Positions 1-64,000 of a DNA stretch of 64,000 nucleotides are shown piece by piece. The DNA comes from Siphonodentalium dalli (Eukaryota > Mollusca > Scaphopoda > Gadilida > Siphonodentaliidae). Location: positions 16,802,440-16,866,439 of the forward strand of contig CP136061.1 of NCBI GenBank assembly GCA_032622095.1, read 5' to 3'. Position 1 is the first letter of the stretch, and each line of letters starts with the position of its first letter. The notes under the pieces were generated by a model, which worked only from the letters and a program-made list of their open reading frames with translations, did not search any database and was not told the origin of the DNA. Both the position numbers and the translations under genes were made by a program.

Positions 1-1619
1 AATGATCTTTGAAAATACAAGTCCGGATTTACATTGTAAGACTGTTTTAAAATTTTGAAGGTCTCTATCATATCTCCACGGAATCTGCGAAACTTCACTG
101 ACATCCAATTGAGACGTATTGATCTTTGTTTATAATCCAGTTCTTTAAGTTGTGGGACCATTTTTGTAGCACGACGTTGTACACACTCTAGTGACATACA
201 CTGGTATTTATGGTGTGGGTGCCAAACAGTGTTACAGTACTCCAATACAGGTCTTACCATGGATATGTATAACTGTCTGAACGTGTCCAATTCCAAACTG
301 ACGAATGTTCTTTTTATTATGCCGAGGATTCGGTATGCCTTACTACATACAGCGTTCAATTTTTCATCAATCGTTACTCCTAAGTCTTTTTCCGATGGGC
401 TGACTAATATTGGTGGATTTTCTGGAACATCAGACATCACATATATATTGCGAGGATTGTTGTGGCCCATGTGTATAACATGCTTCTTCTTAGAATTGAA
501 TTGTAATTGCCAATCCATGGACCACTTACACATAGCATCAACATCTAGTTGTATATTGTCCTGAAGTGGATTTCCAATGATCTTAGTATCATCAGCGAAA
601 ATTTTGCATGTGGTAGTAACACATTCAGGTAAATCGTTAATGCACATTGTAAAAAGAATAGGTCCAAGAACACTACCCTGAGGTACACCGCTGATCACCG
701 ATGTCCAGTCTGAGAATGAAGAACTCACTCGAACTCTTTGTTGTCGACAACACAGAAACTCCTTTATCCACGAGAAAATGTCACGAATTCCGTATGAATA
801 TATTTTGCTGAGTAGCCTATTGTGCGGAACAGTATCAAAGGCTTTTTTGAAATCGAAATATATAACATCAACTGGTTCGCTGTTATCAAGAGACGATGTG
901 ACATGTGATAGATATTTGAGTAGTTGAGTTTTACATGAGCGGCCAGATCTAAATCCGTATTGACATGTAGTGAAAAGGTTATTTTCTTCCACGTGAGTCA
1001 TAACAGCATCAGCCACAAAAGACTCCAATAATTTGCAGAGAATACAGGTTAGACTCACAGGACGATAGTTTCCAGGATCAGATTTGGTTCCTTTTTTGAA
1101 AAGGCATGACACGTTCGCTTGTTTCCACAGCTGAGGTATTTTCCCCTCAGACAGAGATCTGTTTAACAGGATGGATAATGGTATACTGAGCTCCGATGCC
1201 GATTCTTTTAGTAGTTTTGGGTGGATGTTATCAGGCCCGCAGGCTTTGTTTGGATTTAGGTTGCGTAGTTTTCTCTCAATTGCATGGGGTGTGACTTGAA
1301 TACTTGCTAGGAATGTTCCATTGCAACGCTCGTCGATTACTGGTATATCTGTTTGATTCTCCTTTGTGAAAACCCCAGCAAAGAAATCGTTCAGCACTTT
1401 CGCTTTATCTTTGTCCTCTCGGGCAACAGTTTTGCCACCATTTGTCTTCAGGTCTCCGATCCCTTGCTGCGATGCTGTTTTGCTGCGCACATAATTCCAA
1501 AATGCTTTTGGGTTTTTGTGAGATTCTACTGAGATTTTCCTTTCAAATACCCTTTTCGTCGTCTTTATCAATATATTTGTATCACTTCGAAGCTTCTTAT
1601 AAATTTGATAGTCTGCGTC
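1..1619 (-). pseudogene. LINE reverse transcriptase domain, partial, open to the window edge
   Basis: Continuous reading frame on the minus strand from 1619 to base 1. It begins after an in-frame TGA (1620-1622). Reading it gives the standard RT blocks in order: an upstream 'GPDNIHPKLLK' block near 1215-1245, 'FKKGTKSDPGNYRPVSL' near 1055-1105, 'QYGFRSGRSCKTQLL' near 915-965, 'YFDFKKAFDTVPHNRLL' near 815-865 (first catalytic Asp), 'SGVPQGSVLGPILF' near 645-695 and 'FADDTKII' near 580-600 with the catalytic Asp pair. The thumb-like segment after that is also open. The frame lacks an ATG near its start and would be made as part of ORF2 together with the endonuclease. Missing C-terminus lies outside the window. 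Confidence 0.9.
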
Positions 1620-1650
1620 TCAACGAGATCTCCTGTACTTTTTGTAAGCC

Positions 1651-2571
1651 CTACGCTTCTCTGACTTTCGATATCGTATCCTTGTTAGCCCATGTATTTC
1701 GATTTTTTCCCCTGTTAAAACATTTCTTAGGTATGTGCGCATCAGCTAGTTCCATGACGGATTTGTTGAACATATTCCAGGCTTGTTGTAGTTCTATTTC
1801 ATGTAATCCTGACCAATCTTTCTCTCCCAGTTGTTGTCGTATCATATCGTAATTACCTTTGTGCCATAGAAAGCTGGGCTCCTTTGAATACTGATGGGCA
1901 GTTAATAGAGATGGTTCTATTTCAAACATAATAACGTCATGGTCGCTTTTACCTAGTGCTGCTTCGTGATCAATATTACTAATAACATCCAGATTATTTG
2001 TTATCAGAAGATCTAGAATGTTAGCTTTTTGATTTTCTCGGTGTCTTGTTGGCATATCTATAAGCTGCTGGAAGAAGTTTCTTGAAAGTGCATCAGCGAA
2101 TGCCTTCGCTTCCTCGTCATGCGAGATGCCAGTATCCCACGAAATTTCTGGATAGTTAAAATCTCCGACGATAAACACATTCTTGCGAGAAAAGGTACCC
2201 AAGGTGTCTATCAATTTTACAAGAAACTCGTTGATTTTATCGGATTCAGGACTACGGTATACACACCCAAATTGGATGGAATCATGACCTGTTTTCCATT
2301 CACACCACACTGATTCTGTGTAGCTACCACTCTCCAATTCCATGCATTTCTGTGCTGCCAGTGAGCGATGTGTATAGATAACAGTTCCTCTTTTAGTATT
2401 GTTTCCGAAGAATGCGTCATAGTAATCTATTTGGAATTCACTATCTGAAACATCTGTTTTCGTGCGTTTAGGAAGAGTTTCCGTTATGCAAATTATAGCA
2501 GGTCTATGTTCTTTTATGCGTAAATGAAGTTTGTCACGTTTATTGATCAGGCTATCGGCATTTGTATACAT
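1651..2571 (-). pseudogene. LINE ORF2 N-terminal part: AP-like endonuclease
   Basis: 306 codons starting MYTNADSLINK. This is the endonuclease/exonuclease/phosphatase fold that nicks target DNA for target-primed reverse transcription. Visible landmarks: N-terminal 'TNADSL' (residues 3-8), 'ITETLP' with the metal-binding Glu31, 'VYRSP' (104-108), 'GDFNYPEISW' with Asp137, 'LDLLITNN' (187-194) and the catalytic 'SDHD' (209-212). The upstream in-frame sequence is open to a TGA at 2623-2625, so translation could begin slightly earlier than the ATG at 2571. The frame stops at a TAG (1651-1653) only because of a one-base shift. The other frame across 1650-1690 reads an Arg/Lys-rich linker (SEKRRAYKKYRR) typical of the segment joining endonuclease to RT. 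Confidence 0.9.
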
Positions 2572-2676
2572 ACATATGGGATTAAAGTCATTTGAGGTTG
2601 AAGTCGGATGACTTGTTGCATATCAGGCAGTCCTCTGCATCAACCCCAATCCACTCCGTTTCACGATCTTGTCATC

Positions 2677-3477
2677 TCAAATGAAGAATTGTTCTTTGGG
2701 AAATTTCTTTCTCATTTCATGGCATTCCTCTCTGAGCTCTTTTTGTCGTTTACTCTCTGCAACTGTATAATCACGATTGAAATAAATTTTGGCCCGGTTT
2801 GAAGTATCCTTCACATTTTTGTTATATGATACTGCTTGTTGTAACAACTCATTTCTAGTTTCTTCTGTTGTCAAAATCAGTTTCATTGGACGAACTTTAC
2901 CCTGCGATTTAGTCCCAAGTCTATGGAATGCCTTCACTTCTTTGACGTCTATGTTCGTCATTCTCTCTAGGGTCTGTTCAATTAATTTTTTATCTTCAAT
3001 TCGAGAAAGTTCTGGGTCGGTTTCTTCGCTCTCCTTTATGTTTGCTACAATTATATACTTCTTTCGTTTTTGTTTCTGTTCGTACTCTTTAAAGCGTTCT
3101 TCTATTCTTGTGTCAAGGGATTCTTTGATTTGTTCCATTTCTACTTCAGACTGCTTTTTCTGGTCACGAAGGAGCTTCACTAATGAGTCCAACGTTGCTC
3201 TCATTGCCTTCATTTCCTCATGGATATTTTTATCAGAACTTTCTGTTTCTGCTGCGCAATTCTTACATAACCATTTCACACTTATTGACTTTTTCGTCAA
3301 TAATTTGTGGTCAGCAGCTGTCAAGTCTTGGCATTTTAGATGATATCTTCCATTGCAAGCTTCACATATTATACCAGTTGTATCCGTTTTTATATCTTCG
3401 ACACACAATCTACATGCTCGATCCTCTTTCTCATTGTTTGATGTAGTGGAAACCTTTCTCTTGGATGTTTTAGACAT
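2677..3477 (-). CDS. LINE ORF1: PHD finger, coiled coil, RRM-like domain
   Basis: 266 codons from an ATG in an A-rich context (3475-3477) to TGA. Residues 22-74 form a PHD-type zinc finger: Cys22, Cys25, Cys38, Cys41, His46, Cys49, Cys71 and Cys74 (C4HC3). Residues ~84-140 are a charged coiled coil (Glu/Lys heptads), and ~140-230 resemble the RRM-like nucleic-acid-binding domain of LINE ORF1 proteins (starts KKYIIVANIKESEE). ORF1 proteins of this type coat the element RNA and trimerise through the coiled coil; the PHD finger is common in CR1-like ORF1. This frame is intact even though ORF2 is broken. Confidence 0.88.
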   Translation of the reverse strand: MSKTSKRKVSTTSNNEKEDRACRLCVEDIKTDTTGIICEACNGRYHLKCQDLTAADHKLLTKKSISVKWLCKNCAAETESSDKNIHEEMKAMRATLDSLVKLLRDQKKQSEVEMEQIKESLDTRIEERFKEYEQKQKRKKYIIVANIKESEETDPELSRIEDKKLIEQTLERMTNIDVKEVKAFHRLGTKSQGKVRPMKLILTTEETRNELLQQAVSYNKNVKDTSNRAKIYFNRDYTVAESKRQKELREECHEMRKKFPKEQFFI

Positions 3478-3793
3478 TTTTAAGGTTTGAGATTCTTGAC
3501 ATCTTTGTCGTTGCTAAGGACTTGTATTGTCTCCTAACGAAAATAGGCAATGTCTTTAAGAAACTGTCCAGAAAATACATCCGTATTGTCCTTTGTTGAT
3601 ACAGATCCAGTTTATCCTTTGTAATCCATGTAATCCATTGATTATTGTGTTTCCGTAGCTTTGTTCCGTCATATTTGTTCGTATTTCTTGATAACTTACG
3701 CTTATTATGCTAGACCTTTTATTTTTCCATCTTCTCCATTATGACGTCACAGGAAACTTTATTATATAAGCGAGACTCAAATCACAAAGACAA

Positions 3794-4086
3794 TAAGCAA
3801 GATCACTGAGTGATGGCCATATTGGATTCATCCAGCCCCTGCTCAACAGTTTAAGAGCTACAGGTCTAAGTTATGTAGGTGCATTCCATATAAATGTATG
3901 GAACTTTTGAATGTTCATGATTCCATATATGGAATTCATGAATATTCAAAAACTCCATATATAGAATCATGAATATTCAAAAGTTCCATTTATGGAATGC
4001 ACCTCCAGAACTTTAACCTGTAGCACCTAAACTGCAGAACGTGGTTTGATGAACCCAATATGGCCGTGACTCAGTGATCTCGCTTA
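3794..4086. mobile_element. Fold-back MITE, copy 1 (family shared with 58285-58537)
   Basis: Imperfect palindrome. The left end TAAGCAAGATCACTGAG matches the inverted right end ...CTCAGTGATCTCGCTTA, followed on both arms by GGCCATATTGG and a TTCATC block. The centre is several near-inverted copies of CCATATATGGAAT. No coding capacity. A clear target duplication was not found, so the superfamily is open. A diverged copy near 58285-58537 has the same arms and the same centre. Confidence 0.75.
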
Positions 4087-4103
4087 TAGGAATAACATAG
4101 CTT

Positions 4104-5326
4104 CTCTTGGGTGCCTAATAAACGTACTTGTACGATTGTTAAATTTGTGTTAAAATTCCCGCCTGTACGATCGTTATTTGGCCCTGTACGTTTATTAAAT
4201 TTGGCAGTCGAAATATGTCAACCAATCTTTTTTTTATACAGGGATGATCTGTGATTATTGAACAAATAAAGCGTGTGTGTGTTGATTCGTACGCACGTTC
4301 GAAGACTCAGTTATATACACATCGAAACTATTTCTGTCACAGGATTTTCTTTGAACCAATCAAAACATCCGATATTAGTCCCCCCGAGAATCGCTTCTTT
4401 TATCATCGACGTCATTTCTTAAACCATCGCCCTAACACGTGGTCACTCGGTGCTATTTCTATCACAGACTTTCTTTGAACCAATCAAAACATCTGATAAT
4501 AATTGCCCCGGAATAGCTCAATGACGTAATTTCTAAAAGTGTTACACTTTCGTGTTCGTTTGTTTGTCAACTGCATGGGGCATCGATCGATGGGGAAATA
4601 ATATTGTTATCAGCTATTATCCTATACATAGTTCCCATACATTGTGGGTCGTCATCATCGATTAAAAATCCGAGCAACCATGAAACTAGTCAATTCGTTC
4701 GACACGTTTCTGCTGATAAGTGTAGTACCGGTACATGTACAGTACTAGTACTGGTACAATTGTATAGTATTAAGGCTGAACAAAAATCGGTTAGGGGGTC
4801 TCCCTTCCAACTAGTACTATTAGTGGGTGATTTTTGTATATGTTAAAGTATCTCGCAAAACATACTACTAGTAGTATATATATCCTTGGATCCCAAATTG
4901 TATTTAGTATTAGTACTAGTACTTACTAGTAAGAATACTATTGCTGAATATACAATCCATTTCTCAAAGTGGATTACAATGTAGTATTAACATATAAATT
5001 AGTACTAGTACTAGTACAATAATAGGACGAGCTATGGTGGATTTTAAATGAGTATTTCAATAGATTTGGGGAAATTTCCACCCTGTATGTTTATTCTGCC
5101 CTGTATGTTTATTCCACCCTGTATGCTTATTCCGCCCTGTATGTTCATTCCGCCCTGTATGTTTATTCCCCCCTGTATGTTTATTAAAAAATTGGAAATG
5201 TTTATTCCACCCTGTATGTTTATTCCGCCCTGTATGGTTATTAAAAAATTGGGAATATTCCGCCTTGTATGTTTATTCCGCCTTGTATGTTTATTCCGCC
5301 CTGTATGTTTATTAGGCACTCAAGAG
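4104..5326. mobile_element. Candidate non-autonomous element with 24-bp terminal inverted repeats
   Basis: The left end CTCTTGGGTGCCTAATAAAC (4104-4123, then GTAC) is the inverted counterpart of the right end ...GTTTATTAGGCACTCAAGAG (5307-5326), 22 of 24 positions over the full arms. Inside are an AGTACT/ACTAGT-rich stretch (4720-5010) and an 18-bp minisatellite (5079-5313) whose unit is itself a variant of the terminal sequence. No coding region and no certain target duplication; the inverted ends could also arise from repeat expansion. Confidence 0.5.
5079..5313. repeat. 18-bp minisatellite
   Basis: About 11-12 copies of a unit close to CCGCCCTGTATGTTTATT, interrupted twice by AAAAAATTGG spacers. 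Related single units (CCTGTACGTTTATTA) occur upstream near 4190. The period is a multiple of three, so both strands stay open and give repetitive pseudo-proteins. Confidence 0.9.
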
Positions 5327-6099
5327 TATAGAGCGTTTTCCATCTGAGAAAGTATAACTGTCTGATCTGGTTGCTTTGTTATCATATGGCTGCAAACAAT
5401 CTTACTGTACCAGGTATAAGCTTCCCAGATACTGCACTAGCGAGTTCCCTGCACTCCAATGTACATGTACAAGTAGTTATCCTCCCAAACAGAGGACCTG
5501 TTGCCAAGCGGAACAGAATAAATAGCGAAGAAAATAGCAATCAGGACATATCGATCAGTGAGGCTAACATATCCATTCCGCATATCACATGTCATTAACA
5601 GGCTATTTGTGGAAAAATTATTAGATATAGCCCTGTGTACTTTCTGATGTTGACTTGACACTTTGGAATCATCTGTATGCTATACATAATAATTCAGAGG
5701 CCTCATGCTTGTCTCATGAGCCAATCACAGATGGTCATATAATCTGGTAGCATTTTCTTTTCTTAGATCATGCCATGAATCTCTATTCTGGCTACTAGTC
5801 ACTGTGTAGGAATTCGTTCTATCGCCAGTTTGTGATGGTTCTTGACTGATTTGTGACGGTTCCTGATGATCGAAATTATACATTTTCACGACTTTTTGAC
5901 AGTTAAAATGCACTTTTGAGGCATCTAGGTGATAATTCGATTAGTTATTTTCAATCCCATCACAATCTGTGGCACCAATGAGCATGTTAATAACAGAACT
6001 TTCATTGTGCGAGTCATACCAACGACAAAAACCACGAATTTTGATAATTGTTTACGTTCTCTCCTGATCAGTTCTCGTCCCATTTAATCGTTCTATACA

Positions 6100-6325
6100 G
6101 TCACTTTCCCAGTTCGGGATAACTGATCGCATTCTCTCTGCACAAAAATTTCTCGGTTGATTTGCATGGTCATACATTGTTCCAAGACATAAGAAAACAT
6201 ATACTCTACAGTATTTAAAATGATTTTCGAATCGAGCTTTGACAAAAAAAAAGTATTTGGTTCTGAAATGACCCTGCCCATTTTTCCCAGTTCGGGATTT
6301 TTTTTTGCCGGTTCGGGATAACTGA
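6100..6325. repeat. Short dispersed repeat CAGTTCGGGATAACTGAT
   Basis: CAGTTCGGGATAACTGAT or a close variant appears near 6110, 6290 and 6308, the last two close together. Nothing else is recognisable between 5330 and 6660, which is AT-rich and without supported genes. Confidence 0.4.
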
Positions 6326-6668
6326 ATATTTGACAGAGCAGTTATCTTATCTGTTATTTTTTGTGTATTAAACTTTGATTTTATGTTATTTTATGCTAAT
6401 TCCTTTCAACAGAATGCATATTTGAGCTAATAAAATTGTTTAATGAGTGCGTGATAGCCTTTTTAAAATGACTGTTGATATCATGATTCATGTTTTAATC
6501 AGTTCAGGAATTTTTTTAATTTTTTTTTTAAACCTGCAGTATTTGCTTAACTAAATAACTCCAATGGTTATCTCATGTTTCTTGATGTGATTCTAAAACA
6601 TATACTCACCATTATTAAAAAAATATAAAGATTAACATTAATAGGCAATATAATTGATGGTTAAACTA

Positions 6669-7043
6669 CCCTGCTTGACAAAACAAGTGTCCACTTAACC
6701 GCGGTGCAGTTAGCGTTGCCACCGTGGCTGAAATGCAACTACACCGCGGCTCCACTGGCTAACTATAGTTGGGCCGCGGTGTACTTGCCGTTCGGCCATG
6801 GTGTAATTGCCGCGGTGTACGTTCATTAAACTGAAAAAAGACGATACAAACCAGAAATCTAACCACGGTGTACATGCCGTTCGGCTGCAGTGTAGTTGCC
6901 TTTCGGCCGCAGTGTACTTGCTGTTGGGCCACGGTGTACTTGCCGTTCGGCCGCGGTGATCAACTGCAGTTACAAACTCTGACACCGCGGTCGAACGGCA
7001 AATACACCGCGGTGCCAATGGACACTTGTTTTGTCCAGCGGGG
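6669..7043. mobile_element. GC-rich MITE with TA target duplication
   Basis: 375 bp. Left terminus CCCTGCTTGACAAAACAAG; the right terminus read inward is CCCCGCTGGACAAAACAAG, and both continue GTGTCC. The element is flanked by TA on each side (6667-6668 and 7044-7045), as expected for Tc1/mariner-type insertion. The interior is a cluster of ~22-24-bp direct and inverted repeats around CCGCGGTGTACTTGCCGTTC, so it can fold extensively. Its base composition is much more GC-rich than the flanks. No coding region. Confidence 0.82.
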
Positions 7044-7279
7044 TATGACTGGTGTCAGCCTACCCAAATTTGTCTTATTTCTGTGATTGTAAGCATTGGT
7101 ATAGTGTTACTTTATATATGTAAAAGTACTAAGAAGTCCTACTAAAATTCAAATACCCCTCCCTAGATTAACAATACTAACAAAAAGTCTATACAGCTGT
7201 GTGGGTGTGGTTGCCAATGTCCGGCCATCAGCGCCATTCAGCGGTTCTCCTGACATAGCAGGTATTTACAATATAAGAC

Positions 7280-7386
7280 AAGAGGTGGCATCAGAGATGC
7301 TGTGTCTCGTTTTCGGTGGCTTACCGCCGGTGGCTACCGCCAATTGGTGTGCATCAGTATCGGTAGACTAATTAATAGGTGAAATC
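7280..7386. other. Isolated hAT-end-like motif and flank of the 161-bp array
   Basis: CAAGAGGTGGCA at 7280 is the same 12 bases as the left end of the hAT-like element at 8599. It may be a remnant end or chance; no matching partner end or duplication was found. Confidence 0.3.
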
Positions 7387-8520
7387 GAAAAATGACTAAT
7401 TAAGGGCCATAACTCCATCAAATTTTATCGGGCCAGTCTGGTTTTCGAACTCGTCCGAAATATTCTTGGCAAGTATGTCTATTCCAAATTTTAAACAAAT
7501 CGGAGAACGTTTGTTGAAGTTATCGCTCTAACGAGCTAAAAATTCACGAAAAATGACTAATTAAGGGCCATAACTCTATCAAATTTTATTGGGCGAGGCT
7601 GGTTTTCGAACTCGTCCAGGATATTATTGGAAGACACTTATATACCAAATTTTAGTTGAATCGGATGACGTTTGTTGAAGTTATCGCGCTAACGAGCTGA
7701 AAATTCGTACAAAATGACTACTTAAGGACCACAACTCTATCAAATTTTATCGGACCGGGCCGGTTTTCTAACTCGTCCGAGGTATTTTTGGGAGACACCT
7801 ATATATCAAAATTTCAATCAAATAGGATGATGTTTGTTAAATTATCGCGCTAACGAGCTGAAATTTTTTGAAAAAATGACTAATTAAGGGCCATAACTCT
7901 ATAAAATTTTATCGGACCTGGCCAGTTTTCGAACTCGACCGAGATATTCTTGGGAGACACCTATATACCAAATTTCAATCAAATCGGATAACGTTTGTTG
8001 AAGTTATCGCGCTAACGAGCTGAAAATTCGTGAAAAATGACTAATTAAGGGCCATAACTCTATCAAATTTTATCGGACCAGGCCGGTTTTCGAACTCATC
8101 CGAGATATTCTTGGGAGACACTTATATACCAAATTTCAATCAAATCGGATAACGTTTGTTGAAGTTATCGCGCTAACGAGCTGAAAATTCGTGAAAAATG
8201 ACTAATTAAGGGCCATAACTCTATCAAATTTTATCGGACCAGGCCGGTTTTCGAACTCGTCCGAGATATTCTTGGGAGACACCTATATCCCAAATTTCAA
8301 TCGAATCAGATAACGTTTGTTGAAGTTGTTGCGCTAACGAGCCTAAAATCAGTGAAAAATGGCAAAGGGCCATAACTCTGTAATAAATGTGCGGACGAAC
8401 CCGATTTTTTGTCTGCAGCTTACGTGCATGGATATGTACTCACACACCAAATTTTTAATCCGTCAATAAACGGTTGAGTTATAAGCAAAACACGTCGCCC
8501 GCCCGCCCACCGTCCCTCAT
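7387..8520. repeat. 161-bp tandem array
   Basis: Unit starts at 7387, 7548, 7709, 7870, 8032, 8193 and 8354, giving a 161/162-bp period and about seven copies, the last degenerate. The unit begins GAAAAATGACTAATTAAGGG and includes CCATAACTCTATC, a 'cggttttcgaactcgtcc' block and GTTGAAGTTATCGCGC. A pyrimidine-rich stretch with CGCCCGCCCGCCC follows the array. Units of about 160 bp embedded in mobile elements are known in bivalves (pearl/BIV160-type repeats); sequence identity to those was not tested. Confidence 0.9.
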
Positions 8521-8598
8521 CAAACTATAAGTCGAGTTTTGGAAAAAAACTTGACTAATAAGATAAGTTACAGCATTTGAGTACTGGGTTACTAGAGA

Positions 8599-9700
8599 CA
8601 AGAGGTGGCACGACAATTGATTTTGATAATCGATAATCGGTCGTCAATAATCGACTATAATCGATTAATCGTACCTAATATTAATAACATCAGTGGAAGT
8701 ATACCGTAATATGGCCTATTGCCTGGGTGCTCGTTAACTCAATAACTGCACTGTCGCTGGTCATTTGAGACATTGGCTGATGTAATTTTTAAGTTAATAA
8801 AATGCATCATAAACCACTGTTAATGACTAATGAGCATAATGTATTGAATACCAGCAAGTTCTCAGCAATGTTATGGTTATAATATTTGTGAGTTCATTAG
8901 AACGAACGTAGCGATTAATTTAAGTTTTAGGAATAGCCACATAAACAAACAATACAAAAGTAGGAATGAACAATGGACCGCCGGTTGTTCCTAAATAAAG
9001 GAATCAAATGTTATGGATACTATAAGTTTCATCAAACTTCCAGAGCGTGGTTAACAATCACAAATGTGTGCCCCACCTGCAAATTGCATGACTCAGAACA
9101 ATTTAAGTATTTGATAACAGTCTGTTTCATTCAGCATTCACCACACGATATGCGATAGCCTTTACTAGTAACTTCTAAGTATACATTTGTACTTACTGAT
9201 TAAAATGCCATATATATATTGTTCCCTGGTTTTAGAGAGAATGTCAATCAACATCCCATTGGTCCAATCAGATTCAAGGGCGAGTGCATTCAGTTCATTG
9301 AACACGGTGACAGTCGGCACATTTCAAAGACATATTGCCACCTTTCAAGCATATTAAAATATACAACGATGTCGCAATGTGTTCAAATCTGCAGTGCGGC
9401 CAATTTGTAGAATATTCAACGATCCGACGAGAAACCATGTCGCATCATCAACTGAACTGCCAACTGTTTGCAACATATATCAGTAGTACTCATGTTATTG
9501 GAATCTCTTTGGTATGCGATCAAAGGATGTTAACACCTCGGTTGTATATAGAACTGTGTAAAATAAACACGGTATTCAATAATACCAGGCATCTTCTGAC
9601 ATCCGATATAAATAACACAGATTAATAGACGATGGAAATGGTAATTGATTATCGGCTTTATCAACGGTTCATCGATTATACGATTAATCGTGGCACCCCT
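8599..9700. mobile_element. Non-autonomous hAT-like element with 8-bp TSD
   Basis: 1,102 bp flanked by an exact 8-bp duplication ACTAGAGA (8591-8598 and 9701-9708). The inward ends align as AGAGGTGGCACGA (left) and AGGGGTGCCACGA (right), followed on both sides by stretches of ATCGATTA/TAATCGAT-type sequence, which is characteristic of hAT termini. The open frames inside are short, overlapping and unlike transposase. Mobility would need an autonomous hAT elsewhere. Confidence 0.85.
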
Positions 9701-9708
9701 ACTAGAGA

Positions 9709-10087
9709 CAGGCTAGCATTTCATTCATTCACTCAGAAACAGTCGCTCAATTGATCACACTACTGAGTAATTAAATATGCTCAATTTAAAACAAATTTCC
9801 CATTCTTTCAGTTTCTTTGGATAAATGTTTCCAGGGCCCAGGAGAACTAAGTTTGTTAGATTTGTAGAGAGCACATGTAGCAGACAAACATACTGTGTGT
9901 CTAAACAGTGGCCTGGTCACTTACATCAAAAGCTTTTAAGGCCAAATGTAAAAAATCTACTAATATGTAGTACGGGTTTCCCTACCTACATGTACCCCAT
10001 TTTAAAGCCAGTGTGTTACTTAAAAAAATTTTTTAATGGTTTTCAAGATATTTTTTTGAAACCTTTTATAAAAAAAACAAAAATAAT
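9709..10087. other. Intergenic stretch without recognisable content
   Basis: AT-rich sequence. The open frame at 9825-10172 runs into the dispersed repeat that starts at 10088 and shows no known motif. Confidence 0.4.
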
Positions 10088-10557
10088 TGTCAATGTCTCA
10101 GAATGGTTTGTTATCTGTCAAAAATCAATGTTATCAAAATCTTGCATTAGATATGAAAAGCCATATGAATAGGTCATTTTTTTTCTGACATGTAACTCAA
10201 ACCAAATATTTGTTTTTCTTTCCAGGCCTAAACCTTAATGCAAATTTATGCCAAAAAACCCATGATCAAGGCTAATGAAAACAATTATAGACAAAATGTA
10301 GCCATGCCCACTCACAAGTTAATAAGTGATGCAGGCTTTTAAGGGCACCCTGTTATGCTGTACACCTGTTATGTTGGATTAATATTTAAAATCCTTGCAT
10401 GCAGCATTATGGTTGTTTGCAGCCCAGATATGTTGTCTGTTTATTATATCCAGGCCTTAAAATTCATACTAATTTGTGAGAATCAAAATGTACTAGTAGC
10501 GTTTCTACAGTGAATCAGCTGCTTAAAATTACGAGAATCAAATATGTAATAATCATG
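10088..10557 (+). repeat. Dispersed repeat Z, copy 1
   Basis: Shares about 450 bp of highly similar sequence with 27772-28262, from TGTCAATGTCTCAGAATGG to GTAATAATCATGATT. Copy 1 has about 25 bp extra near 10487-10512; copy 2 has about 45 bp extra near 27807-27855. A further short shared piece (TTGGTTCGTGATAAGCTA) lies at 11180 and, directly before copy 2, at 27742. The order of the pieces differs between the two places, so one copy has been rearranged. Confidence 0.85.
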
Positions 10558-12999
10558 ATTCTGATTCTCATCAGATTCTAAGCCCAGATATCTACGCTTT
10601 GGATCACATTCAAAGGAGAGCAAATAATACTGTAATGCTGAGAAGGGGAGAAGATTGGTGGTAGGAGTAAAACCTTTAATATTCAATTGGGACTGATCAG
10701 GGATTATAGAGTATGTGTTACATGTACATGTACCATATACTACCGTGGTAGTACTAGTATGATCATTATTGGTGGTCTGGTTACCTTAGTGGGTAGGTGG
10801 CAGTGAAAATGGGACCATATTGCTTAAATAATTCTGGACCGGTGCTAAAAATAATCTTGTGGTACATTGATATTCAATAATAATATAATACTGTTCCGAT
10901 GCCAGCCAAATTACAAATATCTGAGCAGCAGCAGCTATCCCTTTGCATACCGGGTAATTTCTATCACCCAACCTCAATCCTGATTGAGTCATATTTAGAC
11001 ACCAAGATCTATGTATACTGACAAATTGACAATAATGATTATTTTGATAACCAAAATTTCTTGGGTGTTGTGTATATATAGTCAAGGAATTGTATAGCCA
11101 GGTGCTGGGCAAGGTTCATAATAGTGCTAAATTTATTAGACCAGAAGTACTAGTACATTTTACAACTGTTAGTTAATAGTTTGGTTCGTGATAAGCTACC
11201 GGGTATGCCAATTACAAATAACAGAAATGAAAAAGATTAGAACTATAATTACAATCGTGGGTATATAATATATGATCTTCAGCGCGTTACCATTTCTGAC
11301 TATGGTTTTCTTATAGGCATACAATTACTTGTTTTACTAGTGAGATTATATCATGCAGAGAAATGTGTTTTGTCAGCGATGTCGCAGATGATCGTATATG
11401 GGATCGTTAACGAACCAGCGGTTGACTCGGTTATCTCCGACTACATCTTTTAGTGGGCTGCAGACTGTTAGACTTTTGCAGGATGACAACTGTTAGTTAA
11501 TAGTTTGGATTGAAATTGCTATATCAGGTGTAAAGGTTGAGATATCAGTTGGCAACAGTTGCAATTTTTGGAAAATTCCAACCCAAGGTACGGTACAAGG
11601 GGTAGGGACAAAATTTTATTTCTCTGAATTGTGGGGTTCTGGGTCTGGCTGGATCTACTATTGGGGGGGGTTGCAATTTCTATGTTGGGTACCTTCTTGT
11701 CCCTGAAATTAAATTGAGAGTTTAATGAATTGTTAGGAGTGCTTGGTCAGGAATGAGCCCAGATGTTTAAAATTGGGAGAAGTGACTTCTCCAAGTTTGG
11801 TTATCAGGGAGAACTACATGTACATGTAACTATGGATGAAGTCACCGTGAAGTCACTGTGACTTCTCCCTGGGATAGGAGAGAAGGAAGAAGTGGCACAT
11901 TATAGGGAGAAGATGTCTCCCCAGTCACCCGCTAGACTGGCCCCTGTACATGATACCGGTACATATACCATATTATAGACCATGTTTATTGTTAATTTGG
12001 AAGAGGTGTAACCCAGGTGTTGTCAGGGGGTGCAACCAATAATAGTTTATGTGATTCATGATGAACATTGAAATTTTCATTGTAAACGTACATACAATAC
12101 CGTTCTTGATATGTTTAGCATTAAATTATGAATTTCGAGTGGTGATTATGTCCACGAAACAATTCCACCAAGAGGCCGTCGATTTGATGTCTGGTGACGC
12201 TACCAAACTTATCACACGAAACTGAATCAGATGTGAATTCTATCTTGTTTCGTTATCCGTTACTGGGAAAATCAGTCTTCTCAACAAAAAGTATTTTTTG
12301 TTGGTAAGAATTTATTTGACTACAAACACTTTTTGTGCTATAATAGGGTAAACATTTGTGTACAAATCGCGATCTTTAGTTACAGAATTGAAAATGTATT
12401 TTTCGAGATATTTGGTTCCAAAATAAATTCTGACTTTTGAAAACTCCGCTAAATTCATTTCCGCTTTAATGATGGTTTAGAAAAACGTGGATTGCTAGCA
12501 ACAAAAACGTTTTATTGTGCTAGTTTTGCTTCTATTTGGTCTTCACGAAGATAAATTATCGGAATATGTTTGAAGAAAGTGAATTAACAGGGTCTACATT
12601 GTGTATTTTGATCAAAACGGCAAGTGTTACCCCGTAACTAGGAAATATCCGGAACTGGGAAATTGACTGTACGGGTAAAACTATGGCTAATATTTGCCAT
12701 TGTACATGGTTCAAACTGCCAATTTTGTGAAAGTATACAAAGATAAACACAACAAACTATGCATTAAGTTGCAATTTGCACCACTTGTCATTAATTTCGA
12801 TGAATTACACTGCCTTTCTATGCTTATTCAATAACCTGTGGTACGCCTATCAAAATTCACAAAGTCGCCAGCTAGTTTGAAAAAAAAACAAACGCGTTTT
12901 GCAGACCCAACATTTCCATGACTCAATAGCCGGTTAACAGTAGTGAAATTTCATAGCGCTGGACTTCGGAAAGCGTGAGCGTAGAGGGGATATATACAT
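10558..12999. other. Non-coding stretch with short palindromes
   Basis: No gene supported. Contains clusters of short palindromic sequence: ACATGTACATGT-type near 10720, CCGTGGTAGTACTAG near 10745, and several GAAGTGACTTC / GTCACTGTGACTT motifs at 11775-11870. The rest is AT-rich with no similarity I recognise. Confidence 0.4.
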
Positions 13000-13163
13000 G
13001 TTATCGCTGCAGTGAATTGATCTGGAGCGAAGTATCACGTCTCGTTGAAGAGGTCAGATCGTTGGATCAAACGAGCCGCCGCAGGCGTCGAGTTTGATCC
13101 AGCGATCGGACCTCTTCAACGAGACGTGATGCGAAGACCAGATCAATTCACTGCAGCGATAAC
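13000..13163. repeat. Near-perfect long hairpin
   Basis: 164 bp: arms of about 73 nt. The left arm begins GTTATCGCTGCAGTGAATTG, and the same sequence read on the minus strand begins the right arm at 13163. The only larger mismatch block is around AGCGAAG/TCTTCGC. The loop (about 19 nt) is GC-rich (GCCGCCGCAGG). A transcript would form one very stable stem. It could be a MITE or an inverted duplication; no target duplication was identified. Confidence 0.85.
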
Positions 13164-13457
13164 AGGTTTATTATATGACATGCTTTTTATTTAAAAAGCA
13201 CGACTTGATTTCTCTCATTAATTATGAAATGAAACAAATTGCACATGCTCGCTAGTATCAAAAATAAAGAAAGAACTGTCCTGCTTTTTCCGGTCATGCG
13301 CAGTATGCGAGACAGAGAAGGGTGGTATGACATCGGATCAAACTGTTGCTGATCCGATGGTCGGGAAATGATCACTTTACTATAGTGGTATTGGGGAATG
13401 AAAACCGATAGTCATATAATAAATAGCATTATCTGTCCTGTATTTTATCTATTAGAA

Positions 13458-13500
13458 TCTATATTATAATGTTTTGGAACTTCTGTCTGTATGTATCATT
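13458..13500 (+). mobile_element. Isolated Helitron-like 5' end
   Basis: TCTATATTATAATGTTTTGG followed by AACTTCTGTCTGTATG, preceded by A. This is the same terminus (on the plus strand) as the 5' ends in the 42287-54215 array. No matching hairpin-CTRR 3' end was identified downstream, so only this terminus is annotated. Confidence 0.5.
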
Positions 13501-14415
13501 GTATGTATTTGTGTTATAGACCCGAAAAACTGATCGACCGATTCGACTCAAATTTTACCTTGACCTCGCTCAAATACGCTCATATTAGCAACCTCATTTC
13601 CGCGTTCTCGTTTCCGGTCCTCATCTGGACATGTGCAAATTCGGAGAATTTTCTCAGCTAACAACTCAATTTATTATATTAGTCATTGCCTTTTTCACAA
13701 TTTATATTACTAGGAAATATTATTCTATTACTATTGTAAGTATTCTTATACTCCATTTGGTCATATTTATCAGCATCTCCCTGTAATAGTGGTTTGTTGT
13801 TGTCACCAATTTTTGTACACAGTATTTTCAAAATGGCTACTTTCTGTTTACAATCATGGGGTAGGTTGAGTTGAATGTCATTGCCATCTGTCTCGCTTGG
13901 TGAATTTGATGTTTTCATTGTTCATACGCAGGACAAATAACACATCTTCTTATTACATTTTTCATCTTTTACTTTTTAAAAATATATTATGAGAAAAAAA
14001 AGGTTTATTTGGAAAAACAAATTTGCCGGTCAAAAAAGTGGCAGAAACAGGGATCTTTATAGACCACTTACTATTATTTTAGACAGTATGGTCACTGATT
14101 TAAGTAATGGTGGAGAAGTTTGCACTCTTCTTGCAATCCCAACCAGTCCCCAGCCTCCTGAAATGACACACCGCCACCTCAGGAAGATGTACATTGTAAC
14201 ATGACTGACAGACTGATGTCAAGTGTTTGTATTATTACTATTACAAACAATTACTAGTACTACATGGCTAATATGGCCTAATTTTTGTTATTTATTCCCT
14301 GAAAAATTTGGTGATGGGGCAAATGGTCTTCGTCTGGTTATTCATCCGTTCTGTGTGTCTGCCACAGATGAAACGGCCACCCAGCCCGATATGAGAAGTT
14401 TTGTATATACTATAT
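13501..14415. other. Stretch without recognisable content
   Basis: No supported gene. The open frames at 13679-13918 (-) and 13989-14204 (+) show no motif and no repeat relationship that I can see. Confidence 0.35.
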
Positions 14416-14735
14416 AGTGGCTGGAGGCTCTATCCAAAATGAAAAAAGTGTAAATAGTGTCCAATTTTTTCATATGTAAATAGCCGCCAGAGGCTGTCCA
14501 AATAGTGGCCTGGAGGCTATGTCCGAATTTATAAATATGTAAATAGTGACCAGAGTATCTTTCCAAATTAAAAAATATTCAATGCTGCCAGATGCTGTCC
14601 AAAATTTAAAATGATGTAAATAATGGGCGGAGTCTATGTCCATATATAAAATTATGTAACTAGATGCCCGAAAGATTTGGTTAATTTTTAAAAGATGTAC
14701 TGGTAAATAGGTGCCAGAGGTTCTGTCCCAATTTT
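14416..14735. repeat. Degenerate ~45-60-bp tandem repeat
   Basis: Recurrent pattern CCAGAGGCTNTGTCCAAAT then an A/T-rich run and ATGTAAATAGTG, seen about six times with variable spacing. Overlapping minus-strand open frames here are repeat translations. Confidence 0.65.
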
Positions 14736-15930
14736 TAAATGGGCAGAGGACTGGTACCAACACAACATTGCATGATGTTTTGAGTCGATGGCGCAATAAA
14801 AATTGAACTGATTATCTGGGAGAAATCCCATGAGGGTATGCAAAATAAATTTTGGTTCAACAAAGTTACGTAAATCATGCATTCCCGAGCTGTCATGGGA
14901 TCTTTACCTACATGTCTTGACTATGATATGACCTAATATGAGATGGGGCAGAGGTACTAGTATACTGGGAACATATATAGAATTTGACAAATATGTCTAC
15001 TCACTACGTAAACTAAGGGTATTGTAAGACAAAATTGAAACACAAGATTGTTGCCTCCTGAAATACATATTGCACATAAATCAACTGCAATATGTGCTCT
15101 GTGGCTTACAGTGTTGACAAAAAATATCCTCTTCAGTGGCTCAAAAATACTTCCTACAACATTTTTTTTCTACTCCAAAATAGTCCCATATTCCTTAATC
15201 TGGATCCTGGATCCAATGTCTTTTTTAAAGCAGGATTCTAGGGGGAGGTTGATCATGCATGAATATCTACTCTGGCTAACGCCCAAAGAGATCATATTCC
15301 ACCAGTACAACCCCTGTGAACTTTTTGAAGTTTTGACAGGAAAACTTATAAAGACGAAAATTAACGTGTGGAATATATTTCTTAGTTGTTAATTGTTCCT
15401 TAATAATGTACTTCTCTGTAAATTCACTAAATTGCATGCTTTTCTCTTGTTTTGTCAAAATTTATATTTGTTTCTCACTTCTGGTTGACCATTAAAATAG
15501 CTGTCGACCCTGATATGAATTTGTTATAGCCATGTTGATGGAACATATAATAGAATGAAAATTTTAAGTTGCAGAGGTCTAATTAAGGGTCTAGCTGCTT
15601 ATAGGGGAAGTTTTTCCTCAATTAAAAATGGGGGTGAATTCTCAACCCATAATTTCAATTTCATTTGGATTTAATACGCGTAGAGTTTCTGCCCAAATTT
15701 TCAATTTCACTTGGATTATGGGTGAGGTACATACATGTATGGCCAGGTCCTAGACAGGGAAATTCTGCCTAACAAGATTCTAACTAACACGGTGAACAAT
15801 GTACATGTATAAATGTTGGGTGTGCCAGAAGATGAGTCTATTTTTCTTATTGAGTAGTATAACCCATATCAAAAATTTCCGGAGATCAGGCAATATATAC
15901 CTACAAGTTGTTGGAGCACTGCAGGGAAGG
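14736..15930. other. AT-rich stretch without recognisable content
   Basis: No gene or repeat family supported apart from scattered short motifs. The open frame at 15048-15392 has no recognisable domain. Confidence 0.35.
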
Positions 15931-15949
15931 GAATCTGAAGCTCATTTCA

Positions 15950-16345
15950 CATTAAAAGGTGAAATAACCAATTATTTTGCCTCTCATTTGAATATGCCAA
16001 GATCCATTTGAAATTTTGACACTTACATGTAGGTTGTTTTACAGACAAAAAATACCATATGACCGAACTTCGAAAATTTGGAAAAAATAAAATTCTGTGC
16101 TCATTGAGCATTAAAAGGTGATATAACCCTTTATGCAGACTATCATTTGAATATGCCATAAAACAACAATGTCTTTTCAAGATCCATTTGAAATTTTGAC
16201 ACTTGGATTGTTTTTACTGACAAAAAATACCATATGCCCGAACTTCGAAAATTAAAAAAAAAATTAATTCTATGCTCATTGAGCGATAAAAGGTAATATA
16301 ACCCTTTATATAGGCACTCATTTGAATATGCCATAAAAATTACAA
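15950..16345. repeat. ~160-175-bp tandem repeat, 2.5 copies
   Basis: CATTTGAATATGCC recurs at 15985, 16144 and 16319. Each unit also carries GATCCATTTGAAATTTTGAC, ACAGACAAAAAATACC and a GCTCATTGAGC block. A related half unit lies at 22325-22420, directly upstream of copy 2 of the X repeat, as this array is upstream of copy 1, so the array belongs to the same composite element. Confidence 0.8.
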
Positions 16346-16360
16346 TGTTTTTTAAGGCAG

Positions 16361-16974
16361 CAACATATGCGCAGGTCGTCCTTATACTAAGTTCGCTTTC
16401 GAACATGGGCGCCGCCATCTTGAATTAGGGGCGCCGCCATTTTGAATTTGAGGGGCTGCCATCTTGAAACGTCATTGCAATTAAATTAAAACTACAAAAT
16501 GTTACTTTTCATATAGCCAACATAACATTATTCGTTGCGTTAAGGCATTACATGGTTTATTCTTTGAACAATTATCATGACTTAAATCATAAATATTGTC
16601 GACCGGACTCTGGTTGCTATGCCATTCGGGAAATGTTGGAAATTTACGTAAAACTGCAACTTTTCCTTAGCCAACTCACGAAAACAACATAGGCCTAATT
16701 CATATCGTAAATATCTTGAACTTTTCTTTAGTTTAGTAAATTAGTAGAAGCATGTTCTGTAAACTGTTAGGTTACGTCATATGTTGTACCCAAAGCGACG
16801 TCATATTGGCACGCGCATTTTCCCGCGAAAGTTATTGACGTTTTGACAGCGACGCGACATAGCACACAAAGCAGGCATAATGTTGGCATGGTTCGCATTA
16901 GGTTTGGTTGGGTTGACGTTGTTTCATAGTGCATGGGCCAAGTCCGCGCTGGTATAAATGTAGCTCCATGCAAT
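16361..16974 (+). repeat. Composite repeat, X part, copy 1
   Basis: About 610 bp nearly identical to 22489-23115, starting with AGCAACATATGCGCAGGTCG. It contains GCCGCCATCTTG and GCCGCCATTTTG (YY1-like) motifs near the start. It stops at 16974 (CCATGCAAT) exactly where copy 2 continues into CAAACTGATC, so sequence from 16975 on is an insertion. Confidence 0.9.
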
Positions 16975-17639
16975 TGTAAGGCCAAAACAAAATGAATGCG
17001 TGTTTCCCGTAATGAGCCCAAAACAAATAGGGGCGGGCGGTAGGCTTTTCATTTTATTTTATTTTTTCATTTGATTTTGTTATGGTCTCGTGTGGGCCAT
17101 ACCTAACCACCATCAAACACATACAATGACCCGAGAAACCAACAAATTGTTGATACAAGACAGTCAAAGACTGTGGGGTCGCTCACCAGACTGCAAAGAC
17201 TGATGAGACTGGGACTCTGGAGACCACAATAGTCAGAACTTTTCATAAGCACTTTGAAAAAAGTAGATCTAAACACGATATGTGGCTAGAGAGGCTTCAG
17301 TAGTGTACAGTGGGTAATTTCAAGGTGAATATCCACCATGAAATTGCTCACTGTTCACTACTGATCACCCCCCTCCTCCAGCTCAACAAGTCCCCTCCCG
17401 ACCGGGCTCCAGACTCCCAAGTCTTGGGTTGGAATTTCACAACCGACATCTCAAACTTTCTCAATTTTTGGAAATTTCCAATCTCACAAGCACCTTTTTA
17501 TAAAACCATTTAGACATGTTTGAAGCCCATTTATCCATGGACCCAAAACACCATACATGTATGTCATATTAATCAGTTAGGTAGTTCCAAGGAAGATGTT
17601 TTAATGAATTTGGTATTTCAATGATTCTTTAAACACAAA

Positions 17640-18390
17640 ATTGTTAACTCCCCATTGCCCCCCTCATTTCTTAACAGGTTGACCTGATGTTAACAAATCT
17701 GAATATCAGTAACTAAATGATCATCCATACTATATGTAAGCTAAATAGTCCAACCTCTCTTGAGAAGACAATTTAAGAATGACTATAGAGACATACAGTT
17801 ATGTCCCTGGTCCCACCCTATTTAACCTGGTGACCACATCTGAATAAATTTCAATACCAGACACCAAAGAACCCTTCATACTAAATATCAGCAAAATAGA
17901 CCTGTTAACATTTGTGGCGATTTCGGTCGAACAGTTTAACCCGAAGTAGGAAAATGTGGACTGTTACTGGTTGAAAAATCAAATCTACAGCCTCATTGCC
18001 TCCACCCAGGCAGCTTAGAAATCAATAGGAATCTATATATTATTATACCAGTATCAAACAGCATACATACAGGTAGGGTGGGTGGTTGAGAGTTAAATCT
18101 CTTATCTTGCCCTTATTTGAACAAATGTGAATCCCCATCTATGAGATCTATTCATCTAGAAATTTCAAACGGTAGATTTTAAGAGTTGAAGAAAACTGAT
18201 TTTCCTCAAAAGTTTCCTAAAAATGACCTCACGTGTACAAATCTGAACCCCACTCACCAAAGGGCCCTCCATACCAAAAGCTAAATAGGCCTGATGGTTT
18301 CTGAAGAATTACTATGGAGGGAAAGAGTTATGGCCCTGGCTTCTCACCTATATGACCTGATGATAGCTCCACCCGTTTCCGATATCTGGT
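17640..18390. repeat. Degenerate arrays of the 'gttatgtccctg / gagttatggccct' type
   Basis: Loose ~150-bp periodicity of sentences such as CATACAGTTATGTCCCTGG and GGAAAGAGTTATGGCCCTGG with 'ttcataccaaat' and 'gacct' blocks. The same type recurs at 20040-20470. These sequences are extremely common in bivalve genomes, which supports the taxonomic guess. Confidence 0.65.
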
Positions 18391-18490
18391 CTGATGGTTT
18401 CTGAAGAATTACTATGGAGGGAAAGAGTTATGGCCCTGGCTTCTCACCTATATGACCTGATGATAGCTCCACCCGTTTCCGATATCTGGT
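18291..18490. repeat. Perfect 100-bp tandem duplication
   Basis: 18291-18390 and 18391-18490 are identical base for base, beginning CTGATGGTTTCTGAAGAATT and ending GATATCTGGT. The unit joins the 'gagttatggccct' repeat to the start of the 122-bp satellite (AGCTCCACCCGTTTCC), so the junction itself was duplicated recently. Confidence 0.95.
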
Positions 18491-18890
18491 CTGCGCATGC
18501 GCGAAGCTGGCGTCGCACGGGCTCGGCGACCAGATAAAATTTGTATCCGGGGCAAGATACATTCACATAGCAAATTTCAAGTCGATAGCTCCACCCGTTT
18601 CCGAGATCTCGTCTGCGCATGCGTGAAACTGGCGTCGCACGGGCTCGGCGACCCGATAAAATTCGTATCCGGGGCAAGATACATTCACATAGCAAATTTC
18701 AAGTCGATAGCTCCACCTGTTTCCGAGATCTCGTCTGCGCATGCGCGAAGCTGGCGTCGCACGGGCTCGGCGACCCGATAAAATTCGTACTCGGGGCAAG
18801 ATACATTCACATACCAAATTTCAAGTCGATAGCTCCACCCGTTTCCGAGATCTCGTCTGCGCATGCGCTGCACGGGCATCGCACGGGCTC
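18462..18890. repeat. 122-bp satellite, block 1
   Basis: About 3.5 copies with a 122-bp period (CATGCGCGAAGC-type cores at 18497, 18619, 18741). Each unit carries TCTGCGCATGCGCGAAGC, a palindromic NRF1-like motif, then GGCTCGGCGACC, a GATACATTCACATA block and CAAATTTCAAGTCGATAGCT. The same satellite forms block 2 at 47335-48262. Overlapping open frames of 84-94 codons on both strands are artefacts of the array. Confidence 0.95.
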
Positions 18891-19032
18891 GCCAATACGA
18901 CAACGACCACCGCCTGGTCAAACTACACACACGTACCAAGTTTCGTCCCGATCGGTCGAGAATCGTAGATTTGTATTAAGGACAGACAGACAGACAGACA
19001 AACAGACAGAGGTCTTCAAAATATATATGAGA
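18888..19032 (-). mobile_element. Helitron-type 5' end region attached to satellite block 1
   Basis: After the satellite comes a tail also found after block 2 (48262-48381): CGCCAATACGACAACG, GTTTCGTCCCGATCGG, a GACAGACA tract (18980-19010) and TTCAAAATATATATGAGA. On the minus strand this begins TCTCATATATATTTTGAAG and is preceded by A, as Helitron 5' ends are. The corresponding 3' end (hairpin plus CTRR) was not found at the other side of block 1. Confidence 0.6.
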
Positions 19033-19218
19033 TTTCGGTCTTTAATATGTATGTGGAAACATCCCAACAGAGGGATTGACGGGAGGACATACTGACAGAC
19101 AAATTCAATCCAATATACCCCCCCCCCAAGTTTTCTTTTTAAATCAGGGTATGAGTACAACTGGATAGGTGGTGGTTAAGAATATAATAGTGGAACAGCC
19201 AAGCCTGAATATAGTGTC

Positions 19219-19622
19219 TGACTTTTGCAGAATGAGGTCACTAAAGGGTGAATTTAGTGCTGCAATCCTGTAAGGTGTGCTAGCATCACCAAATTCACCC
19301 TCTGTGGACCTCATTATGCTTAGGCCTCAACTGCCATGGGAGACATAGGAACAGATTGAAGTTGTCCAGTTAATTGGTGATGTGCACCCATTGGGCACTT
19401 CAGTTATCAATTTTATCTTCTGACAGCAAATTAGGGAATATAGAAACTGAACAGAAGGGAAAAAGTAAGTAGAAATGTCAATTTAAGACCTGTATACTTC
19501 CCTGAAGATGAGGCCTAAGCAGAATGAGGTCCCTGGAGAGTGTATTTGGTGATGCTAGCCTACTGTGCAGAGTAGCATCACTAAATTCACCCTCTGGGAC
19601 CTCATTCTGCAAATGTCAGACA
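19219..19622. repeat. Nested fold-back: arms that are themselves inverted repeats
   Basis: The outer arms TGTCTGACTTTTGCAGAATG (left) and the inverted right arm TGTCTGACATTTGCAGAATG match, followed by AGGTC on both. Within each ~115-bp arm, GAATGAGGTC...GACCTCATT forms another inverted repeat enclosing 'ttggtgatgctagc' sequence. The loop is 19336-19506. No coding capacity; probably a MITE. Confidence 0.75.
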
Positions 19623-20469
19623 TACAGCATATTGTTGATATGTTAATGATACACACAGAGCATGACTGTTTACACCTACCTGTCAGCCAGCTAGATAACA
19701 TCTGAATTGATGACTGTTATTAACTCTTTCTGTCTGCAGCTAATACCATACTTTATGGATGTTACAAGGTGTCAGTTTTTCTAATTAATTTTGTCTTGAC
19801 TGCAGTGGGTGCAGGGCGGCGCAGATTGGGGGGGGTGGTAGTGGGGACAGTGGTGTAGAGGGATGAGGAGGGAAAGGTGTGGAATGGGGTGTTTTGTGTC
19901 TAAAAAAATCAGGGGTTAAAATGAAAAAAATATTTTTTTATTGGTTCATTTTGAATTGTGATTTGTTTTTTGAATTGAGCAAGGATTTAAATTTAACAAT
20001 ATTTATAAAAAATAAATAAAATAAAATTAAGTTATGTTCCTGACACGGCCCCTATTTGACACACTGACCCCATTTGAACAAATTTGAACCCCAGCCACAC
20101 AAGGACCCACCATACAAAATATTAGCTAAATCGGCATGATGATTCTGGAGAAGAAGTCATTCTAATAATTACTAGGGAGAATAGAGTTATGTCCCTGATT
20201 CTGCCCCTATTTGACCCAGTGACCCCATTTGAACAAATATGACCCCCAGTCACTCAAGGACCTTCCATACCAAATATAAGCTAAATACGCCTGATGGTTC
20301 TTGAAAAGAAGTTGTTTTAAGAATTACTATGGCGGGAAAGAGTTATGGCCCTAGCTTCGCAGCTATTTGACTCAGTGACCTTATTTTAACAAATCTGAGT
20401 CTGAGTCAAGCAGGGAACATCCACACCAAATATGAACTCATTTGGCCTTATGATACTGGAGAAGATGAT

Positions 20470-20560
20470 TGTTGACGGACGGACGGACGGACAGACGGAC
20501 GGACGAGGAGTGATGACTATAGCTCCACCGGAGACTTCGTCTCAGGTGAGCTAAAAACTG
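20470..20560. repeat. GACG microsatellite and terminal hairpin
   Basis: A (GACG)n tract at 20473-20506 with one GACA variant, then AGCTCCACCGGAGA and TCTCAGGTGAGCT, which form a hairpin, then AAAAA. This arrangement closes the 20040-20470 repeats and resembles a widespread bivalve element end. Confidence 0.7.
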
Positions 20561-20579
20561 ATATATGCAAACAAGATAT

Positions 20580-21180
20580 AATTATATATATTTTTACGAA
20601 ATAAGTTTAATTATTAACCAAACAGTAAATATATCGTAGATATAAAATATCTAGTTTGATGCCAACAAAATGGGAATGACAATTATGTGTCCCCAGGGAG
20701 CAGTATTAAAAAAAATATCTCCCCGATAAGAAATTCTCCTATCAGAGTCGGGGTACAATGTTTACTTTAGTGATACATTATAGTTGCCAATAATTTCCCT
20801 GGCCACTCTAGCTTCCTGCTGCGCATGTCTTATAAGTCACAGCCGGCTACAGCTGGCTAAAGCTTTTTTGCTCAAATACACTCAACAATACTCCATATAA
20901 ACGCAAACACGTGCTTCCGGTCAGCGAAGAGGAACGATAACCTGTAATCTTCCGGTATTGCGTCCGGTCGTAATTTGACTTTCTGTTTGAAGAGTGTCGA
21001 ATGTGGCTTTGCGAAAAATATATAAATATATCAAAGATATAATTTATCTCGCGAGGTGAATCAGATAAAATGGAACCACGTGTACATAGTTTGGTTATCA
21101 GCGCGATCGGTCGGTTTATAGATTGGTTTTTTTTATTTAAAACCAATAAAATTAACTTGGGTCGGGAGGTTTTGAAGACG
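20580..21180. other. Unassigned interior of the 4.25-kb insertion
   Basis: AT-rich then mixed composition. The minus-strand open frame at 20847-21206 has no recognisable domain. Confidence 0.3.
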
Positions 21181-21574
21181 GTCGGTCGGGTTACGGAAAC
21201 TCGCATTCATCTTGTTTTGGCCTAATCAAACTGATCAAATCCCAACCTATAAAATCACTATAGAAACTATACAGGTAGGCTACTGAGGTAGGCCTACAAA
21301 CAAATCATGTTCTTGGAAATTGAATGTTCTTCCTTACTTATGTTCTAATGATTTGGGTTGTGATTTGAAACAAACAAACAACCCAAATTATGAGGGGGTA
21401 AACCCAAGTTCTCACTCATAATAACCCCAATTTCCAACCAAGGACAAGGGTTGTGGAGGCGAGTACAACTAATAAAGTAATAATCATCCAAATTGAGAAT
21501 GGGCATATGTGCCAGTCAAAAAAATGGCCCCGGGGAGCCACGATCGAAAAGCTGGAAGATACATGTATGAGTAT

Positions 21575-21787
21575 TGTAACGAGAGAAGGGTGGAATGCGG
21601 GAGTCGCACCGAAAGTTGGCAACACCCGAAATCTCAGGCCACCGGTCACCCATCCAAGTGATAACCGGGCTCGACGTTGCTTAACTTCGGTGACGAGACA
21701 AGGCGTCTTAACCACTGGACCAAAGAAGCATGCTCCGTTGGAGCTGTTGATTAATCGGCCTTCTATATTTACAGCGCGACCGCTACA
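21575..21787 (-). repeat. 3' LTR of TRIM copy 1
   Basis: 213 bp. It differs from the 5' LTR by 8 substitutions and 6 additional bases (GCGACC) near its outer end. On the minus strand it begins TGTAGCGGTC and ends CGTTACA. It carries a 5S-like segment at 21612-21698. Confidence 0.9.
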
Positions 21788-21801
21788 TTCCTCCCTTCCT
21801 C
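21788..21801 (-). other. Polypurine tract of TRIM copy 1
   Basis: On the minus strand GAGGAAGGGAGGAA directly precedes the 3' LTR, the position used to prime plus-strand DNA in LTR retroelements. Confidence 0.85.
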
Positions 21802-21880
21802 GTTTTGAGGTTCACCACCAAGTGATCCTCACCCAAGTTCCTCTCTCAGAGCGGTCGCACCATGACACAGACTCTGAGGA

Positions 21881-21895
21881 CCGGACGAGCCCCCA
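21881..21895 (-). other. tRNA-Pro primer-binding site of TRIM copy 1
   Basis: The minus strand reads TGGGGGCTCGTCCGG one base after the 5' LTR. This is the 15-base complement of the 3' end of animal tRNA-Pro including its CCA, the same primer site as in murine-leukaemia-type retroviruses. The next bases (TCC) do not continue the match. Confidence 0.88.
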
Positions 21896-21896
21896 G

Positions 21897-22103
21897 TGTA
21901 ACGGGAGAAGGGTGGAATGCGGGAGTCGCACCGAAAGTTAGCAGCACCTGAAATCTCAGGCCACCGGTCACCCATCCAAGTACTAACCGGGCTCGACGTT
22001 GCTTAACTTCGGTGACGAGACAAGGCGTCTTAACCACTGGACCAAAGAAGCATGCTCCGTTGGAGCTGTTGATTAATCAGCCTTCTATATTTACAACGCT
22101 ACA
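21897..22103 (-). repeat. 5' LTR of TRIM copy 1
   Basis: 207 bp, TGTA...TACA ends. Upstream of the 5S-like segment in the sense direction is TGGTCCAGTGGTTAAGACGC, which resembles a tRNA A box (TGGTCCAGTGG), so the LTR may combine two RNA polymerase III promoter pieces. The tRNA part is a tentative reading. Confidence 0.88.
21934..22020 (-). other. 5S rRNA-derived segment in the 5' LTR (a second one at 21612-21698)
   Basis: On the minus strand the segment contains CCGAAGTTAAGCAACGTCGA, then GCCCGGTTAGTACTTGG, then ATGGGTGACCG, then a diverged GGCCTGAGATTTCAGGTGCT. These line up with animal 5S rRNA box A, intermediate element, box C and the 3' part. About the first third of 5S is absent. The internal control region looks intact in this LTR, so polymerase III transcription is conceivable. 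It is not a functional 5S gene because the 5' end is missing. Confidence 0.88.
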
Positions 22104-22446
22104 AGTATAATATGATAATTCTGAGGTACAGACCCAACCCCCTACCAAAAGCAACCAACTTCGTGTACGTAATTGGTTATAAGAAATATTTATAGTTATT
22201 TGTTAATTAAATCTTGACGTTCATATTATAAGACAACACATACCGGGTATTAGTCTGAGTAGTGCAGGTCGTGACTGCACGGTCGTCCTTTTTTACATGG
22301 ATTTCAACGCCATAATTTTTTGTTGCAGATCCTTTGGAAATTTTGACACTTAAGATTGTTTTACAGACAAAAAATACCTTTGTCAGAACTTCAAATATTT
22401 TGAAAAAAACAAACTTCTGTCAAATGTTTTTGTTTTATATTTTTTA

Positions 22447-22515
22447 AGGACGACCAGCTGGGCGCAGCCCAGCCGCGCATATGTTGCGCAGCAACATATG
22501 CGCAGGTCGTCCTTA
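22447..22515. repeat. GC-rich palindrome at the start of the second X copy
   Basis: AAGGACGACC...GGTCGTCCTT encloses two hairpins: AGCTGGGCGCAGCCCAGC and GCGCATATGTTGC GCA GCAACATATGCGC. It lies at the junction of the first Y copy and the second X copy. Confidence 0.8.
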
Positions 22516-24770
22516 TACTAAGTTCGCTTTCGAACATGGGCGCCGCCATCTTGAATTAGGGGCTCCGCCATTTTGAATTTGAGGGGCCGCCATCTTGAAA
22601 CGTCATTCCAATTAAATTAAAACTACAAAATGTTACTTTTCATATAGCCAACATAACATTATTCATTGCGTTAAGGCATTACATGGTTTATTCTTTGAAG
22701 AATAATCATGACTTAAATCATAAATATTGTCGATCGGACTCGGGTTGCTATGCCATTCGGGAAATGTCGGAAATTTACGTAAAACTGCAAATTTTCCTTA
22801 GCCACCTCACGAAAACAACATAGGCCTAATTCATATCGTAAATATCTTGAATCTTTATGATCCTTTATCATATAACTAAATAAACTTTTCTTTAGTTTAG
22901 TAAATTAGTAGAAGCATGTTCTGTAAACTGTTAGATTACGTCATATTGTCACGCGCATTTTCCCGCGAAAGTTATTGACGTTTTGACAGCGACGCGACAT
23001 AGCACACAAAGCAGGCATAATGTTGGCATGGTTCGCATTAGGTTTGGTTGGGTTGACGTTGTTTCATAGTGCATGGTTCCGAGTCCGCGCTGGTATAAAT
23101 GTAGCTCCATGCAATCAAACTGATCAAATCCCAACCTATAAAATCACTATAGAATCTATACAGGTAGGGCCTACCGGTACTGAGGTAGGCCTACAAACAA
23201 ATCATGTTCTTGGAAATTGAATGTTCTTCCTTACTTATATTCTAATGAATTGGGTTGTGATTTGAAACAAACAAACAACCCAAATTATGAGGGGGTAAAC
23301 CCAAGTTCTCACTCATAATAACCCCAATTTCCAACCAAGGCCAAGGGTTGTGGAGGAGAGTACAACTAATATTTCGTCCAAATTGAGAATGGGTATATGT
23401 GCCAGTCAAAAAAATGGCCCCGGGGAGCCACGATCGAAAGGCTGTAAGATACATGTATGAGTATAATATGATAATTATGAGGTACAGACCCAACCCCCTA
23501 CCACAACTTGGCACAAATTCAAATCAAATTGTTTATTTGGTATAGAATCCAATATTAGATTATTACCAACACATATAAAGAACATAACAAAAGGACATTT
23601 ACATCAATACATGTATACATTCAAGTACATAAAGTGAAATTGTAGGTTCTACAATAGAATAGAGGTTTGGTGGATCTTACTGATATTAAGTACATGTTTG
23701 CCTATATTTTGATACCATCCCAATAGCAGGTTTCAGTTCGCAAGCTCATTCCTTTTTTTATACATTTTATAAACTCCCATCATACATATTTTCTTTATGG
23801 ATGTGTCAACTTCATTTGGACTTAATATGAAAGTAACTTTTTCATCATCGCTGTAGTTATTAAATTCAGGAATATTATACTGAATTTTATCAAGCATTGT
23901 CTTCCTCTCAACTTTTAGGGGCTTACAGTCTATAATAAAATGCTTTTCATCCTCCACTCCATTCTTACAGATAGGACAAATTCGATCTTTTAGTTCAAGT
24001 TTTGATCTGCCCTTTTCAATTAATAACTGACTGTCACTAATCCTAATCTTAGTATTAGTAGTTTTTACTTCATTATCTAAGTCAGCTAATAGGTAACTTT
24101 CACACTGATACAAATTTTTCAGTTTTCTATAAAACCTTAATTTGTTACCGTTGGGTTTATTCTCATCGTTAAATAGTTGTTTTTTCCAGAACTCGGTAAA
24201 TCTGATTTGTAATTTCTTTTCAACTTCTCTAGATTCACCCCTGATAGTATAGTTATTACTATGTTTAACCGATTCACTACCTAAGTCTACTTTTTCCAAT
24301 ATTATTTTTATTTGATCACAAAAGCCCATCTCAAGTTTCTGATTTTCCAAATAAGCCTTGTGTACTAATGACTCAGGGTTAGATTGAACCAAGTGGTTAT
24401 GGTAGTTTAAGCTGTTCTTTATTCCAGAAATGTAGACAGGAAATATTCCTAATTCTCCAAAACAGGCCATATTGGTGGCAGATCTGTTAACACCAAGAAC
24501 AAATTTCATGAATTTCATTTGATTTTTATCTGGGAGAAATGTACTTGCTCTTGTCTCAAAATCAGATGCTCTCCGAACAATATGGTCGGGAGTGGTCAGC
24601 TCCCCGCACAAGCAACCAACTTCGTGTACGTAATTGGTTATAAGAAATATTTATAGTTAATTAAATCTTGACGTTCATATAAGTCAACACATATTAGTCT
24701 GAGTAGTGCAGGTCGTGACTGCACGGTCGTCCTTTTTTACATGGATTTCAATGCCATAATTTCTTGTTTG
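22489..24770 (+). repeat. Composite repeat X+Y, copy 2 (interrupted by a LINE fragment)
   Basis: X part 22489-23115 is continuous with Y part 23116-23502, showing that X and Y are one repeat. It is interrupted at 23507-24606 by a truncated LINE and resumes at 24612. In copy 1, X and Y are separated by 4.25 kb. Minor differences between copies are single-base changes and short indels. Confidence 0.9.
23507..24606 (-). mobile_element. 5'-truncated LINE, C-terminal end and 3' tail
   Basis: The insertion lies in the Y repeat with a probable 5-bp duplication CACAA (23502-23506 and 24607-24611). Its single open frame (24606 to 23733, about 290 codons) has the layout of the region after RT in many LINEs: 'FMKFVLGVNRSATNMACFGE' with a following LGIFPVYIS block, then a C-x2-C...H...C motif (ICPICKNGVEDEKHFIIDC) late in the frame. 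There is no initiation codon of its own because the 5' part is missing. The 3' tail ends AAATAAACAATTTGATTTG, a short ATTTG-type repeat. This is a different family from the LINE at 1-3477. Confidence 0.82.
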
Positions 24771-24840
24771 GTGCTTCTGTCGACCTATACTATACTATTA
24801 GCTCCAGGGAAGCTCTAAAGATTTACACTCTTTAGAGCTT

Positions 24841-25502
24841 CAGATTGGGTCAGTAGTGGCCAAATCTGATGCTCATACCTTTTCTAATTACAGGCGACAA
24901 AGGACTCCTGGTCGCAGATTCTGCTTGGTTCTCTTATTATGGTGACAATAAAGACAAGATTCCACCAAAAGTTCCGAAATCCGCGCCTTCATGAGCTAAA
25001 ATAAAGACTTTTGTCATTTGTGCAAAAGAAATTGTTGTCTGTCTGTTTACGGAAGCGATATTTCACCACATGTTAATGCTGTTTGTCATGCGCAGTTCAA
25101 TGTTTCATGATGGTCAATAAAACGTGTACTCCACCCCGAAGACGACTGTTGGAAATGTGTACTTGGAAGATATTATGGAAAAACTAAATTCTTTTGCTAA
25201 ATGTTATGCTACTATGCCAATTTATTACATATGTAATAAAAATATTACCGAAAAATTATCAACATATACTTTTTAATAGAATTGTTGCTTCGAAAATATA
25301 CTATTTAAAACGTGTACTCCAAGCCAGAATGAGAAAAAGTGTAGCCGAGTTAGATCATGCTTTATTACCCACTTCTACAAAATGTTGTATTATACTTTCA
25401 ACAAGTTGTAGAAATATATTGGTGATATGAAGTAATTATTTTATTCAGTGAAACATAATCACTTCTCACATTTGTCATGCATGGTGTCAAAAAAATGACA
25501 TA
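24841..25502. repeat. Long inverted repeat, left arm
   Basis: About 660 bp, nearly identical in inverse orientation to 26326-26982. It begins CAGATTGGGTCAGTAGTGG and ends near AAAAAAATGACATA. Differences are few (an ATGC insertion, a few substitutions). Both arms hold the same 78-codon open frame with no recognisable domain; its presence in both follows from the duplication. Confidence 0.93.
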
Positions 25503-26325
25503 ATCACATCGTCGCGCATTGATAGCTGCGCGAACTGTGTTTGTATTCTAACACCCATAAGGTTTGCTTTCGTGTGCCTATTGCGTATATATATACAATA
25601 ACAACATTTGTTCAAAATAAGCTTTAGTTATCAGAATCGATTTACTGCAACAGACTAATGCTATAAACCAGTCTTGAAACTGTATGGTAAAAAAAAGTCT
25701 CAAAACTTGTTAGGCCTATTTATGAACAATAAAATGGCGATATATTATCACTAAAGTGTCACTAAATAGGTTATTATAATTAGCGTTTGTTTCGCTAATA
25801 TGAAAACATGTTACACCTAAAAATATTTGCTTTTGGAAAAGAGCATTCCGTGTGAGTCTATTCCTGATATGGTATAAATAAATAGCGTTTGTTTCACTAC
25901 TGTGCGAACAACGGACGACCAGATGATGGTGCAAGTTTGTAGCTGTTAGTGCAGGGGGAAAACCAGGACAAAGAAAACTATAACAAAACGGCTACCATGA
26001 AGTCTGCTTATCCCAATCCCAGATACAGGACGAGAGTAGGTACCGTAATTAAACTGAACAAATAGACACTGAATGGAAAAAAAAAAACCCGATATTGGCC
26101 AAATGTATGAGTCGGATCCGGAGTAGGGCAGTAGACCTACACTTTTTAATGCTATTTCGATGTACACTTTATTATAATAGGAGAATGATTGTTTTGTTCA
26201 ACTTTTAATGAAGTTAACAATGGTATAAGTATATATACCGTATAGTGATGCAATTATACCATATATCTTCCGAGTATCGGTACCGGTATACACACAATTT
26301 CCCCGAGTCGGCGTCAGGGCCGGAG
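25503..26325. other. Loop of the long inverted repeat
   Basis: About 820 bp of AT-rich sequence. Two short open frames on the minus strand (25716-25934, 25946-26167) show no motif. A CGGTACCGGTATA palindrome lies near 26278-26290. Confidence 0.5.
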
Positions 26326-26982
26326 TATGTCATTTTTTGACACCATGACAAATGTGAGAAGTGATTATGTTTCACTGAATAAAATAATTACTTCATATCA
26401 CCAATATATTTCTACAACTTGTTGAAAGTATAATACAACATTTTGTAGAAGTGGGTAATAAAGCATGATCTAACTCGGCTACACTTTTTCTCATTCTGGC
26501 TTGGAGTACACTTTTTAAATAGTATATTTTCGATGCAACAATTCTATTAAAAAGTATATGTTGATAATTTTTCGGTAATATTTTTATTACATATGTAATA
26601 TATTGGCATAGTAGCATAACATTTAGCAAAAGAATTTAGTTTTTCCATAATATCTTCCAAGTACACATTTCCAACAGTCGTCTTCGGGGTGGAGTACACG
26701 TTTTATTGACCATCATGAAACATTGAACTGCGCATGACAAACAGCATTAACATGTGGTGAAATATCGCTTCCGTAAACAGACAGACAACAATTTCTTTTG
26801 CACAAATGACAAAAGTCTTTATTTTAGCTCATGAAGGCGCGGATTTCGGAACTTTTGGTGGAATCTTGTCTTTATTGTCACCATAATAAGAGAACCAAGC
26901 AGAATCTGCGACCAGGAGTCCTTTGTCGCCTGTAATTAGAAAAGGTATGAGCATCAGATTTGGCCACTACTGACCCAATCTG
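26326..26982. repeat. Long inverted repeat, right arm
   Basis: Inverted partner of 24841-25502. Together the structure spans 2.1 kb and could be a transposon with long TIRs or an inverted duplication. No target duplication is evident beside CAGATTGGG and CCCAATCTG. Confidence 0.93.
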
Positions 26983-27740
26983 AGTCTCATACATGTGTAT
27001 ATCATGTATGTGACTCAACTGGGTCTACTATACTATAGGCTATAGGCTAGCCTATAGACAACAACAAGACCAAATATTCCCAGATTCCATTGATTTTTCA
27101 AAAAACCTTTGAGGTTGCTACTCATATAGGCAATCGGGATCGTGTGCGCCGACACTTACGATTGAATCGTCTGAACGCTCATCACTTACTCAAGTTACTG
27201 TCCGATTTCGATAAGGTTGTGTAGATTGATAAGGGCGCAGCCATTTTGTTGTCCCGCACTAAATGTACAAAATTCGTAACCATATAATGGTGTAATAATT
27301 TCGTACGTAATACTGTTTCGTAACCATTTTTGTAATCAGCGTTAAAGTTAAGGGGTGGCTGTCATTCGGGTGCACGTGAATTGTGTAACATGTGCGCAAG
27401 GCGCTCATCGAGACACAGTTGAAAGTATTTAACAAAGTAATTCACAGTTAAGAACCCAAAGTCATTCTTCGAAATACTGCATTACCCAGTGGATATACAT
27501 GTATATACCTGCTATATATACAACATACTTATTACGTGTGCAGCGTGTATACTAATATACAAATTCTCGTTTCGCCTGGGCGCTGCCATAGCGCATGGGG
27601 GTTCTAATTATAGAATGTTAATTATTGTGACACATTAAAACTTGTAGTGCGACCCCGAGGACGAGCCCGGTCAAAGGTGTGGTTGCGAATTTCAATTTCG
27701 TTTATTGGCGTTTACATTATATATGTCAATAATGTTGATT
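26983..27740. other. Stretch without recognisable genes
   Basis: Contains an 18-bp perfect palindrome CTATAGGCTAGCCTATAG (27040-27057) and otherwise nothing I can assign. Confidence 0.35.
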
Positions 27741-27741
27741 T

Positions 27742-28262
27742 TTGGTTCGTGATAAGCTATGCCAATTACATTTGTCAATGTCTCAGAATGGTTTGTTATC
27801 TGTCAAATCATTGTGTTTTAAACTTTTTTTTACTGTTTAAACAAAGGAAATCACAATCAATGTTATCAAAATCTTGCATTAGATATGAAAAGCCATAAGA
27901 ATATGTAAAAAAATTTCTGACATGTAACTCAAACCAAATATTTGTTATTCTTTCCAGGCCTAAACCTTAATGAAAATTTATGCCAAAAAAACCCATGATC
28001 AAGGCTAATGAAAACAATTATAGACAAAACGTAGCCATGCCCACTCACAAGTTAATAAGTGATGCAGGCTTTTAAGGGCACCGAGTTATGATGTACACCT
28101 GTTATGTTGGATTAATATTTAAAATCCTTGCATGCAGCATTATGGTTGTTTGCAGCCCAGATATGTTGTCTGTTTATTATATCCAGGCCTTAAAATTCAT
28201 ACTAATTGTGAGAATCAGCTGCTTAAAATTACGAGAATCAAATACGTAATAATCATGATTTA
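27742..28262 (+). repeat. Dispersed repeat Z, copy 2
   Basis: Counterpart of 10088-10557, here directly preceded by TTGGTTCGTGATAAGCTA (found separately at 11180). It ends at GTAATAATCATGATT; beyond that the two loci are unrelated. Confidence 0.85.
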
Positions 28263-28290
28263 GTCGGGGAGCCAATAAGGTCCACGTGCA

Positions 28291-28306
28291 CCCCCCCCCC
28301 CCCCCC
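28291..28306. repeat. Poly-C tract
   Basis: Sixteen consecutive C residues; the length is likely uncertain in the assembly. Confidence 0.8.
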
Positions 28307-28871
28307 GATGATTACAAATAACCTTATTTTTATTGTTCCCTATGGTATCCAGATAAAGAATCCGGATTTCACCGAAAAATAAAGGTGGCCCTACTAGGTG
28401 CTAGAGCCATTTGAATCCAAGATGGCCGCCATTTCCTCTAATTCCGACCAGCTGTATTTAATCGTTGTAATAGATCGGTTGTTAGCAAAAGACACACACA
28501 AAATGCATGCCATTTTGTTGATATGATGTCCTTCTTCAAAATGACGGCAAATAATTTAATTAATATTTCACCATATCTTCCATTTTTCTTCACATTAATC
28601 ATTAGTAAATGGCAATGTTTTTGAGACAGTCATCAAGCGTGATATAATAGCGTCATTTTAAGACATTTGCCATTGACGAGGGTTCCGTAATAGATACAGA
28701 AAGAGGATTTGAAAAAGAGGGGTGAAATTTTCGATTTTTTTTGCAAGACGATTTTGATAGTCATTTTATTCACAAACCACACAGGCTCTTTATAGAATGT
28801 CAACAACTATGTGCTTTATTTTATTGGACGGATGTTTTACTTCAATGGGAATGAAATTGGTGTAGAAAAAT

Positions 28872-29262
28872 TCCAAAATGGCCGCCGAAAATATGAAAAA
28901 TGGTAAATATTGCCCCAGGGTGTCCTGCAATGGCTTACAAGTTGTAGTTAATATATAAAATTGGCTAATCTGTATCATATACATTGAATACTAACATGTC
29001 TGATGCACCATGAATCATTGTTACTATTGTCACCACTGACATCACCAGAAATATTGGATTTTTCTCTCACAAACTTGACATAAATATCGGCAAAAATTCA
29101 CTTTTCAGGTTTGGAATTTTTTTAAAAGTAAAATGCAACTATCATTGGTATCAAAGGTATTTATTGATTTGGTCTATCTTAAATGTGTCACACTACGGTG
29201 TTTATAGACCAAATTGGTCAAGATGGCTTCCAAAATGGCAACCAAATTTGTAAAAAGTTAAT
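28872..29262 (+). repeat. Dispersed repeat R, copy 1 (uninterrupted)
   Basis: Matches 39481-39618 plus 41991-42245, where the same repeat is split by a CACTA-like element. Both ends carry CCAAAATGGC-type motifs (CCAAAATGGCCGCC, AAGATGGCTTCCAAAATGGC). Confidence 0.85.
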
Positions 29263-29490
29263 TTTTTACATATATCCCAAACATTATTATCTGCGTTATC
29301 CGAAAAGGTAGAAAACTGTGACTCACTTGGTTATTATACGTGTTAGTTAATTAACTGACAACTACGTTCTATTATGTTTGTCCCAGTTCCGTATGGGGCA
29401 TGACAAATTCATTTTAAAGTTGCAGTATGGAATTTTGCGGAGAACCTCTTTTGTGATTCTGGCCATATTATTGAAAGGAAATGGGCAGAA

Positions 29491-31810
29491 CTTTGAGACG
29501 GAACTGAGATGAACCATAATATGTGGCTATTCTGGTCCATTATGATAAAACATATCAACTGGATACAGGGTGGATGCCAAGATGGTAGCCAGGGAGTTAC
29601 TATATGATCATAGATGAGGTGAATAGGTATACAGAGAGTTATTGTATGGTCAATGGTGAGATGAGTACATGTATGTATAGAATGAGTGACTGTATGATCA
29701 TAAATGTAATGGATAGCTATACAGGGAGTGACTAAATGGTCATGTGTCAGGTGTATGAGTATACCCGGTGTTCCTGCTTGGTGACTCGTGGCGGTATGGT
29801 CATGTGTAGGTTATACGGGTATACATATGTGTTGCTATATGGTCATGGGCGAGGGGTATGTGTATATAGCGAGCGGCTATATGGCCATGGATGATGTGCA
29901 TATGCATACATGAAGTGAATATACTGACATGGCTGGGGAGTATTAGTATATCGTGAGTGGCTATTCTGCTATGGTGTGACAAATAGGGATACAGGGAGTG
30001 GCATGGCCAAGGGTGAGGTGAATATATATACAATGATTGACCATGATCATGTATGAATGTTTTGAATAGGTACACACGGGGTGACTATATGGCCATATGT
30101 CAGGTGAAGGACTATACCAGGTGCCATGGGTGAGGGTATGTGTATGAAGCTACTGGCTATATGACCATTGGTGAGGTGGATATGTATACCCGGGGTGACT
30201 CTATGGTCATTGTTGTGGTGTTGATGTATATATTGAATGTCTATTTGACCATGTGTGTGTGGATAATAGGTATACATGGGATGACCATATGGCCAATGGT
30301 GAGGTGAATGGGTATACAAGGAGTGACTCTATGGTTATGGGTCATGTTTAGGATTATACCCGGTGTGCCTGCATTGTGACTCATGGCTGTATGGCCACCC
30401 ATGGTCATGGGTCAGGTGTACGTTTATACAGTTGGTCACTATATTGTTATGTCTGTGGTGTTTGTGTATATATGGAATGACTGTGTGGTAATGGGTGGCT
30501 ATCGCAAACACTATCAAGGCGGAGAACTCTTTGACATGATGACCTCTCTATTGATTAACATATCCTTGAGTTATTGTGGAAATCTATAGCCACCCAAATT
30601 ACACATGTACAACCCACCCATGACCTCATATGTTCATAAACACCACAAAAATTACAATATAGTCACCCACTCTATACACGTACACCTGACCATACAGCCA
30701 TATTTGGTTATACCGGTACATGCCACAAATGACGATACAGCCATGAGTCACCATGCATGAACATCAGGTATACTCCTACACCTGACCATATAGTCACTCT
30801 ATGTATACATATTCACCACATTCACGATCATACAGTCACTCATTGTATACCTATTCACCTCACCATGGACCATACAGCCACTACATGAATATCTATTCGC
30901 CATACCCATGACCATAGAGTCAATCCAGATATACATATACACCCCACCAATGGTGAGCCCTTCCAAATATACCAATACCCGCACACACGACCACTCATAA
31001 GTTTCATACTTGCATATACACCTCACTCATGACAATTCAGCAACTCACTTTATACTCATACACGCCATGATCATTCATCTACACCCTATACACCACCGAT
31101 GATATTACATCCACAACATATATAAATATACGACCTACCCGTTACCAAAAGGGCACTCCCTATATAGCCACACGCTCGTCAATGACCATCCAGCTTATTC
31201 CAGGTATGCATATAACTTCAATCTTGACCGTACAGGCATACCATGTGCACCTATACACATTACCCATAACCATAAAATCACTCCCTATTTATCTACGCAC
31301 TCCATCCATGATCATACAGACAGCACAAATATACATATACACCCACATGTCACCATACAGCCACACACGGTACACATATACATCCCACCACGACCTTACA
31401 GTCACTCCATGTATACATAAACAACACACGGATGACCATGGAGCTACTCTCGTTATATCTATGCACCACAGCAATGCCCATACGGTCACATCGGCCACAC
31501 ACAACAATACACCGTACAGTCACTACATTATACCGATTCACCTCACACATGCCCATACAGCCATTCCTTATATCCCTATGCATCTCACCGTGGACACCCC
31601 ACTCATAACCATATAGTCACTCCTTGTATACATATTTACATCATTCATGACCATACAGTAACTCCCTGTATACCTATTCACATCACCTATGATCATACAG
31701 TAACTCCCTGGCTGCCATCTTGGCATCCATCTTTTATCCAGTTGATCACTTTTTATCATAATGGGCCAGAATAGCCAAATATTATGGTTCATCTCAGTTC
31801 CGTCTCAAAG
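29491..31810. repeat. 2.3-kb palindrome built from a ~42-bp minisatellite
   Basis: The outer ends CTTTGAGACGGAACTGAGAT (29491) and its complement (ending 31810) match over about 50 bp and then through a CCAAGATGGTAGCCAGGGAG block. Inside, the left half is tandem copies of a unit close to GAGTGACTATATGGTCATGG plus GTGAGGTGAATAGGTATACAGG; the right half has the same unit in reverse orientation. Orientation switches at about 30520-30600. Units are diverged. All open frames inside are repeat translations. Confidence 0.85.
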
Positions 31811-32478
31811 TTTTATCTCTTAAAATATGCCCATTATCATCACTGGTCACAAACCAAGTGATAAGAAACGAAATCCCCTGGCGAGTTCATTAAAAAGGAT
31901 GTAGACAATTATGAAACAATAAAAAATGATGTTACGGGTACGTTCGCACGCTGGCAAATTTAACTACCAATTTTACATGAATTTCGTCGCAATATGCTGT
32001 ATGGTGCTTGGTCAGAATCAATAGTGCAGTAATTCGTAGCATTTCATTTTTACTCATAAAAGCGATAAAACAAAGGAAAAGATATAATATGTAAGTTGAA
32101 TCTGTATGATATATAACATGTAGCCGTCTGTTAGGAATTCCATGAACACTTGACAGTCAATTTTTTCCGGCTGTATGTGAACGTAGTCTATAATTAAATG
32201 GTTTTTTTAATTTCATGTTGTTAAATTTGTTTTAATGGTCCCGCAACACACACTATGCATAATGTAGATATATACCGCCTATACTTCTCGCTTTTCACTG
32301 GTGTGTGAAACAATGTTTGCAATTAATTAGTCAACAAATTCCGATGGTTTCTTTTCAAATCAAAATCGATTTAATCGACAAACTTTTCGGAGATCGGAAT
32401 GACTTGTCCGATTTTTTGAAATTACATGTAAACAAAAATAAAATAACAATGTCATGTAGTATATGCTTGACTTCATAG

Positions 32479-33840
32479 TTATTCATCTAACTCGTCGCTG
32501 CTGTCTGCATCATCATCATCATCATCATCATCATCGTTGTCTGCATTCGTTGCGACTTCGCCATCAGTACATTCGTCGCATCCAGAGTTTTCTGGGACCA
32601 CTGATTCTGGCATTTGTGGTCCGCCAAACCACACGACACGATAGCAACCGTCAACCGACTCCCAACCTAAACTCGGTTGTTTTGGGATATGATTGTTCGC
32701 AGTAGCATGCCACATACCAGCAACAAACTTAGCTCTCTCCATTTTCTGGTCCACTACATCTTCGCATGGTGGAATGCTACTCCCCTCTATGCCCTTCAAG
32801 TTGGATAGAAGTTTATATTTGTTTTAGGGGGGTAGGCTTTCTCAAATGTGGAAAATCGGTGATAATTGAGTGGAATCAGCTTACGTGCACCATAAATGAT
32901 GCACGTGTAGTATTTCAGATCTTCGTGCGACTCCTTTGACATCGTGTCCGTCGCGAGATCAGAGAACGCAGCATTGAAGCTCTTATCCAACACAAGCAGT
33001 TCGAATGGCATCTTCTTTCCCCTCCTAGCAAACTCTGCGGTATAATCACACCCTGTGTATGCGTGGAAACCAGGCAAGGCTGCACAATATTCGGGACCAA
33101 TCGCAGATGCCATCGACGAAACGTCTATACATATATTCGATTACTGCGCCCTGAAGCGCCGACCTCCATTCAGCAGATACTTGAAGTGACTCGATGAATG
33201 TGATGGACTATGATTAACATCTGTATCAGACGCTTAATTAAAGTTATTAATTGCCCCCCCCCCCCAGGGATATCGCGGTCAGCATCAACCATGTGTAAAC
33301 ATACTCTTGTATCTGCCTCTGAGTGATTGCATTTCAAATGTTCAACGAGCTGCCTGTTCACCCTTCCGTCAATCATGGTGTACATCCAACATTCATCATC
33401 AACTCCTAGATACACTTTTCTGTTGGTCAAAATGGCCCGATGATGTTCATAATACCAGTCTCTGACAAAGAACCGCGGAGCTGTTGTTTGAAGGAAGAAT
33501 ATGTTAGTGCTTTGTGGAGATCTTTAGGTCGGAGCTAATCGGGACCTGAAATTACATACGAGCAATCGTCCGCTCCTCTGCGATCTCGTTCGCAGTCTTT
33601 GATAGACGACCCTTCGTATGTGTCGAACACGATATCCACGCGTTTAGAAGGATGGGCGAGAACAGCATGAAGTAACGCACGAGACAATCCGCAATAGGTC
33701 GGTGGCAGGTTTGGTGGAAGACAATGAAGAAGGAAATTACCATCTTTGATATGAGTATCGATACCGTCTAGCTGCTCTTGATCTGATGATACCATTGCTT
33801 CCAGCAATGAAAATAGTGAACTTATGTCAGTGTGATTCAT
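32479..33840 (-). pseudogene. Decayed gene for a FEN1/PIN-like nuclease-type protein
   Basis: Four overlapping open pieces on the minus strand (33840-33535, about 33478-33170, 33113-32796, 32800-32479) read as one protein with at least two stop codons (TAG after 33535, TAA near 33137) and several one-base shifts. Conserved blocks in order: 'VFDTYEGSSIKDCERDRRG' (33631-33574), 'EADTRVCLH' (33321-33295), 'SDTDV' (33230-33216), 'PGFHAYTGCDYTAEF' (33080-33035), then an Ile-Pro-Pro-Cys/Trp-rich tail and a poly-Asp end from a CAT microsatellite (32508-32537). The spacing and order of the acidic residues resemble FEN1/XPG nucleases (VFDG..., EAE, DxD, GCDY). I recall proteins with the GCDYT block as a multi-copy invertebrate family of unknown function; nuclease activity is inference. 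The N-terminus is truncated by a fold-back. Confidence 0.7.
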
Positions 33841-33956
33841 ATATCCATCAGGCTTTCAAAGTGAGAGAGGAACGTGTGCAGCGACGTTCCTTGAAACTTG
33901 TTGCAAGCCTGAGGAAACTATATGAATCACACTGGCATAAGTTCACTGTTTTCATG
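33806..33956. repeat. Fold-back duplicating the 5' end of the pseudogene
   Basis: The pseudogene start on the minus strand (ATGAATCACACTGACATAAG) appears again in inverse orientation on the plus strand at 33922 (ATGAATCACACTGGCATAAG). The sequence between is also inverted (AGGCTT...AAGCCT, GGAACGT...ACGTTCC), making a ~70-bp-arm hairpin. Confidence 0.85.
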
Positions 33957-33999
33957 TGATGATAATGGGCAAATTTTAAGAGATAAAAACATTTTGCGC

Positions 34000-34610
34000 G
34001 CGAGAGTGCAAATAGAACTATTATGGGGGAGGGGTGGTTTGGTTATTTTCAACCCCCACGGAGTTTCGTTTCTTAGAGGGTGTTTTTATGACCAGCGTTA
34101 TATAGCAGGAAAACATGCCAGGAACAAAAATCATCTTTGTCCTCGAAAATTCAAACATAAGTCATTTTTGTGGTTTTGTGGGTACTTTCAACCCCCCCCC
34201 CCTTCTGAAATGAAAACGCCAGGGAATTTCGTTTCAGAAATTGGGTATTTTTCATCAGTGATGACCAAAGCACTATTAATATAAAAATCAGCTTTGTACT
34301 CGAAAGTTCAAATAGAAGTCATTTTTGGGGTTTTGGGGGGTACTTTAAAAAACCCCCTTCTGAAATAAAAACGCCAGGGAATTTCGTTTCAGAAATTGTG
34401 TATTGTTGATCGGTGATGGCTAGAGCACTATTAATGTCAAAATCAGCTTTGTACTCAAAAGTTCAAATAGAAGTCATTTTTGGGGGTTTTGTGGGGTCTC
34501 TGGTCCCTAAACGCCAGGAATGCAGAACTTAAGAAATCGGATTTCTTTGAAGGTTCCTGGGGTGTAATAAATCTGGGGCACCAAACCTTTCGTACGCGAT
34601 TGTTCAAATA
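34000..34610. repeat. ~155-bp tandem repeat
   Basis: GCCAGGGAATTTCGTTTC recurs at 34218 and 34373, with degenerate units before and after. Units share TCAGCTTTGTACTCGAAAG, AAATAGAAGTCATTTTTG and G-rich/C-rich runs. Confidence 0.8.
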
Positions 34611-37600
34611 GAACCCAGCAGGCTCCCTGATTATAGCTAACAGTAGCTGGCTTTTGAAGCCTGAAATTGAAAATATAAACCAGGAGATCGCCCGGAGCCT
34701 TGTTCAGATATTCTAGCTATTCTTTATTCTTTTCCATTTCACCATGATACATGTATACCGCCGGTATAGGCTTGGTAGATGAATGAGGTTGGATAGTCTG
34801 TCGAAGCTACACGGACGTTTTCTGACGTTTTCCATAAAAGTCTTCGTAAAATCAATCCTTGTATGGGTACTCTTGGTGATTGGAATGGAAAATCTACACA
34901 AAATATTAGAAACCCCATTCTACCATTATGGAAAACATATGTGCAGGAAGAAATGTTGATGATTGCCTCATGCTTAGACTGCTTCTTGTCACCAGTTCAT
35001 ACTATTAAAGTACCGCTACAATTCCACACGTGCATTACTGTGACGACCAAGTTGGGATCTTGACAAATTTGAACTAGAACTCAAGCAATATATTTACTTG
35101 TATTGCAGCGATATTAGCATACTTATGAATCACTACATGTATGTACAAATGTATATAATTAGTTTGTCTCATGTACAAGTAGCGTCTATGTGTATCTGGA
35201 CCATAGCACTATCGTTAGGTGGGGTGAATATAAAATGATTCCCGGAAATTACTCACATAAGCCTGCACAGTTGATGTCGAATCCGGTCCACGATTAAACG
35301 TATACTAATAGTTTTTGTATTATTCATGGAATAAATGCTGTTTAAACTAAAGTCTATCTGATCAAACTGGATTGATTTTCACGTGAACATGTATGGAGCT
35401 CTGCGTACAATAGCCTCATCATGACCGTGTTCTGCTGAAGTTAGTCTATATATGCCACTAGGTTGGGGGATTATCAAGATGCATGAATGCAGCATGATAT
35501 ATACAATTTATGGGATATAGTCAGACTGATCTGATAACTGCTAGTCGAATAGAATTAGAACAGTTCGAGTCATTAGGATATATATGGATCGGCCTATCTA
35601 ATATGATCTGAAAGATGCCATTATTATTATAGTGAACCATGGCCACCTCCGTAGTTACGCGTGCTAATTAAACTTCCTTCATTTCCACATTTCCTTTGGT
35701 TCATGATAACGTTATAACCAGAATCAACATGGCACGTCATGAGCTGTTATTAACTCCAAATATTACTTCACATTATGTTGTAAGAAGTTAGTGGACTGCG
35801 TTGCCCCATAATGTCATTCAGTATTAAGAACCTGGATTCCAGCGTATATTGGACATAACAAATCAAACTGATGACATGACACCGGAAGACACATCACTAC
35901 TAATAGACGTTTCACCCGTTTCCCACCATGTGGTCGTACAGTTTGTCAAAAAGCGGGAATTAGTATCATAATAAGTATCGCCTGTCTATTTTTGGCTTGT
36001 ATCTATTGCGCTTACCATTCACATTCTTTCGTCATCTAAGCTGCATGGTTGGATATGCAAAGCAGTTGCGCAGTTCCTGTTGATTTCGATAAACTTCAAA
36101 ATAATCGCTAATCAAGTGCGACCGGCAGCACAGTCATAACCATTGCCCAGAACCACTTTCCTATTAAACTGATGTACAAACGTAATGCATTGTCTCACTA
36201 AACTTTTCACATGCCTAAATCATAGAAATCAATATGGGATATTAGTTTGCTGTATACTATCAATGGTCCATACCAGCCTACCGTGTTCATGCCAAGCCAC
36301 CTTTCGTATATTGGGCGAATCACTTTGTGTGGCTACGACCAATTAACTGAACACGAGGAAAGCAAAGAACCAGACATAGCACTTCGCCCGTTTGTGGGGA
36401 TCTAGCCTGGTGTATGGCAATGTTCATTTCAACTGAATAACATGTCCTGTGGGGTCACTAACTTATATGAACTTTTCAAAACTCCACATTTGCAATGAAA
36501 GTGGTTGGACTACTTTGGTGAAAACAATCATCCAGATTTCAGAACCTGGTATTCACAATATATCACTTTAAGCTTGATACGGGACACTACCGCATATACG
36601 GATATATTACCCACCTATGGGTGTCTATTCTATTTTGATCTGTTGTGGTTATCAATACGATTGAAACCTGCTGAGTTCAGCTAAACGAGGTTCAAATGGT
36701 GTTACCATGCACATTTAATTAAAGGTTACAGCGCAACTAACAGTGAGACAAGCAGGCCAAATGAAAGCCATAGCAGTAATTATACTATTGTTTGTGTTTT
36801 ATAAACAAGGATGTGTTTTTTCTTGCTTGCCAAGATTAATGGTGTAGCTGAGAAGTACAATCCCACTTCATAGCTATCACAATAAACAATTGCGTATTGC
36901 TACCTCCTATGATACACTATATGCATTTGCTACAGATATGTCACGACAATAACTAACACTAACGATTAACTGCATCATCAATTACCATTTGATATGGTAA
37001 CCACCATTACTTCTCACTTAGTGCTTTGGCTTAGAGTATAGCACAGAAGTATAGACATTGGAATAGTAACACTTGCCCACTACAAGCTAAGATGGCGGTC
37101 TAAGATACTTTCTAATTTCACATAGTGAGTTGGATTTTCTCTTCAACACCCTCCTCACTTAATATCAGGAAATTTGAAGAAATGCAGAATATGCCGTATA
37201 TGACATCGCTAATTTGTATAAGAAATTAAAGCTATGCACATATACTTAAAATGAGCCGATTAACCTAATTCCCCATGATGGAATGACAGGGCGACATTTG
37301 GTGATGTACCGTAACGAACATTGACTTTTGTATTTTGACTGCCATTTTGGTAGCCATCTTGGATGAAATTGAACAGTTTTGTTGAAGTGTGATAATAATT
37401 CCGTATGTGGCACGAATACTTCTTTCCCATCACTGAATGCCGCTCATTTCTTTAAATCTATTGCTACAATATCGGAATTAATTTTTTACAAGATGCTATA
37501 ATTCGATTGTCTAAAGTGGATTTTTGACAGATCGAACAACGTTTTGTACAATACAATTGGTCACCACATTGCTGAAGCAATAATTAAACGCAGAATTGTC

Positions 37601-38540
37601 ACAATTCGCAGTCGATACCAAACGGAAGGTCATTTACATGAGATTCTTGAAAATCGCAAAATTGTTGATTTTTTAGTGCCATTTTGGCAGCCATCTTTGA
37701 CTGAAATAACATTTTCCCGTGAAATTGGGTACTGTACTTCGAGAACTACTATTGATGAATTGCCCTAACTGAAAAGAATGTATAATAATTAAGAAATATG
37801 CGCTGAATTCGTCAGTTCTTATGACAACCCTACATCTGAACTGAACTGACAATGACGTCATCTTTGTGACGTCATAATTCTCTCCAGTCGCGGACCCATG
37901 AAGTCTAACAAACTTTTTCCGACAAAGTTAGTGATACCCTATCATAATATCATAGTCTCTATATTTGTTAAAAAAATTCCCACGAAAGCACATAAGCAAC
38001 TCTACTATATCTCTTTCTTCTATCTTTGTTCTCTTCTTAAATGTATACATGTATATGTCTACAACTTCATACTATACCTGATCAAAAACCCAGCTGCTCA
38101 GTTCTTATAATGTTAATAAATATATGATACTATCAGTATCGTCCATAACTTGAATGAATTTTTTTTACATAAACCTAGGTTGATTTAATTCAATTTCATT
38201 GAATCTTCCATAAATTGAATTTAATTCAATTTCATTGAATCTTCCATAAATTGAATATATATGATGCCACAAAATACATTTAACTTTAATTACTCCCGTT
38301 TCAGATTATTATTAAAGTTTAATATTCTATACTTTAAAACCTATACCTCAGATAAAATATATGCATACAAATTTATACATATAACTATATATGTATATGT
38401 ACTCACTAATTAATTCCACTCAATCCATATACTCTGATCACATTTCAGCATACCACTGTCAGTTTACTGCGACTAAGACTCACAACTGGATACATAAACT
38501 CACAAGTTTTTAACACCGATAGCTCAGATCACCCCACCCC
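34611..38540. other. Long stretch without recognisable genes
   Basis: Mostly AT-rich and apparently single-copy within the window. It holds a few GCCATTTTGG(C/T)AGCCATCTT motifs (37340, 37677) that recur in the R and X repeats, and the microsatellite-like TTGAATTTAATTCAATTTCA near 38180-38240. No open frame here shows a recognisable domain. Confidence 0.4.
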
Positions 38541-38554
38541 TCCATCCTAATAAT

Positions 38555-39115
38555 ATGCCTTTAAAATACCCATGTACAACTTGCAATAAATCAGTAAGAA
38601 TAAATCAAGATGCTCTATGCTGTGACTCATTTGATAAATGGATACACATATGCTGCTCTATGCTATCAAAAAAAATGACTATGCTAAACTGATTGATGAT
38701 CAAGCACCGTGGTTTTGTTACCATTGCATTGGACTAATGTTCCCATTTAATCATATAGTGGGTGAAACACTATTCAGACTAGCTATATTCGAAATGAAGC
38801 ATGACAACGACCACTTATCTATCACATCAAACAAATCGATGTGTATGAATCCATTTACTCTAAATGATGACTTTCAGACAGTACACCTAACTGAAGAAGA
38901 TGAAAACGCATTAGATGCTCAAAATTCTGAACTTTCTTCCAACTATACTCTCCTTGAAGAATTCAATGAGAATGTAAAATCGGAAAACCATACTATATCA
39001 ACCTCGATGATACATTTCAGTATACGTTCCCTTTTGAGAAATATGCACAAAATGACTACTTGTCTAAATACTTGCAGACATAGCTTTGGCATAATGACAC
39101 TATTTTGGGCTAAAA
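38555..39115 (+). pseudogene. 5' fragment of a LINE: PHD-type finger and start of an endonuclease
   Basis: Frame 1 starts at ATG 38555 and reads MPLKYPCTTCNKSVRINQ... through CCDSFDKWIHICCSM to a TGA at 38690. Frame 2 (from about 38670) continues ...DYAKLIDDQAPWFCYHC and onward. The switch lies at an A8 run (38668-38675), so a one-base slip broke a single frame. Joined by eye, the cysteines form a PHD-like C-x2-C / C-x2-C / H-x2-C / C-x2-C series (one position altered: DSF in place of the expected Cys). Near 39000-39110, 'HFSIRSLLRNMHKMTTCLNT' resembles the N-terminus of a LINE AP-endonuclease ('NIRSL' motif). The fragment ends where AAGATGGCCACCAAAATGG begins. Confidence 0.7.
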
Positions 39116-39618
39116 TTGAAACTCACCATCCAAGATGGCCACCAAAATGGCCGCCGGAAATTTAAAATCTGGCTTTTTTTTTAACAATTATCGTCTAGAT
39201 CAGTTCATGCTGTTTGGAACTGGTTGAGTAATATGACTTTATTTTGTATTCTGTATATTAACTAATCATTGGAGCAATTAATTATGCAATTATTGGGGTC
39301 CTATCCGCTTGTGATCCCTCAAAAATTCGATTTTACAGAACGCGGTATAAAATTTCACAAAAAATCACAACTGGGATTCTAGTCATAATTCAACAAGAAA
39401 TGAACAGAAGGTTGCATTAAGTGAGGCATACTATTACCTATGAATATTCCAACTCACTGGAACCAAAATTCTTACTTTGGCTCAAAATGGCAGCCAAAAT
39501 ATGGAAAATGGTAAATATTGCCCTATGGTGTCCTGCAATCGCTTACAAGTTGTGGTTGATGTACAAAATTGGCTATTATGCCTTCTATACATTGAATATT
39601 AACATGTCTGCTGTACCA

Positions 39619-41990
39619 CACTGTATGAAAAGCGAGATTTATAAAATATAAATGTTGCATAAATTTAGGACCCTCAATTTATGCATTCATTTATTCATAT
39701 TAAATTTGCCTTTATACAAAATATAAATCTCGCATTTATATTTTTAAATCTCGCATAAATGTTGCATTAATTTCGCTCATTACTGTAACCGGCGGCTGGT
39801 TTCATTGTTGGCCCATAATTTAATTATTACCATGCTATCCTAGCAGCAAGCATGCATATGTGAGACATGTATCATATATAACACAAGCTAACGGCCGAAT
39901 ATCGGTTTCTTTGTCTGCGAACAACGCTGCTGTGAAGACGTGTGTGAATTTGAGATGAGAACTCTTAACTGAGGCGAGTATACAAATACGTTTGTTTTCG
40001 CATGTTCTGTCTAAACTAATTTATTTAGGATGGGGTGTTCGTATGGCGGGGGGTATTGGTGGTGGTATATTTGCTTGGGTTAGAACATGATCGCCACATC
40101 ATTTCGGTTTTTAAATCTATTTCTAATTATGCATTTTACCAAGGGTAAGTTAACACATATGTGACTATGAAATAAAGGTAATTCACAATTTATGTTGCCG
40201 ATTCATTCTTTCATCAATTCGCAGCGTGATCGACACATGTAAAAATTCATATTTTATTATACAGAGACGTCGGAATAAGGTTATTCTATCGCGTGAAAAT
40301 GTGGTTTTGTGAGAGTGATTCCACCCTTAGCCATATCACAAATAAAAGGCCGCACATTACAATTAAATATTTTGCTAAACAGGCTATTATATCGCGTAAA
40401 ATGTGGAGTTGGAAGCGTGATTTCACCATTGGCTATGTCACATATACATTCATTGTACAATATATCAATGATGTAATCCCGTTTTGAAGTTATAATCGCG
40501 TAAAATTGTGATCATGGAAGGGTGATATCACTCTTTGCCATTTCACATATAAATTCATTGTACAATATATACATGATGTAATCCCGTTTTGAAGTTTAAT
40601 CGCGTAAAATTGCAATTGTGGTCATGGAAGGGTGATATCATCCTTTGCCAGCATCACATATAAATTCATTGTACAATATATTCATGATGTAATCCAGTTT
40701 TGAAGTTATAATCGTATAAAATTGTGATCATGGAAGGGTGATATCAACCTTTGCCATTTCACATATATATTCATTGTACAATATATCCATGATGTAATCC
40801 CGTTTTGAAGTTTTAATCGCGTAAAATTGTGGTCATGGAAGGGTGATATCAGTGTCACCCTTTGCCATATCACATATAAATCCGTTGTACTGTACGTCCA
40901 TGATGCAATCCCGTTTTGAAGTTTGAATCGCGTAAAATTGCAATTGTGGTCACGGAAGGGTGATGTCACCCTTTGCCATATCACATATAAATCCATTGTA
41001 CAGTAAGTCCATGATGTAATCCCGTTTTGAAGTTTGAATAGAGTAAAATTGTGGTAATGGTTGTGTGATATCACGCTTTGCCATATCGCATATAAATTCA
41101 TTGTACAATAACTCAATGATGTAACACAATTTTGAAGTTTGAATCCCGTAAAATTGTTGCCTTGAAGGGCGATATCACTCTTTAGCAGAAAACAAAAATT
41201 CTTATTTTAGTTTTAATATTTTATTGTTTATACTTATTTTCGATGCGATCACTTAATTATTTAATTTTTATTCTTTATTGCAGAGACTACGAAAATTAAC
41301 GACGGCAAGATACAACTATGACACAAAGTGCCATGTCCAAGTAGTTCATGTTATATTTGTGACTGGTATAACCAACAATAGGGCAGCATTTTGTTGGCAA
41401 ATTACTACACATGGAGATACCAGAATCGGGGCGGCACATATGTATATGTATAGTTAGATATACACATCAGTGTCGCCGTATATGCTGGTTACAAGCCAAA
41501 TGTCACCCTAAAGTAGATTTCACAAAGATATATATGGATATATACGTTCAAATCCAAATTTATACCGTGTATAAATGTGGATAAACTAGAGTTTATAACC
41601 AGAATAAATGTAGCTACATATATTTACGCAGGTTTATTCCATGAATAGCTTGTATAAATTTGAGTTTATAACCAGAATAAATGTAGCTACATATATTTAT
41701 GCAACATTATTCAGTGAATAAATTTGTATTTATGCATAAAAGGTAGACAATAAATTAATTCATAAACGTGCGAATAAATGCGAGTTTATCCTGCTGAATA
41801 AAGGCGGGTTTATTCACTGAATAAATTGAGTATAAATGTCGGCCTTTATTCATGAATAAATTGTGAATAAATGTGCATAAATTTCCGGATGTATGCACCT
41901 TTATTCAGTGAATAAATTTCTGATTTATCCATATTTATGCACATTTATCCGGAATTTATGCAATGAATAAATTCCAGTTTTCATGCAGTG
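39619..41990. mobile_element. CACTA (EnSpm)-like non-autonomous element
   Basis: 2,372 bp, flanked by CCA (39616-39618 and 41991-41993); copy 1 of repeat R supplies the empty site. Termini: CACTGTATGAAAA left, CACTGCATGAAAA right (read inward). Subterminal regions on both sides (39640-39790 and 41520-41985) are crowded with variants of GCATAAAT / ATAAATTTAT in both orientations, as in CACTA elements, where transposase binds such repeats. A 3-bp duplication and CACTG ends fit this superfamily. No transposase; the core is a 105/111-bp array. Confidence 0.85.
40285..41180. repeat. 105/111-bp tandem array inside the CACTA-like element
   Basis: ATGTAATCCCGTTTTGAAG-type cores at 40471, 40576, 40687, 40792, 40903, 41014 and 41119: spacings 105, 111, 105, 111, 111, 105. 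The alternation comes from short insertions/deletions (for example an additional GCAATT-like hexamer). Each unit includes a 'catggaagggtgatatca' block and a 'catataaattcattgtaca' block. Confidence 0.92.
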
Positions 41991-43445
41991 CCATGGTCAA
42001 GTGTTACTGTTGTCACCACTGACATCACCAAAAATATTGGACTTTTCTCTCAAAAACTTGACATAAATATCGGCAAAAATTTAACTTTTCAGGTTTGGAC
42101 CATTTTTTCAAGTAAAATGAAACTATCTTTGGATTGAAAGGTATTTATTATATTGGTCTATCTGAAATGTGTCACACTGCGGTGTTTATATACCAAATTG
42201 CTCAAGATGGCTTCCAAAATGGCAACCAAATTGGTAATAAGTTATTTATTTTACATATAACATTATAACATTATATATATATAACACTAGCAGATTAGCC
42301 CGCCACTGGCGGCATTGGTTCCATGGCTTTGGTCCATCCATTAATTTTAGTTTTTCAAGGTAACCCCGTACAGGCATAAACAAATATTCCCCGTCCCGAG
42401 TTGACCATACATAACAAATTTCACGTCGATGTCACCGCTGACGACCGAGATATCGCCCAAGGTAATTTGTGGGTACCCGTTTCAAGGTCAAGGTCACCTG
42501 AGGCGGACAAACTGACCCGACGAAAATCTCCCCCGTCCATTGGAAGCCCTAAGTACGAAATTAGATATCCCCAGTTTCCAAAAGCAAAAGATATCAGGTA
42601 GAATTTGTCAAATATGGACCCTGGTGCAAACACTCGCAGGGCCCTAAAATTTATTAACATAGGATTTCCCATTAAAATCGATTTATGTCGATAAAATTAT
42701 TTTTTTTAATTTTAAGCTGAGACTTCGTGTGTCTGCGTGTAATACTTATATATTCTTAAAATGACAGAGTCCAACACGTAATTATGTTTTTGATGAAAGA
42801 AATTAAATTTTTTCGATGCTAAATTTCGAGCGATAACGTTGCGTTGAATTGTAATCAAACGCTCTTTTATAGCGACGCGTCATATACAAACGCTCATTAA
42901 ATTATCACGTGAGTAACCCCCGCAGTGCCGTTTTTTTGTGATTAGGAGTGGAGAATGAGTGCTCAGAGCTTCTCCAAAACGACGCGATGACGATTCCCGT
43001 GAGTTTTTACCCTCAGATGGGAAGTTTGAGCTCAATCGAGCCAGCCGTTATCGATTCTATAGAGGACAAATATACACACACATATATACTTATATACGGA
43101 GTTCTCAAAATATATAGTAGACTAGCAGGTTAGCCCGCCACTGGCGGCAATAGTCAGAAACATGACAATTTTTAAGTTTTAATTAATTTTTTTAATTAAT
43201 TTAATTTTTTTGTTTTTCAATGAGTTAATTTTTTTGTTTTTGTTTTTAAATTTTACGCGATTTGTTTTGGTTTTTCAATGAGTTAATTGTGCCTTTTAAA
43301 TTTTGTTTTTCAATTTTACCCGATTTGTTTTTGTTTTTCAATGAACCCGTCCTTGACACTTCCCGTATTTGTTTTGGTTTTTCAATGAGTTAATTGTGCC
43401 TTTTTAATTTTGTTTTTCAATTTTACCTGATTTTTTTTTTTTTTT

Positions 43446-44342
43446 CAATGAACCCGTCCATGACACTTCCCGTATTTAGCAAGTTTGAGCTCAATCGGTT
43501 CGAGTCTATAAAGGACACACACATATATATGACACTTCTCGTAGGTAGCAAGTTTGAGCTCAATCGGCATTCCCTGGAATTTCCCAGTCAATATTTAGCA
43601 AGTTTGAGCTCAATCGGTTCGAGTCTATAAAGGACATACTCATATATATGACACTTCCCGTAGGTAGCAAGTTTGAGCTCAATCGGCATTCCCTGGAATT
43701 TCTCAGTCACCAACGCGGCGTAATTTTGGTACATATATAGAGACCCGGTTGTCATGTGTAGTAAAGATGTCTTATAAGCCGACATTGCCGTGGGGATGCC
43801 CGTTCCTACACGCGTTTTCGATTCTATGAAGTACCCACATATATACGGAAGTCTCAAATTATATAGTAGATTGGCAGATTCCAGTAGCTTTATAACGGTA
43901 TATCTGGGGAGAAATCTGATGCTGTATTCGTGATTATCTGGGATGATTTCGGTATATAAGGTATATACTGTAAAAACAAAGCGCGCCATCCGTGCTCGCA
44001 GGGTTGGTGAGAAACAAATGTTTTTTAAATTTAATTTATGTTCCGTATATCTCTCTGCAGATGATAATAACGTTGAATGGCAAACAGACGCTCTTTATAG
44101 CGATGCGTCAAAAACAAACGCTCATTAAATAATCACTTGATTAACCCCTGCCGTGCCTTTGCGGTGATTTGGGAGTGGATAAAGGGTGCTCTGAGCTTCC
44201 CCAAAACGCGACCACGGCCGTGTCGGTGGGATTTTACACTTACATACGAAATTGGAGCTCAATATGTACACGCGTTTTGGATTCCATGAAGTACACACAC
44301 ACACATATATATATACGGAGTTCTCAAAATATATAGTATAGA
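43446..44342 (-). repeat. Higher-order duplicated part of the array (partner 45741-46643)
   Basis: About 900 bp nearly identical to 45741-46643, offset ~2.3 kb. Contains two inner copies of GTTCGAGTCTATAAAGGACA with TAGCAAGTTTGAGCTCAATC. The near identity contrasts with the other, more diverged units, so a two-unit block was duplicated recently. Confidence 0.88.
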
Positions 44343-44934
44343 CTAGCAGGTTAGCCCGCCACTGGCGGCGTTGGTCCGAAACATGACATTTTTTTGGCTT
44401 TTCAATGAGTTAATTGTGCCTTTTTAATCAAGAGTAATTATGGTACCCGTGCCTAAAAGAGGTATGATTTAAGGTACATCGGGCGGAAAAAACTGACCCA
44501 ATGAAAATTTCCCCCGTTCCTAGGAACGACAGACATAAGAATCCCACAACACGCATTTTTTAATGAGTTAATTCTGTCTTTTTAATCAAGAGGAATTATG
44601 ATACCCGTCCCCAAAAGAGGTATGCCAACGATGTCGTTGTTGTTGGCATTCACGGCTTGGGGAAACACGCATTTTTTAATGAGTTAATTCTGTATTTTTA
44701 ATCAAGAGGAATTATGATACCCGTCCCTAAAAGAGGTATGCCAACGATGTCATTGTTGTTGGCATTCACGGTTTGGGGGCCACCCGAAGATTCTCACATT
44801 GCCGTAAAGAGAAAATGTTACAACAATGTCGTTGGCATTCACGGCTTGGGGGCCACCGAAGATTCTCACATTGCCGTAAAGAGAAAATAGCATTGTGAGG
44901 ATTTAGTAATTTGAAATAATTATTTTCTCTTGGC

Positions 44935-45290
44935 ATTCACGGCTTGGGGGTGACCCCCCCCCCCACCTTTACGAGATGGTCAAAGGAGAAGGCGGTGGAA
45001 GTCCCGTCAGATTCGGGGACGTATCGCACTGCCTCGTATTTACTGAATTTTCAGCAGCGAAATAAGCTGGTTGAGTTAGCACGAATTGAGGGGTGTAAGT
45101 TTATAGCTTGTTTATATGAATGTATCGAAAAGAGACTAAGATTTTCAGCCGTAACAAGAAATGTATATATCAGAAAATGTAAATTCAATATTTTGCGAGG
45201 TATTAGCAAGTTTTGGCTCAACGGGTTTAGCAGTTTGAAGTGAATATGGACATAAAAATATACATATACAGATATAAAAAATGTAGAGTT
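44935..45290. repeat. Shared inner segment of two Helitron units (partner 50040-50420)
   Basis: Both segments read CCTTTACGAGATGGTCAAAG and on to TAGCAAGTTTTGG. A 99-codon open frame exists only in the first copy (44944-45243), so it is not supported as a gene. Confidence 0.7.
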
Positions 45291-46643
45291 ACTCCTCTTG
45301 GATCGCGAGAAAATCGATAGCGAAACCCATTGTATCCAAACGAAGGTCGCACTTTAAGGGTCAATGAGTGCTCAGAGCTTGTCAAAATACGACGTCGACC
45401 ATCCCCGTGTGTTTTTACACCTATATACGAAGTTTGAGCTCGATCCGACCAGCCGTTTTCGATTCTATGAAGTACCCACTCACACACATATATATATATA
45501 TACACATATACGTAGTTCTCAAAATATATAGTAGACTAGCAGGTTAGCCCGCCACTGGCGGCAATAGTCAGAAAGATTTGTTTTTCAATGAGTTAATTTT
45601 TTTGTTTTCCAATGAGTTAATTGTGCCTTTTTAATTGAATTTTTTGTTTTTAAATTTATCCGATTTTTTTTGGTTTTTCAATGAGTTAATTGTGCCTTTT
45701 TAATTTTGTTTTTCAATTTTACCCGATTGTTTTGGTTTTTCAATGAACCCGTCCATGACACTTCCCGTATTTAGCAAGTTTGAGCTCAATCGGTTCGAGT
45801 CTATAAAGGACACACACATATATATGACACTTCCCGTATGTAGCAAGTTTGAGCTCAATCGGCATTCCCTGGAATTTCCCAGTCAATATTTAGCAAGTTT
45901 GAGCTCAATCGGTTCGAGTCTATAAAGGACATACTCATATATATGACACTTCCCGTAGGTAGCAAGTTTGAGCTCAATCGGCATTCCCTGGAATTTCCCA
46001 GTCACCAACGCGGCGTAATTTTGGTACATATATAGAGACCCGTATGTCATGTGTAGTAAAGATGTCTTATAAGCCGACATTGCCGTGGGGATGCCCGTTC
46101 CTACACGCGTTTTCGATTCTATGAAGTAGCCACATATATACGGAAGTCTCAAATTATATAGTAGATTGGCAGATTCCAGTAGCTTTATAACGGTATATCA
46201 GGGGAGAAATCTGATGCTGTATTCGTGATTATCTGGGATGATTTCGGTATATACCGGAGGTATATACTGTAAAAACAAAGCGCGCCATCCGTGCTCGCAG
46301 GGTTGGTCAGAAACAAATGTTTTTTAAATTTAATTTATGTTCCGTATATCTCTCTGCAGATGCTAATAACGTTGAATGGCAAAAAGACGCTCTTTATAGC
46401 GATGCGCCAAAAACAAACGCTCATTAAATAATCCCTTGATTAACCCCCACCGTGCCTTTGCGGTGATTTGGGAGTGGATAAAGGGTGCTCTGAGCTTCCC
46501 CAAAACCCGACCACGGCCGTGTCGGTGGGATTTTACACTTATATACGAGATTTGGGCTCAATCTGAACACGCGTTTTGGATTCCATGAAGTACACACACA
46601 CACACACATATATATACGGAGTTCTCAAAATATATAGTATAGA

Positions 46644-46855
46644 CTAGCAGGTGACCCGTCTTCGTCCGGGCTTTGTCCTTGAATTGACAATTTTGAAAGT
46701 CAAGGTCAGGTCGGAGTAACTATTTGAACCGTCCAAAACACTCCCCGGACAAAATAAACCGTAGGTATCAAATTTAGTCAAAATCCGTCCAGCAGTTTTC
46801 CCGACCATAGCTAACAGACAAACAAACAGACAGAAGTCCCAAAATATATATTAGA
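46644..46855 (-). mobile_element. 212-bp mini-Helitron with both ends
   Basis: The minus strand begins TCTAATATATATTTTGGGAC (46855, preceded by A) and ends with a CCCG...CGGG hairpin, ACCTG and CTAG (46647-46644), followed by T. It is a distinct family from the neighbouring units (tail CTTCTGTCTGTTTGTCTG) but sits in the same orientation in the array. Confidence 0.75.
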
Positions 46856-47266
46856 TCATTTGTGGGTACCCGTATCAAGGTGAAGGTCACCTCGGGCGGA
46901 AAAACTGACCTGATGAAAATCTCCTCCATTCCCAGGAACCCCTAAGTACGAACACACACAGACAACACACTCATGTCTGTACACAGACACAAAATGCTCA
47001 TGTCTGGACACAAACACGCTCTTTATCAACGACACTGGGGATACGAACGCTCTTTAACTATCACGCGATTAACCCATGAATTCCTATTGTGGTGGCGGGG
47101 GATTGGAGAATGAGTGCTCTGACGTTCTCAGAAGCGGTGCGATGACAATCCATCTGAGATTTTATCCTTAGATAGGAAGTTTGGGCTCAATCCGTCCGGC
47201 AGTTTTCCCGACCATAGCTAACAAACAAACAAACAAACAAACAGAAGTCCCAAAATATATATTAGA
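46856..47266 (-). mobile_element. Partial Helitron unit
   Basis: 5' end TCTAATATATATTTTGGG at 47266 with a (GTTT)n tract next to it. The 3' end is not clear at the lower boundary, where it meets the mini-Helitron. Confidence 0.5.
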
Positions 47267-48381
47267 TAGCCGATGAGCCCGACGTTGTCCGGGCTATTCA
47301 AATACCAAATTTCGTTGTCCGGGCTATTCAAAAACCAAATTTCAAGTCGATAGCTCCACCCGTTTCCGAGATCTGGTCTGCGCATGCGCGAAGCTGGCGT
47401 CGCACGGGCTCGGTGACCCGATAAAATTCGTATCCGGGGCAAGATACATTCACATACCAAATTTCAAGTCGATAGCTCCACCCGTTTCCGAGATCTCGTC
47501 TGCGCATGCGCGAAGCTGGCGTCGCACGGGCTCGGCGACTCGATAAACTTCGTATCCGTGGCAAGATACATTCACATACCAAATTTCAAGTCGATAGCGC
47601 CACTCATTTCCGAGATCTCGTCTGCGCATGCGCGAAGCTGGCGTCGCACGGGCTCGGCGACCCGATAAAATTCGTATCCGGGGCAAGATACATTCACATA
47701 GCAAATTTCAAGTCGATAGCTCCACCCGTGTCCGAGATCTCGTCTGCGCATGCGCGAAGCTGGCGTCGCACGGGCTCGGCGACCCGATAAAATTCGTATC
47801 CGGGGCAAGATACATTCACATACCAAATTTCAAGTCGATAGCTCCACCCGTTTCCGAGATCTCGTCTGCGCATGCGCGAAGCTGGCGTCGCACGGGCTCG
47901 GCGACTCGATAAACTTCGTATCCGTGGCAAGATACATTCACATACCAAATTTCAAGTCGATAGCTCCACCCGTTTCCGAGATCTCGTCTGCGCATGCGCG
48001 AAGCTGGCGTCGCACGGGCTCGGCGACCCGGTAAAATTTCGTATCCGGGGCAAGATACATTCACATACCAAATTTCAAGTCGATAGCGCCACCCATTTCC
48101 GAGATCTCGTCTGCGCATGCGCGAAGCTGGCGTCGCACGGGCTCGGCGACCCGATAAAATTCGTATCCGGGGCAAGATACATTCACATAGCAAATTTCAA
48201 GTCGATAGCTCAACCCGTTTCCGAGATCGCGTCTGCGCATGCGCGAAGTGGGCGCCGCACGGGCTCGCCAATACGACAACGTCCACCGCCTGGTCAAACT
48301 ACACACACGTACCATGTTTCGTCCCGATCGGTCGAGAATCGTACAGACAGACAAACAGAGGTCTTCAAAATATATATGAGA
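47267..48381 (-). mobile_element. Helitron unit carrying the 122-bp satellite
   Basis: 5' end TCTCATATATATTTTGAAG at 48381, GACAGACA-type tract, tail as at 18888-19032, then ~7.5 satellite units. The 3' end has a hairpin AGCCCG GACAACGT CGGGCT followed by CATCGGCTA, where the final CTRR is imperfect. The internal tandem repeat and terminal hairpin resemble the HINE/DINE layout known from flies and molluscs. Confidence 0.75.
47335..48262. repeat. 122-bp satellite, block 2
   Basis: About 7.5 units (starts near 47335, 47458, 47580, 47702, 47824, 47946, 48068, 48190). Same unit as block 1 with the TGCGCATGCGC palindrome each time. Variants of the unit (for example CTCGATAAACTTCGTATCCG) recur two units apart or further, suggesting block duplication in the array. 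Confidence 0.95.
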
Positions 48382-48409
48382 CTAGCAGGTTAGCCCGCCA
48401 CTGGCGTGG

Positions 48410-48580
48410 TTGGTCAGAAACATGACATTTTTAAAATAATTTTTATTTTTTTTATTTTTTAATATTAATTTAATGTTCTTTAAATTTATTTATGTTTTTT
48501 TGAATTTTTTAATATTTATTTAATTTAAAAAAAAATTAATTTAATTTAATTCTTTGTTTTTTTAAATTTAATTCTTTGTT
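48410..48580. repeat. Low-complexity A/T tract within the array
   Basis: Runs of TTTTTAAATTTAATT type sequence. Similar tracts occur at 43160-43450, 50780-50960, 53410-53600 and 54210-54370, at about the same place in several units. Confidence 0.7.
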
Positions 48581-51500
48581 TTTCAATGAGTTAATTGTGC
48601 CTTTTTCTGGCGGAAAAATTGACCCGATGAAATCCCCCCTTCCTAGGAACGACAGACAATGCATTCTTTGTTTTTCAATGAGTTAATTCATGGTACCCAT
48701 CCTAAACTTCCCCGTTCCTAGGAACAACAGACTTTTTAATCAAGAGAAATTATGATACCCCCGCAAAGAGCGGACAGTCAATTAATCCCGTCGTGAACCA
48801 GAATGTAGAGTTACGCCTCTTAGATCAATTCTGCCTTTTTAATCGAGATAAATGCATTTCGTCCCGCATCCGTATTTTACGCATGGGGGTAGTCGTTTAG
48901 CTAATTCATGGTACCCGTCCTAAACTTCTCCGTTCCTAGGAACAACAGACTTTTTAATCAAGAGAAATTATGATTACCCCCGCAAAGAGCGGACAGTCAA
49001 TTAATCCCGTCATGAACCAGAAAGTAGAGTTACGCCTCTTTGATCAATTCTGCCTTTTTAATCGAGATAAATTCATTTCGTCCCGCATCGTATTTTACGC
49101 ATGGGGGTAGTCGCTTAGCTGTGTCGGTTGCAATAAAGAGCGTTCGTCGTTAACAACTCTGCATATGGTCAATATAAAGATCGTTGTTGCCTTAACCCCC
49201 GAAGTGGCGTTTGCGGTGATTTTGATGATTGGAAGTGGAGAATCGGTGCTCAGAGCTTGTCCAAAATGCGACGTGGACGATCCCCGTGTGTTTTTACACT
49301 TATATACGAAATTTGAGCTCAATCTGTCCAACCGTTTTCGATTCTATGAAGTACCCACATACATATATATATACACACATATATATATATATACGTAGTT
49401 CTCAAAATATATAGTAGACTAGCATGTTAGCCCGCCACTGGCGGCGTTGGTCCGAAACATGACATTTTTTTGGCTTTTTAATGAGTTAATTCTGTCTTTT
49501 TAATCAAGAGGAATTATGATACCCGTTCCTAAAAGAGGTATGCCAACGATGTCGTTGTTGTTGGCATTCGCGGCTTGGGGCAACACGCATTTTTTAATGA
49601 GTTAATTCTGTCTTTTTAATCAAGAGGAATTATGATACCCGTCCCTAAAAGAGGTATGCCAACGATGTTGTTGTTGTTGTTGGCATTCACGGCTTGGTGG
49701 CCACCCGAAAATTCTCGCCCGAAGATTCTCAGATTGCCGTAAAGGGAAAATTAGCATTGTGTGGATTTAGTAAATATTTTCTCGCCAACAATGTCGTTGT
49801 TGTTGGCATTCACGGCTTGGGAGTTACCCCCACCTTTACGAGATGGTCATTCACGGCTTGGGGCAACACGCATTTTTTAATGAGTTAATTCTGTCTTTTT
49901 AATCAAGAGGGTATGCCAACGATGTCGTTGGCATTCACGGCTTGGTGGCCACCCGAAAATTCTCACATTGCCGTAAAGAGAAAATAATTAGCATTGTGTG
50001 GATTTAGTAATTTGAACTAATTATTTTCTCGCCAACAATGTTGTTGTTGTTGGCATTCACGGCTTGTGAGTGACCCCCACCTTTACGAGATGGTCAAAGG
50101 AGAAGGCAGTGGAAGTCCCGTCAGATTCAGGGACGTATCGCACTGCCTCGTATTTACTAAATTTTAGCAGCCATATAAGGTGCGTGAGTTAGCACGAATC
50201 GAGGGGTGTAAGTTTAGAGCTTGTTTATATGAATGTATTGAAAATAGACTAAGATTTTCAGCCGTAACAAGAAATGTATATATGAGAAAATGTAAATTCT
50301 ATATTTTGAGAGGTATTAGCAAGTTTTGGATCAACGGGTTTAGCAGTTTGAAGTGAATATGGATATAAAAATATACATATACAGATATAACAAAATGTAG
50401 AGTTACTCCTCTTGGATCGCGAGCGAATATCAACCCGATTAACCCCCGCCGTGTTTACGGTGATTTTATTGATTGGGAGTGGAGAATGAGTGATCAAAGC
50501 TTGTCCAAAATGCGATGTGGACGATCCCCGTGGATTTTTACCCTTATATACGAAGTTTGAGCTCGATCCGACCATTCGTTTTCGATTCTATGAAGTACCC
50601 ACATATATACACACATACATATATATATATATACGGAAGTCTCAAATTATATAGTAGAGAAGACTAGCAGGTTAGCCCGCCACTGGCGGCGTTGGTCCGA
50701 AACATGACATTTTTTTGGCTTTTCAATGAATTAATTGTGCCTTTTTAATCAAGAGAAATTATGGTACCCGTCCCTAAAACATGACATTTTTTAAATTATT
50801 TTGTTTTTATTTATTTTGTTTTTTATTTTTTAATATGAATTTAATGTTTTTTAAATTTAATATATTTTTTTTCTGAATTGTTTTTTTTAAATTTAAATTT
50901 TTTAAATTTTAAATTGTTTTAATTAAATTTTAAATTGTTTTAATTAAATTTTTTGTTTCTGGCGGAAAAATTTACCCGTAGAAATCCCCCTTCCTAGGAA
51001 CGACAGACAACGCATTCTTTGTTTCGTGAAATCTCTCTTCGATAACATTGCATTGAATTGAAATTAAATTTTAAATTGTTTTAATTAAATTTTTTGTTTC
51101 TGGCGGGAAAAATTTACCCGTATAAATCCCCCCTTCCTAGGAACGACAGACAACGCATTCTTTGTTTCGTGAAATCTCTCTACGATAACATTGCATTGAA
51201 TTGAAAACAAACGCTTCCCGTCGGGAAATCTCTCTGCATAATATTTCGAGTCTGCTCTCTGCATAATATTTCGAGCGATAACATTGCATTGAATTGAAAA
51301 CCCAGATAAGTAGATCTCTCTGTATAATATTTCGAGCGATAACATTGCATTCAATTGAAAACAAACGCTTCCCGTCGTGAAATTTCGAGCGACAGGCTAC
51401 AGACTCCCGTCATACAGATAAGTAGATAGCGAAAACGACGCTCTTTATATAGACACTGCGGAAAACGAACGCTCTTTATATATCAACGCTATTAACCCCG

Positions 51501-52309
51501 AAGTGCCGATTGCGGTGATGTTGATTATTGGGACGGGAGAAGAGGTGCTCTGAGCTTCTCCAAAACGCGAACACGACGGTGTCCGTGGGATTTTACACTT
51601 ATATACGAAATTTTAGCTCAATCTGAACACGCGTTTTGGATTCTATGAAGTATCCACATAGATATATACACACACACATATATATATACGGAAGTCTCAA
51701 ATTATATAGTAGATTAGCAGGTTAGCCCGCCACTGGCGGCATTGGTCCCAAACATGACATTTTTTTGGCTAATTCAATGAGTTAATTGTGCCTTTTTAAT
51801 CAAGAGAAATTATGGTACCCGTGCCTAAAAGAGGTATGATTTAAGGTACATCGGGCGGAAAAAACTGACCTGATGAAAATTTTCCCCGTTGTTGTCGTTG
51901 TTGTTGGCATTCACGGCTTGGGGGCCACCCGAAGATTCTCACATTGCCGTAAAGAGAAAATAGCATCCAACATTTGTCGTTGTTGTTGGCATTCACGGCT
52001 TGGGGGCCGCCCGAAGATTCGTGGAAGTCCCGTCAGATTATACTATACAGATATAAAAAATGTAGAGTTACGCCTCTTGGATCGCGATCGAATCGATAGC
52101 GAAACCCATTGTATCCAACGATGTAGAGTTACGCCTCTTGCATCGCGAGCGAATCGATATCAAAACCAACGAAGGTCGCACTTTAAGGGTCAAGGAGTGC
52201 TCAGAGCTTGTCCAAAATGCGACGTGGACCATCCCCGTATGTTTTACACTTATATACGAAATTTGAGCTCGATCCGACCTGCCGTTTTCGATTCTATGAA
52301 GTACTCACA

Positions 52310-52313
52310 CACG

Positions 52314-52360
<47 letters not shown>

Positions 52361-52365
52361 GTAGT
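52310..52365. repeat. TA/CA dinucleotide microsatellites at unit 5' ends
   Basis: (CA)n and (TA)n runs lie a few tens of bases inside the 5' end of nearly every unit (for example 44297-44320, 45482-45503, 49372-49393, 50604-50632, 52316-52352). Position is constant, length varies. Confidence 0.85.
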
Positions 52366-54862
52366 TCTCAAAATATATAGTAGACTAGCAGGTTAGCCCG
52401 CTACTGGCGGCATTTGTCCGAAACATGACATTTTTTTAGCATTTTTTGTTATTCAATGAGTTAATCCTGTCTTTTTAATCAAGAGGAATTATGATACCCG
52501 TCCCTAAAAGAGGTATGCCAACAATGTCGTTGTTGTTGGCATTCACGGCTTGGGGCCACCCGAAGATTCTCACATTGCCGTAAAGAGAAAATAGCATTAG
52601 TCCAACAATGTCGTTGTTTTTGGCATTCACGGCTTGGGGGCCACCCGAAGGTTCTCACATTATCTGGCCAACAAAGTCCAACATTTGTCGTTGTTGTTGG
52701 CATTCACGGCTTGGTGGGCCACCCGAAGATACGTAGCTTCTTCCAAGACAAAACATATTTAAGTTAATCCTGCCGTGCACCCCCAACACCAACGCGACAT
52801 GTGTTGCGTTCTAAAAATAGATCGATTGCAGTGGATTCGTAGAGATGACGAAATATGAGTGCGACAGAGAATATTGTTTGATCGAAAGCAGTCTGACTTT
52901 TGCATAAAATACACTGATGGAATGAATGCAATGCTATCGAATGAATGACAGTAAAGCACTGATCGAATTAATGGCCGTAGGAAAAGAATGCTATCAAATG
53001 ATGTCGCTCGGTAATCAAAACCAAGCAAACTGCCGATGCTATCGAATGAATGCGACTAAGGCACTGGTCGAATGAATGGCCGTCGTCGCTCCGTAAACAA
53101 AACCAAGCAAGCTGCCGACGCCAATAAAGAGCGTTAGTCGGTTAACAACTCCAAATATGGTCAATATAAAGATCGTTGATGCCTTAACCCCCGAAGTGCC
53201 GTTTGCGGTGATTTTGATGATTGGGAGTGGAGAATGAGTGCTCAGAGCTTGTCCGTTTAGCAACGCCGATGGCAATAAAGAGCGTTAGTCGGTTAACACC
53301 TCGAAATATGGTCGATATAAAGGTCGTTGATGCCTTAACCCCCGAAGTGCCGTTTGCGGTGAATTTGATGATTGGGAGTGGAGAATGGGTGCGTTCTTCA
53401 GAAACATGACAATTTGTAATTTTTTTAATCAATTTTTAATCAATTTTTTAATTAATTTTTTAATTTAATTTTTTTCTTCAATGAGTTAATATCAATTTTT
53501 TGTTTATAACATGGTTAATTGTGCATTTTTAATTTACTGGATTTTGAATTAATTTTTTTGATTAATTTTTTAATTTAATTTTTGGTTTTTCAATATTTTA
53601 CCCGATTAGACCTTATTAAACCTGATTAAGGTGAAGAAGACATAAGAATCACACAACACGCAGTACCCGTCCCTAAAAGAGGTATGATTTAAAGTACATT
53701 GGGCGGAAAAACTGACCCGATGAAAAGTTCCCCCGTTCCTAGGAACGACAGACATAAGAATCACACAACACGCATTTTTTTGTTTTCACACAACACGCAG
53801 TACCCGTCCCTAAAAGAGGTATGATTGAAAATTTCCCCCGTTCCTAGGAACGACAGACATAAGAATCACACAACACGTTAATTCTGCCTTTTTAATCGAG
53901 ATAAATGCATTTCGCGTTTTGTATCCGTAGTTTCGTACGCATGGTTAACCGTTTAGCAACGTCGATGGCAATAAAGAGCGTTCGTCGGTTAACGACTCAA
54001 AATGTGATCAATATAAAGATCGTTGATGCCTTAACCACCGAAGTGCCGATTGCGGTGATTTTTATGATTGGGAGTGGAGAATGAGTGCTCAGAGCTTGTC
54101 CAAAATGCGACGTCGACCATCCCCGTGTGTTTTTACACTTATATACGAAATTTTAGCTCGATCCGACGAGCCGTTTTCGATTCTATGAAGTACCCACACA
54201 CACACACATATATATATTATTTTTTAATTTAATTTTTTTGTCAATGAGTTAATATTATTTTTTTGTTTATAACATGAGTTAATTGTGCATTTTTAATTTT
54301 CTGGATTTTTGAATTATTTTTTTTTATTAATTTTTTAATTTAATTTTTTGTTTTTCAATATTTTACCCGATTATACCTTATTTTACCCGATTAAGGTGAA
54401 GAAGACATAATAATCAGACAGCACGCAGTACCCGTCCATAAAAGAGTCCGATGAAAATGTCCCCCGTTACTAGGAACGACAGACATAACAATCAGACAAC
54501 ACGCATTTTTCCGCCTTTTTTAATCAAGATAAATGCATTTGGCCGAAAATAGCATATGTCGTTGTTGTTGGCATTCACGGCTATTTTAACTAATGGTACC
54601 CGTCCCTAAAAGAGTCGTTGTTGTTGGCATTATGTCCTTGTTGTTGGCGTTCACGGCTATATTAACTAATGGTCCCCGTCCCTAAAAGAGTCATTGTTGT
54701 TGGCATTCACGGTTATGTAGTTCCTGTATGATATAAAAAATGTAGAGTTACGCATCTTGGATCGATAGCGATGACTATAAAGAGCGTTAACCGGTTAAAT
54801 CTCCCAATATGGACGATATAAGGAGCGTTGATGCCTTAACCCCCGAAGTGCCGATCGCGGTA

Positions 54863-55300
54863 AGCCAAATGTCGTGTGGAACTTGTCATAAACGCTTCCG
54901 GTCGAGTGATGGATTCAGGCCTCACAGATCTGGCCACCACCAAAATGTTCTCTGCGAGAAGTGTGGTGTGATGTTATCCAGTCTATCCATGTTCGGACAA
55001 CATTACAAAATACACAACGAAGCATCAAAACAATGTTGCCCGTTTGAATGATATGGGAAGACATGTATCAAACCAAATCTCTTCCAGTCACACGTGAACC
55101 GACATACAAACAAGCTATCCACATGTTTGCAGAGGGTGCAACAAAACCTTTAGTTCAAAGGACATCATAAATCGACACAGCAAGGTTTGCATCGAGGAAG
55201 CCACACACACATGTACTACATGTAATATATCATTCGTGGATTCGAGTGTACTCCGCAAGCACGAAGCATCAGTTCATGTTCATGTGTATTCCCTGGGATG
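54863..55300 (+). pseudogene. Decayed C2H2 zinc-finger coding fragment
   Basis: It begins right where the Helitron-type sentence ends (CCGATCGCGGTAAGCC). The first frame, which stops at TGA 55049-55051, reads two fingers: CGTCHKRFRSSDGFRPH..., then CEKCGVMLSSLSMFGQHYKIH. Past the stop the same frame gives a third (CIKPNLFQSHVNRH), and after a shift two more appear: CRGCNKTFSSKDIINRH and CTTCNISFVDSSVLRKHEAS. Five C-x2-C...H-x3-5-H/C modules in ~400 bases, with a stop and a frameshift, point to a pseudogene of a zinc-finger gene or of a mobile element carrying fingers. DNA binding would be the family role; nothing indicates expression. Confidence 0.75.
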
Positions 55301-55434
55301 AACTTGTGCCACTGACTGGCCAGTGACAGGTTCAGGTGGCCTGTACCCATGAATGTGCATGTGTATTCCCTTGGACTGAACCTGTGTTACTGATTGGCCA
55401 GTGACAGGTTCAGGTGGCCTGTAGTGGGGCTCCA
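55281..55434. repeat. 77-bp tandem duplication with inner palindrome
   Basis: CATGTGTATTCCC occurs at 55281 and 55358, and both copies run to CAGTGACAGGTTCAGGTGGC. Each copy includes a palindrome around CACTGACTGGCCAGTG. Confidence 0.85.
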
Positions 55435-55633
55435 TGTGTCACAGCCGGTACTGTTACTGGCTGTTGGACAACGCGAGTTGTATGCGCTGCCCCTCTGAGT
55501 AAAAGAGCTGCCCCTCTCTGCATCCCCAGCTCCCTTGTAGTACCGTCATTACTGGGTTGTCCTGTCCCACCGTTTCAGTCGGTCTCCCAGTTGGGCCTTC
55601 CCGTCAAGTGGCGGTCCTTGCCCCCATGTCATG

Positions 55634-56629
55634 TCAAGCGACTGTTATCGTCCCTGACATTATAATTATCTTGGCCTGGCATCTGTTCGTGAGTATAATG
55701 GTCCTATGATAGCCACCGTCGCTCGATCTTGGTTTGTTTAATTGCATTAAATCTTTAAACAACCCAAATCGCTGTTCGAGGTCAGCCAATTGACTGTCCA
55801 GATTAGCCGTGGTGTGATGGTAGTTACTATCATCACCTGATAAGCCGACTGGTCCCCCTGTCCATTTGTGGTTATTATCACTACCGTGGTAATTACTGTT
55901 TGGCGGCGCATATTCTCGTGGGCTTTGGTCCCCTTCTGGAAACCCATCCCTATAATGGTCACTCGCATTATCCCTTGGTTTGTTTAATCTGCTTAAATTC
56001 TCCAACAACCCAAATCGTTGTTCCAGCTCTGGCACTTTATTATTCATTTCATTTGACTGGCCCTATGATTATTATTTGAGTGACTGTAGTCATATTTTGT
56101 CGTTTGGGTTTCCGATGCGTATTGGCCGTGGTCATAATTAGCAAAGGCCTGTCCCGAGTAATGATCATCGTTACTCACAACCGGTCTGATGTATGGCCGT
56201 GGGGCCCTGTGCCTATCCAGTGAGTCAATCCGGGGTTTTATATAAGGATCTTTTGGTCGTACACCCTCTCATCACCCCTGGTCTTTCGCACTTCAGCAAT
56301 CAATTTTACTCTTTCCTGAGCATATATGGACAAGTCATTTGTCCCAGTTGAGGGGATGGCCGATACATCTTTCCGGGGATGGCTGACTGGATGTCACTAT
56401 GTGATATAGGGACCTCCGAGTTTTCCTCATCGCTACTGACTGTCAGTTTTGATAACAAATTTTGCCCCGGGAGAGGTGTGTATACCTGTCGTCGGACTGT
56501 GAATTATTAGCGTTTATTTATCAGGTCCTCCTCCGGACGAACTATATTGATTGCCGGGGGTCTCATGGCATAACCCGATTGAACAGTTCGGTCTATGTTC
56601 TGTGAAGGGAATTCTTTATACTCTGCCAT
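55634..56629 (-). pseudogene. Unrecognised decayed gene, possibly Gag-like
   Basis: Reading the minus strand: ATG at 56629 opens a 40-codon frame (MAEYKEFPSQNIDRTVQSG...) to TAA 56507. Shifted frames then continue as coding-like text: 'VYTPLPGQNLLSKLTVSSDE', 'YAQERVKLIAEVRKTRGDER', 'DPYIKPRIDSLDRHRAPRPY', and finally an open 137-codon piece (56047-55634). That last piece holds a repeated motif LEQRFGLLENLSRLNKPRDN / LEQRFGLFKDLMQLNKPR with Asn/Tyr/Ser/His-rich linkers. Several indels break the frame. Low-complexity hydrophilic sequence and its setting among mobile elements suggest a Gag-like or other retroelement protein, but no family is recognised. Confidence 0.5.
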
Positions 56630-56639
56630 TCTGTTTTCT

Positions 56640-57610
56640 GGACTTGATAGTCAATAAAAAAAATTGTTTATTCACGACCCTGTGTTTGGTATCCTGCAAA
56701 TAACATGCATCAGTTCATGTCGGCACACATTTAATAAGGCCTGAAATGTTCAACAACAAATTTACTGTTTCAGTATCATAACATGCGTGCTGGCATGGGT
56801 TAGTGGTCTCCACAAACGTGTAATTTGCATCAGGGTCCCATATTAGCTTGAGTGATATTATCTCTCCGACGGCTAGGGTCCTAAATCCACCCAACCACGT
56901 GCCTATCGATAGCAAACATTCATATACACTCTTAGTTGTGCAAAGAGAAACAGAGTAATGGCGATATGAAGAACCCAAGTCTCCTGACAACGTTTCGTCT
57001 GTTTAAAATTTGCTGTGAAACAGATGGTTAACAATGCGACAAATAATGGTAAAACACATAAACATGTGATTCCTTATACATTAAAAACATTCATGTTTCT
57101 AAATAAATTATTTGTCTGAATATTCGCGTCCGCGGTTATTCAATGTGATTTCTGAAGCGCGCGTCCAACGTTACATGATAACGGGTCCTCGTTACTCGTT
57201 GATAATGCTAAGTATTCGAATTGCTGGAAACTGGTTGCTGGGCCGTGGTTGTGTTGCTTATATTTCAATGACAGGGATCCCGGCGGTACCTCAACGTCAT
57301 GAATTGTTCAGATTTGCACGTGATAACATTATTTTTTGGGTCAATTTGCGTGCAATTTCAGGGTTTTGCAACAACTTTCCTCTTTATACATTAATTGTGG
57401 ACACGTTGACATCAATTTAGCAACCAACAATTTAGACTAATATTGTCCCAAAACACTACGCACACTAAAACATAGGTAGATTAATTTTAAAGGCCTTTAC
57501 TCAACGTTTTTCTTGACCCGCCCGAGACAATTTCTTCACACGGAAGTCACGTCCGTCGTTACTTATCCGGGTCCTCGTTACACGGATGACCAACGTGATA
57601 ACAGACCCAT
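56640..57610. other. Stretch without recognisable genes
   Basis: Two open frames (56990-56715 minus, 57112-57420 plus) lack any motif I recognise. Composition is less AT-rich than further left. Confidence 0.35.
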
Positions 57611-57619
57611 TAGCCGCCG

Positions 57620-58235
57620 TCCTGGTGTGGGTGTGCTGTGTCAATATAGTCTCACAAATGAGAAGGGGGTGTGGGGGTCAATATAGTCTCACAAATTAGA
57701 AGGGGATGTGGGGGTCAATAATAGTCTCACAATAAGAAGGATATGTGGGGGGTCAATATAGTCTCAACAATGAGAAGAGTGGAAAGTGGGTGGGGTCAAT
57801 ATAGTCTCACCAATGAAAAGAATGGGATATGGGAGTCAATAGAGTCAAACCAATGAGAAGGAATGTGGGGGGGGGGGTCAATATAGTCAAACCAATGATA
57901 AGGGATTTGTGGGTCAATAGAGTCTTACAAATAGGAAGGGGTTGCGGGGGTCAATATAGTATCACCAATGAGAATGAGATGTAGGAGTCAATATAGTCTC
58001 ACCAACGAGAAGGGGGTGTGGGGGTCAATATAATATCACCAATGAGAAGGGGATATGGGGGTCAATATAGTCTCACCAATGAGAAGGGGAAGTGGGGGTC
58101 AATATAGTCTCACCAATGAGAAGGGGAAGTGGGGGTCAATATAGTCTCACCAATGAGACGGGGATATGGGGGTCAATATAGTCAAACCAATGAGAAGGGG
58201 GTGGGGGAGGTCAATATAGTCATACCAATGATAAT
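57620..58235. repeat. ~37-bp minisatellite, block 1
   Basis: About 16 units close to GGTCAATATAGTCTCACCAA plus TGAGAAGGGGATGTGGG. Unit length varies through the G-run. The array resumes at 59040 in the same orientation. Confidence 0.95.
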
Positions 58236-58284
58236 TAACATAACTATGTATGCCCATGCCTGTGTCACACCCCTGACTGCACTC

Positions 58285-58537
58285 TAAGCGAGATCACTGG
58301 GTCGCGGCCATATTTAATTCATCCAGCTCCGTTCCGTAGATTCAGAGATTCTTCCAGGTCCAGTTCCGTGGTTTTAGTGCTACTGGTGAAAGTTTTGGAG
58401 TAGCATTTCCATATATGGAGCTTTTGAATTATTCATGACTTCCATATATGGAATGCTACTCCAAAACTTTGATATGTAGCACTAAAACCACGGAATTGGG
58501 CCTGGTGGATCCAATATGGCCGCGAGTTAGTGACAGG
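58285..58537. mobile_element. Fold-back MITE, copy 2
   Basis: Begins TAAGCGAGATCACTGGGTCG and GGCCATATT; the right end is the inverted CCAATATGGCCGCGAGTTAG. The centre is TTTCCATATATGGAGC / TTCCATATATGGAATGC with ACTCCAAAACTTT arms. Homologous to 3794-4086 but diverged. Confidence 0.75.
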
Positions 58538-59035
58538 GCGTATTGCATCAGACATTATTTCATCATACGATGCATGAAAAACAGGCATGATTTGTCCTAC
58601 TTAGCATGCTGACGAGATCATTCGATGCTGGTTATCAGGAAAACACGCAAACAAACCAGTGCAGTGATATAAAGTTTATAGTTTGTTTTGGTATACGGCA
58701 CTAGTCGTCATATATGAAAACTACCTTTAGTGACGAGTCGTTGACAACCCGGCCAATAACATCATCATATGATTTTGGAAAAACAGGTCACCATTTTCCA
58801 ATATAAGCGATGGGCGTTTTTCTCTCATCGTTCGGTCGTTTGAGATCCAAAATGATTCCGCTCTTTTGATAACTAACTGATCCCAAAAGAAAGAAGACAC
58901 GAGAAGCCAGCACCGGCTATCTAGTACTGCCTGGGGAAGTTATGTTCAAATAAAGAAATCAACAGATGTATGGTTCCACGAGTTGTCGTCACCAAACAAA
59001 AAAGTACACAACGTGAAGCCCGGCGGACCTATCTC
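58538..59035. other. Non-repetitive spacer between minisatellite blocks
   Basis: No gene recognised. Confidence 0.4.
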
Positions 59036-59039
59036 CAAC

Positions 59040-60190
59040 GTATATTCTACCACAATAAGAAGGGGTGTGTGGGTCAATATAGTCTCACCAATGAGAGAAG
59101 GGGTGTGGGTCAATATTGGCTCTCACATAAGAAGGGCTTGCGGAGGTCAATATAATCTCTCCAATGAGAATGGGATGTGGGGTCAGTATAGTCAAATGAG
59201 AAGAAGTGGATGCGGGGTGGTCAATATAGTCTGTCCAATGAGAAGGGGGGTGTTGGGGTCAATATAGTTTCACCAATGAGAAGAAGGGGTGTGGGTCAAT
59301 ATAATCGCACCAATAAGAAGGGCTGTTGGTCAATATAGTCTCACAAATGAGAAGGGGTGTGGGTCAATATGATCTCACCAATGAGAACAGCGGTGTGGGG
59401 GTCAATATAGTCTCACAAATGAGAAGGGGTATGGGTGAATAGTCTCATCAATAAGAAGGGGTGTGTGTCATTATAGTCTCACCAATTCAAAGGGGTGTGG
59501 GTCAATATAGTTTTACCAATGAGAAGGGGTGTGGGTCAATATAATCTCATCAATAAGAAAGGCTGTTGGTCAATAGTCTCACCAATGAGAAGGGGGTGTG
59601 TGAATAGTCTCACCAATAAGAAGGGGTGTGGGTCAATATAGTCTCTCCAATGAGAAGAAGGGTGTGGGTCAATATAGTCTCACCAATAAGAAGGGATGTG
59701 GATCAATATAGTGTCACCAATAAGAAGGGGTGTGGATCAATATAGTCTCACCAATGAGAAGGTGGTCGGTCAATATAGTCTCACACACAAGATGGTGTTG
59801 TGGGGGTCAATATAGTCTCATCAATAAGAAGGATATGTGGGGGGGGGGGTCAATATAGTCTCACCAATCAGAAGTGGATGTGGGGTCAGTATCGTCTCAC
59901 CAATGAGAAGGGGGTGTGAGGGAAGTCAATATAGTCTCACCAATGAGGAGGGGATGTTGGGTGGTCAATATAGTCTCGCCAATGAGAAGGGGATGGGGGA
60001 GGGTCAATATAGTCTCTCCAACGAGAAGGGGACGTGGGGTAAATATAGTCTCACCAATGAGAAGGGGGTGTGGGGGGGGTCAATATAGCCTCTCAAATGA
60101 GAAGGGGTGTGTGGGGGGGGTCAATATAGTATCTCAAATGAGAAGGGGATGTGGGAAGGTCAGAAGTTCAATATAGTCTCACCAATGATA
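59040..60190. repeat. ~37-bp minisatellite, block 2
   Basis: About 30 units of the same type as 57620-58235, with somewhat shorter units (GTGTGGGTCAATATAGTCTC) in the first half and G-rich longer units at the end. Open frames reading VNIVSPMRRG are artefacts. Confidence 0.95.
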
Positions 60191-60526
60191 AGAAGTGGTG
60201 TGGGGCCAACGAAACGACACGGGGGAGATCGTTAAGTTGACCTTTCCTATATTAAATGGATTCTCCAAGTCGGTTAAAATGTGCACATCGGAATGGTCTA
60301 ATGATTTTCAGGGATTTACAGGTAATATGAGCAGCAGACAGATAAATAAAATTGCAGGAGTCCTATTCATTGAGGGAATTGATTAGATAATAAGTTCAAC
60401 AAAAGACATAGGATCGTTTGTTGAGCTTATTATCCGAACATTTCCCGGCTGTTACTTTTTTAACTTATTGCCAGTTCTGTTATTCAGGAAACATACATCA
60501 TACATTGTTCGAAAATGGAAGGAAGA

Positions 60527-60896
60527 TGTAACAGAACGAGGGAGAGAAGTGCGGAAGTCGCACCGAAATTTGGCAGCACCTGGAATCCCAAGCCGGTCAC
60601 CCATCCAAGGACTAACAAAGCTCGACGTTGCTTAACTTCAGTGATCACACAACTCGTCTAACGGCTGTGACCAAGAGATCTAAACCTCTCGAGCAGAGAA
60701 GTCATCGGCCTTCTATATTTACAACGCGACCGCTACACTAACCCCCGTTCTTATTGATATTCACCGAATCGCACCTGAGTCCTCCCCCAGAGCGGTCGCA
60801 TCATGACACAGACTCCGAAGAGCGGACGAGCCTCAGTGTAACAGAACGAGAGAGAAGTGCGGGAATCGCACCGAAAGTTTGCAGGACCCGGAATCC
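60527..60896 (-). mobile_element. 5S-carrying TRIM, copy 2, truncated
   Basis: LTR at 60527-60737 (TGTA...TACA), interior 60738-60836, then the first ~60 bp of the second LTR (60837-60896), after which sequence is unrelated. Same orientation as copy 1. The 5S-like segment (about 60566-60647, minus) keeps GATCACTGAAGTTAAGCAAC, closer to normal 5S at that point than copy 1, so the two derive from a more complete 5S ancestor. The primer site is altered to TGAGGCTCGTCCG. The interior includes AGAGCGGTCGCATCATGACA, as in copy 1. Confidence 0.88.
60566..60647 (-). other. 5S rRNA-derived segment in TRIM copy 2
   Basis: Minus strand: GATCACTGAAGTTAAGCAAC, GTCGAGCTTTGTTAGTCC, TTGGATGGGTGACCGGC. Box A and box C are recognisable; the intermediate element is changed. 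Confidence 0.8.
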
Positions 60897-60899
60897 AAT

Positions 60900-61290
60900 G
60901 TGATAGAGATTCTCATATTCACCCCATTACACCCCCTTCAGTTACCCAAAATGCATACAAATTCAAAACAAATAATAGCCTGTCAGTTCAATTAAAAATT
61001 AAGCACAGAACTACTCAGAACACACGTCGGTATCTCGACAAAAAACAACGATCTTTGTTCATATATCACACGTGTAGGGGGCGACCTACACTGGGTCCAC
61101 CACGTGATAGAAATTCTCAGATTCACACCAAGACTTCTCCTTATTAGCCTAGTTACCCAAAATGCATACAAATTTTAAATATATGAGAATAATAGCCTGG
61201 CAGTAAGGTTCAAATAAAAATTAAGCACAGAACCACTCAGAACAAACGTCGGTACATCGACAAAAACGTGCTCAGTTTATTTGACCGATC
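60900..61290. repeat. Two diverged copies of a ~190-bp unit
   Basis: GTGATAGAGATTCTCATATTC (first 20 shared with variation) at 60900 and GTGATAGAAATTCTCAGATT near 61106 begin similar stretches containing ACCCAAAATGCATACAAATT and TTAAGCACAGAAC. They precede the 178-bp array. Confidence 0.7.
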
Positions 61291-62230
61291 TTTTTTCATA
61301 TATCTCACCTGTAAGGGCGACCTTACGTTCGACACATATGTCGACTTGTACGGGCGACCTATCCTGGGTTACAAATGTCACAATTCTGGAGGTGATCTAC
61401 ACATGTATGTGGTACATGGCACACGTGTAAGACCGACCTACACTGTGGCATACATGTCACACCTCTGAATGTGATCATTGGTCACACGTGTAAGGGCGGT
61501 CTTACGTACGACACATATGTCGACTTGTACGGGCGACCTACACTGTGTCATAAATGTCACAATTCTGGAGGTGATCGTTGTGGTACATGGCACACGTGTA
61601 AGGGAGACCTACACTGTGGCATACATGTCACACCTTTGAAGGTGATCGTTGTGCATTCATCACACGTGTAAGGGCGGTCTTACGTGCGACACATATGTCG
61701 ACGTGTACGGGCAACCTACACCGGGTCATAAATGTCACAATTCTGTAGGTGATCTATGTGGTACATGGCACACGTGTAAGGGAGACCTACACTGACACAC
61801 CTCTGAAGGTGATCGATGTGCATACGTCACACGTGTGAGGGTCATCTTACGTGCGACATATATGTCGACATGTACATGCGACTTACACTGCGTCATAAAT
61901 GTCACACCTCTGTAGGTGATCTATGTGATACATGGCACACGTGTAAGGGAGACCTACACTGACACCTCTGAAGGTGATCGATGTGCATACGTCACACGCG
62001 GTCTTATCGGTGGCACATTATGTCGACTATGACCATGTGGCATAAGTGTCGTCATTCTGAAGGTGATTTATGTGGATATGTCACACGTATAATGGCGCAC
62101 ATTATATAGACTTGTATGGGTCACATACACTGTGGAACATTAAATGCCATACTTCTGAGAGGGCTCTTTGTTCATATATCAGACGTGTGAGGGTCATCTT
62201 ACGTGTGACACATATGTTTATTGATGAAAT
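61290..62230. repeat. ~178-bp tandem array
   Basis: CGACACATATGTCGAC-type cores at 61330, 61509, 61687 and 61854. Each unit has two ACACGTGTAAGGG half units and a 'tgtcacaattctggaggtgatc' or 'tgtcacacctctgaaggtgatc' block, so the unit is itself an old duplication. Degenerate further units lie at 62811-62944 and 63399-63650. Confidence 0.88.
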
Positions 62231-62323
62231 ATAACTATAGGCTTTTCTTCAAGCCAGTCTTTAATAGGACGTTTATGACCAACACTGAGTCATAAACGTC
62301 ACAATTCTGAAGGAGATCTTTAA

Positions 62324-62800
62324 AGGTACTCGATCCGTAAAGAGGGTCCCCATCTCAACAGATTCCAACAACAACAATCCGATCAGATGGTCCTATATTA
62401 CTATTTCTTTGGCTTTGGGGGTAAAAAATATTTGATTCGAGTCGAGGAACCCATCAAACAAAGCTCAGTTAGATATTGATTTTTGAAATTTGTTAATTTC
62501 TCGAGATGAGTACTAATAATTGACGTCAATTTTGAAACCTGCTCGATATGATTACACCAAAACTCTATTCAAACAGACAAGGATGGATAACTCTAAAATC
62601 AAGTGGTAATAATCACGCAATTTTGACTACGTACTGGGCCAGAAAGAATTCCCCGATAATGAAAAATAATAGATTTCTAAAATCGATATCTAACAAATCT
62701 GAGTTTTGATGGGTGGACTTCCTCGACTCGAATCAAATATTTTTGACCCCCGAAGCCATTGAAATAGTAATTGAGATGAGTTTTATCGGATTGAGTACCT
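62324..62800. mobile_element. TTAA-flanked MITE (Kolobok- or piggyBac-type target)
   Basis: 477 bp flanked by TTAA (62320-62323, 62801-62804). Inward ends AGGTACTCGATCCG (left) and AGGTACTCAATCCG (right). Similarity of the arms continues for roughly 150-190 bp with gaps (GGCTTTGGGGGT / GGCTTCGGGGGT, then ATATTTGATTCGAGTCGAGG on both). The AGG start fits Kolobok better than piggyBac. It is inserted into the degenerate continuation of the 178-bp array. Confidence 0.82.
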
Positions 62801-62944
62801 TTAATTCTTTGTGCATGTCATACATGTAACGCAGATCTTACGGGCGACACATAGGAATAGCTACACTGACACACGTCACACTTCCAACGGTTCTCTTTGT
62901 GCATGTCACACGTGTAAGGGCGATCTTACATGTGACACATATGT

Positions 62945-63398
62945 GACCCGCCATATCAAATTCAGTCGTAAGTCGGGATTTTTTTTACCCTGTGCCAATG
63001 CATTCTCTTATATATGCGAGTCGACCATAGGTCGCCTCGCATATATAAGAGAATGCATTGGCCTAACAATTTTTTATCATTTTTTTTAAATAAATGTTTG
63101 TTACAATTTTTAGGACATAAAATAAAAAACATCCATTACCCTGCAGGGAGCCCCACACATATATAGAAGCATATAGAAGAGTGTCGTCTGCTCATGTTTG
63201 TCTGGGGCTCTGTATGGGTGAAATTATAAAATTGTTAAAGAATACAATAAAACATTATTAAAATTGTAAAAAAATGTTAGGCCATTGCATTCTCTTATAT
63301 ATGCGAGGCGACCTATGGTCGACTCGCATATATAAGAGAATGCATTGGCACAGGGCAAAACAATTCCCGACTTACGACTGGATTTGATATGGCGGGTC
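62945..63398. mobile_element. Palindromic element with 8-bp TSD inserted in a 178-bp repeat unit
   Basis: 454 bp, flanked by ACATATGT (62937-62944 and 63399-63406), a sequence present once in intact repeat units (CGACACATATGTCGAC). Ends GACCCGCCATATCAAAT and its inverse. Each ~130-bp arm contains a smaller perfect palindrome (GCCAATGCATTCTCTTATAT, then ATGCGAG, and its complement), so the element can form hairpins within a hairpin. A GGGAGCCCC/GGGGCTC pair lies in the middle. Superfamily uncertain; 8-bp duplications occur in hAT and others. Confidence 0.82.
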
Positions 63399-63654
63399 AC
63401 ATATGTCGACGTGAATGGGCGATGTACACTGTGGGATACATGTTAAACTTCTGAATGTGTTCTTTTTGCATGTCACACGTGTAAGGGTGATCTTACTGGT
63501 GGCACATTATTTCGACTATGAGTGATTGACACTATGAGTGATTGACTGACAATTCTGATGGCGATATGTGAAAATCTCACACATGTATGGGCCACATATA
63601 GTATAGTCGTGATAAGTGATCTATGCGCTATATATCACATGAAACCCCTATAAT

Positions 63655-64000
63655 ATCATTGAAAATCCATTACATATTTTCTTATCTGTCACTAGTGGCA
63701 CCGTGCTAGTACATTGCAGTGCGGATTAATACTATTCAGAAAAGCCACACTTGCCATCAATACCATACATTGAAACATGATTGTTTCTGATCATTAAAGT
63801 GCAATTATTGTCCAACTTAGTTGCACTAGCGAAAATAAACACAAAAACAAAGAGACAAATTGGGGAACTCTATGTTTCGTCGCACGGTAGAGCGCGCAAT
63901 ACAGTCGTATACGGTTGTGAAGCGTCTCAGCCAACGCCGTGCATGTATGTATTTTACATGCATTTTTCAGATTCTTTTAAAGGTGTTGATTTGTTAAAAA
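63655..64000. other. Right end of the window, no recognisable content
   Basis: No gene or repeat assigned. Confidence 0.4.

Follow-up and report, generated by a model that had tools for sequence, protein, structure and literature searches.

A TRIM retrotransposon family with 5S rRNA promoter sequence in both LTRs and a tRNA-Pro primer site in a genome of animal appearance

The 64,000-nt stretch of DNA analyzed here (the window) harbors on its minus strand a complete miniature LTR retrotransposon (TRIM), and its features are collected in Table 1. The element starts with TGTAGCG and ends with GTTACA, its LTRs have TG..CA termini, and a direct repeat of 206 nt represents the LTR pair, with 95.6% identity between the 5' and 3' LTRs. 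The internal region opens with a C followed by the primer-binding site (PBS) TGGGGGCTCGTCCGG, which is located one base from the LTR. With a size below 1000 bp, two LTRs, a PBS after the 5' LTR, a polypurine tract (PPT) before the 3' LTR, short target-site duplications (TSDs) and no coding capacity for mobilisation, the window copy has the features of a TRIM. When the flanks of the element were joined, they matched the second copy of the local host repeat without interruption and with a single AGTAT. The first-pass annotation of this DNA had described an LTR miniature with a PBS, a PPT and LTRs of 207 and 213 bp with TG..CA ends, and its coordinates proved to be exact; the 5-bp duplication AGTAT and the empty site in the second host-repeat copy that it had reported were both borne out by the joining of the flanks.

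Table 1. Coordinates within the window of the TRIM, its parts and related features
Feature	Position	Strand	Remark
Complete TRIM, LTR-internal-LTR	21575-22103	minus	529 bp
5' LTR	21897-22103	minus	207 bp; 6-bp deletion near start relative to its own 3' LTR
TATA-like motif AAATATAG, 5' LTR	22085-22092	minus	LTR positions 18-25
tRNA box-A-like 11-mer TGGTCCAGTGG	22034-22044	minus	lead only
5S rRNA gene-derived stretch, 5' LTR	21942-22024	minus	alignment to host 5S; Rfam 5S model 26.4 bits (gathering 38)
Box A, 5' LTR	21994-22008	minus	identical to host 5S
Intermediate element (IE), 5' LTR	21986-21991	minus	identical to host 5S
Box C, 5' LTR	21961-21978	minus	first 14/18 nt identical to host 5S
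Internal region	21788-21896	minus	109 bp
PBS TGGGGGCTCGTCCGG	21881-21895	minus	15/15 to 3' end of host tRNA-Pro(AGG)
PPT GAGGAAGGGAGGAA	21788-21801	minus	end of internal region, before 3' LTR
3' LTR	21575-21787	minus	213 bp
5S rRNA gene-derived stretch, 3' LTR	21620-21702	minus	alignment to host 5S
Box A, 3' LTR	21672-21686	minus	
Intermediate element (IE), 3' LTR	21664-21669	minus	
Box C, 3' LTR	21639-21656	minus	first 14/18 nt identical to host 5S
TSD AGTAT, low-coordinate copy	21570-21574		
TSD AGTAT, high-coordinate copy	22104-22108		
Empty target site, second copy of local host repeat	23322-23506	plus	
Second-subfamily copy	60527-60895	minus	full-length 3' LTR 60527-60737, internal region with decayed PBS, 5' LTR remnant

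A search of the genome (2.23 Gb in 9 very long contigs) with a 528-bp query returned 45 matches from the 40 candidates that were scored out of 1699 first-look candidates, and the copy number is therefore a lower bound. The 40 loci that were fetched are the best-scoring matches and not a random sample; both ends were readable in 33 of them and not in the other seven, and removal of four that were duplicates by their flanks left 29 independent insertions. TSDs of 4 bp were observed in 23 of these insertions, TSDs of 5 bp in three (the window copy, L018 and L042), and no TSD in the remaining three, so that the 5-bp duplication first noted is exact for the window copy and a minority form in the family. 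Two full LTRs were present in 33 of the 40 loci, and the copies thus have an LTR-internal-LTR structure, the arrangement that the first-pass annotation had proposed to look for, and are not solo SINE-like copies of 5S sequence. Within copies, the divergence between the 5' and 3' LTRs ranged from 0 (L036, whose LTRs are identical) to 4.4% (the window copy). Locus L021 contains a tandem array of three LTRs and two internal regions, L037 shows three LTR matches, one of them without the first 16 nt, L078 also shows three LTR matches, and the internal region of L082 measures about 40 bp. Judged from these copies, the family is dispersed in the genome and includes recent members.

Both LTRs contain, in the sense of the element, a stretch of about 83 nt derived from the 5S rRNA gene (about 87 nt as first noted). 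The host 5S genes used for comparison came from the same genome, where 47 of 95474 first-look candidates were scored and all 47 exceeded the Rfam cut-off, which gives at least 47 genes; six loci were examined in sequence, and the gene is of a type that we take to be lophotrochozoan. The 5' LTR aligns to positions 34-113 of the 5S gene of locus L049 with a score of 105, compared with a maximum of 31 among 1000 dinucleotide shuffles and 18 for the opposite strand, and the 3' LTR reaches a score of 95 (maximum of 27 among 1000 dinucleotide shuffles). The similarity is thus above chance when measured against real host 5S genes, as the first-pass annotation had asked to be checked. The longest block identical to host 5S extends over 51 nt in the 5' LTR (TCACCGAAG...GGTGACCG), where it spans box A, the IE and most of box C, while the 3' LTR has an identical block of at most 32 nt; the limits of the three boxes are those of vertebrate 5S genes. 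The boxes had been described as intact in the 5' LTR; they are indeed present there and occur in the 3' LTR as well, and the intact part of box C is in both LTRs its first 14 of 18 nt. Two variants of the host 5S gene were observed, one with CTTGG in L049 and L052, which is the form found in the TRIM, and one with CCTGG, which occurs in the L053 and L054 arrays.

The Rfam 5S model scores structure as well as sequence. A scan of the window at the Rfam gathering thresholds gave no match, the score of the 5' LTR with the 5S model remained below the 38-bit cut-off (Table 1), the 3' LTR gave no match to it at E<=10, and six other loci of the family gave no Rfam 5S match at E<=1. Because the model is weak or silent on the LTRs, these keep the letters of the 5S promoter and not the fold of the 5S rRNA.

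A second subfamily of the element is represented in the window (Table 1) and, elsewhere in the genome, by seven fetched loci (L068, L072, L073 and L077-L080). The minimum match length for the LTR alignments was about 195 nt in subfamily 1 and 180 nt in subfamily 2; the subfamily-2 set consists of 14 usable LTRs, including the window copy, which were kept from 16 matches after removal of two window matches that are subfamily-1 LTRs picked up by the subfamily-2 query. Loci L061 and L062, which resemble subfamily 2 (71-79% to its LTR), were left out of the counts. Subfamily 2 looks older than subfamily 1, because its LTR pairs joined by BLAST (L073, L078, L079 and L080) are only 79-89% identical. 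Its LTR is also similar to host 5S, with a score of 96 and a shuffle maximum of 25. When the majority sequences of both subfamilies were compared, the 5S core (nt 94-146) was identical at 49/53 positions and the upstream stretch (nt 35-93) at 34/59, a difference with a Fisher P of 2.5e-5 for region limits that were chosen after the alignment had been inspected and for columns treated as independent. Since the core is kept to this extent compared with the upstream stretch, and since the core of each majority is 50/53 identical to host 5S, the data suggest that the 5S promoter core has been under constraint between the subfamilies. Such conservation is not special to 5S sequence, as the LTR start (nt 1-34, 34/34) and tail (nt 167-192, 26/26) are fully kept and the 3' part of the 5S stretch (nt 147-166) is identical at 13/20 positions. 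Of the 74 subfamily-1 LTRs, 39 contain box A, IE and box C together as exact strings; none of the 14 subfamily-2 LTRs does, and only one of these has the exact IE string. Among subfamily-1 copies, the 5S stretch was as variable as the remaining LTR sequence or more so, which is what would be expected if most copies are dead.

Further promoter-like motifs surround the 5S core. The equivalent of the 5S +1 position is position 53 of the full-length LTR, and the TATA-like motif AAATATAG is located 28-35 nt upstream of it, within the first 34 LTR nucleotides that are identical in both subfamily majorities. An upstream element of a 5S gene could occupy this place, and the motif would also suit Pol II. 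The tRNA box-A-like 11-mer TGGTCCAGTGG was found upstream of the 5S core in 70/74 subfamily-1 LTRs and 0/14 subfamily-2 LTRs, a looser form of the motif in 72/74 and 0/14, respectively (and in 1.8% of shuffles), and a box-B-like motif, which was chosen post hoc, as an exact string in 50/74 and 8/14 (0.1% of shuffles). A tRNA-type hybrid promoter is treated here as a lead and not as established; it has no support from tRNA models, which found nothing at E<=10 in 21500-22200 and nothing at E<=1 in six loci; ARAGORN found no tRNA in the window. The Pol III terminator TTTT is absent from the window copy and present in 7/74 subfamily-1 and 3/14 subfamily-2 LTRs; its absence is not significant as evidence for Pol III, as 40% of the shuffles of LTR plus internal region also lacked it. 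The signals AATAAA and ATTAAA are likewise absent from the window copy.

A host tRNA-Pro(AGG) gene is present in locus L083, and its 3' end, once extended by CCA, is complementary to the tRNA strand of the PBS pairing at all 15 positions, which confirms the 15-base tRNA-Pro primer site one base from the LTR that had been noted at first. In L072 (minus strand), 37/38 nt after the LTR end match the tRNA-Pro complement, far past the 15-nt PBS; behind them come a fragment of LTR end and a second, imperfect PBS. The simplest reading of this stretch would be a copied primer, that is, a fossil of tRNA-Pro-primed reverse transcription. At C2:216065073-216065150, 58 bp separate a match to the tRNA-Pro 3' half from a site with LTR end plus PBS on the same strand; the match is perhaps another copied primer. 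The tRNA-Pro 3'-half pattern has 266 exact matches genome-wide, one of which was confirmed as tRNA-Pro(AGG). Among the 100 matches listed, in contig order, 98 fall within C3:244762463-245637861, many of them recurring about every 1413 bp and some as opposed pairs 114 bp apart.

A pattern combining the LTR tip with the tRNA-Pro PBS (GTTACA-N0-4-TGGGGGCTCGTCC) occurs at 173 sites in the genome, and the reversed control at none. Twenty of these sites were fetched, 18 of them picked for a spacer differing from the C of the TRIM; eight turned out to be 5S TRIMs and 12 were others. Ten translated pieces from four of the 12 non-TRIM sites were scanned for Pfam domains, and reverse transcriptase (RT), RNase H and integrase were found in L070 and L065, and RT in L066. 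A gag-like frame of L065 has a CCHC zinc knuckle, another L066 piece gave a match below the cut-off, and no Pfam match was obtained for the third piece of L070 or for either piece of L081. The order RT-RNase H-integrase in L070 and L065 is that of the Ty3/Gypsy type. The L070 element (minus strand) has an LTR pair with 99.9% identity over the 1009 nt compared, its LTR starts with TGTAATAG after the purine tract GGAAGGGGAGAA and ends with GTTACA, and CATA on both sides forms a 4-bp TSD, the partner TSD being known from this one element; it is seemingly a young Gypsy-type element. L070 and the TRIM share the primer site, the LTR tips, the type of PPT and the usual duplication length of 4 bp, although GTTACA itself had been included in the pattern searched for. 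BLAST revealed no further sequence common to the candidate partners and the TRIM. For these two reasons, the tRNA-Pro Gypsy-type elements are a plausible rather than an established partner, and they are candidates for the autonomous partner sharing PBS and ends that the first-pass annotation had proposed to search for.

The anatomy of the copies, the 5S origin of the LTR stretch, the PBS match, the TSDs and the empty site, the dispersal of the family, its low LTR divergence and the candidate partners are features of the sequence itself. We consider it probable that the element is a non-autonomous TRIM with a captured 5S promoter, transcribed by Pol III, primed by tRNA-Pro and mobilised in trans by Gypsy enzymes. 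With TFIIIA, TFIIIC and RNA polymerase III in the roles that they have at 5S genes, these factors would most likely recognise boxes A, IE and C of the 5' LTR, perhaps with the assistance of the conserved TATA-like motif upstream, and the RNA would start around LTR position 53. Transcription would continue across the internal region, enter the 3' LTR and, because the window copy has no TTTT, probably pass beyond it. The R region would then extend from about position 53 to the LTR end, an arrangement in which strand transfer should still be possible. Synthesis of the minus strand would be primed by host tRNA-Pro at the PBS, a Ty3/Gypsy-type element sharing this primer site would provide reverse transcriptase and integrase in trans, and integration would yield duplications of 4 bp and sometimes 5 bp; the Pol III start and termination and the mobilisation in trans by the tRNA-Pro Gypsy group are what we infer. 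A more specific version of this reading is tentative, and we rate it as somewhat unlikely: it would have the 5S promoter captured independently in an animal of lophotrochozoan type, with a core matched to the host 5S gene, a mixed Pol III promoter in the younger subfamily (TATA-like plus tRNA-type box-A-like and box-B-like motifs around the core) and the use of tRNA-Pro Gypsy enzymes.

The name TRIMp3 has been proposed for TRIMs with a Pol III promoter (Kojima 2024, PMC10886601), and the present element, whose LTR holds small-RNA-gene sequence with promoter boxes, is a new 5S TRIM family of this already known kind. The doubt expressed in the first-pass annotation, whether animal examples had already been reported, was justified, as the same article describes Ajax, which was found in two nemerteans, Notospermus geniculatus and Lineus longissimus, and is a 5S TRIM with a tRNA-Leu primer, 5-bp TSDs and a length of 421 or 434 bp. 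Ajax is judged there almost certainly independent of Cassandra, and its 5S part is related to SINE3-like sequence (PMC10886601). Like Cassandra, the element described here has the 5S promoter in both LTRs, the size of a TRIM, a promoter core like the 5S of its host and tandem LTR-internal arrays (here L021, L037 and L078). In contrast, Cassandra is a plant element and the host here is not a plant, as far as can be judged; the Cassandra PBS TGGTATCAGAGC has its best match in the element at 7/12 positions, the PBS here being TGGGGGCTCGTCCGG, and the published query boxes of Cassandra, box A RGTTAAGYRHGY and box C RRRATRGGTRACY, match at 10/12 and 12/13 in both LTRs (PBS and boxes as given in PMC7215508). 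The proposal of a convergent animal counterpart of Cassandra can thus be kept insofar as the genome is of animal type, the PBS and boxes differ and the origin is probably independent, and not insofar as it implied the first animal case, in view of Ajax. Most likely, the 5S capture was separate from those of both Cassandra and Ajax, the family being set apart from the latter by its published description.

Similarities were also observed with other animal elements. Helenus elements, TRIMs with tRNA-like LTRs, are known from fungi, animals and plants, and their animal families share with the present family the TRIMp3 class, 4-bp TSDs, a supposed Gypsy partner and, in bivalves, tRNA-Pro among the primers (PMC10886601); unlike Helenus, the LTRs scanned here showed no match to tRNA models and the box-A-like 11-mer is confined to subfamily 1. 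The biv-TRIM of bivalves is likewise an animal TRIM, but a canonical PBS was not identifiable there, and the text describing it contains 0 occurrences of '5S rRNA' and 'polymerase III' (PMC6934838). The combination of 5S sequence, tRNA-Pro and 4-bp TSDs was not found in the titles, abstract starts and passages of the open-licence PMC literature, including PMC10886601, PMC7215508, PMC10853983, PMC6934838 and PMC12859917 (a 2026 meeting report). Together with Cassandra and Ajax, the present family suggests repeated takeover of the 5S promoter by LTR elements. A single assembly, made up of nine very long contigs, contains the 5S genes and the primer tRNA gene of the host as well as both subfamilies and the candidate autonomous partners, so that promoter mimicry and the problem of the missing partner (none is indicated for Cassandra in PMC10886601) become testable.

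Other explanations were weighed against the captured Pol III promoter. The element could be an ordinary TRIM driven by Pol II from the TATA-like motif at LTR positions 18-25, with the 5S piece as an inserted passenger, and the location of AAATATAG among the first 34 LTR nt, at which the two subfamily majorities do not differ, is in agreement with this possibility, as is the exact IE box in just one of the 14 subfamily-2 LTRs. A passenger, however, does not account well for a 5S core better kept between subfamilies than the sequence upstream of it and in each case 50/53 identical to host 5S; the window copy lacks AATAAA and ATTAAA, and the position of the TATA-like motif would also suit an upstream element of a 5S gene. 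We therefore regard Pol II transcription of this type as unlikely. That the sequence is a SINE3 element or a 5S pseudogene repeat mimicking an LTR element would fit a 5S sequence within a short, dispersed, gene-free repeat, and SINE3 also has a 5S-derived internal promoter. This explanation is refuted by the structure of the copies and is extremely improbable, as they have two TG..CA LTRs, a PBS, a PPT and TSDs of 4-5 bp in 26 of the 29 independent insertions, together with an empty site and candidate Gypsy partners, whereas SINE3 elements are without LTRs or PBS and are moved by LINEs (PMC10886601).

Descent from the same lineage as the nemertean Ajax, vertical or by transfer, with a later switch of the primer tRNA and of the TSD length, was also weighed. 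Both are TRIMs of similar length in animal hosts, with 5S box A, IE and box C in the LTRs and no functional 5S rRNA to be expected from them, and primer switches have been reported among Helenus families (PMC10886601). Nevertheless, the tRNA-Leu primer and 5-bp TSDs described for Ajax differ from the tRNA-Pro site (15/15) and mainly 4-bp TSDs found here (23/29; 5 bp in three). Moreover, the 5S stretch here extends near the 3' end of 5S and has a 51-nt core equal to the host 5S gene, whereas the 5S part of Ajax was linked by Kojima to SINE3-like sequence, and a candidate Gypsy partner is present here in the same genome, a further difference from Ajax as described in PMC10886601. A common lineage with Ajax thus appears quite unlikely, and the separate capture of a 5S promoter remains our preferred reading.

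The window contains other repeats besides the TRIM copies. On the minus strand at 1651-3513 there are remains of a non-LTR retrotransposon, presumably CR1-like, with a PHD-finger frame and an endonuclease frame. The latter has 106 homologues, five of which carry organism names (Paralvinella, Holothuria, Elysia, the nematode Pristionchus and one bacterial bin), and on the basis of these named relatives and of the 5S type, the host genome looks like that of an animal. A 122-bp tandem unit, open in one frame, is shared by 47326-48267 (7.7 copies) and 18462-18891 (3.5 copies), and the stretch 18592-19092 gave no Pfam match. Minisatellite-like arrays with units of 34-37 bp are located at 57640-58231 and 59053-60162, and an inverted pair at 24840-25505 and 26323-26983 (666 nt, 98.6% identity) is probably a recent repeat.
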